Shown: piece by piece, positions 1 to 36,808 of the stretch
How positions within the stretch are numbered: the stretch's first letter is position 1
Layout of the letters: every line of letters begins with the position of its first letter
Notes under the pieces: generated by a model
Told to the model about the DNA's origin: nothing
What the model saw: the letters and a program-made list of their open reading frames with translations, nothing else
Databases searched by the model: none
NCBI GenBank assembly: GCA_021776595.1
Contig: JAJFFP010000016.1
Location: forward strand, 1 to 36,808
From: Robiginitomaculum sp.
Lineage (GTDB): Bacteria; Pseudomonadota; Alphaproteobacteria; Caulobacterales; Maricaulaceae
Direction: 5' to 3'
Length of the DNA: 36,808 bases
Made by a program: the position numbers and the translations under genes

Positions 1-6
1 GCCTGT

Positions 7-1116
7 TTACTCCGCCGCCGTAGCGCTGGCATCATCCGCGCCAAGCCCGCCCTTGGCGGCAATGGCGGAAACATAGGCCTTGCGGGCATCAAAGTCAGCG
101 GCAATGCGTTCATCGTCAGCACCCATGGCATCAATATCCTGATCGGCATAATGAATGACGCCCATGTCTTCATAGGCGGCGCGGATACGCGGACCCCACA
201 GGCCAATGTCTTTGACAATGGGCACGATGCGCTGGAACAACATGGTGCGGAAGAGTTTGTTGATCTCGCTGTTTTTGGTGTATTCCACGCATTCCTCGAC
301 CGGCAAATCAAGGGCTTCATAAATTTCGCGGCCCTCAAAGCGGTCCCGCATCAGATAGCAGGCATCAACCAGAAATTCCTCGCGCTCGTCGCGTTCGGCC
401 TGGGTCAGTTGCGGATAGTATTCGCGTAAAGTCAGGCGGCCAAAGGCCACATGGCGGGCTTCGTCCTCCATCACATAGGCATTGACCATTTGCGCCAGCG
501 GGTTTTGCGCCACATCGCGGATGGTGGCAAAGGCGGCCAGTGCCAGTCCCTCGATCACCACCTGCATGGCCAGATAGGTAATATCCCAGCGCGGATCGCG
601 CAGGGCCTGATCCACCAGCACCTGCAAAGGTTTGGTCATGGGGTATGACACATCAAATTTCTGCAAGAGGTTCTTGTAGGCCTCAATATGGCGAGCCTCA
701 TCCATAGTCTGGGTCGAGGCATAGAATTTTGCGTCCATGTCAGGCACCTGGCCGACAATTTTGGCCGCACAGATCAATGCTGCCTGTTCGCCTTGCAGGA
801 ATTGTGAAATATTCCAGGCCTGCCCGTGGCGCAAAAATTCGATCCGGTCTTTCTTGCCCATGCGCTCCCAGATCGGGGTGCCATAAAGCGCTGTTGCTTC
901 AACCGGCAATTGCATGGGGTTTTCAGGGTCCAGTTCCAGCGACCAGTCAATGCGCTTTAACGCATCCCACTGCATATCCTTGCCTTTTTGATAAAGGTGC
1001 ATCATTTGTGTGCGGCCCTCATCAAATTCCCAGTCAAAAATCACGTCATATTCCTGGGGAACAGTCCAGTATTTATCAATGTCCGGAACCGCATACAGGT
1101 CGCGCAAGGATGCCAT
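7..1116 (-). CDS. Ferritin-like diiron protein
   Basis: A 369-residue protein with the two-repeat iron-ligand pattern of ferritin-like/R2-like diiron carboxylate proteins: Glu110, then DEARH at 139-143 (Glu140, His143), then Glu189, then DEARH at 218-222 (Glu219, His222). Such four-helix-bundle proteins bind two irons and activate oxygen for oxidation or desaturation; the substrate here cannot be read from the sequence. No signal peptide or membrane segment is seen, so it is probably cytosolic. The start is supported by GGGAGAG about 7 bases upstream of ATG. The last 20 or so residues are Ala/Asp-rich and look like a flexible tail. It is transcribed divergently from the GFA-family gene, and a palindromic operator candidate lies in the shared upstream region next to a TATAAT hexamer. 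Family assignment is firm at the fold level only. Confidence 0.85.
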   Translation of the reverse strand: MASLRDLYAVPDIDKYWTVPQEYDVIFDWEFDEGRTQMMHLYQKGKDMQWDALKRIDWSLELDPENPMQLPVEATALYGTPIWERMGKKDRIEFLRHGQAWNISQFLQGEQAALICAAKIVGQVPDMDAKFYASTQTMDEARHIEAYKNLLQKFDVSYPMTKPLQVLVDQALRDPRWDITYLAMQVVIEGLALAAFATIRDVAQNPLAQMVNAYVMEDEARHVAFGRLTLREYYPQLTQAERDEREEFLVDACYLMRDRFEGREIYEALDLPVEECVEYTKNSEINKLFRTMLFQRIVPIVKDIGLWGPRIRAAYEDMGVIHYADQDIDAMGADDERIAADFDARKAYVSAIAAKGGLGADDASATAAE

Positions 1117-1173
1117 TTTTCTTCTCTCCCATGGTGATCATTTTCTGATACTGGGTAGATAATAGCACACCAA

Positions 1174-1197
1174 ATTATAAAAGTGAACAGCGTTCAC
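1174..1197 (-). promoter_or_regulatory. Palindromic operator beside a -10 box, divergent promoter region
   Basis: A perfect inverted repeat GTGAAC-AGC-GTTCAC lies at 1183-1197. On the minus strand a TATAAT hexamer (plus-strand 1174-1179) begins four bases beyond it, so the palindrome would occupy the -35/-10 spacer of the diiron gene's promoter and give a leader of about 50 bases. The form of the site resembles operators of dimeric TetR-type repressors. No regulator gene is adjacent, so the binding protein is unknown. No good -35 match was found. Confidence 0.5.
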
Positions 1198-1228
1198 GTT
1201 TCTTTTTGCTGTGCGGCCGGGCAATTTC

Positions 1229-1257
1229 TTGACGATGCCAACTGGCCGTTTCATGCT
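1229..1257 (+). promoter_or_regulatory. Possible promoter of the GFA-family gene
   Basis: TTGACG at 1229-1234 is followed after 17 bases by CATGCT at 1252-1257. The -35 match is good and the -10 match is weak (three of six). It would start transcription about 35 bases before the ATG at 1300. It lies 32 bases from the GTGAAC-N3-GTTCAC palindrome. Confidence 0.3.
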
Positions 1258-1299
1258 ATGACACCACTCATGCGTGGAACTTGACCGGAAGCCAAAAAA

Positions 1300-1782
1300 A
1301 TGACCGAAAAAAAACCTGCATTATCAGGGCAGTGCGATTGTGGTGCTGTGCAATTCACTATGACTTCACCACCGCTTTTCACCCATTGCTGTCATTGCAC
1401 CTGGTGCCAGCGCGAAACGGGCAGCGCCTTTGCCCTGAACGCCATGATCGAAACCGACCGGCTAGCACTCGAAAAGGGCAAAGTTGAGATGACCAACACC
1501 CCGTCAGCAAGTGGGCGGGGGCAGGACATTGCCCGCTGCCCCGCCTGTCATGTGGCGTTATGGAGCCATTACCCGGAGGCTGGAGAAAAGATCGCCTTTG
1601 TGCGTGTTGGCACGCTGAAAACAGGACACGGCATTGCCCCTGATGTGCATATTTACACTTCAACCAAACAGGACTGGGTAAAGCTGAACGAGGGCGTGCC
1701 GGGTTTTGAAGAATTTTATGACCCGCTTGAATGTTGGCCAGAGAAAAGTTTGGCGCGCTATATGGCGCTCATGTTGAACTGA
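1300..1782 (+). CDS. GFA-family (glutathione-dependent formaldehyde-activating/CENP-V fold) protein
   Basis: A 160-residue protein with the zinc-binding cysteine pattern of the GFA/CENP-V fold: Cys12 and Cys14 in a C-D-C-G motif, a cluster C30-C31-H32-C33-x2-C36, and Cys80-x2-Cys83 before a small-residue/aromatic segment. The family was named for S-hydroxymethylglutathione formation, but most members have no proven reaction and glutathione binding is not visible from the sequence. Length is normal for the family (about 130-170). A CGGAAG stretch about 8 bases upstream supports the ATG. It stands alone on the plus strand, divergent from the diiron gene and just ahead of the AT-richer DUF5677 patch. 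Confidence 0.85.
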   Translation: MTEKKPALSGQCDCGAVQFTMTSPPLFTHCCHCTWCQRETGSAFALNAMIETDRLALEKGKVEMTNTPSASGRGQDIARCPACHVALWSHYPEAGEKIAFVRVGTLKTGHGIAPDVHIYTSTKQDWVKLNEGVPGFEEFYDPLECWPEKSLARYMALMLN

Positions 1783-1796
1783 ACCCGGAGCGGAAT

Positions 1797-1895
1797 GTGA
1801 AAAAAATGACTGCCGCTGAGGTGGTGAAATTGCGCAAAGAACTGGTCGCAAGGGTGTATGGGGATCAGGTGGGGGAGATTTGTTATGGCTATTGA
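1797..1895 (+). CDS. Possible 32-residue small ORF overlapping the next gene
   Basis: A short frame opens at GTG 1797, six bases after a GGAG (1787-1790), or at ATG 1806. It encodes an amphipathic, charged peptide (VKKMTAAEVVKLRKELVAR...), then stops at 1895, eleven bases inside the DUF5677-like gene whose ATG is at 1885. This arrangement would allow translational coupling. It could be a leader ORF, a small partner protein, or the leftover end of another gene. No family is recognised. Confidence 0.3.
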   Translation: MKKMTAAEVVKLRKELVARVYGDQVGEICYGY

Positions 1896-2662
1896 AAACG
1901 AAGAGAATGAACAGAAAATACTGGATGCATATTGTGATGTGTTGGAGCTTATGTGTTCAAAAAGTAAGGATTTGTTGCGGAAGGTTGCCATCCCAAAAAA
2001 TTTGTCTTCCCATACCTATGTTGCCATATTTTTTGCAACTCTGATTGAGTATATTGAAGCGGCACTCTTGCTTTCAAAAAATAAAATTGCGGGGGGCTCA
2101 CATTCTATTTTTAGGTCATTTTTAGAGGCATATGTAGACTTTGAAAATTTAGCAAATGATGAAAGTTACTTTCAAATACTGGAACATAAAAATTGTGTGG
2201 AGTGGATACGGGTATTAGAAGCAGCGGATGGAAACAATCCATATCTTACTCAGATTGCTAAACACGAAGACCATGATGCCATTATTCGTGAATTTGAACA
2301 AAAAAAAAGACGAACTAGAAGAGCGTGGCGTGATTAAGGGACCCAATATCCGTTTGAGGTTTGCGCGTGCAAATATGTCAGAAGAATATAAGTCTATATA
2401 TAATTTTATTGCGGCAGAGTCCCACAATACCTTACGTTCACTGCGTAGTCGACACATTAGAATAGAGGGCAGAGACTTTAGACTAGTCGCATTTGATTGG
2501 CCTGGGTCTATGACTTCAGTAATTTTAGATTCTTATGTAGGGCTGTTTTATGGGTCATTAAAACGAGTAAATGAAACGTTTGCGTTAGGGGACGATGAAA
2601 GCGTTTCTGAGCTTAAAAATGCTTTATATGAAGTAAGAGCTTTTCGTGATGCAAACACCTAG
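1885..2662 (+). pseudogene. DUF5677-like protein, frameshifted at A9
   Basis: Two overlapping frames together read as one protein of about 258 residues. The first starts at ATG 1885 (GGGGGAG at 1871-1877, spacing 7) and carries helices of the type Y-V-A-I-F-F-A-T-L-I-E-Y-I-E-A-A-L-L followed by an S-x-F-R-S-F-L-E-A-Y-V-D segment, as in DUF5677 proteins. It runs to the nine-A run at 2300-2308, then terminates early at 2337. The second frame continues from the same run with K-K-D-E-L-E-E-R-G and ends at 2662, including Y-N-F-I-A-A-E-S-H-N-T-L-R-S-L-R. Removing one A would join the two exactly. The gene is AT-richer than its neighbours, suggesting transfer. The break could be real decay, a homopolymer sequencing error, or slippage that restores the frame. 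Function is unknown. Confidence 0.7.
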
Positions 2663-2975
2663 GCGCCGTTTACTCCATCCTTCGAGGGCGCTTCGCGCCA
2701 CCTCAGGATGAGGCGAATCATTAAGGAGACTCTCTCCTCATTGTTCGGTATGAAGGCCCACCTTTGGGCCGAGCCTCGAAGAACGGATGGCCCCCAATTG
2801 ACTCCCTGCCCGCGTGCCTCTATACGCACCAACAATCCGTACAGCGCTTCTGTACGCTTTACCTGCACATCCGGGCCTGATCCGGGGGAGGCAGGCGAGG
2901 CACCCCGCCCGGCGAAGGTTCGCTCAGCGGGGCGTTTGGCGTTGTGCTTTATATTAAGGCTCAATAGGAGCACCC
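2663..2975. other. Intergenic region upstream of ffh
   Basis: This 313-base gap holds the palindromic element at 2675-2790 and a short piece (about 2862-2895) of the second repeat family (CATCCGGGCCTGATCCGGGGGAGG). The last 60 bases, before ffh, contain GCTTTATATTAAGG, where TATATT could be a -10 box. I could not pair it with a convincing -35. Nothing else is recognised. Confidence 0.5.
2675..2790. repeat. Palindromic dispersed element, copy 1
   Basis: A 116-base element is bounded by inverted ends CCATCCTTCGAGG and CCTCGAAGAACGGATGG. It contains an inner hairpin GGCGC-TTC-GCGCC and the phrase CCTCAGGATGAGG. A related 127-base copy is at 12537-12663 and a fragment (CCCTTCGACAGGCTCAGGGTGAGG) is near 29016-29040. 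It has no coding capacity of its own and looks like a small non-autonomous or BIME-type intergenic repeat. Confidence 0.65.
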
Positions 2976-4448
2976 ATGTTTGAAGCCCTTGGCGATCGTC
3001 TTGGCGGCGTCTTTGACAAACTGACCGGGCGCGGTGCGCTTAGCGAAAAAGACGTGCGGGCAGCCATGCGCGAGGTGCGTGTGGCGCTGCTGGAGGCCGA
3101 TGTAGCCCTGCCGGTTGTTAAAGACTTTATCGCCAGCGTTCAAAGCGAAGCTGTGGGCGACAAGGTGCTACGCTCGGTGACGCCAGGCCAGCAGGTGATC
3201 AAAATCGTCCATGACGGATTGATCGATATGCTGGGCGGCGATGCAGAAGCCCCGACAATCAATTTGCATGCGGCCCCGCCGGTAGCGATATTGATGGTGG
3301 GTCTGCAAGGTTCTGGTAAAACCACAACGGCGGCCAAGATTGCCCTGCGCCTGAAAACCCGTGAAAACAAAAAAACGCTGCTGGCCAGCCTTGATACACG
3401 CCGGCCGGCCGCCATGCAGCAATTGGAGCAACTCTCCAGGCAGGCCAATGTTGGCTTTCTGCCCATTATCGAAGGCCAGACCGCCACCGATATTGCTGCC
3501 CGCGCCATGAATGCAGCGCGTCTGGGCGGTTATGATGTGGTGATACTGGACACCGCCGGGCGCACTTCGATTGATGAAGAATTGATGGCCGAAGCGGCGG
3601 CCATTGCCGATATTGCCAAACCTGCCGAAACCCTGCTGGTGGCCGATGCGCTGACCGGGCAGGACGCCGTGGAAACCGCAAAGCGTTTTAATGACCGTCT
3701 GCCGCTGACCGGCCTGGTGCTGACCCGTATGGACGGCGATGCCAGAGGCGGTGCCGCGCTTTCCATGCGCGCGGTAACCGGTCTGCCGGTAAAACTGCTG
3801 GGGGTTTCCGAAAAGCTGGAGGGGCTGGATAATTTTGACGCCAGGCGTATTGCCGGTCGCATTTTGGGCCAGGGCGATGTGGTTTCCCTGGTGGAAAAGG
3901 CCGCCGAGACACTGGACGCCGAAAAGGCCGAACGCATCGCCGCCAAGATGAAAAAAGGCGAGTTCGACCTGGATGACCTTGCCGAACAGCTTCGCCAACT
4001 AAAAAAAATGGGCGGCATGCAATCCATCCTTGGTATGTTGCCGGGCATGGGCAAAATGAAAAAGCAAATGGCTGGCATGGAAATGGACGATAGTGTGTTC
4101 AAACACCAGGAAGCCATTATTTCGTCCATGACGCAGATCGAGCGCGCCAAGCCGGCACTGATCAAGGCATCGCGCAAAAAACGCATTGCCGCCGGTTCCG
4201 GCACCGGGGTGCCGCAGGTCAATCAACTATTGAAAATGCACAAGCAGATGGCCGCCATGATGAAAAAAATGGGTCGTGGTGGCCGCAAGGGCATGATGAG
4301 CGCGCTTGGAGGCATGGGAAGCGGGGGCATGCCCCCCGGCATGGGCGGCGGTATCGACCCTAACGCTTTAAAGGAATTGGGAGGCGGCGGCTTGCCCGGC
4401 TTTCCGGGGCCAGCGTCGGGATTGCCTGACCTGCCTAAAAAGAAATGA
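2976..4448 (+). CDS. ffh: Signal recognition particle protein Ffh (SRP54)
   Basis: The protein subunit of the bacterial signal recognition particle. With 4.5S RNA it binds signal sequences of nascent inner-membrane proteins and, as a GTPase, hands ribosomes to FtsY. The 490 residues show the N domain (1-95, with an A-L-L-E-A-D-V-A-L motif), the G domain with P-loop GLQGSGKTT at 109-117, DTAGR at 192-196 and TRMDGD at 250-255, and a methionine-rich M domain with a very Gly/Met-rich tail from about 430. The TRMD form in place of TKxD is, as I recall, usual in this class. ATG 2976 follows AATAGGAG. It is the first gene of the ffh-rpsP-rimM-trmD-rplS cluster, a conserved arrangement linking protein export and ribosome assembly. 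No intact start-site alternative is better. Confidence 0.98.
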   Translation: MFEALGDRLGGVFDKLTGRGALSEKDVRAAMREVRVALLEADVALPVVKDFIASVQSEAVGDKVLRSVTPGQQVIKIVHDGLIDMLGGDAEAPTINLHAAPPVAILMVGLQGSGKTTTAAKIALRLKTRENKKTLLASLDTRRPAAMQQLEQLSRQANVGFLPIIEGQTATDIAARAMNAARLGGYDVVILDTAGRTSIDEELMAEAAAIADIAKPAETLLVADALTGQDAVETAKRFNDRLPLTGLVLTRMDGDARGGAALSMRAVTGLPVKLLGVSEKLEGLDNFDARRIAGRILGQGDVVSLVEKAAETLDAEKAERIAAKMKKGEFDLDDLAEQLRQLKKMGGMQSILGMLPGMGKMKKQMAGMEMDDSVFKHQEAIISSMTQIERAKPALIKASRKKRIAAGSGTGVPQVNQLLKMHKQMAAMMKKMGRGGRKGMMSALGGMGSGGMPPGMGGGIDPNALKELGGGGLPGFPGPASGLPDLPKKK

Positions 4449-4489
4449 GTTTTGTGAACACTTAAATTGCCAATATAAGGAATTGAAAA

Positions 4490-4924
4490 ATGGCTGTTAA
4501 AATTCGACTGGCCCGTGGCGGGTCCAAAAAACGTCCCTATTACCGTATTGTCATTGCCGATGTGCGTAGCCCCCGTGATGGCCGCTATATCGAAAAAATT
4601 GGCACCCATAACCCGCTTTTGCCCAAAGACCATGATGACCGGATTAAAATTGATCTGGAACGGGCTAAATACTGGCTGGGTCAGGGCGCACAACCAACCG
4701 ATCGCGTGGCGCGTTTTCTAGCCGCCGAAGGTCTGGTAGAATGGAAACATGGCGAAAACCCCAAAAAGGGCAAGCCACACGCCAAAGCACTGGAACGTGC
4801 TGAAGAAAAAGCTGAAAAAGCCGCCGCTGTGAAAGAAGCCGCAGAAGCACCGAAGGAAGAGGCTCCCAAGGAAGAAGCGCCTGCTGAGAAAGCTAAAACA
4901 GAAGAAGCCAAGTCAGAAGACTAA
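4490..4924 (+). CDS. rpsP: 30S ribosomal protein S16
   Basis: Small-subunit ribosomal protein that binds 16S rRNA in the body of the 30S particle. The N-terminal 80 or so residues match the family closely: [19 protein letters not shown], then an I-G-T-H-N-P motif and a [10 protein letters not shown] segment. From about residue 97 the protein continues with a low-complexity Ala/Glu/Lys tail ending in E-D, which makes it 144 residues against about 80-90 in many bacteria. Such acidic tails are common in alphaproteobacterial S16 and are probably disordered. It starts 41 bases after ffh, with AAGG before the ATG, and is separated from rimM by a palindromic repeat. Confidence 0.97.
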
Positions 4925-4933
4925 ACACCTACC

Positions 4934-5003
4934 TGTCATCCCGGACCTGATCCGGGATCCATTGTGGCTCGCAACTGGACCCCGGCTTTTGCCGGGGTGA
5001 CGC
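4934..5003. repeat. GTCATCCCGG-type palindromic repeat between rpsP and rimM
   Basis: TGTCATCCCGG-acctgat-CCGGGATCCA opens the element and GGACCCCGGCTTTTGCCGGGGTGACG closes it, so the ends are complementary and each half forms its own hairpin. A near-perfect second copy is at 12379-12456, with fragments at about 2862-2895, 29069-29137 and 31583-31613. Inside the operon it could stabilise or attenuate the transcript, or it may simply be a tolerated insertion. Confidence 0.7.
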
Positions 5004-5041
5004 TCTTTGGGTAGGCTACGAACTAAAAGAAGGGCGCGCTC

Positions 5042-5602
5042 ATGCCCGCACCAAAACAAAAACCCATTCTGGTGGCCGCCATTGCCGGGGCATTTGGCGT
5101 GCGTGGAGAGGTGCGTCTGAAATCCTTCACCGAGGATCCGGCAACCTGTTTATCCTATGCCCCATTTGTTGACGAGGAGGGCCGGGAAATTCTGCACATC
5201 ACTTCGTCACGAAAGATAAAAGATGGCTTTGCGGTATTCACTGACGAAATAAAAACCTGCGAAGAAGCCCAGGCGAAAAAATCCACCAAACTGTATGCGT
5301 TTCGGGAGAGGTTTGCCGAACCGGATGAAGGCGACTTTTATCAGGCTGATCTTGTCGGTTTGTGTGTCGAGGATGAGGATGGCCAGTCATTGGGGCGGAT
5401 CAAGGCGGTATTAAATTTTGGCGCTTCTGACCTTCTTGAAATCACCGGTATACTTGGCAAGGAACAAAGCTGGACCATCCCCTTTTCCCTCTACCATGTG
5501 CCCGTTGTTGATATTGATGGCGGTAAAGTGGTTTTACATGAAGCAAAAACATTCTTTGCCGATGATGCAGATGAGCCTGTTGATAATGGTGAGCAGGCAT
5601 GA
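5042..5602 (+). CDS. rimM: Ribosome maturation factor RimM
   Basis: A 30S assembly factor that binds S19 and helps mature the 3' domain of 16S rRNA. The 186-residue protein begins with the typical [16 protein letters not shown] segment at about 16-31. It carries an F-Y-Q-A-D-L-V-G-L motif at about 99-107 that opens the PRC-barrel domain, and ends with a [10 protein letters not shown] region. Length is normal. AAGAAGGG lies upstream of ATG 5042. The stop overlaps the trmD start by four bases (ATGA), as expected for coupled translation within this operon. Confidence 0.97.
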
Positions 5603-6315
5603 GCGCGTCCTTTAACACAACGGTTTTGACGCTCTACCCGGACGCGTTTCCGGGGGTTTTGGGGGCATCCCTGATCGGGCGTGCATTAAAACAGAAAAAA
5701 TGGCAGTTGGAAACGCTGGACATCCGCGCGTTTTCCCATCATAAGCACGCCTCTGTTGACGATACGCCCGCTGGCGGCGGCCCCGGTATGGTGCTGCGCC
5801 CGGATGTAGCGGCGGCGGCTATTGATGCGGTTGATCTTAATGGTCGGCCGTTGATTTATTTAAGCCCCAGAGGCAAACCTCTGACCCAGGCCATGGTGCA
5901 TGGGTTGGCGGCGGGTCCGGGGCTGGTATTGTTTTGCGGTCGTTTCGAAGGTCTTGATCAACGGGTCATCGAAGCACGCAAAATGATCGAGGTCAGTATC
6001 GGCGATTTCGTACTCGCTGGCGGGGAAGTGGCGGCACAGGCTTTGATTGAGGCTTGTGTGCGATTACGGCCCGGCGTATTGGGTGCGGAAGAATCGACTG
6101 ACGAGGAGAGTTTTGAAGGCGGGCTTCTTGAATATCCCCATTATACCCGTCCGCGGGTATGGGAGGGGTTGGAAACCCCGCCAGTGCTTTTGTCTGGTGA
6201 TCATGGCGCCGTAGCGCAATGGCGGCGGCATGAGGCTATAAAAATAACCAGGGCGCGCCGGCCCGATCTTTGGGATGGAACGGCGGGTAAGGAGAATGAA
6301 AATGAACGTGATTGA
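5599..6315 (+). CDS. trmD: tRNA (guanine-N1)-methyltransferase TrmD
   Basis: Methylates G37 next to the anticodon of tRNAs, using S-adenosylmethionine, which prevents +1 frameshifting. The 238-residue protein shows the SPOUT-fold landmarks: G-G-G-P-G-M-V near 58-65, Y-L-S-P-R-G at about 91-96, [11 protein letters not shown] near 114-124 and [11 protein letters not shown] near 133-143, which together form the trefoil-knot cofactor site. It overlaps rimM by four bases and overlaps the beginning of rplS by 14 bases, so all three are likely translated in a coupled way. Confidence 0.98.
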
Positions 6316-6715
6316 ACAAATCGAAGCCGAAGAAGCCACGCGGGTTCTTGGCGAGAAAAACCACCCTGATTTTTCGGCGGGCGATACCTTGCGCGTTCAG
6401 GTGCACATCAAGGAAGGCACACGCGAACGTCTGCAGGCTTTTGAAGGTGTCTGCATATCCCGTTCCGGCGGTGGCATCCATGAAAGCTTCACGGTTCGTA
6501 AAATGTCTTTTGGTGAAGGTGTGGAGCGGGTTTTCCCGCTGTATTCTCCCAATGTGGAAAGCATCGAAGTAAAGCGCCGGGGCAGAGTGCGCCGCGCCAA
6601 ACTATATTATTTGCGCGGTCTGACCGGTAAAGCGGCCCGGATTGCCGAGCGCACCACCGGACGCGGCATGGCCGAAGTCCGTGCGCGTCGTGCCAAAAAA
6701 GGCAAGAAGGCCTAA
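6302..6715 (+). CDS. rplS: 50S ribosomal protein L19
   Basis: Large-subunit protein at the 30S/50S interface. The 137 residues include the family segments [21 protein letters not shown] and [12 protein letters not shown], then a basic C-terminus rich in Arg and Lys. I chose ATG 6302 because the TAAGGAG at 6288-6294 is seven bases away. The in-frame ATG at 6296 would be only one base from it, and a longer upstream opening has no ribosome site. It is the last gene of the ffh operon and is followed by an intrinsic terminator. Confidence 0.96.
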
Positions 6716-6740
6716 ACTTTTTTACATACACACCATCAAA

Positions 6741-6766
6741 ACCCCGGTTTGCGCCGGGGTTTTTTT
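6741..6766 (+). terminator. Rho-independent terminator after rplS
   Basis: ACCCCGG-TTTGCG-CCGGGGT forms a seven-pair GC-rich stem with a six-base loop (6741-6760), continuing directly into a run of T. It lies 25 bases after the rplS stop and closes the ffh operon. Confidence 0.9.
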
Positions 6767-6815
6767 GTGTTTCATATCAAATGACAAAATCATACTTCTC
6801 TTCATGGAAATGCTT

Positions 6816-7712
6816 ATGGGCAAAAAAATCGAAATCGTAGAGGTTGGACCGCGTGATGGATTGCAAAACGATCCAACCTTGCTGGATACCGGCGTTAAGC
6901 TGGAATTCATCAATCGCCTTATCGAAGCCGGGGTAAAGCGCATGGAAGTGGCCAGCTTCGTGCACCCCAAACTGGTGCCCGCCATGGCTGATTCTGATGC
7001 TATTATGGCTGCCGTGCCCCGCAATAAAGGGGTTAGGTATATCGGCCTCGCACTGAATGAACGCGGTCTTCGCCGGGCGCTGGATGCAGGCTGTGATGAG
7101 GTAAACTTTGTTATGGTGGCCAGCGCCGGTTTTGGCCTTCAGAACCAAAAAGCCACCCCGGATGAAACCGCCACACTCTTTGAGCGCATCGCCATATTAG
7201 CCCATGATGAAGAGGTGCCGGTCAGCGCCACCATATCAGTGGCTTTTGGCGATCCTTTTGATGGCGAGGTGCCCATCGCCGGGCTGGCGACACTGGCAGG
7301 GCGGGCCGCCGGTGCCGGTGCCTCGGAAATTGCCCTTGGCGACACCATTGGCGTTGCCGATCCATGGGATGTCAAAGCCCGTCTTGGCGCAGTTCAAAAG
7401 GCCGCTCCCGGTGTGCCGTTACGGGTGCATTTTCATAACACCCGAAATACGGCACTGGCTAATATTCATGCCTCCATTGAAGCTGGAATATCCATTATTG
7501 ATGCATCATGCGGTGGTATTGGCGGTTGCCCGTTTGCCCCGGCCGCGACCGGAAACGTGCCTACCGAAGATGTCATTTACATGCTGGAACGCGGCGGTTT
7601 TGAAACCGGGACTGATCTTGAAAAAATGATCGAGACATCAAAATGGTTAAGCGGCGTTCTTGGCCATAACGTGCCTTCATTGCTTGCCAAAGCCGGCCCG
7701 TTTCCGAATTAA
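6816..7712 (+). CDS. Hydroxymethylglutaryl-CoA lyase
   Basis: Cleaves 3-hydroxy-3-methylglutaryl-CoA to acetyl-CoA and acetoacetate, the last step of leucine breakdown. The TIM-barrel protein has the HMGL-like start V-E-V-G-P-R-D-G-L-Q-N at about 7-17. It also has the metal-binding H-F-H-N-T motif and the catalytic-loop signature G-I-G-G-C-P-F-A-P-A-A-T-G-N-V-P-T-E-D, whose Cys is the conserved one of the family. Starting at ATG 6816 gives 298 residues, the usual length; ATG 6804 and 6810 are in-frame alternatives, and GGAAA at 6806-6810 fits 6816 best. It is separated from the ribosomal operon by the terminator. Its stop shares TTAA (7709-7712) with the stop of the converging glycosyltransferase gene. 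No other leucine-catabolism gene is in the window. Confidence 0.9.
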   Translation: MGKKIEIVEVGPRDGLQNDPTLLDTGVKLEFINRLIEAGVKRMEVASFVHPKLVPAMADSDAIMAAVPRNKGVRYIGLALNERGLRRALDAGCDEVNFVMVASAGFGLQNQKATPDETATLFERIAILAHDEEVPVSATISVAFGDPFDGEVPIAGLATLAGRAAGAGASEIALGDTIGVADPWDVKARLGAVQKAAPGVPLRVHFHNTRNTALANIHASIEAGISIIDASCGGIGGCPFAPAATGNVPTEDVIYMLERGGFETGTDLEKMIETSKWLSGVLGHNVPSLLAKAGPFPN

Positions 7713-8581
7713 AAAAAGCGTTCTTTTATCCAGATCAAGAGCGATCTGGACAAGATCGCCGCCACGATGAACGGGGCCAGCAGTATCGCGCCCAGCCTTT
7801 CAAGTGCCGAGTGTGAAAACTTGTAAAAATAACGCACCAGCCCAATGGCCTTGTTCCAGTCAATCTTGAGGCGGCTGGCTTTGCTGGTCGATCCATAGTG
7901 CACCACGCGCGCGCCTGGCACAAAAATCACATCGCCGCCCCTTTTGCGCACACGACGGCAGATATCCAGATCTTCGACATGCAGGAAGTATCCTTCATCG
8001 AACCCGCCAAGCGCGATAAAGTCATTACGGCGAATGAGCATGCACGCGCCACTGATCGCATGAACGGCTATGGGGCAATCCGGCAATGGCTCGGCTTCCT
8101 GGTGCATATCCGCAAAAGCACGATGTGCAGGGGCAAAACGGCTAAGCCCGGTCATGCTAACCAGGGCCGACCAGGGGGTTAGTCGCCCCCGGCGCGAGCC
8201 GCGTTGCTCACTGCCATCCGGGTTTTGCAGCCTTGCGCCGACCACGGACCCATTTGGTGCTTTATCAAGCACTTCCTGCAATTGCTTGACAGCATTTTTC
8301 TGCAATAGCGCGTCAGGGTTCAAGAATAACAAATGTGTGCCCTTTGCCTGTTGCGCTCCGGCATTACAGGCTCTGGCAAAGCCGACATTGCCCTGCCCGC
8401 GTATTATTTTCATAGTCGGGTTTTTTTTGACCACTGCATCCATCCATGCACGCATGTCAGCAGTGTTTCCATTATCAACGAGGATCAACCCATCAATCAT
8501 GGCACTGCTCAGCACCTTTTTGATACATTCTTTGAGTGCCGGTCCGGTTTGATAGCTTACAATGATCGCGTTGATACTCAT
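7709..8581 (-). CDS. Glycosyltransferase family 2 (WbbL/rhamnosyltransferase-like)
   Basis: A 290-residue GT-A fold glycosyltransferase. It has the N-terminal I-I-V-S-Y nucleotide-binding strand, V-D-N-G-N, G-N-V-G-F-A-R-A-C-N (the hallmark of WbbL-like rhamnosyltransferases), the metal-binding N-P-D-A near position 94, and the acceptor-side G-G-F-D-E-G-Y-F-L-H-V-E-D-L-D motif. A hydrophobic stretch near the C-terminus (about 265-285) probably anchors it to the inner membrane. It overlaps the O-antigen ligase-like gene by four bases (ATGA), implying coupled expression and a shared role in building a cell-surface polysaccharide. The sugar donor is not readable. The stop overlaps the converging lyase gene. 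Confidence 0.88.
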   Translation of the reverse strand: MSINAIIVSYQTGPALKECIKKVLSSAMIDGLILVDNGNTADMRAWMDAVVKKNPTMKIIRGQGNVGFARACNAGAQQAKGTHLLFLNPDALLQKNAVKQLQEVLDKAPNGSVVGARLQNPDGSEQRGSRRGRLTPWSALVSMTGLSRFAPAHRAFADMHQEAEPLPDCPIAVHAISGACMLIRRNDFIALGGFDEGYFLHVEDLDICRRVRKRGGDVIFVPGARVVHYGSTSKASRLKIDWNKAIGLVRYFYKFSHSALERLGAILLAPFIVAAILSRSLLIWIKERFF

Positions 8582-9795
8582 ATGGTCGAGCCTGGTGGTT
8601 TAGAGGGGGCAATCAGCACCAGCAATCCGGCAACCCAGGCAATACTGGCCCAAGACCAGTCCTGCCAGGCCCCATAGGTAATGGAAAAAAATACCAGATA
8701 CACTCCCGCCGTGGCAGAAATGGCTGCACCTTGAACAGCGCTCAAATATCTTGCTGAGCCAATACGCAGTCCAAACAAAGCCAGCGCAATAGACAAGATC
8801 AACGCCCCGATCAGGCCGGTTTCCAGCCACACCTGCAAGCCCAGATTATGGGGGTGATTCACCAGATAGGGCAGCGAAAAACCCCGCAATTCAAAGTGAT
8901 CACCCGAAAAGGTTCGTGAGGCATCAAGACCCCAGCCCATTAGCGGGTGAACATTGATCAAACTGCCTGTATAGGGCCACATTTTAACCCGCCATTCCCA
9001 GGAAAGCGGCAGATCCATGCCATCCAGCGGTGCCGCAAAAACCGGCATGATCATGGGCGCCATCAGCAGCATGATTAAAAACCCAAGCGTGGCAATCAAG
9101 ATCGTGGAACGCGGCCAGCGATACCCTGCGGCAAACAAAATACACCCGCTCAACATGGCCAAAACGCCAGCAAAAAGGTGAAACCGCGCGGTAATAAAAA
9201 TCATCAGCAGAACCAGCAGGCCTGCCGCGATTTTGCCTTTTTGGCCATTGAGGTTTTGCATTAATAGCACCGCCAGTGCCGGTGTGGCCATAATGATGGC
9301 CGCAATCCCGCGGGTGGCATCTCGAAGCATGTTCTGCCGCTCTGCCCCTGCGGCAAAGAACCTGGAGACTATTCCGGTTGTCGCTTCCAGCAAATAAGGC
9401 AAAATCATCGCCAGCGCGCTGATCAACGCAATGACAATAACAATTTTCCTGCCCCGGCCCTTCAGCGTGACAATATCATAGACAAACAGCGGATAGACAA
9501 ACGCACCCAGCGCCAGAGTTAGCGCCTGGGTAGATGCCGGATAAGGCGACCATAACGTGCTGATCCACATCCAGGCGATAAAAATCAGCAATACCGAATG
9601 GGCAAGATCGAGCGGAAACAAGCGGCGTAAATCCCGCCAAGGGGGTAAAGCCAGAATGGCTGTAACGGCCACGGCAACGGAAACCCCCAGCGCCCCGGCC
9701 ATCACCGCCAGGGCGATCAGAATAAAGCCCAATGCCACCGCCAGCGGCCGCCGCCAGCCCTGATCTACTTCATCATCTGGCAGCATAGTGGCCAT
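8578..9795 (-). CDS. O-antigen ligase/polymerase family membrane protein
   Basis: A polytopic inner-membrane protein of 405 residues with roughly ten to twelve hydrophobic helices. A large periplasmic loop contains L-M-G-W-G-L-D and, at about 312, N-H-P-H-N-L-G-L-Q-V-W-L-E-T-G-L-I-G-A, the conserved histidine motif of the Wzy_C/WaaL superfamily. Members either ligate O-antigen to lipid A-core or polymerise or transfer other undecaprenyl-linked glycans, and the sequence does not decide which. The start lies one base after the thrS stop, and the end overlaps the glycosyltransferase start. Together these two genes form a surface-polysaccharide pair carried behind thrS. Confidence 0.85.
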   Translation of the reverse strand: MATMLPDDEVDQGWRRPLAVALGFILIALAVMAGALGVSVAVAVTAILALPPWRDLRRLFPLDLAHSVLLIFIAWMWISTLWSPYPASTQALTLALGAFVYPLFVYDIVTLKGRGRKIVIVIALISALAMILPYLLEATTGIVSRFFAAGAERQNMLRDATRGIAAIIMATPALAVLLMQNLNGQKGKIAAGLLVLLMIFITARFHLFAGVLAMLSGCILFAAGYRWPRSTILIATLGFLIMLLMAPMIMPVFAAPLDGMDLPLSWEWRVKMWPYTGSLINVHPLMGWGLDASRTFSGDHFELRGFSLPYLVNHPHNLGLQVWLETGLIGALILSIALALFGLRIGSARYLSAVQGAAISATAGVYLVFFSITYGAWQDWSWASIAWVAGLLVLIAPSKPPGSTI

Positions 9796-9796
9796 T

Positions 9797-11731
9797 TCAG
9801 GCGGTTTTCATATCCGGCGGCGCGGCGCGTTTGGTCAAATCGGCAACCACCTCATCAAGACTTAACACCTGCTGGTGCTTGTTGCCTGCACCTAAAAAAC
9901 GCAAGGCCAGCGTGCGCTCCTCTGCCTCACGATTCCCGGCCACAGCAATCACAGGCACTTTGGCATGGCTATGCTCGCGCACCTTGTAATTGATCTTTTC
10001 ATTTCGAAGGTCGGTTTTTACCCTAAGGCCAGCGGCGCGTAATATTTCTGCCGCTTCACGGGCATAGTCATCGGTGTCCGAAGTGATCGTCGTGACCACC
10101 ACCTGCACCGGTGCCAGCCAGAGCGGCAGATTGCCCGCATGGTGTTCCAGCAAAATACCGATAAAGCGCTCGAATGAGCCCAATATGGCCCGGTGCAACA
10201 TGACCGGACGGTGTTTTTCGCCGTCTTCGCCCACATAAGAGGCATTCAGGCGTTCGGGCAGATTAAAGTCCGCCTGTATCGTGCCGGTTTGCCATTCACG
10301 GCCAATGGCATCTTTAAGCGCAAAATCCAGCTTGGGTCCGTAAAACGCCCCATCACCTGGATTATAAACCACTTCCAGCCCGGTGGCATCGGCAGCCGCT
10401 TTTAATGCCGCCTCGGCCTTGTCCCAGACCTCGTCAGAACCCACACGCATTTCAGGACGATCTGCAAAACGCACCTCGACCTCGGTAAAGCCAAAGTCCG
10501 CATAGACCGATTGCAGCAAGGTGCAGAAGGCTTTGACCTCCTCGGTGATCTGGTCCTCGCGGCAGAAAATATGTGCATCATCCTGGGTAAAGGCGCGCAC
10601 CCGCATCAGACCATGCAAGGCACCCGATGGCTCATAGCGATGGCAGGAGCCAAATTCGGCCAGACGCAAAGGCAGGTCACGATAAGACTTTTGTCCGTGA
10701 TTAAATACCTGCACATGACAGGGGCAATTCATGGGCTTGACCGCCAGCACTTTGTCTTCCTGATCAATGGAGGAGATAAACATGTGCTCGCGATATTTTT
10801 CCCAATGGCCCGATTGTTCCCAGAACTTGCGGTCCATGAGTTGCGGCGTGTTTATTTCCTCATAGCCACCCTCGATTTGCCGGCGACGCATATAATCCTG
10901 CACCGCACGATAGAGCGTCCAGCCATCCGGGTGCCAGAACACCTGCCCTTGTGCCTCTTCCTGAAAGTGAAACAGGTTCAGCGCATTGCCAAGTCGGCGA
11001 TGATCGCGCTTTTCTGCTTCTTCCAGTCGCGTCAGATAACTGCGCAATTCTTTTGGGTTGGTCCAGGCGGTGCCGTAAATACGTTGTAATTGGGCACGTG
11101 ATGAATCACCTCGCCAATATGCCCCTGCCAGTTTCATCAGCTTGAACGCCTTGGGTATTTTACCCGTAGAAGGCAAATGTGGCCCCTTGCACAAATCCAC
11201 CCAATTACCCTGACGATAAAGGGTTATCACTTCGTCTTCGGGCAGGTCAGAGATCAGCTCGGCCTTATAGGTTTCGCCTTTTTCCTCGAACATTTTAATT
11301 GCGTCATTGCGGTCCCACACTTCGCGCTCTATGGGTTCATCACGGGCAATAATCTGCGCCATTCTGGCTTCGATCTTCTCAAAATCCTCAGTGGAAAACG
11401 GCTCGTCGCGGGCAAAGTCATAATAAAAGCCATCTTCAATGATTGGCCCGATAGTTACCTGTGTGCCCGCAAACAGCTCCTGCACAGCCTCGGCCAGCAC
11501 ATGCGCCGTATCATGGCGTATCAGCTCCAGCCCTTCGGGGTCACGCGCCGTAATGATGCGGATTTTACCATCATGCTCAATTTCACGTTTCAGGTCACGC
11601 AATTCATCATCAAGGGCGATCGCAAAGGCCTGTTTGGCCAAACCCGGTGAAATACCCATAGCCACATCAAGGCCGTTAACACCCTTTTCAAACTGACGGT
11701 GCGAACCGTCGGGAAATTCCAGATCAATCAT
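9797..11731 (-). CDS. thrS: Threonyl-tRNA synthetase
   Basis: Class II synthetase that charges tRNA-Thr and edits mischarged Ser-tRNA. The 644 residues show an N-terminal TGS domain (1-60) and an editing domain with H-D-T-A-H at about 73-77. The catalytic core has motif 2 ([16 protein letters not shown]-x-R), the zinc cysteine in M-N-C-P-C-H, and motif 3 ([11 protein letters not shown]). The C-terminal anticodon-binding domain ends in a short Lys/Arg-rich tail. The length is typical. It lies between yidD (12 bases upstream) and the O-antigen ligase gene (one base downstream), so it is probably transcribed from the yidD promoter. No T-box or other leader was seen. Confidence 0.98.
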
Positions 11732-11743
11732 GCTTCTTCGCTC

Positions 11744-12091
11744 TTATGGCTTGCGTTCATCATGGGTCTTATCCGCCGTATGTGCCTTTGGCAAAGGCCG
11801 CTCACGCCAGGACCAGTCCCCCAGCCTGCTTATGACCCAAAACGGCACTTTGTCCAATACTTGTGGCACCGGATCAAAGCCGTGCGAGCCAAATGGATGA
11901 CATCGTAGCAGCCGCGATAGTGTTAGCCAGCCGCCCCGCCAGGCCCCGTGGAGGCGAATCGCCTCAATGCCATAGGTTGAACAGGTCGGCTCGTGCCGGC
12001 ACCTCACCCCCATGGCGGCAAAGGCGGGGCTTAGCGTTACCTTGTAAAGGCGCAGCAGGGTAATCATGGCAAGAGAGGGCAGGCGTAACAT
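11744..12091 (-). CDS. yidD: Membrane protein insertion efficiency factor YidD
   Basis: A small membrane-associated protein that assists YidC-dependent insertion of inner-membrane proteins. The 115 residues carry the signature: an amphipathic N-terminal helix (L-L-R-L-Y-K-V-T-L-S-P), C-R-H-E-P-T-C-S-T-Y-G with the paired cysteines, and R-C-H-P-F-G-S-H-G-F-D-P-V-P. The C-terminus is longer than the core family and basic. I chose ATG 12091; a GTG directly before it (12094) is possible. The promoter candidate at 12116-12144 would give a leader of about 18 bases and agrees with this start. Unusually, the gene precedes thrS rather than sitting with rpmH, rnpA and yidC. Confidence 0.92.
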   Translation of the reverse strand: MLRLPSLAMITLLRLYKVTLSPAFAAMGVRCRHEPTCSTYGIEAIRLHGAWRGGWLTLSRLLRCHPFGSHGFDPVPQVLDKVPFWVISRLGDWSWRERPLPKAHTADKTHDERKP

Positions 12092-12115
12092 CACAGGCTT
12101 TCATCAGTGAACCTG

Positions 12116-12144
12116 CTTTTACTTCGCCTTTGTGCGCAATTCAA
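12116..12144 (-). promoter_or_regulatory. Candidate sigma-70 promoter of the yidD-thrS operon
   Basis: On the minus strand TTGAAT (plus 12139-12144) and TAAAAG (plus 12116-12121) are separated by exactly 17 bases, each matching consensus at four of six positions. The -35 lies inside a GCAATT-CA-AATTGC inverted repeat (12136-12149), which could be an operator. Transcription would begin near 12109. Confidence 0.45.
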
Positions 12145-12205
12145 ATTGCAAGATCATATCAGCACTGAACCCTTACGGGCAGAAACAAGTTTTATCCCCG
12201 CTTCC

Positions 12206-12309
12206 ATTAGGGTCATTAAGGGTCAATAAGGGTTGTTTATGGGTCCATAAAAGCGCGTTTTGGGTCAATTAAGGGGTATTTATGGGACACCATGAGGGTC
12301 AGCAAGGGG
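12206..12309. repeat. Helically phased GGG repeats
   Basis: Degenerate units of the type TTAAGGGTCA repeat across about 100 bases. GGG runs begin at 12210, 12220, 12230, 12241, 12262, 12273, 12284, 12296 and 12306, so the steps are 10, 10, 11, 21 (one unit degenerate), 11, 11, 12 and 10. This is close to one helical turn, placing every GGG on the same face of the DNA. The units lie upstream of the yidD promoter. I recognise no known binding-site consensus. Confidence 0.6.
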
Positions 12310-12317
12310 TTGTGAGT

Positions 12318-12353
12318 GTCCCTTGATGTGTCCCTTGATGTGTTCCTTGAGGT
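12318..12353. repeat. Three tandem 12-base repeats
   Basis: TGTCCCTTGATG occurs twice in direct succession (12318-12329, 12330-12341), followed by a variant TGTTCCTTGAGG (12342-12353). The CCCTTGA core is the complement-like counterpart of the preceding TNAAGGG units, so the two repeat blocks form a loosely inverted pair. Confidence 0.75.
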
Positions 12354-12378
12354 CTATGCTCAGGATAACATATTCTGG

Positions 12379-12456
12379 TGTCATCCCGGACCTGACCCGG
12401 GATCCAAAGTGAATATCCATAGGCCCTATAGACCCCGGACTAAATCCGGGATGACA
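12379..12456. repeat. GTCATCCCGG-type palindromic repeat, best copy
   Basis: The 78-base element starts TGTCATCCCGG and ends CCGGGATGACA, a perfect terminal inverted repeat. Each half holds its own small hairpin (CCCGGACCTGACCCGGG on the left, CCCCGGACTAAATCCGGG on the right). It is the same family as the element at 4934-5003. Confidence 0.8.
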
Positions 12457-12536
12457 CGAATGTGTATTTGGGTGGGGGATTGCCGAAACTTATCCAACGC
12501 TGGCGCTGTCGGGGTATATTACCGGCAATTTGCACT

Positions 12537-12663
12537 CCATGTTTCGAGGGCGCTGTGCGCCGCCTCAACATGAGGTTGTTATAATACTTTCTATGGCCTT
12601 ATCCTGAGGATCAGGTCCGGGACAGGCTCTGAGGGGTTGCGTAGCAATCGTCTCGAAGGATGG
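12537..12663. repeat. Palindromic dispersed element, copy 2
   Basis: This 127-base relative of the element at 2675-2790 has ends CCATGTTTCGAGG and TCTCGAAGGATGG and the inner hairpin GGCGC-TGT-GCGCC. An extra segment (GATCAGGTCCGGGACAGG) in the middle differs from copy 1. Confidence 0.65.
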
Positions 12664-12695
12664 AGAAACGCAAACTTATTCATCATTCGACAAGC

Positions 12696-13178
12696 CTAGA
12701 GCCAGCGGCGCACGGTTTTGCAATAAGCAAGATAAGCATCGCCAAAACGTGCGGTGAGGTAGCGCTCCTCGGCGGCGATCACCATACGATCAATAATCAA
12801 TGCACCAAAGGGAATGAGAATCAGCGCCATGGTCAGACCCAGTGCCAGACACAGGCCGGTGACCAGAAGCAACATGCCCGCATACATGGGATTGCGGGAA
12901 ATTTTATATGGCCCTTGCGCAATCAGGGCGTTGTCCCCCTGCCAGGGCAGGGCCGAGGTTTTTGCCCGCCGGAAAAGGGCCAGCGTCCATAGCTCCAGCG
13001 CAAAACCGGCAAGCGCCAGGATATAGCCCGTCATTTCAATCCAGAAAGGAGCTTCAAAGCGCAAGGCGGGATATGCCTTTGCCAAAAACCAGCCGCCAAA
13101 GCCGATCAACGCAAACAATAAGGGCGGCGGGAAAACCACGCCCGGCGATTTTGGTGCTGGTGCGTTTTCTTTTTTCAT
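12696..13178 (-). CDS. Isoprenylcysteine carboxyl methyltransferase-like membrane protein
   Basis: A 160-residue integral membrane protein with about four hydrophobic segments and the C-terminal ICMT/PEMT-family motif: G-P-Y-K-I-S-R-N-P-M-Y-A-G-M-L-L, then E-E-R-Y-L-x-x-x-F-G-x-x-Y-x-x-Y (the S-adenosylmethionine and active-site region). Bacterial members are mostly uncharacterised; some methylate phospholipids, isoprenoid-like groups or peptides at the membrane. The N-terminus is proline-rich (about 1-20). The ATG overlaps the upstream ABC gene's stop (TGATG), so it is translated with it. Substrate unknown. Confidence 0.8.
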   Translation of the reverse strand: MKKENAPAPKSPGVVFPPPLLFALIGFGGWFLAKAYPALRFEAPFWIEMTGYILALAGFALELWTLALFRRAKTSALPWQGDNALIAQGPYKISRNPMYAGMLLLVTGLCLALGLTMALILIPFGALIIDRMVIAAEERYLTARFGDAYLAYCKTVRRWL

Positions 13179-15025
13179 CAGAGCAACAAGCCTTTTGAGG
13201 TATCACACGGGTCATGCTCAGCCACAAAATGCCGGGGCGTTACCTCGATCAATTTGGGGCGGTATTGCTCTGCTTCAGGGTCATCAATGGCCTTTGAACG
13301 TAAAAAATGCAAAGCCGCGCGGCTATCCAGCGGCGAGGGCAGATCACCCTCCAGCACGATGCGTTTTCGCGCCCGTTCGGCCTTGGGGTCCGGCAGGGGC
13401 ACAGCGCTGATCAGGGCTTTGGTATAGGGATGGCGCGCATCTTCATAAATATCTGTGCGATCGGCAATTTCCACAACACGGCCCATATAAAGCACCATCA
13501 CCCGGTGGGAAATCTCGCGCACCACGGCCAGATCATGGCTGATGAAAATCATCGCCAGGTCGGCGGATTTTTGCAGCTCGATCAGCAGGTCAATAATTTG
13601 CGCCTGCACGGAAACATCAAGGGCAGAAACCGCCTCATCGCAAATGACCAGTTTGGGGTTCAAAATCATCGCGCGGGCAATGCCGACACGTTGGTTCTGA
13701 CCACCGGACAGCTCGTGCGGATAACGGTTGATCATCGCCGGATTAAGGTCCACCCGCGCCATGATATCGCGCACTTCTTTATTCCGGGCATTGTGATCCA
13801 TATCCGGGCGGAAAGTTTTTAATGGCTCGGCAATGGACTGGCTAATGGTCATGCGTGGATCAAGAGAGGCCAAAGGGTCCTGAAACACAATCTGCAGATC
13901 TTTTCGCTCTTGGCGCAAGGCTTCTTTTTGCGCCTCCAGCAGGTTGGTGCCCATCCAGCATACCAGCCCTTCCTGGGCCGGTACCAGACGCAGGACGGCG
14001 CGGGCTAAAGTGGATTTGCCGCAACCGGATTCGCCTACAATGCCCAGGGTCTCGCTGCTATGCAGATCAAAGCTCACCCCGTCAACGGCGCGCAGGGGCC
14101 GGGTTTTGGAGAAAATACCGCCGCCAATACGCACCGGGAAATGCACTTTGATGTCCTGCACTTTTAATAATGGCGTTGCCTTGGCATTGGGCTTGAATGG
14201 CGCCAGAGCCGCATGGCCGGGACGGTCAGGCCGGTCCAGCCGGGGCATGGCATCCAGCAATAGCTGCGTGTACTCGCTTTTGGGGTGATAAAAAATATCA
14301 TCAACCGGACCGTCTTCGACATAAATGCCCTTTTCCATGACATAGATATGATCGCACATGCGCGCCACCACACCCATATCATGGGTGATCAGCGCAATCG
14401 CGGCACCGATATCGTCTTTAAGGTCATTCATCAGGTCCAGAACCTGGGCCTGCACGGTCACATCCAGCGCCGTGGTTGGCTCATCCGCGATCAGCAATTC
14501 TGGTTCGCACAGCATGGCCATGGCGATCATCACCCGCTGGCGCATGCCGCCGGATAGCTCATACGGATATTGATCCAGCCGCCGGGCCGCTTCGGGGATG
14601 CGCACCCGGTCCAGCCAGCCAAGACATCGCTTTTTTGCTTCCTCGCCGCGAAGGTTCTCATGAATGGCCAGCACTTCGGCCATTTGCGCACCGATTTTCA
14701 TGTGCGGCGTGAGCGAGGTCAGCGGGTCCTGAAAAATCATGCTCATGCGGGCACCGCGCACACTATTGAGAATTTTGGGCGGGGTATTCAAAATATTCTT
14801 GCCGCAAAAACGGATCGCGCCGGTGGCTTTGCCATTACTGGCAAGAAGGCCCATGGCGGCCAGAAAAGTCTGGCTTTTCCCGGAACCGGATTCGCCGACC
14901 ACCCCCACGCATTGACCGGGTTTAATACTTAAACTGATCCCCTTTACGGCGTGAACCTCACCATCCGAAGTATCAAAGCGAATATGAAGATCGCGCACAT
15001 CAAAAACGGGGGAAGTTTCTGCCAT
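13178..15025 (-). CDS. Peptide-type ABC transporter, double ATP-binding protein (GsiA/YejF-like)
   Basis: A 615-residue fusion of two ATPase subunits of the oligopeptide/dipeptide importer type. The first half has Walker A GESGSGKS at 44-51, signature LSGGMRQRV and Walker B LLIADEPTTALD. The second has GESGCGKST, LSGGQNQRV and VICDEAVSALD. Each half is followed by the short oligopeptide-ABC C-terminal region (D-D-I-F-Y-H-P-K-S-E-Y-T; Y-E-D-A-R-H-P-Y-T-K-A-L). The start at ATG 15025 is chosen over a longer opening (15085) because AAGGG lies six bases upstream. The second Walker B reads DEA instead of DEP, a common variant. No permease or binding-protein gene is in the window, so its partners must be encoded elsewhere. 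Confidence 0.92.
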   Translation of the reverse strand: MAETSPVFDVRDLHIRFDTSDGEVHAVKGISLSIKPGQCVGVVGESGSGKSQTFLAAMGLLASNGKATGAIRFCGKNILNTPPKILNSVRGARMSMIFQDPLTSLTPHMKIGAQMAEVLAIHENLRGEEAKKRCLGWLDRVRIPEAARRLDQYPYELSGGMRQRVMIAMAMLCEPELLIADEPTTALDVTVQAQVLDLMNDLKDDIGAAIALITHDMGVVARMCDHIYVMEKGIYVEDGPVDDIFYHPKSEYTQLLLDAMPRLDRPDRPGHAALAPFKPNAKATPLLKVQDIKVHFPVRIGGGIFSKTRPLRAVDGVSFDLHSSETLGIVGESGCGKSTLARAVLRLVPAQEGLVCWMGTNLLEAQKEALRQERKDLQIVFQDPLASLDPRMTISQSIAEPLKTFRPDMDHNARNKEVRDIMARVDLNPAMINRYPHELSGGQNQRVGIARAMILNPKLVICDEAVSALDVSVQAQIIDLLIELQKSADLAMIFISHDLAVVREISHRVMVLYMGRVVEIADRTDIYEDARHPYTKALISAVPLPDPKAERARKRIVLEGDLPSPLDSRAALHFLRSKAIDDPEAEQYRPKLIEVTPRHFVAEHDPCDTSKGLLL

Positions 15026-15149
15026 AATATACCCTTTTACCTGACCCGGATCGTCAGAAAGCCTAACCCGAACCGCATAAAGCAAATACTAACGTGTCAG
15101 CGCACACTGTCCAATCACCGGATGCACCTATGGGTAAGGCCGGCGCAGT

Positions 15150-16292
15150 TTATGCACCCTTATCGGGCAGATCAGCGGCGGTTTCCAGGACCAGATGGTC
15201 AACCACGCTTTTCAGGGCTTCCTCCTCACTGGCTCCCGCTTGCAGCGCCTCCTCATAGACGGCCAGTTGCTGGCTGGCCGAAGAACCACGCTCAATGATT
15301 TTACGCGCGTGATGCACCTCGTTTACGCAATCAAGGGCAATGGCGTCTTCTTCGATGATATCCAGTATTTCCTCTAGCAAAGTGGCAAAGGGCGTTTGCG
15401 CGCCCTTGCCCAGATCCACCAGTCGGCCACCCACCCCAAAGCGCGAGGCCAGCCAGCGATTTTCCTGCACCAGCAGGCGCGGATAGACCCGCCATTTCAT
15501 ATTCGCACGGCGCAGGCGTGATAACATGCGCAACAAACAGATATAGATCGAGGCGATACACAAGGCATCTTCCATACGCGGGCAAATGTCGGATATGCGC
15601 ATTTCCAGTGTGGGGAAACGGGCCGAGGGGCGCAAATCCCACCAGATTTTGGATGAATCCTCAATCACGCCCGCCATAATCAGGCGATTGCACAGGCGCT
15701 CATATTCACCCCAGCTTTCAAACCGGTCAGGTATGCCATTGCGCGGCATGCCGTCCCAAACCGTGGTGCGATAGGACATCATGCCCATTTTGTGTCCGCC
15801 CCAGAATGGTGATGAGGTGGAAAGCGCCAATAAATGCGGCAGGAAATAACGCATCTGGTTCATCAGATCGATACGCATATCCGGGTCTTCAATCCCCGCA
15901 TGCACGTGCATGCCGCAAATCAGCATGCGGCGGATCACCCCTTGCATATCCGCATCCAGCTTTTCATAGCGCGGCGCATCGGTATGGCGCTGGCCATGCC
16001 AATTGGCAAAAGGATGCGTGGAAGCGGCCATCAGGTCCAGCCCGTGCTGGCGGGCGACGCGCTTGATGCAGGAGCGCATGGCCACCAGATGGCGGCGGGC
16101 CTCGGTAATGGTTTCACAAACCGGGGTGGCAATTTCGATCTGGCATTTAAGAAACTCCGGGGTAACGCTATCGCCAAGCTCTGCCTTGCAGGCTTCCATC
16201 AAGGCCGGCGGCGGGTCGGTGGCAAGGTTACCCGTTTCCTGATCAACAATGAGGTATTCCTCCTCAATGCCCAAGGTCAAAATCGGTATCAT
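15150..16292 (-). CDS. Carboxylate-amine ligase, GCS2 family (YbdK-like)
   Basis: ATP-dependent ligase of the glutamate-cysteine ligase 2 family, 380 residues. It starts with the diagnostic T-L-G-I-E-E-E-Y-L-I-V, where the glutamates bind metal. It also has C-G-M-H-V-H-A-G-I-E-D at about 125-136, W-W-D-L-R-P-S-A-R-F-P-T-L-E-M-R-I near 216-232, and Q-E-N-R-W-L-A-S-R-F-G later. Some members make gamma-glutamylcysteine weakly, others ligate different carboxylates and amines; the actual substrates cannot be told. It lies 27 bases after the N-formylglutamate amidohydrolase gene. The pairing of these two families recurs in alphaproteobacteria in my recollection, suggesting a linked glutamyl or amide metabolism. 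Confidence 0.9.
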   Translation of the reverse strand: MIPILTLGIEEEYLIVDQETGNLATDPPPALMEACKAELGDSVTPEFLKCQIEIATPVCETITEARRHLVAMRSCIKRVARQHGLDLMAASTHPFANWHGQRHTDAPRYEKLDADMQGVIRRMLICGMHVHAGIEDPDMRIDLMNQMRYFLPHLLALSTSSPFWGGHKMGMMSYRTTVWDGMPRNGIPDRFESWGEYERLCNRLIMAGVIEDSSKIWWDLRPSARFPTLEMRISDICPRMEDALCIASIYICLLRMLSRLRRANMKWRVYPRLLVQENRWLASRFGVGGRLVDLGKGAQTPFATLLEEILDIIEEDAIALDCVNEVHHARKIIERGSSASQQLAVYEEALQAGASEEEALKSVVDHLVLETAADLPDKGA

Positions 16293-16319
16293 GACACACC
16301 CCCAAATTTAGCTTCGTCT

Positions 16320-17063
16320 TTATTCCTGCGCTATTAAGCCCCGTAATGGCGCTTCCAGCAAATCCGCCCATTGTCGCACATGGTTTTCATCGGCAATCAG
16401 GTCCTGACGCACTTCCAGTGTTAAATGCCGCAGGCCGCGCGCGCCCACATGGCGATCCACCGTATAATTATAGAGCTTGGCCGAATATGGCTCATTGTCA
16501 CCAACGCCAAGATCATGACCGCGCAAGGCATTGATAACCGTTCTGGCGCTTTGCGGATCGTCTTTCCACAATACCCCGACCTGCCAGGGGCGATGACTTT
16601 CACGGCAGCGCAAGGCCCGGCAGAAACTATGGATGGATATGATGACCGGATCGCGCACCTGCGCCGTATGGGCATCCAGTTCCTTGTCCAGAAATTCATG
16701 ATAGGGGCGATAATACTGGCTGATACGCTTTTCCCGCTCGCTCCAGCATAATTGCTGGTTCGCCGGCACGGTTACGCCATCGCTTTGCGCCAAAATCAGA
16801 TCATCACGGTCAAGGCCGCGATTAGGATCAATCAACAGTCGTGAAAAACCGCAAAAGATACGCCGTGCGTTCAATCTTTCACCCAAAGCCTCGGTTAGGG
16901 CCGACGCCCCCGGATCAAAAGCAATATGATCTCTGATCTGTTCGTCGCTCAGGCCAAGCGCATCATAACCCTCTGGCAGGGCATTGGTGGCATGGTCGCA
17001 AAAAAGAAAGGCGCGGCTCTGGCCCTTGGGGCCTTTGGCGTGTGCCGGTAAAAAATCAGACAT
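16320..17063 (-). CDS. N-formylglutamate amidohydrolase family protein
   Basis: A 247-residue protein matching the N-formylglutamate amidohydrolase fold. Recognisable elements are F-L-F-C-D-H-A-T-N-A-L-P near 20-31 (metal-binding His), D-x-G-A-S, S-R-L-L-I-D-P-N-R near 74-82, I-S-I-H-S-F near 142-147 and a C-terminal L-T-L-E-V-R-Q-D-L-I segment. Family members hydrolyse N-formylglutamate to glutamate and formate in histidine catabolism, but no hut gene is nearby. In this operon it sits between an acylase (nine bases upstream) and the GCS2 ligase. Its real substrate may therefore be another N-acyl or N-formyl amino acid; that is inference. Confidence 0.88.
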   Translation of the reverse strand: MSDFLPAHAKGPKGQSRAFLFCDHATNALPEGYDALGLSDEQIRDHIAFDPGASALTEALGERLNARRIFCGFSRLLIDPNRGLDRDDLILAQSDGVTVPANQQLCWSEREKRISQYYRPYHEFLDKELDAHTAQVRDPVIISIHSFCRALRCRESHRPWQVGVLWKDDPQSARTVINALRGHDLGVGDNEPYSAKLYNYTVDRHVGARGLRHLTLEVRQDLIADENHVRQWADLLEAPLRGLIAQE

Positions 17064-17072
17064 TAATAAACC

Positions 17073-19253
17073 TTATCTGCCCCTACCTTGATAGCCAATG
17101 CGGTATTCGCGCGCACCCTGTGCCGCTAATGCTTCCGGCGTAAAGGGGAAATCCCGTAATGTCATGGCCGCAAACGGCTTGGCCTGATCAGCATAATGCT
17201 TTGCGTTTTTATCAAGCGTGGCACTGCCGAACTGATGGCGGGAACGCGCCGTCATTTTCCCGTCCGTATCCCAATTAACGATCACAATATAGGTATCCCC
17301 TGCCACCGCTGTCAGTGTGCCATCAGCCTCCAGATCGTGTCCGGCACTATAGACCGCGCGCAAAATGTCTGGCCCGCCATCAATGGGCACATCAACAGCG
17401 CCCCGCCGAAAGCGCATAATCTCGCCCCAGGGCACATCAAGACGGCCATGATGCTTCATTAAATCCACCGCCGAAAGTTTCAACGCCTTGATGGGATCCA
17501 TCAGCCAGGGATCACCATCGGCATTTTGGGCAATGCACTTGACCGCGACCAGCACCCCAAGAGCAGCCGCGCGATTACCCTGACCGGTGCGTAAATCCCA
17601 GCCCATCAGCAGGCTTTGCGCCTGTTCCAGCAACGGATCATCCGACAGGTCCATCGTGCCGAGCTCGTGCACCAGTCGCGCCACTTCCGAGCGTTTGGAA
17701 TAGGCAAGGTCAAACTTGATCCGCTCAACATCCTGCGCTGACAATAACGCATCATTATCCAATTGCTCGATCAAACGGTGCCCGCGATTGGTCATATAAT
17801 GCTCGATCCCGTAGCGCACGGCAAAAGCCGCCGGGTTTGGGTTATCGCCTGCACCGCTGGAATAAAACGGGGTGTTGTTGGCATTGGCGACAAACCCAGA
17901 CGCCGGATTGACCACTTTGGGCAAGGTCGACAGCGCCTCAAAACCCTGCCACAGGGTTTGCGAAGTATCGCCCGGCAGATATTCCTGCCAATTATACCCG
18001 CCCTGCCGCTTTGGCATTTTGGCGTTATAAAAATAGCCGATATTGCCTTCCCGGTCGCCATAAACCACGTTCAGGCTGGGGATGGCATTCATCGCCATGG
18101 CATCCTGCCACTGGTCAAAGTCTTGCGCCAGATTCATCCGATACCATTGCTCGACCGCGCGCACTTCAAACAAACCGGCAAAGCGAATGGCATAGGTGCC
18201 GTGTGGCCGGCGCAATACCGGGCCGTGCACCGACCACAAAACCGCTTTTGGCACTGATAGGCTAAACGGCCCCCACAACTTTATCCGCAAATGCGCGGTG
18301 GAGCGCTCAAAGGCTTTCCACTGACCATCAAACCAGTATTCGTTTTTGTTTTTGGGATTGATTTTCAGCACATAAATATCAATCAGGTCAGGCTTGTTGA
18401 CTGTATGCGCCCAGCCCAGGTTTTCGTTAAAGCCGTGCAGGATAACCGGGGTGCCGGGAAATACCCCCCCGGCCGCATTCCATCCCTCCTCCGAGGTCGC
18501 CTGCACCTCATACCAGGCCACCGGCCCGCTATAAGGCTGATGGGAATTGATCACCAGACGGGTCGCCCCGTCGGTGGAACGCTTGGGCGCGATGGCAAAG
18601 GCATTGGAGCCCATATGCGGATTGGGTTGGCGGCTGGCCATAAAGGCATTGCGGCTGTCGCGCAAGGAAATGACTTTGGGCGCATCATCTTTCGGGCCGG
18701 CAGTAAGGCGCGCCAGCGCCCCGTCCAGGCCATAAAAAAATGGTGCACGAAACACAAACCCGGCCACCACATCTTTGCCAGTGATCGGCAAGACACCAGG
18801 GCGCACCGCCTGCGGATGATCCAGCGCGTAAAGGTTCAAACCGGCGGCATAGCCTTCCAGCAGGGCACGGGTTTTGCCCGTCAGGTCGGTATCGTATCTG
18901 GCATCAACCAGTTCTTTAATACGAAACAAATGGACCAGATAATCGGTTAGCGCGCCGCTAAAACCCTGATAGCGCGCCAGCGTGCCGCGCGAAGCCAACA
19001 CCATGCTTTCGATGGTTTTCCAGTCATCCTCCCCATGGGCATAGGCCAGACCAAAGGCGGCATCGGCATCGCGTTTGCCAAACACATGGGGCACCCCCAG
19101 ATCATCACGCACGATGCGGGCACTGTAAGCCTTGGATTTGGCGCGCAAGGCCGCTTCATCCACAAGGCGCGCCGGTGGCATGGGCGTGACCATCAATAGC
19201 GCCAGCAACATCAGGGCAAGCAATGCCCCGATACCGATTCCGAGCTTTTTCAT
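17073..19253 (-). CDS. Penicillin acylase family Ntn-hydrolase (possible acyl-homoserine-lactone acylase)
   Basis: A 726-residue precursor of a periplasmic heterodimeric hydrolase. It has a membrane-inserting N-terminus (hydrophobic 4-23), an alpha part with V-R-D-D-L-G-V-P-H-V-F-G at about 48-59 and A-Y-A-H-G-E-D-D-W, then a spacer, then Gly215-Ser216 in H-M-G-S-N-A-F. The expected autocleavage makes Ser216 the N-terminal nucleophile of the beta chain. The later segments I-N-S-H-Q-P, F-P-G-T-P-V-I-L-H-G-F-N and L-G-W-A-H-T-V-N are typical. Substrates of the family include penicillins, cephalosporin side chains and acyl-homoserine lactones. The neighbours (thioesterase, amidohydrolase) favour a fatty-acyl amide. 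The stop and start overlap the thioesterase gene by four bases (ATGA). Confidence 0.9.
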   Translation of the reverse strand: MKKLGIGIGALLALMLLALLMVTPMPPARLVDEAALRAKSKAYSARIVRDDLGVPHVFGKRDADAAFGLAYAHGEDDWKTIESMVLASRGTLARYQGFSGALTDYLVHLFRIKELVDARYDTDLTGKTRALLEGYAAGLNLYALDHPQAVRPGVLPITGKDVVAGFVFRAPFFYGLDGALARLTAGPKDDAPKVISLRDSRNAFMASRQPNPHMGSNAFAIAPKRSTDGATRLVINSHQPYSGPVAWYEVQATSEEGWNAAGGVFPGTPVILHGFNENLGWAHTVNKPDLIDIYVLKINPKNKNEYWFDGQWKAFERSTAHLRIKLWGPFSLSVPKAVLWSVHGPVLRRPHGTYAIRFAGLFEVRAVEQWYRMNLAQDFDQWQDAMAMNAIPSLNVVYGDREGNIGYFYNAKMPKRQGGYNWQEYLPGDTSQTLWQGFEALSTLPKVVNPASGFVANANNTPFYSSGAGDNPNPAAFAVRYGIEHYMTNRGHRLIEQLDNDALLSAQDVERIKFDLAYSKRSEVARLVHELGTMDLSDDPLLEQAQSLLMGWDLRTGQGNRAAALGVLVAVKCIAQNADGDPWLMDPIKALKLSAVDLMKHHGRLDVPWGEIMRFRRGAVDVPIDGGPDILRAVYSAGHDLEADGTLTAVAGDTYIVIVNWDTDGKMTARSRHQFGSATLDKNAKHYADQAKPFAAMTLRDFPFTPEALAAQGAREYRIGYQGRGR

Positions 19254-19690
19254 CCCTTACCCCCCTTTATGGCCAATACTGCCCGGCGCAACGCATCCGA
19301 TAATGGCATCGGTTTGCGGGCTTTACGATCCACATATACATGCACAAAACCCCCCTGCGCACTGGCCGTATCCGCAGCTTTGGCAAATACACCAAGGCCG
19401 TAACTTACACTGGATTTACCCACCCGGTCAGCCCGTAATCCTATATCCAGCACTTGCGGAAAGGCCAGCGGTGCAAAATAGTCGCACGAGGTATGCACCA
19501 CCAGCCCGATCTGTGCGCCATGATGAATGTCCAGCCTGGCTTTATCGATCAAATAGCGGTTCACGGCGGTATCAAAAAATCCGTAATAGGCTGCATTGTT
19601 TACATGGCCATAAACATCATTATCGGCCCAGCGCGTGGGCACTTCCATGAACCAGCGATAATCGCTGCGCCTGTGTGGTGCGGCCTTCAC
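19250..19690 (-). CDS. Acyl-CoA thioesterase (4HBT/YbgC-like hot-dog fold)
   Basis: A 146-residue single-domain hot-dog thioesterase. The 4-hydroxybenzoyl-CoA thioesterase signature is present near residues 19-31: V-P-T-R-W-A-D-N-D-V-Y-G-H-V-N-N-A-A-Y-Y, in which the aspartate is the catalytic residue, followed by the expected F-D-T-A-V helix. It hydrolyses acyl-CoA thioesters; chain length is not readable. It overlaps the upstream alcohol dehydrogenase gene and the downstream acylase gene, each by four bases (ATGA), so all three should be translated together. Confidence 0.88.
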   Translation of the reverse strand: MKAAPHRRSDYRWFMEVPTRWADNDVYGHVNNAAYYGFFDTAVNRYLIDKARLDIHHGAQIGLVVHTSCDYFAPLAFPQVLDIGLRADRVGKSSVSYGLGVFAKAADTASAQGGFVHVYVDRKARKPMPLSDALRRAVLAIKGGKG

Positions 19691-20850
19691 AAGGCCGCCT
19701 CATAAACTTTAAATATATCATCGCGGGACATGGCGGCGGGGTTGTTTTTTAACAGGCGCTCAATGGTAATGCCCTCATCGGCCATGGCGGCAAGGTCACT
19801 TTCTTTTATGCCTACCTGGGTTAAGTGTCGCTCCAGCCCGATGGCTCTGCAAATCCGCTCCAGCTCATCGATAAGCGCCGCCGCCTTGTCCGCAACCATA
19901 CTGGCACCGGCAAGCGCAAGTCTATCATAAATTTGCGCATAAACCTGACACGCACTGGCAGAATTTTTTGCATTAAAACGCATCACATGGGGCATAACCA
20001 GCGCATTGGACAAGCCGTGGCTGACATGAAACTGACCACCGATGGGGTAAGCCAACGCATGTATGGCCCCTACCGGCGCATTGGCAAACGCCTGCCCTGC
20101 CTGCATGGCCCCCAGCAGCATTTGTGTGCGTGCCTCTCTGTCATCGCCCTGACGACAGGCGCGTTCAATCGCGCCGTGCAGGCGCGTCAGGGCGATCAGC
20201 GCCAGACTGTCCGATACGGGGTTTTTCATCCTTGCCGAAGTCATCGCCTCAATCGCATGAACCATGGCATCAATACCGGTGGCGGCAGTGATGTGACGTG
20301 GCAGACCAAAGCTAAGTTCCGGGTCCAGCACCACCATATCGGCAAATAATGATGGCGCAATAATGCCGATCTTTTCCCCGCTTTGGCGGGTTACCACCGA
20401 AATCGGCGTCACTTCTGAGCCGGTCCCGGCAGTCGTTGGCACCAACACCAGCGGCAGGCGCTCCCCGTTAACCTGATCAAAGCCGTAAAGCTCATCCAGT
20501 TCTTGCGCGCCTGCACAAAGTATAGCCACCAGCTTGGCGGTATCCATAGTGCTGCCGCCGCCAATGCCAATAATGCAATCGGGGGAAAACGCGCGCGTTT
20601 TTTTGACCGCGTCCCTGACCATGTAGCTGGGCGGATCATTGGTTACGCCATCATAGACAAAGACAGATTTTTCACCTGTTTTAAGCGCGACAAGCGCTGG
20701 CTCGATCAGTCCTGCGGCAATAATCCCGGCATCGGTGATGATCGCAATCTTTTTGAACGCCCCCAGCTTTTGCAAGTGGCTGTCCAGCGCGGCGCAAGCG
20801 CCACCGCCAACTATTATGTGCGAAACCGTATCAAAGCTAAAAGTGTTCAT
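19687..20850 (-). CDS. Iron-containing alcohol dehydrogenase
   Basis: A 387-residue group III alcohol dehydrogenase that oxidises an alcohol or reduces an aldehyde with NAD(P). It shows the nucleotide-binding G-I-G-G-G-S-T-M-D-T-A-K at about 95-106, P-T-T-A-G-T-G-S-E-V-T near 139-149, and the iron ligands in D-A-M-V-H-A-I-E-A and G-A-I-H-A-L-A-Y-P-I-G-G-Q-F-H-V-S-H-G. A purine-rich AGGCGGA precedes ATG 20850. It begins seven bases after the HerA-like gene stop and overlaps the thioesterase gene by four bases. The substrate is unknown. Confidence 0.93.
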   Translation of the reverse strand: MNTFSFDTVSHIIVGGGACAALDSHLQKLGAFKKIAIITDAGIIAAGLIEPALVALKTGEKSVFVYDGVTNDPPSYMVRDAVKKTRAFSPDCIIGIGGGSTMDTAKLVAILCAGAQELDELYGFDQVNGERLPLVLVPTTAGTGSEVTPISVVTRQSGEKIGIIAPSLFADMVVLDPELSFGLPRHITAATGIDAMVHAIEAMTSARMKNPVSDSLALIALTRLHGAIERACRQGDDREARTQMLLGAMQAGQAFANAPVGAIHALAYPIGGQFHVSHGLSNALVMPHVMRFNAKNSASACQVYAQIYDRLALAGASMVADKAAALIDELERICRAIGLERHLTQVGIKESDLAAMADEGITIERLLKNNPAAMSRDDIFKVYEAAL

Positions 20851-20857
20851 CGTCCGC

Positions 20858-22405
20858 CTATCGCCTCAACAATCCGCCAAACAGTCCGCGCACCAGCTCC
20901 CTGGTGATTTGCCGCGAAGCCTGCCGCAAGGCACTTTTTACCGCCGCCTCCCCATAAGACTGACGCCGGGAGGAACGCCGCCTTGCCGGTGCACGACCGC
21001 CTCCGCGTCCATAACGGCGGTTTTGGGCTTTTTCTCTTTCTTTTTCGGCCCGTTCCCGCGCCGCTCGCCCGGCATCCTCGGCCTCCAGTTTTGCCGACAA
21101 GGCTACGGCTTCGGCGCGGCGGCGCTCCAGCGCTTCATAAGCACTTTGCCGGTCAATGGCCTTGTCATAACGTCCGGCAACCGGGCTGGTGGCAATGACC
21201 GCCCGGCGATCTTCTGCACTGGCCGGGCCAAGGCGGGAGGATGGGGGGCGGATCAGGGTGCGGGACACCATGTTTGGCCGCCCCTTGGCATCCAGCGTCG
21301 AAACCAGAGCCTCGCCAACGCCCAATTGGGTGATGGTGTCTTCGGTATCAAAAACCGGATTTGGGCGAAAAGATGCCGCCGCCGCGCGCACGGCCTTGCG
21401 CTCATTGGGGGTATAGGCGCGCAAGGCATGTTGAATACGATTGCCCAATTGCGCCAATACCGCATCTGGAATATCACGCGGGTTTTGCGTTACAAAATAC
21501 ACTCCCACCCCTTTGGAGCGGATCAGCTTGACCACCTGCTCAATGGTATCAAGCAGCGCCTGGGGCGCATATTTGAACAACAAATGCGCCTCATCAAAAA
21601 AGAACACCAGCCTGGGTTTGTCCGGATCGCCCACCTCTGGCAGTTCTTCAAAAAGCTCGGACAATAACCACAGTAAAAAGACCGCATACAGCCTCGGATT
21701 CTGGATCAGGGTGGTAGCATCCAGAATATTGACAAGCCCGCGTCCATCAAGGCCGATGCGCATGAAGTCTGTAAATTCCAGCGCCGGTTCACCGAAGAAT
21801 TCTTCGGCACCATCACGCTCCATGACCAGCAGACGGCGCTGTATGGCCCCCACACTGGCGCGGGTAACATTGCCATAATCGGCGGAAATATCCTTGGCAT
21901 TCTCTGCCATGAACCGCAACAACGCCCGTAAATCCTTCAGATCCAGCAGTAACAGATTTTCTTCATCGGCAATTTCAAAGGCAATGGTCAACACCCCTTC
22001 CTGGGTGTTATTAAGATTCATCAGCCGGGCCAGCAAGACCGGCCCCATTTCGGAAATGGTGGTGCGCACCGGGTGGCCTTTTTTGCCAAACAAATCCCAG
22101 AACACCGTTGGGGCGGCTTCATAAGTGTAGTTTTCAAGGCCTATTTTGGCCGCCCGCGCCAACAGCTTGTCATGCAGCTTGTGGGTTTTGGAGCCGGGCA
22201 CACAAATGCCGCTAAGGTCGCCCTTCACATCAGCGCAAAACACCGGCACCCCGGCATCGGCAAAGCCCTGCGCCAGAATTTGCAGGGTCACGGTTTTTCC
22301 GGTTCCGGTGGCCCCGGCGATCAGGCCATGACGATTGGCGCGTTTTAGAAGCAGGTTCTGCGCGCTGCCATCATCCGCCCCGCCAATCAATATAGACCCG
22401 TCCAT
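20858..22405 (-). CDS. HerA-like/DUF853 ATPase (YjgR-like)
   Basis: A 515-residue P-loop ATPase of the HerA/FtsK-like superfamily, DUF853 branch. It has I-L-I-G-G-A-D-D near the start, Walker A GATGTGKT at 31-38, [12 protein letters not shown] around 57-68, Walker [11 protein letters not shown] and [19 protein letters not shown], typical of YjgR. A Lys/Arg-rich linker and a basic tail end in [10 protein letters not shown]. The longer opening upstream (to 22753) is rejected: GAGGGG lies six bases before ATG 22405 and the family begins here. The function of YjgR-like ATPases is not established. It heads the minus-strand operon. Confidence 0.9.
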
Positions 22406-22441
22406 ACCCGACCCCTCATTTGTCTCTTGCGTCTTTTGTAA

Positions 22442-22470
22442 ACGATAGTGCGGTGCGCGAGGCGGGGCAA
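22442..22470 (-). promoter_or_regulatory. Possible promoter of the HerA-like operon
   Basis: On the minus strand TTGCCC (plus 22465-22470) and TATCGT (plus 22442-22447) are 17 bases apart, about 37 bases before the ATG at 22405. This is the only pairing I find in the 124-base divergent gap. That gap also holds a CCCCC-TTGGCAGCA-GGGGG hairpin on the AI-2E side. Confidence 0.25.
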
Positions 22471-22529
22471 GCACCCCCTTGGCAGCAGGGGGACAAACCG
22501 GCACACTGCACCCCAAGGGAGACACAATC

Positions 22530-23588
22530 ATGGATACAGCAACACGCACCGGGGTTTTGATCCTGGCCACCGCAGCGGTCATTACCGGCATGTATTGGTT
22601 CCGCGATGTGCTGGCCCCTTTTGCCCTTTCAGTATTTTTGTGGCTGGTTATTGATAGCGTAGCCGAGGAAATGATGGTGCGTCTGCGGATCATTCCGCGG
22701 TGGCTGGCTTTGAGCATTGCCCTTGGCTCGGTAGGCTTTTCGGTGGCGATCATCGGCGCCGTGCTGGCCAGTACCGCCAGTGATATTGCTTCAAACGGCA
22801 GCGCCTATGGGACGCGCCTTGATCAATTACTGCATGACGCCTATGCCCTGATCGGCAAAACCGAAGCACCAACCATCAGCCAATTGGTGGAGCGTATTAA
22901 TCCGGGATCGTTTTTGGCAGAACTGGCGCGATCCGTGCGCGCTCTGGCCTCCGATGCGCTGTTTGTCGCCATTTATGTGGCATTTTTGTTTTCTGCCCAG
23001 TCCAATTTCCCCAAAAAGCTGGATGCCCTGTTTCCAGAGCCCCAGGCGCGCGCCCGTGCCGCCGCCATCAGCGCTTCCATGCGCCAGGCCATGGGCACCT
23101 ATTTATGGGTGCAAACCCTGACCGGGGCGATCACCGCCATTGGTTGTTATATCACCATGAAACTGGTGGGTATGGATCAGGCGCTTTTCTGGGCGTTTGT
23201 CATTTTCCTTCTGGGATATGTCCCGACCATTGGCCCGCTGGTCGGCACCTTGTTTCCTGTGCTTTTCGCCCTGGTGCAGTTTCCAAACTATTGGCAACCG
23301 GCCATCATTTTTGCCGGCGTTGGTTTCTGGCAGTTTTCCATTGGTAATTTCATGGTGCCGCGCATGCAGGGAGACAGCATGAACCTCTCCACACTGGTGG
23401 TGATTCTCACCTTGTCCTTATGGGGCGTCATATGGGGCCTGCCGGGCATGTTCCTGTCGGCACCCTTAACGGTGATGCTGATGATTATATTGGCGCAATT
23501 CAAAAGCACCCGCCCGGTGGCGGTTATCCTCTCACAAGATGGCCACCCGGAAAAAGGGCTACAGCTTAACCCCAGACCCGGTTTGTAA
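22530..23588 (+). CDS. AI-2E family transporter
   Basis: A 352-residue inner-membrane protein of the AI-2E/UPF0118 exporter family (PF01594). It has about seven or eight hydrophobic helices, an early pair at 8-50, a paired segment around 60-90, and the conserved C-terminal stretch [14 protein letters not shown] with I-G-N-F-M-V-P-R-M. Family members have been linked to autoinducer-2 export, sodium/proton exchange and other export, and the substrate cannot be read. ATG 22530 follows AAGGGA with spacing nine; an upstream in-frame opening at 22479 lacks this. It is divergent from the HerA-like operon and has no evident operon partner downstream except the tiny ORF at 23698. Confidence 0.88.
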
Positions 23589-23697
23589 ACTGCCCGTAAT
23601 TCCGCTCACGCTCTTGTGACAGTTTGTGTGGTGCAAATCTGTTCAATACGTCCCTATATGAGCAGGGCAATGACACGAGCAGATATTGGAGATAATC

Positions 23698-23793
23698 ATG
23701 AAGGCAATCGGCGCGATCACTTTTGCGCTTGGCGTACTGGTGCTGAGCGCCTGTCTGGCCTTGGGTTTGCACAGCAAAATGTTATTTCTTTAA
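23698..23793 (+). CDS. 31-residue lipoprotein-like small protein
   Basis: A short frame begins at ATG 23698, about five bases after GGAGA, and stops at 23793. It encodes a basic start (M-K), a hydrophobic segment (about 4-17) and V-L-S-A-C, a good lipobox with Cys19, then L-A-L-G-L-H-S-K-M-L-F-L. If processed, only 13 residues would remain, so a single-helix membrane peptide is equally likely. A strong GC stem-loop lies 66 bases downstream. It is similar in outline to entericidin-type small lipoproteins, but no direct homology is claimed. Confidence 0.5.
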   Translation: MKAIGAITFALGVLVLSACLALGLHSKMLFL

Positions 23794-23858
23794 TCGATTG
23801 GAGTTTAAGTTCAGGCCTGCGCGTGCGTCCCCCCAGCCTGCAATGCGGGGCCTGTTAC

Positions 23859-23891
23859 GAGCCGCCGGACACTGTCCCCGTCCGGCGGCTC
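23859..23891 (+). terminator. 12-base-pair stem-loop, probable terminator
   Basis: GAGCCGCCGGAC (23859-23870) pairs perfectly with GTCCGGCGGCTC (23880-23891) across a nine-base loop. It is followed by ACATATTTTATG, with only a weak T run. It would end the AI-2E/small-ORF transcript. Confidence 0.55.
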
Positions 23892-24037
23892 ACATATTTT
23901 ATGAAGAAGAATTATCAAGCGTATTTACCTCTTCATAATTGTTCTTGCGCTAGGCACTCCTGAGGCCTAATACGCGGCCAGTTCCGCCTGGTGATTCTTC
24001 CCCATTTTACACCGGGCGCGGCGCAAGGAGGATCGCC

Positions 24038-27000
24038 ATGAACAAGGCGAACGGCATGGCCAGACATAAACTTGGCAAACATGCCTTTAGTGTCGAAGAA
24101 TTTATCGCCCTTGCCGAAGGTCCGGCGGGGGCACCTTTGCATGAGAAAGGCGCTTTATCGCGCGAGGCAAGGCGTTATCTGAGGCTGGTGCATGAAGATG
24201 CGATCGCCGATGATATTGAAGGTCTTGGTATAGAGGATGTGCTGGTCTGCGCGGTGCGGTTCTGGGTATTTGGCAAAGTGCGCAAACCCGGCGAGACGCT
24301 GGTTCGTATCCATGCCGGTAAAACCGCAAATGGCAAACCGCTGGGCCGGGATATTCTGGAAATCATTATCGGGGACAAACCATTTTTGGTCGATTCGGTA
24401 ATGGGCGAGCTGGGCCAGTGGGGGGTCAACACCCTGGCCATGTTCCACCCGGTGATTGATCTGGGCCGCGCCGATAGCGGCGAGCGCAATTCTGGCGCAC
24501 CGGCCATACGCGAAAGTATGATTCAGGTGCAATTTGAGCCTTTAAGCCGGACCCGGCGGCAAAAAGTGCTGCAGGGCCTGCACGAGACGCTGCATGATGT
24601 GGAACTGGCGGTTGATGACTGGATGGGCATGCGCGCCGAAATGAACCGCGCCATCGAGGAATTGCATGAAGCCCCGGCGGCGGCCCCCGAAGAGGAAGTG
24701 GCCGAATGTATCGAGTTTTTGCGCTGGTTACGCGATGAGCATTTCGCCTTTTTAGGAAGTCGCCGCTATACCTTCCCGGTTGATGAAAGCGGGCAATTGC
24801 TACACGCTGAACCAGAAGTGGTCGATGGCACCGGCCTTGGCCTGCTGCGCGATTATGATGCCAATGTGTTACGCCGTGGCTCCGAACCCAGCATGCTGGC
24901 ACCAGCCATTCAGGAATTTTTAAACGAGCCCACCCCGCTGATTGTGGCCAAGTCCAATATGCGATCGCGCGTGCACAGGCGGGTTTATATGGATTATATC
25001 GGCGTCAAGCATTGGCGTGAGGATGGTCAGGTAACGGGCGAGACCCGCTTTGTTGGTCTTTTCACCGCCGAAGCCTATGACCGCATGGCCCGCGATGTGC
25101 CGCTTATCCGGCGCAAGGTGCGTCGGGTGCTGATGCGTGCCCAGCGTGGCCCTGGCACCCATAATGCCAAAAAACTGCAAAACATTGTCGAAAATTACCC
25201 GCGTGATGAATTGTTTCAGATCAGTGAAACAGAATTACTGGAAATCAGTCGCGGTATTTTGCATCTGAACGATCGCCCACGGCCCAAATTATTTGTGCGC
25301 CAGGACCGCTTTAACCGGTTTGTTTCAGCCTTTGTGTTTATTCCGCGTGAGCATTATAATACCCAATTGCGTGAAGATGTCGGCAAGCTGGTCAGCACCG
25401 CTTATGGTGGCAGGTTATCGGCCTCCTATCCGCACTTTGGCGATGGACCGCTGGCCCGTGTTCATATCATTATTGGTCTTGACCCCCATAACCATCTGGA
25501 GCCGGACCTGCAAGCACTGGAGCGCCAGATCGCCCAATTGGCGCGCACCTGGCATGACCGGCTGGAATCCGAGGCCCGCCAGACCGGTGCCCCCACACAT
25601 TTACAGGAAACGCTGGGCGCTTATCGTGGTGCGTTTTCGGCAGGTTATAAGGAAGACTATGACGCCAAAGAAGCGCTGGTGGATATTGCCCATATTGAAG
25701 CCCTGAAACAGGACCCCGGCCTTTCCGCCCGGCTTTATCGTCTTGAGGGCGATAAGGACACGCTTATTCGCGTCAAACTTTATAAGGCTGGGCATTGCCT
25801 GCCACTCTCCGATGTCATGCCAATTTTCGAGACCATGGGTTTTGAAGCCATGACCGAGGCCAGCTATCCGGTGCGCCCCAAAGGCCGCGATGCGGTATGG
25901 GTGCACGCTTTTGAGCTACGCAGCACCGATGGCGAAGTCACCGACTTAAAACGCATTGCCGAACCGGTGCAGGATGCGCTGGTTGCCATCTGGAGTGGCC
26001 GTTCGGAAAATGACGGGTTTAACCGGCTGGTCCTGCGCCTTGGTGTGAACTGGCGCAGCGCCGCGTTTTTACGCACCTGTGCCCGTTATCGCGCACAAAG
26101 CGGCCTGGACCCGTCCCAACGGGTGCAGGAAGAAGCACTGGCGGAAAACCCGGCCATATCAGAACTATTGCTGGCGCTGGCGCGCACCCGCTTCAAACCA
26201 GGCGCCTTTGAAACCCTGGATGAGCGCCAGAACGCGCAGAAAAAAATCTGCGAAGAGATTATCACCTGTCTGGACAAGGTCCCCAGCCTTGACCATGACC
26301 GGGTGTTACGACGCCTGATGCGCCTGATTTGCGCCATTAAACGAACCAGCTTTTATCAGCGCGATGATAAGGGACAGCCCCTGCAACGCATCTCCATCAA
26401 AATTGCCAGCCGTGAGCTGGAAACCCTGCCGGCACCAAAGCCATACCGGGAGATATTTGTCTGGTCGCCCAATGTAGAAGGGGTGCATTTGCGCTTTGGA
26501 CCGGTGGCGCGCGGCGGCTTGCGCTGGTCTGACCGGCGTGATGATTTTCGCACTGAAGTGCTTGGTCTGGTCAAGGCCCAGCAGGTCAAAAACAGCGTCA
26601 TTGTTCCCGTGGGTTCCAAAGGCGGGTTTTTCCCCAAATGCCTGCCTCGCGGCGGCACCCGCGATGAAATTCAGGCCGAAGGCATTAGCGCCTATAAAAC
26701 CTTCATTCGCGGGCTATTGGACATTACCGATACCCTGGACACCACCGGAGGCATTGTGCCCCCCGATGAGTTGGTAATTTGGGATGAGGATGATCCTTAT
26801 CTGGTGGTTGCCGCCGACAAAGGCACGGCCACATTTTCCGATATTGCCAACGCCATGGCCGAAGAATATGGATTTTGGCTGGCTGATGCTTTCGCCTCTG
26901 GGGGGTCAGTTGGCTATGATCACAAGAAAATGGGCATTACCGCTCGTGGTGCCTGGGAAGCGGTCAAGCGGCATTTTCGCGAAATGGGCAAAGACATCCA

Positions 27001-28960
27001 GAACGAGGCGTTCAGTGTTATTGGTGTAGGCGACATGTCCGGCGATGTGTTTGGCAATGGCATGTTGCTGTCCACACATACCCGCCTGCTGGCAGCCTTT
27101 GATCACCGCGATATTTTTATCGACCCGGATCCTGCGGACGCGCAGGCCAATTGGGATGAACGCAAACGCCTGTTTGATCTGCCCAGAACCTCCTGGCAGG
27201 ATTATAATCGGGAGCTGATTTCCAAAGGTGGCGGCATATTCAGTCGCCGCGCCAAATCCATACCGCTTTCACCTGAAATGCAAGCGTTGACCGGCATTCA
27301 GGCCAAAAGCGCAGCGCCTAATGACATTATTCATGCACTGTTACAGGCCGATTGTGAGCTTTTATGGTTTGGCGGTATCGGCACCTATATCAAAAGCGCC
27401 GAGGAACAGAACTGGCAGGTCGGCGACAAGGCCAATGATGCCATTCGTATTGATGCCGCTTTGGTGGGTGCCAGCGTCATCGGTGAGGGTGCCAATCTTG
27501 GCATTACCCAGGCCGGGCGTATTGAATTTTCCAGAGCCGGCGGGCGCATCAATGCTGATTTTGTTGATAATTCAGCGGGTGTGGATACTTCGGACCATGA
27601 GGTAAACTTAAAAATCCTGCTCAATGCTGCCATTCGTGCCGGAAAATTGAGTATGGACGGGCGTAATAAAGTGCTGGCTTCGATGACCGATGAAGTAGCC
27701 GAACATGTGCTGGCCCACAATTACGACCAGACCCTGGCGCTTTCCATGGCGCAATTAACCGCCCGCCACGATATGGAGCCGTTTGAGCGTTATATGGAAA
27801 GCCTTGAAGCAAGAGGCCAGTTGGACCGGGATGTCGAGGGCCTGCCCTCAACCGATGAAATGATGGTGCGCCGTGATGCCGGTGAAGCCCTGACCCGGCC
27901 AGAGATTGCCACTTTAATGGCCTATGCCAAAAACACGCTGGTCGAGGATTTGCTGGATAGTGATTTGCCGGACGAGCCACACTTCACCCCGCTCTTGACC
28001 GCGTATTTTCCAAAAGCGGTGCAAAGCTATCAAGAAGAACGCGAACATCACCGCTTGCGGCGCGAGATCATCTCCACCGTATTGGTCAATGATATGGTCA
28101 ATCAGGGCGGCCCGACCTTCCTTTATCGCCTGACCGCCGGGGCCGGCGTTAACATTGCCGATGGCACCCGCGCGTATGAGGCCAGCCGGCAATTATTTGA
28201 CTTTGATGCCTTGATCAACCGTATCAACGCTTATGATAATAAAGCGCCGGTAACCGGGTTATATGACCTGCACCGCGAAGTGATGCGCCTGTTGCGCCGC
28301 GAATCCTACTGGCTGGCCCGGCGTTTTGGCTCTGGCACCAAAGATCTGGATAGCTTTATTGACAAATACAAAGGCGGCATTGATGAATTGCGCCAACAGA
28401 TAGACGGCTTTATTTCTCCCTTTGAAGAGCAGCGTATTTCCAAACGTATCGCCCGCTTTGAAGAAAATGGCGCCCCGGCGGATCTGGCACACGATATTGC
28501 TATATTGCGCCCGCTGATCTCTGCCACAGATGTGCTGGATATGGCCGCCAAGGAAAACTGGCCAACCCAGGCCGTGGCGGCGCTATATCATGCGTTTGGC
28601 GATCGTTTCTGCTTTGACCGTCTGCGCGGGGCGGCAGGTCAACTGGACACAGACCAGCGCTGGGACCGTTTGGCAGTACGGCGTCTAATCGAGGACCTTT
28701 ATAGCGCCCAGCGCGGCCTGACCAGTTCCGCCCTTATTCATGCGGGTCAGAGCGACAATCGCCCGAATACGGGCGATAATGCAGACCTGCGCGAATGGGC
28801 GCAAGCGCTGGTGCAGAGCTGGAAAGAGGCCAATGGCGCCCTGGCCACCAAGACCATGCAAACCTTTGACGAGCTTGATGCCACCGGCGAATGGACCCTG
28901 GCCAAACTGGCCATCGCCAACACCCAGATGAGCGAACTGGCCGCCCAGATCGTAACGTAG
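24038..28960 (+). CDS. NAD-dependent glutamate dehydrogenase, large (1640-residue) type
   Basis: Converts glutamate and NAD+ to 2-oxoglutarate, ammonia and NADH. It belongs to the L-180 class of very large bacterial NAD-GDHs, usually about 1600 residues. The long N-terminal part carries ACT-like regulatory segments. The catalytic domain is marked by G-G-L-R-W-S-D-R-R-D-D-F-R-T-E-V-L-G-L at about 826-844, the lysine motif V-P-V-G-S-K-G-G-F near 857-865, and G-D-M-S-G-D-V-F-G-N-G-M near 998-1009. A C-terminal helical region follows. ATG 24038 has a strong AAGGAGG seven bases upstream. In this class the enzyme is known to respond to amino acids such as aspartate and arginine; that is family knowledge, not seen here. 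It stands as a single-gene unit. Confidence 0.97.
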   Translation: MNKANGMARHKLGKHAFSVEEFIALAEGPAGAPLHEKGALSREARRYLRLVHEDAIADDIEGLGIEDVLVCAVRFWVFGKVRKPGETLVRIHAGKTANGKPLGRDILEIIIGDKPFLVDSVMGELGQWGVNTLAMFHPVIDLGRADSGERNSGAPAIRESMIQVQFEPLSRTRRQKVLQGLHETLHDVELAVDDWMGMRAEMNRAIEELHEAPAAAPEEEVAECIEFLRWLRDEHFAFLGSRRYTFPVDESGQLLHAEPEVVDGTGLGLLRDYDANVLRRGSEPSMLAPAIQEFLNEPTPLIVAKSNMRSRVHRRVYMDYIGVKHWREDGQVTGETRFVGLFTAEAYDRMARDVPLIRRKVRRVLMRAQRGPGTHNAKKLQNIVENYPRDELFQISETELLEISRGILHLNDRPRPKLFVRQDRFNRFVSAFVFIPREHYNTQLREDVGKLVSTAYGGRLSASYPHFGDGPLARVHIIIGLDPHNHLEPDLQALERQIAQLARTWHDRLESEARQTGAPTHLQETLGAYRGAFSAGYKEDYDAKEALVDIAHIEALKQDPGLSARLYRLEGDKDTLIRVKLYKAGHCLPLSDVMPIFETMGFEAMTEASYPVRPKGRDAVWVHAFELRSTDGEVTDLKRIAEPVQDALVAIWSGRSENDGFNRLVLRLGVNWRSAAFLRTCARYRAQSGLDPSQRVQEEALAENPAISELLLALARTRFKPGAFETLDERQNAQKKICEEIITCLDKVPSLDHDRVLRRLMRLICAIKRTSFYQRDDKGQPLQRISIKIASRELETLPAPKPYREIFVWSPNVEGVHLRFGPVARGGLRWSDRRDDFRTEVLGLVKAQQVKNSVIVPVGSKGGFFPKCLPRGGTRDEIQAEGISAYKTFIRGLLDITDTLDTTGGIVPPDELVIWDEDDPYLVVAADKGTATFSDIANAMAEEYGFWLADAFASGGSVGYDHKKMGITARGAWEAVKRHFREMGKDIQNEAFSVIGVGDMSGDVFGNGMLLSTHTRLLAAFDHRDIFIDPDPADAQANWDERKRLFDLPRTSWQDYNRELISKGGGIFSRRAKSIPLSPEMQALTGIQAKSAAPNDIIHALLQADCELLWFGGIGTYIKSAEEQNWQVGDKANDAIRIDAALVGASVIGEGANLGITQAGRIEFSRAGGRINADFVDNSAGVDTSDHEVNLKILLNAAIRAGKLSMDGRNKVLASMTDEVAEHVLAHNYDQTLALSMAQLTARHDMEPFERYMESLEARGQLDRDVEGLPSTDEMMVRRDAGEALTRPEIATLMAYAKNTLVEDLLDSDLPDEPHFTPLLTAYFPKAVQSYQEEREHHRLRREIISTVLVNDMVNQGGPTFLYRLTAGAGVNIADGTRAYEASRQLFDFDALINRINAYDNKAPVTGLYDLHREVMRLLRRESYWLARRFGSGTKDLDSFIDKYKGGIDELRQQIDGFISPFEEQRISKRIARFEENGAPADLAHDIAILRPLISATDVLDMAAKENWPTQAVAALYHAFGDRFCFDRLRGAAGQLDTDQRWDRLAVRRLIEDLYSAQRGLTSSALIHAGQSDNRPNTGDNADLREWAQALVQSWKEANGALATKTMQTFDELDATGEWTLAKLAIANTQMSELAAQIVT

Positions 28961-29239
28961 GTTTCTGTGATACCCTCATGGTGATCCTGTTCAACCATGG
29001 ATGGGTGCGCCCCTTCCCTTCGACAGGCTCAGGGTGAGGGTGAGGGGCGTTTAAGGTTACTCCTCAGTCGTCATTGCGGCGCAGGCCGGGGCCCGGTTGT
29101 GACAGTTCACTGGATACCGACGCATCTCGGTATGACGATAATTGGCACTATATTCCTGATAAAATTTCAGGTTTGCAGAAGATTACGCTAAGGTATGAGA
29201 AAAATGCCGGGGGGCCACACCAATGAATATACCAGAACC
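28961..29239. other. Intergenic repeats before the three-paralog array
   Basis: This gap contains a fragment of the first dispersed family (CCTTCGACAGGCTCAGGGTGAGGG, 29016-29040) and a degenerate copy of the GTCATCCCGG family (29069-29137). It ends in the promoter candidate and leader described separately. No ORF other than the leader is seen. Confidence 0.5.
29157..29165 (+). promoter_or_regulatory. Extended -10 promoter candidate for the paralog array
   Basis: TGATAAAAT combines the extended TGn element with TAAAAT, matching TATAAT at five of six positions. No -35 hexamer is evident at the right distance, as is allowed for extended -10 promoters. It lies about 75 bases before the first array gene. 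Confidence 0.4.
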
Positions 29240-29243
29240 ATGA
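29223..29243 (+). CDS. Six-codon leader ORF ending in the first array start codon
   Basis: ATG AAT ATA CCA GAA CCA TGA encodes M-N-I-P-E-P. Its stop overlaps the start of the first array gene in ATGA, exactly like the junctions between the array genes. GGGGGG at about 29209-29214 could serve as ribosome site. It may be a translation-coupling minicistron or the last codons of a deleted earlier array gene. Confidence 0.3.
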   Translation: MNIPEP

Positions 29244-29355
29244 TCCTGCGCCGCGTTATCAAGCATTTTCGTGAGCAGGAATGGACCGCCATTTTTCTGG
29301 ATCTCCTGATCGTGGTGGTCGGGGTGTTTGTTGGTTTGCAGGTCAATAACTGGAA
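29240..29355 (+). repeat. Conserved 116-base 5' block, copy 1
   Basis: This is the near-identical start of the array genes, repeated at 29971-30086 and 30741-30856. By eye, copies 1 and 2 differ at about 7 of 116 bases and copies 2 and 3 at about 7, with no gaps. Beyond the block the nucleotide similarity disappears. Confidence 0.85.
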
Positions 29356-29974
29356 TGAGCAGCAAGCTGAAAATCGACTTGAACATGAATATCTGGAGCG
29401 ACTTTACGTTGATATGAATGGGAGTTTACAAGATTACGAACGAAACAACGGCTGGGATGAACGAACCATCGCATCACAAGCAATTGTGCTCAAGGCGCTG
29501 CGTGCCGGAACGCTTGACGAGAGCGAGCGAAAGGCTTTCGCCCTCGGACTGGTGTTCGTTGGTAGCCTTAATCCGATCAGGCAGAGATGGGGGACAGTTG
29601 AGGAGTTAAAATCAACCGGAAATATCGCTATTCTGCGCGATCTGGAAATCAGAAGCATGATCGCTGCAATCGATGCTGACTACGAACGGTCCAGCAATAT
29701 AATTGCGGTAGCGGCTTCTCAGGTTACACAAATAAGAACCGTCTTAATGCAGGCGTTTTCGCCGCTCGAATATGGATTCCAAATGAACGATCCTATTGGC
29801 GTGAATTATGATTTTGAGGCGCTAGCCGCCGATCAGCGCTTCATCAATCTATTCGCAAATGTGCAAGTTAAATCCGAACTAATGCTGAACCTCAATGATG
29901 GGCACATGCGTCAGATCGAACAATTAAGAGACAAGCTTGCGGAAACTCTGGAAATTGAAGTGGCAACACCATGA
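29240..29974 (+). CDS. Single-pass membrane protein, DUF6090-like, array copy 1
   Basis: A 244-residue protein from ATG 29240, the start shared with the two paralogs. A longer in-frame opening to 29195 exists but lacks a well-spaced ribosome site. The basic N-terminus (M-I-L-R-R-V-I-K-H-F) is followed by one membrane helix (about 20-36, L-D-L-L-I-V-V-V-G-V-F-V-G-L-Q) and N-N-W-N-E. Then comes a predicted coiled, charged soluble domain of about 200 residues, expected to be periplasmic by the positive-inside rule. A shared motif E-L-K-S-T-G-N-I-A-I-L-R-D is in the middle. The helix-NWNE module recalls DUF6090 proteins of unknown function. It ends in ATGA overlapping copy 2. Confidence 0.85.
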   Translation: MILRRVIKHFREQEWTAIFLDLLIVVVGVFVGLQVNNWNEQQAENRLEHEYLERLYVDMNGSLQDYERNNGWDERTIASQAIVLKALRAGTLDESERKAFALGLVFVGSLNPIRQRWGTVEELKSTGNIAILRDLEIRSMIAAIDADYERSSNIIAVAASQVTQIRTVLMQAFSPLEYGFQMNDPIGVNYDFEALAADQRFINLFANVQVKSELMLNLNDGHMRQIEQLRDKLAETLEIEVATP

Positions 29975-30086
29975 TCCTGCGCCGCGTTATCAAGCATTTT
30001 CGTGAGCAGGAATGGACCGCCATTTTTCTTGATTTCCTGATCGTGGTGGTCGGGGTGTTTGTTGGCTTGCAGGTATCAAACTGGAA
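29971..30086 (+). repeat. Conserved 116-base 5' block, copy 2
   Basis: Second copy of the array block. The first 58 bases are identical to copy 1, and most later differences from the other copies are silent, apart from the V-N/V-S change before the final N-W. Confidence 0.85.
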
Positions 30087-30744
30087 CGATGATCGACTTA
30101 GAGAGAAAACCGAACAGGTTTATATCGAACGTATCCGCGAAGATCTTTCTGCAAATATTGAAGATTTCAAACAAAGGATAGCGTATTACAACCAGGCAAG
30201 GACGAACGGCCTCGCGGCGCTAACCGCGCTTGATGACCCGCCCGAAAAAACCGGCGTTCAGTTTCTCGTCGATGTTTATCAAGCATCTCAGGCTTTGCCC
30301 AGAGAGATGGGGCGAGATACCTATGATGAAATATTGTCTGCTGGCGGTACTAGTGCCATTTCAAACGCAGTTGTTCGCAAAAAGCTGACGAATTTTTACC
30401 GAAGCATGACAGCGTCTACGGCTAGAATGCAATATATACCGCCATATCGCGATACCATTCGCAAGTTGCTTCCCTATCGGGCACAGACGGCCATTCGTGC
30501 GGCCTGTAATGACGTCATTTCCACGGGCAAAAACAACGAAGCGAAAATAACGCTTCCCGAAAATTGCCAGCCCATTCTGGCACCTGTGGAAACATCCCAG
30601 GCCATTCGTATCGTATTAGAGCAGGATATTCGTCAAGACCTTAACCGGCTTCTTTCGGACCTCGATAATAAACTGTCTGCCGCCCAACTGATCATCGACC
30701 GGGTAGAGTTACTGGACAAATACCTTGAGGCTCAATACCCATGA
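29971..30744 (+). CDS. Single-pass membrane protein, DUF6090-like, array copy 2
   Basis: 257 residues. The first 38 or so residues equal copy 1 except at a few positions, then the sequence diverges almost completely. What remains in common is the pattern E-x-x-Y-I-E-R-I-R-E-D-L after the helix and a weaker version of the central motif (E-I-L-S-A-G-G-T-S-A-I-S-N). Two cysteines are in the soluble domain (in R-A-A-C-N-D and P-E-N-C-Q-P), absent from copy 1, and could form a periplasmic disulfide. The C-terminal quarter is a likely coiled coil ending in E-A-Q-Y-P. Its start is inside copy 1's stop, and its stop is inside copy 3's start. Confidence 0.85.
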   Translation: MILRRVIKHFREQEWTAIFLDFLIVVVGVFVGLQVSNWNDDRLREKTEQVYIERIREDLSANIEDFKQRIAYYNQARTNGLAALTALDDPPEKTGVQFLVDVYQASQALPREMGRDTYDEILSAGGTSAISNAVVRKKLTNFYRSMTASTARMQYIPPYRDTIRKLLPYRAQTAIRAACNDVISTGKNNEAKITLPENCQPILAPVETSQAIRIVLEQDIRQDLNRLLSDLDNKLSAAQLIIDRVELLDKYLEAQYP

Positions 30745-30856
30745 TCCTGCGCCGCGTTATCAAGCATTTTCGCCAGCAGGAATGGACCGCCATTTTTCTG
30801 GATTTTCTGATCGTGGTGGTCGGGGTGTTTGTCGGTTTACAGGTATCAAACTGGAA
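30741..30856 (+). repeat. Conserved 116-base 5' block, copy 3
   Basis: Third copy of the array block. It differs from copy 2 by two bases in one codon pair (CGTGAG to CGCCAG, changing E to Q) and five apparently silent changes. Confidence 0.85.
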
Positions 30857-31493
30857 CGCCTCACGCAAAGACAGGACGGATGAGCAGTTGTTCATAGTAC
30901 GGTTGCATGAAGATATCTTGCTCGCAGAAAGTCTCACCAGTCGTGTTCGCACCAGAAGGATAGACCGGCTTACGGTGCTTACGGAGGCTGCCAATAAAAT
31001 CTTCGCGCGTAATCAGGTGAAAGCACTAAATGATAAAGAATGCCGAGCGGTGGGAGCTGCTCATGTCTATAACATTCCCCTGTCTGATTTGCCATCACTC
31101 GTTGAACTTGCAAGTTCGGGGCGTGTGTCCATCATTAGAGACACAAAATTGCGCACAGCGTTAGTGGCGCTGCAACAAACGAAATCCGCGCTGGCGTCAT
31201 TTATTAACCTTCAAGGTTCTGGTGCTGTTGACCTACCGTCAAAATATCCGGACCTGTTACAACTGGAGGCATATTTTGATGTGCAGATGAACGAAATTCG
31301 TTCCCGCACGAAGTGCAACATGGACAAGATGCGGGCGAGCCAGGCGTTCTTGAATGACTATAGCGAAAATATCGACAGCTATGACGCTTTTGTGCGAGAC
31401 GGACTCGCGCCATGGAATTTGCAGTTTAAACAAGTCCATCATTTGGTCGATGCAGCACTCGGCGTCGATCATGACAGCGTGGATAAACCATGA
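30741..31493 (+). CDS. Single-pass membrane protein, DUF6090-like, array copy 3
   Basis: 250 residues, with the same N-terminal module (I-K-H-F-R-Q-Q-E-W-T-A-I-F-L-D-F-L) and one membrane helix. The remaining domain carries Q-L-F-I-V-R-L-H-E-D-I and a clear central motif E-L-A-S-S-G-R-V-S-I-I-R-D-T-K-L-R, close to that of copy 1. Two cysteines appear (in K-E-C-R-A and T-K-C-N-M), at positions different from copy 2. It ends in D-K-P followed by TGA, and the overlapping ATG there opens only a 24-codon frame, which may be the remnant of a fourth copy. Confidence 0.85.
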   Translation: MILRRVIKHFRQQEWTAIFLDFLIVVVGVFVGLQVSNWNASRKDRTDEQLFIVRLHEDILLAESLTSRVRTRRIDRLTVLTEAANKIFARNQVKALNDKECRAVGAAHVYNIPLSDLPSLVELASSGRVSIIRDTKLRTALVALQQTKSALASFINLQGSGAVDLPSKYPDLLQLEAYFDVQMNEIRSRTKCNMDKMRASQAFLNDYSENIDSYDAFVRDGLAPWNLQFKQVHHLVDAALGVDHDSVDKP

Positions 31494-31660
31494 TCCGGTT
31501 CCGGATTCTTTTTCATATAACAGCTTGTGTCACCAGGTCAGCCATGGGGCTATCGGGGGATTAGGTGCGTTTGAGATGCACAATGGATCCCGGCGCGGTG
31601 GACGGGATGACATTGCCAGGCTTATCCCGGTAATACAGAACTGTGTTTGGGCTTAACCGG

Positions 31661-31683
31661 ATCACCCGAATGAATCGGGTGAT
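31661..31683. other. Stem-loop between the array and rph
   Basis: ATCACCCGA (31661-31669) and TCGGGTGAT (31675-31683) form a perfect nine-pair stem with a five-base loop, between the converging array and rph genes. No T run follows on either strand, so it may be a transcript-stabilising or Rho-assisted end. A half copy of the GTCATCCCGG family (GGATCCCGGCGCGG...CGGGATGAC, 31583-31613) lies just before it. Confidence 0.4.
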
Positions 31684-31704
31684 GACAAATATGGCTGTAA
31701 ATTT

Positions 31705-32421
31705 CTATTCCCTCACCGCATCCCTTTGCGCCGTAAAAATCTCGGCGCAGCCCTTGCGGGCCAGCACCATCAGCGCATCAAAATCATCAAAGGACAGTGG
31801 TTTGTCTTCGGCGGTGGCCTGCACTTCGATTATACCGCCAGAGCCGGAGAGGACAAAATTGGCATCCGTTTGCGCTCGGCTGTCTTCCTCATATTCCAGA
31901 TCCAGCACTGGCGTATCGTCCACTACACCGCAGGAAATGGCAGCAGCCATATCATAGACCGGATCGGATTTCAGAACGCCATCTTTAACCAAACCCAGAC
32001 AAGCCAGTTTCAGCGCCACCCAGGCACCGCAAATGCTGGCCGTGCGGGTGCCGCCATCGGCCTGAATAACATCGCAATCCAGCACAATCTGGCGCTCGCC
32101 AAGGGCCTCTAGATCGGTCACGGCGCGCAAAGAGCGGCCGATCAGGCGCTGAATCTCCTGGGTGCGACCCGATTGCTTGCCTGCGGCCGCTTCACGGCGC
32201 ATACGGCTGTGGGTAGAGCGCGGTAACATACCATATTCCGCCGTCACCCATCCCTTATTGCTGCCACGCATCCAGGGCGGCACCCGATCGCTAATGCTGG
32301 CCGAACAGAGCACATGGGTATTTCCAAAGCGCACCAGGGCCGAACCCTCGGCATACGGCATAATGCCCGTCTCGAAACTAAAGGCGCGTAATTCATCATT
32401 TTGGCGACCAGATTGGCGCAT
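31705..32421 (-). CDS. rph: Ribonuclease PH
   Basis: A phosphate-dependent 3'-5' exoribonuclease that trims tRNA 3' ends. The 238-residue protein shows [13 protein letters not shown] at the start, then [20 protein letters not shown], then [14 protein letters not shown]. These are followed by [18 protein letters not shown] and a late Q-A-T-A-E-D-K-P-L motif. Length and order are standard. GGAG about eight bases upstream supports ATG 32421. It is divergent from hrcA with a short shared upstream region, an arrangement common in alphaproteobacteria. Confidence 0.97.
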
Positions 32422-32528
32422 GGGAAAACTCCATTTTGTTTGCGCCGTTCATATAGAGGCCAGCAAATACTGCAATGCTATTCTGCTTTGCCCTTGACGA
32501 AAGCGCCCGTGCACCATTTCCTTGCCCC

Positions 32529-33602
32529 ATGAATGCCCGCCAACCGTCTTTGTTAAGCACCATGGATGCGCGCTCGCGAGAAATTTTTCGTGAGCTGGTG
32601 GAATCCTATCTTAATGACGGTGAACCGGTGGGCTCACGCACGTTGGCGCAAACCGGGCGCACCGGCCTGTCGCCAGCCTCTATACGCAATACACTGGCCG
32701 ACCTTACGGCCATGGGTTTACTCACTTCACCTCATATCAGTGCCGGGCGCCTGCCTACCGAAGCCGGCCTGCGCCTGTTTGTGGATGGCCTGTTGCAAAT
32801 TGGCGATCTGGTCGAATATGAACAACGCGATATTGATGCGCGCGTCCGGGCGCAAGGGGCAACACTGGATCAGGCCATGACCGAAGCCTCCAGCCTTTTA
32901 TCCGGTCTTGCGGGCGGGGCGGGGCTGGTGCTGGCACCCTCGCACGAGAGCACCCTGCGCCATGTTGAATTTGTGCCCATTTCCCCGGAACAAACCCTGG
33001 CGGTGCTGGTTTATGAAGACGGCAATGTGGAAAACCGCCTGATGGCGGCCCCGCCCGGTGTTACCCCGGCGGCACTGGCTGAAGCCGGGAATTATCTTTC
33101 TGCGCGCTTAAAGGGACGAACCCTGGCCGAGGCCCATGCCGATGTGTTGCGTGAAATCGCCAGCCACACCAACGCCCTTGACGAAGCGGCGGAAAACCTG
33201 ATTACCAAGGGTCTGGCCGATTGGACCGGCGGGCCGGGCAGTGAACGCAGTCTGATCATTCGCGGACGCGCCAATTTGCTGGAATCAGTGGAGGCCGGTC
33301 ATGATCTGGAACGCATACGCTATCTTTTTGACGATCTGGAGCGCAAAAAAGACATGGTGCAATTGCTGGATCAGGCGCAAGGAGCCCCCGGCGTTAAGAT
33401 TTTTATCGGCTCCGAGAACGCTTTATTCAGTTTGTCAGGTTCAAGCGTGATCGTGGCACCCTATATGGATAGTGAAAGACGGATCATTGGCGCTCTTGGC
33501 GTAATTGGTCCGACACGGATCAATTATGCACGGGTGATTCCCATGGTGGACTATACCGCTCGTGCGGTCGGCCATGTTCTGGACCGGCTGAACAGAAAAT
33601 AA
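32529..33602 (+). CDS. hrcA: Heat-shock repressor HrcA
   Basis: Represses groESL and dnaK-type heat-shock genes by binding CIRCE inverted repeats. The 357-residue protein has the winged-helix DNA-binding domain (R-S-R-E-I-F-R-E-L-V-E-S-Y-L-x-x-G-E-P-V-G-S-R-T-L, then S-P-A-S-I-R-N-T-L-A-D-L, then I-S-A-G-R-L-P-T) and the long effector domain ending in G-V-I-G-P-T-R-I-N-Y-A-R-V-I-P. The start is uncertain: I prefer ATG 32529 because relatives carry a short tail before this domain. ATG 32562 and 32475 are alternatives, none with a strong ribosome site. No CIRCE copy is visible upstream. grpE follows 13 bases later. Confidence 0.94.
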   Translation: MNARQPSLLSTMDARSREIFRELVESYLNDGEPVGSRTLAQTGRTGLSPASIRNTLADLTAMGLLTSPHISAGRLPTEAGLRLFVDGLLQIGDLVEYEQRDIDARVRAQGATLDQAMTEASSLLSGLAGGAGLVLAPSHESTLRHVEFVPISPEQTLAVLVYEDGNVENRLMAAPPGVTPAALAEAGNYLSARLKGRTLAEAHADVLREIASHTNALDEAAENLITKGLADWTGGPGSERSLIIRGRANLLESVEAGHDLERIRYLFDDLERKKDMVQLLDQAQGAPGVKIFIGSENALFSLSGSSVIVAPYMDSERRIIGALGVIGPTRINYARVIPMVDYTARAVGHVLDRLNRK

Positions 33603-33615
33603 ATGGAATAAGACA

Positions 33616-34233
33616 ATGAGTGATACCGATAACAACCCAAACGATATTCCTGAGCATCAGGAAGAAGAAGCGAAAGACAATAAGGCACAGGAACAGGAAC
33701 CTGATTTGCGCGAGGAATTGGGCAAAGTCCGTGAACAAATGTTCCGCATTGCCGCCGAAGCAGAAAATACCCGCAAACGTGCCCAGCGCGAAGTCACCGA
33801 TGCGCGTAAATATGCTGTCACTGCTCTGGCCCGTGATCTTCTGGATGTGGCCGATAACCTTTCCCGCGCGCTGGCCGCCATTCCGGCCGATGCCCGTGAG
33901 CATGCTTCCGAAGCGCTGGGTGGATTAATCTCAGGCGTGGAGCTTACCGACAAAAACCTGCATGCCGCGCTCGATCGCCACGGGGTGCGTAAAATCGACC
34001 CCAGGGGTGAGAAATTTAACCCCAATCATCATCAGGCCGTCGCGCAAATCCCCTCAACCGCGCCAGCCGGGGAAGTGGTTGAGGTAATCCAGCCGGGATA
34101 TTTGCTGGGCGACCGTACATTGCGGGCCGCCATGGTCGCGGTCTCTTCCGGCCAGCCGCCAGCACCCGTGGCGCACGATACGGCCACCGAGGACGGCGAA
34201 GAACCCGGCAGTAATGTGGACACCACCGCCTAG
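33616..34233 (+). CDS. grpE: Nucleotide-exchange factor GrpE
   Basis: Co-chaperone that releases ADP from DnaK. The 205-residue protein has an acidic disordered start (1-30), a long helix with R-E-Q-M-F-R-I-A-A-E-A-E-N-T-R-K-R-A-Q-R-E, and L-A-R-D-L-L-D-V-A-D-N-L-S-R-A-L near 71-86. It also has the C-terminal beta domain with F-N-P-N-H-H-Q-A-V-A and V-x-Q-P-G-Y-L-L-G-D-R-T-L-R-A-A-M-V-A-V, the family signature. A further acidic tail follows. It lies 13 bases after hrcA, so the two form the expected heat-shock operon. dnaK and dnaJ are not in the window. Confidence 0.96.
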   Translation: MSDTDNNPNDIPEHQEEEAKDNKAQEQEPDLREELGKVREQMFRIAAEAENTRKRAQREVTDARKYAVTALARDLLDVADNLSRALAAIPADAREHASEALGGLISGVELTDKNLHAALDRHGVRKIDPRGEKFNPNHHQAVAQIPSTAPAGEVVEVIQPGYLLGDRTLRAAMVAVSSGQPPAPVAHDTATEDGEEPGSNVDTTA

Positions 34234-34301
34234 GATTGACCCAAGCCAAAGCTATATCCATTACTTTTCCGAAAGGTGACTTTTTGGTGATACGCCCTAT
34301 G

Positions 34302-34319
34302 ATACCATCATGATGGTAT
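34302..34319. promoter_or_regulatory. 18-base perfect palindrome over a start codon
   Basis: ATACCATCATGATGGTAT is its own complement and includes the ATG at 34310 (a second ATG is at 34313). Such a site could block translation or transcription through a dimeric protein, or form a hairpin in the messenger RNA over the start. The only promoter-like signal in view is TTGACC at 34236-34241, without a good -10. Confidence 0.45.
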
Positions 34320-35284
34320 TGATGACATTGGCGTTTCTTTTTGCATCACAGACCTTGCCCGCTCTGCCCGCTGGCATTGCCCCTCTGATTGCCGAAGCAC
34401 AAGATATTGCCCGCCATGAGGGCGATCACATCTGGCCAGGATATGCCAAACCCCCTTATTCGGTATTGCTGACCGATAGCGAGCTTAGTTTTTTATTCTG
34501 CCCGGCCGGGCCAGCCAAAGGCTTTGATGATTTGGGTAAAGAGCCGGTTACAGGCTGTGCCCTTAAATCACGAAAACGGGTTTTTGATCCCAATTTAAAA
34601 GCCACTTTCCCGGCTGTAGATGGTATATCCACCGTGGTCATTGGCAAGCCCGGCGCTACGGAAGGCAATGACACAGCCTGGATTTCCACCCTTTTACACG
34701 AGCATTTTCATCAATTTCAAACCGGTCAGCCACACTATTACGATCAGGTGGCGGCCCTGGACCTGACCGGCGGCGACACCACGGGCATGTGGATGCTCAA
34801 TTATGCGTTTCCTTATGAGCAACCAGCCGTGTCAGAGGCGTATTTACGCATGGCGCAGAAACTGGCCGATGCCTTGCGCGCCCGCAGCGATCGTGCCTTT
34901 CACCAAAAAACCAGCCTTTATCGACAGGCGCGCAAAAATGCCTTTGCCAGTGTTGATGCAGCGCAGGGCCGTTACGGCGAGTTCCAGCTCTGGCAGGAGG
35001 GGGTGGCCCGCTATAGCGAAATTGCCATTGCCGAGGCTTCTATTGAGCGCTTTCGGCGCGGGCAAAGCTCCCATGACTATTCGGCCATGGCGATTAACTT
35101 GCGCACCAGAGTGCTTCGGAATCTGGATCATTTTGATATGGCCAGAGACCAGCGCGTCAGCTTTTATGCCCTTGGCGCGGGCGAGGCGCTTCTTCTGGAT
35201 CGGCTTAGCCCTAAATGGCGCGAACACTATTTTCAGACCGGACTGGCCATGGCCTCTCTGATTTACGGGGCAGAAACCAGATAG
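34310..35284 (+). CDS. Secreted putative zinc metalloprotease-like protein (HExxH)
   Basis: 324 residues with a probable signal peptide (hydrophobic 2-18, possible cleavage near A-L-P-A at 18-21). The central H-E-H-F-H at 130-134 (T-L-L-H-E-H-F-H-Q-F) fits the gluzincin HExxH motif, and E230 or E237 in L-W-Q-E-G-V-A-R-Y-S-E could supply the third zinc ligand. I recognise no named family. Two cysteines at 64 and 83 may form a disulfide. The start overlaps the 18-base palindrome. Its end overlaps the converging adenine-deaminase-like gene by 22 bases. It may be an exported peptidase, but catalysis is inferred only from the motif. Confidence 0.65.
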   Translation: MMVLMTLAFLFASQTLPALPAGIAPLIAEAQDIARHEGDHIWPGYAKPPYSVLLTDSELSFLFCPAGPAKGFDDLGKEPVTGCALKSRKRVFDPNLKATFPAVDGISTVVIGKPGATEGNDTAWISTLLHEHFHQFQTGQPHYYDQVAALDLTGGDTTGMWMLNYAFPYEQPAVSEAYLRMAQKLADALRARSDRAFHQKTSLYRQARKNAFASVDAAQGRYGEFQLWQEGVARYSEIAIAEASIERFRRGQSSHDYSAMAINLRTRVLRNLDHFDMARDQRVSFYALGAGEALLLDRLSPKWREHYFQTGLAMASLIYGAETR

Positions 35285-36279
35285 TCGTCCAGCTTTGCCA
35301 GCGCCGCCTGCTTGTCTGTCTCATCCATAAACGATCCATCAAAACTGTTGCGCAATAATTGTTCAATATCTGCACGGCTTAGCGGCAAGGAACTGATCAG
35401 GGCTGCAAAATTATCATTCACATAGCCGCCAAAATAGGATGGATCATCCGAATTTATGCAGGGTTTCAGGCCCGCCGCCAGCATGGCCGGGATCGGGTGG
35501 TTTTGCATATCATCAATGACACATAATTTCAGGTTGGATAACGGGCACACGGTCAGGCACATCCCCTTAGCCGCCAATTGTTTAACCAGCGCCGCATCCT
35601 CCAACGCCCGGTTGCCGTGATCAACGCGCTCTATCTGTAAATCATCCAGCGCCTCCCAGACATAAGCCGGCGGGCCCTCTTCGCCGGCATGGGCAACCAG
35701 ATGCAGACCAGCTTTGCGCGCCTTGGCAAACACAGCTTTGAACTTAGAGGGCGGATGGCCGACCTCGGAACTATCAAGCCCCACCCCGTCAATCAGCGAT
35801 AAAAACGGTTGCGCCTGCTCCCAGGTCTTGAGCGCCTCTTCCTCGCCAAGATGGCGCAAAAAACACATAATCAGCTTTGAAGATATGCCCAGTTGCGTTT
35901 GCGCATCGCCCAGCGCCCGCGCAATGCCGCCCACCGCATCGGCAAAAGTGACGCCGCGCACCAAATGGCCCTGTGGGTCAAAGAAAATTTCCGCATGAAT
36001 GACATTGTCGGCGGCGGCGCGTGTAAGGTAGGCCCAGGTCAGGTCATAAAAATCCTGCTCCTGGAGCAACACGCTCATCCCCTGGTAATAAATATCGAGA
36101 AATTCCTGCAGATTGGAAAAATCATAGGCAGCACGAATTTCCTCAACGCTATTGAAGGGCAGGTCCACAGCATTACGCCGGGCCATTTCAAACATCAGTT
36201 CAGGCTCGAACGAGCCTTCGATGTGCAAATGCAGTTCGGCTTTGGGGGCATTGGCGGCAAGGCTGGTAAGGTCGGTCAT
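35263..36279 (-). CDS. Adenine deaminase-like (adenosine deaminase superfamily) protein
   Basis: A metal-dependent deaminase with the TIM-barrel signature: E-L-H-L-H-I-E-G-S at 15-23 (His17 and His19 bind zinc), H-A-G-E-E-G at the catalytic site and N-S-D-D-P-S-Y-F-G-G-Y near the end. The extra phrases E-I-F-F-D-P-Q-G-H, G-L-D-S-S-E-V-G-H-P-P-S-K-F and D-I-Y-Y-Q-G-M-S-V-L match the Aah1/type-2 adenine deaminase branch better than adenosine deaminase proper, so adenine to hypoxanthine is the favoured reaction. I use ATG 36279 (338 residues), which follows GAGAG; a longer opening to 36303 lacks a site. It overlaps the converging HExxH gene by 22 bases. Confidence 0.88.
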   Translation of the reverse strand: MTDLTSLAANAPKAELHLHIEGSFEPELMFEMARRNAVDLPFNSVEEIRAAYDFSNLQEFLDIYYQGMSVLLQEQDFYDLTWAYLTRAAADNVIHAEIFFDPQGHLVRGVTFADAVGGIARALGDAQTQLGISSKLIMCFLRHLGEEEALKTWEQAQPFLSLIDGVGLDSSEVGHPPSKFKAVFAKARKAGLHLVAHAGEEGPPAYVWEALDDLQIERVDHGNRALEDAALVKQLAAKGMCLTVCPLSNLKLCVIDDMQNHPIPAMLAAGLKPCINSDDPSYFGGYVNDNFAALISSLPLSRADIEQLLRNSFDGSFMDETDKQAALAKLDDYLVSAP

Positions 36280-36322
36280 GGGAACTCTCGTTGTTTTATA
36301 CAAGACTACTATAAGACGCCCC

Positions 36323-36778
36323 TTACACTTTTGGAAACACCGTGTTTTTCTTCACCTGACCAAAGGCAAATTTGGAATCGATCGAGTGCACACCAGGCAA
36401 TCGGGTCAGCACATTGCGGATAAAATCCTCATAGTCTTTCAGGCTGGCGCTAACCACATGCAGCAGATAATCGCTGGAACCGGTCATCAGATAACATTCC
36501 AAAATGGCGTCGGCGCGGGCAATGCCGGCCTCAAAGCTGCGGATCAGCTCGTCCGATGAACGCTCCAGCTTAACCTCGACAAATACATTCAGCGGCAGGC
36601 CGTATTTTTCCTGATCCACAAGCGCGGTATAGCCGGTTAGCACACCGCGCTGTTCCAATGCCCGAACACGGCGCAGGCAGGGGGAGGGTGACAGGCCCAC
36701 ACGTTCAGAAAGGTCCTGATTGCTCTGGCGTGCATCATCTTGCAATGCCCGCACTATCCTCTGGTCGATGGCATCCAT
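36323..36778 (-). CDS. Lrp/AsnC family transcriptional regulator
   Basis: A 151-residue feast/famine regulator. The N-terminal helix-turn-helix reads D-A-I-D-Q-R-I-V-R-A-L-Q-D-D-A-R-Q-S-N-Q-D-L-S, then V-G-L-S-P-S-P-C-L-R-R-V-R-A-L-E. It is followed by a C-terminal ligand-binding RAM domain with V-F-V-E-V-K-L and T-G-S-S-D-Y-L-L-H-V. Such proteins sense amino acids or related small molecules as octamers; the ligand here is unknown. The start ATG 36778 is chosen over a TTG at the window edge. An inverted repeat lies just upstream. It runs in the same direction as the adenine-deaminase-like gene, 43 bases ahead of it, and could control it. Confidence 0.92.
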   Translation of the reverse strand: MDAIDQRIVRALQDDARQSNQDLSERVGLSPSPCLRRVRALEQRGVLTGYTALVDQEKYGLPLNVFVEVKLERSSDELIRSFEAGIARADAILECYLMTGSSDYLLHVVSASLKDYEDFIRNVLTRLPGVHSIDSKFAFGQVKKNTVFPKV

Positions 36779-36791
36779 ATTTTTTGCTTTC

Positions 36792-36808
36792 TTGGCATGA
36801 TATGCCAA
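36792..36808. promoter_or_regulatory. Inverted repeat upstream of the Lrp-type gene
   Basis: TTGGCAT (36792-36798) and ATGCCAA (36802-36808) are separated by three bases and end at the window edge, about 13 bases from the start codon. It could be an autoregulatory operator; the element may extend beyond what is visible. Confidence 0.35.

Follow-up and report, generated by a model that had tools for sequence, protein, structure and literature searches.

Tandem membrane-protein genes of Robiginitomaculum sp. with a common 5′ block and bodies that are probably exchanged behind it

Integron arrays are formed by single-gene cassettes, with an open repertoire, a shuffled order and toxin-antitoxin (TA) modules within them. 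The locus described in this work, in which each gene starts with a common block coding for a membrane anchor and continues with a diverged body, belongs to arrays with the same four properties. The difference is that here the common sequence is coding and is located at the 5′ end of the family genes, and that no integron integrase was found above cut-off (0/18 genomes of the genus). Another kind of system is provided by the esaG and tipC strings of immunity genes associated with type VII secretion, in which recombination through shared blocks alters the copy number and the combinations of the genes, according to Garrett et al. (2022, PMC9484751). Both systems consist of strings of non-identical tandem paralogues with common nucleotide blocks of high similarity. 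Recombination is shown there between paralogues of one species, whereas here the bodies are common to several species; besides, our arrays differ from esaG and tipC in relying on one 5′ anchor block only, in including TA modules and other genes from outside the family, and in having no recognisable cognate secreted toxin. Tandem non-identical paralogues with shared blocks are present in our case, and comparison also points to recombination through the blocks, with the result of the approximately unbiased (AU) tests given below (0/7) on the other side. The same article describes the tsaI membrane immunity genes, which resemble our genes in having one 5′ block (~75 residues, the first two transmembrane domains) and a diverged rest, and for which it reports little evidence of recombination between copies (PMC9484751); here, in contrast, comparison points to body exchange. 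Recombining immunity-gene strings and, as regards architecture, integrons are the closest known kinds. A search of the literature collection that was used gave no paper on DUF6090, on this family or on such anchor-based arrays.

The window, as we call the whole stretch of 36,808 nucleotides that was analysed, contains the following features around the array.

24038-28960, + strand: large gene (ORF), left flank and left border of the variable site; we take it to be of the NAD-glutamate dehydrogenase type and call it gdh
29100-29239, + strand: leader before gene 1 (pairwise alignment); it also precedes gene 1 of genome G004, beside gdh
29240-29974, + strand: gene 1 (ORF), with an in-frame alternative start at 29195
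29240-29356, + strand: block 1, with start codon, basic N-terminus, transmembrane helix and NWN (repeat and block comparison)
29357-29974, + strand: body 1, 97% identical in nucleotides to the body in G004
29971-30744, + strand: gene 2 (ORF)
29971-30087, + strand: block 2 (repeat and block comparison)
30088-30744, + strand: body 2, of a body family also present in Robiginitomaculum, Marinicaulis and Hyphomonas records; AlphaFold pLDDT 95.7
30741-31493, + strand: gene 3 (ORF)
30741-30857, + strand: block 3 (repeat and block comparison)
30858-31493, + strand: body 3, nearest relative at ~45% amino-acid identity in the first set of 135 genes
31490-31506, + strand: degenerate stub, in which the gene 3 stop codon is embedded in what is left, over a short stretch, of a fourth block start
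31705-32421, - strand: ORF, right flank and right border of the variable site, presumably rph-like

The window ORFs are coupled, the stop of each gene overlapping the next start as ATGA, and the three proteins are ~27% identical overall with the block included. A repeat search of the window returned one 122-nt family with three copies, at 29237, 29968 and 30738, the latter two being 93% and 89% identical to the first. The first-pass annotation had reported three consecutive genes with a nearly identical 5′ block, mostly silent differences within it, and diverged bodies, and this description holds: over 117 nt the blocks differ pairwise at 8, 11 and 7 positions, which change only 2, 3 and 1 of 39 residues. 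At third positions (35 codons) the identity of the block pairs is 0.91, 0.86 and 0.83, to be compared with averages for blocks of the same subtype of 0.59 between genomes and 0.62 within one (42 blocks from 8 genomes of the genus). The motifs that had been read in the bodies need a partial correction, since the E..(Y/F)..R(L/I)..D helix is found in all three genes and ELxSxG...RD only in genes 1 and 3, gene 2 having EILSAGG...SN instead. Two observations go beyond that annotation, namely that a short additional copy of the block start, the fourth, is present at 31490 and that the block recurs elsewhere in the genome. There are 16 block matches on four contigs of the host genome: three on C8, which holds the window, seven on C83, five on C91 and one 32-nt piece on C31. 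Truncated copies follow the last array gene at C91:12622-12676 and C83:15208-15250.

The comparison with G004 bears on the history of the two parts of the gene. A blastn alignment crosses the end of gdh, the leader and gene 1 with 88.5% identity over 1500 nt, and the flanking genes of both genomes are 79% (gdh) and 78% (rph-hrcA-grpE) identical. The body of gene 1 is nevertheless 97% identical in nucleotides to that of L040_2656 of G004, while the block between leader and body reaches 87%. In terms of synonymous divergence, dS is 0.030 for the body and 0.67 for the block, with 4/136 and 10/24 synonymous differences, respectively (Fisher p 6e-7, the block count being 10.5 rounded down), and third-position identity is 0.98 in the body, 0.67 in the block and 0.56 in gdh (405 codons). 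The counterpart of the gene 1 body lies on the same G004 contig (C4) as gdh, which argues against mis-binning. The block is also lower than the body in L042/L049 (0.63 vs 0.85), L034/L045 (0.60 vs 0.87) and L020/L034 (0.56 vs 0.84), L042/L040 being an example of the opposite (block 0.95, body 0.85). Within the genus, it is inside the block that the identity changes.

Similar contrasts were obtained with larger sets. Among 98 pairs from different assemblies with bodies at least 65% identical in amino acids, taken from 346 genes in 82 assemblies, third-position identity is more than 0.05 lower in the block than in the body in 58 pairs and higher in 21; with bodies of at least 79.5% identity, the block is lower in 28/35 and higher in 7/35. 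We then took gdh as reference for 31 pairs within the genus (bodies at least 65% identical, gdh comparable), with the caveat that they are selected for similar bodies and that gdh is one gene. At third positions the body exceeds gdh by more than 0.10 in 24 of them, lies within 0.10 in seven and is lower in none; for the block the corresponding numbers are 12 higher, 14 within 0.10 and five lower. In nucleotide identity, body and gdh reach 97% vs 78% (G000/G004), 95% vs 68% (G000/G015) and 93% vs 65% (G014/G010). Because of the way the pairs were selected, these values indicate that many bodies, not necessarily all, are younger than the species split.

Blocks tend to resemble those of their own genome. 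In the genus, block identity averages 0.566 within genomes and 0.485 between them, a difference that was equalled in none of 2000 permutations; for the main block subtype the within-genome excess is small (0.624 vs 0.581), and adjacent copies, at 0.647 (n=11), are barely above other copies of the same genome. The nearest block is in the same genome for 53/135 genes, and the nearest body for 11/134. For 69 genes of the genus, the block tree requires 41 changes of genome label, where shuffled labels give 49.2 on average and never fewer than 44; the body tree requires 52. The first-pass annotation had named different copy numbers among relatives and blocks grouping by strain as support, and the copy numbers of 0 to 25 and the label counts are in line with it; synonymous divergence, in addition, is out of step between block and body. 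The contrary pattern it had named, in which orthologues correspond one to one and the trees agree, did not appear, as an orthologous follower (family gene next in both genomes) is kept in only 2/44 orthologous body pairs. On the question of concordance, AU tests with 99 nt of the block did not reject a common block ancestry for any of seven body pairs or groups, and in three of them the constrained tree even surpassed the unconstrained one. We count this result against separate histories, for which the dS contrast and the label counts are the main evidence. In these comparisons the block behaves as a genome-resident module, typical of its genome, while bodies appear to travel.

The structure of the arrays provides further information. 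Tight junctions consist of a four-base overlap of the ATGA type in 138/180 cases and of a one-base overlap of the TAATG type in 35/180. Where a gene ends in TGA and no coupled ORF follows, a block-start stub, defined by at least 11/15 nt matching a block start of its own genome, was detected after 36/73 genes, the other 37/73 being without stub by the test used; shifted controls gave 0/730. When only the block of the gene itself is used the count is 26/73 (control 0/730), and a looser definition of terminal gene gives 41/111 vs 3/999 in shifted controls, the stricter 36/73 being preferred. The stubs measure 15 to 60 nt by eye, and in G017 and G004 the spacer after the stub recurs nearly unchanged between cassettes.

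Non-family genes are also found in the arrays (CcdAB, ParDE, SnoaL and others), often bounded by block starts, their 3′ ends lying at such a start, and in the Robiginitomaculum group 15/88 family genes are preceded by an ORF from outside the family to which they are tightly coupled. Nine TA modules were recognised in the 26 loci that were read, seven of them preceded by a stub: CcdB in G010, G011 and G017, CcdAB and ParDE in G011, ParE in G004, a Gp49/HTH pair in L139, those of L052 and L185 by ParE clustering, and that of L180 by eye. The 3′ junction of CcdB with the block start has equal spacing in three genomes, with sequences alike but for one base; it is followed by a block gene in two of them, with bodies only 19% identical to each other, and by a stub alone in the third. 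In 18 genomes of the genus, 3/6 CcdB matches are inside arrays that span ~0.22% of the bases (binomial 2e-7, in a test devised after the first case had been seen). Enrichment of ParE was not obtained, with one of the 49 matches listed in an array, the search having missed two that are visible by direct reading.

The repertoire of bodies is wide and hardly redundant. The 346 genes, after merging those with identical first 400 nt, form 255 body clusters at 60% amino-acid identity, of which 197 are singletons and two repeat within an assembly; in the unmerged set of 135 genes, no pair of the same genome has identical first 50 body residues. Body relatives are also found in other families, and reach ~70% amino-acid identity in records of Marinicella litoralis (L132) and Paraglaciecola hydrolytica (L167), which from their names we take to be Gammaproteobacteria. 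As for carriers, a tblastn search with gene 2 alone gave no match in plasmid or phage collections. Two other signs were considered and dropped. Positive selection on the bodies is not used as an argument since most pairs indicate purifying selection, with dN/dS of 0.12 to 0.32 in 16/18 (one pair within one genome); the values are 0.88 for gene 1 vs G004, from 16 differences, and 0.73 in one other pair. GC content does not mark the bodies as foreign, as block and body hardly differ in it.

Regarding the proteins, the AlphaFold models of genes 1 and 2 (pLDDT 93.0 and 95.7, respectively) agree in the order of their elements: the N-terminus forms a short helix, a long one starts near residue 15 and crosses the membrane to end at residues 86-89, and the remainder is a bundle that includes a small hairpin. 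The basic N-terminal tail suggests an N-in orientation, and the bodies of genes 1 and 2, modelled as helix bundles, are probably periplasmic. Gene 2 had no match at E ≤0.001 either in the PDB with Foldseek or in a viral structure library, and VIA-align matched genes 2 and 1 to helical bundles whose origins are mixed and which are unusable for function. None of the fold comparisons is decisive, the four-helix ligand-binding domain of chemoreceptors included, and the true fold may be one that these results lack. The resemblance to DUF6090 (PF19578) that the first-pass annotation had noted is sub-threshold for the three window proteins, which score 16.5, 17.7 and 19.0 bits against a gathering cut-off of 23.5. 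Another gene of the genome, C91:15585-15914, is above it with 23.9 bits, and 56/133 aligned relatives match at E ≤1e-3 (best 1.3e-8). The wider family is homologous to the profile, and by these scores the bodies may be called weakly DUF6090-like.

We think it probable that the three genes form a short array within a cassette system that extends over the genome, in which bodies are exchanged behind the common block by homologous recombination and with no need of an integrase. Comparison shows each gene to be formed by the 5′ block (~117 nt: start codon, basic tail and one transmembrane helix) and an exchangeable body of ~200 residues, and in the arrays each body sits between two block copies, or between a block and a stub. 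The flanking block copies and the truncated blocks at many array ends might serve as homology arms, through which RecA-type recombination, with a sister array or with DNA from outside as partner, could swap, insert or delete single bodies. Recombination in the block would keep the 3′ junctions exact, homogenise the blocks of each genome and leave stubs at the ends, and TA modules may make the loss of an array costly. The product would be an N-in single-pass protein with a periplasmic helix bundle, whose constant anchor, with GxxxG-type G28/G32 and the acidic residue 21, might bind another copy of the anchor or else an invariable partner, and whose variable body would contact a ligand that varies as well. 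The clearest pattern, at the level of sequence, is that bodies and TA modules seem to move between genomes under resident blocks, and it is from comparison that we infer recombination. The stubs, with their 15 to 60 nt, offer RecA little length, which speaks against this mechanism.

Several other origins have to be weighed against body exchange. Constraint on the anchor is also real, to judge from the aligned relatives: W15, G28 and W38 are invariant in 133/133, residue 21 is D in 128/133 and E in the other five, and G32 is present in 122/133. One could thus imagine purifying selection alone, with an anchor fitted to a fixed partner and bodies that diverged after an old tandem duplication with no recombination, and the 21/98 pairs with the block above the body would agree with it. 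Under such selection alone, a single gene could not combine a block dS of 0.67 with a body dS of 0.03, and grouping by genome could not be limited to the blocks; we consider this explanation very unlikely. Concerted evolution only, in which gene conversion homogenises the blocks while bodies are inherited vertically in arrays that are merely rearranged, comes somewhat closer to the data. It accounts for the greater likeness of blocks within genomes, for the near-identical stub-plus-spacer units between cassettes of G017 and G004, and for the 7/31 genus pairs in which the body is as close as gdh. The 24/31 pairs in which the body is above gdh by more than 0.10 at third positions, the conservation of neighbours in 2/44 cases only, and the body relatives at ~70% in records presumably of Gammaproteobacteria speak against it, and we regard it as unlikely. 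The first-pass annotation had offered gene conversion or strong constraint as its two explanations; constraint and genome-grouped blocks are retained, and the idea of soluble domains diversifying in place gives way to bodies that apparently move between genomes.

A true integron or CALIN (an attC cassette array), or another site-specific system with a site overlapping the start codon, would explain single-gene cassettes, shuffled order, TA modules inside the arrays and a short common sequence at the cassette ends. The integrase model TIGR02249 is above cut-off in 0/18 genomes of the genus, its sub-cut-off matches occurring in 18/18 and also in 14/14 controls, and in the genome of the window no phage-integrase match lies on an array-bearing contig, which together suggest that an integrase is not needed. 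Moreover, stub lengths vary, so that no fixed cut point is seen. We give this origin the least chance of all. A search of 8 loci against Rfam at the gathering threshold returned only a tRNA.

Concerning function, the combination of non-redundant repertoires, changes in copy number and TA companionship fits a repertoire for immunity to antagonists or phages, or for their exclusion, which we tentatively propose as the likeliest possibility. A sensor array comes next and seems to us rather improbable; its bodies would be ligand-binding helix bundles like those of chemoreceptors, signalling through the anchor. Next to the arrays that were read we recognised type II TA modules but not a secreted toxin, and neither a toxin nor a phage could be linked to the proteins. 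PADLOC gave nothing convincing, with no match at 0.01 for genes 1 and 3, only PDC-M01B at 0.0091 for gene 2, and one of 133 relatives matching at 1e-3.

A wider reading, which we put forward as a conjecture with less than even chances, is that of an integrase-free platform in which a coding start block that includes the transmembrane anchor acts as socket, stop-codon donor and recombination arm. With it, bacteria of several proteobacterial families would gather bodies one by one, together with TA modules, and so build up non-redundant repertoires of membrane-anchored recognition proteins, perhaps with mixed assembly via the anchor. If this were right, cassette-style gene capture could take place without an integron integrase, the coding sequence of a membrane anchor being sufficient for exchange across species, and DUF6090-like proteins would become a testable repertoire of 0 to 25 members per genome.

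The block is unevenly distributed. In the host genome and 60 relatives it was detected as DNA in 19/61 and as protein in 29/61, with 0 to 25 copies each, and a profile built from full-length relatives matches 75/137 genomes of the family. The genomes of the genus are drafts of 7 to 520 contigs, several of which end inside arrays, and arrays may explain the contig breaks of some drafts at such loci. The gdh-rph site itself varies among relatives. It has no family gene in G002, where the matched flank ends are 45 nt apart, or in G010, where the gap is filled by an ORF of 407 residues on the gdh strand; it holds one family gene in G012, one in G017 and three in the window. At least four family genes adjoin gdh in G004, and in G006 three matches extend from gdh up to the end of the contig.

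Just past the 3' end of the family-gene array on contig C91 of the window's own genome (G000), a tRNA gene is found (array locus L009, 3939-4009), tRNA genes being common insertion hotspots. In 15 assemblies the arrays have as neighbours TPR proteins whose membrane N-terminus (ELKRRNVFRV...) is conserved, and a weak FlgO-like part was detected in two of the three such proteins tested:

L011 (G000, contig C31), 4770-9000: TPR proteins
L009 (G000, contig C91), 8882-10672: TPR proteins

The TPR protein gene of C31 is itself followed by a stub, that is, a truncated start of the 5' membrane-anchor block that is common to the family genes. More than 20 of these genes form one array in G023, a genome from another genus of the same taxonomic family (L033; G023:C1:309000-328300), which has its own block flavours together with a stub matching them.

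The spacers separating non-overlapping cassettes hold hairpin repeats of type CCCGGATCAAGTCCGGGATGACAC, with near-identical copies inside one genome:

Window, 31560-31700; L047, L034 and L009: CCCGGATCAAGTCCGGGATGACAC-type hairpin repeats

Near rph, the right-hand flank of the window's three-gene site, two relatives have an ORF that we take to be FAD-monooxygenase-like (G010, L058 4042-5265; G004, L039 2434-3690), and the window's gdh–rph interval is without it.

Short membrane proteins belonging to two families (MTLNDIYLASQ... and ...NRWLTLGANIG...VRQNA...) are also scattered through the arrays; these families occur adjacent to arrays in 14 and 10 assemblies, respectively:

L010 (G000, contig C83), 4109-8310; also L040, L042, L049, L050 and L185: the two short membrane-protein families

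No Pfam match was obtained for the members tested, and the membrane-edge motif is similar between both families.
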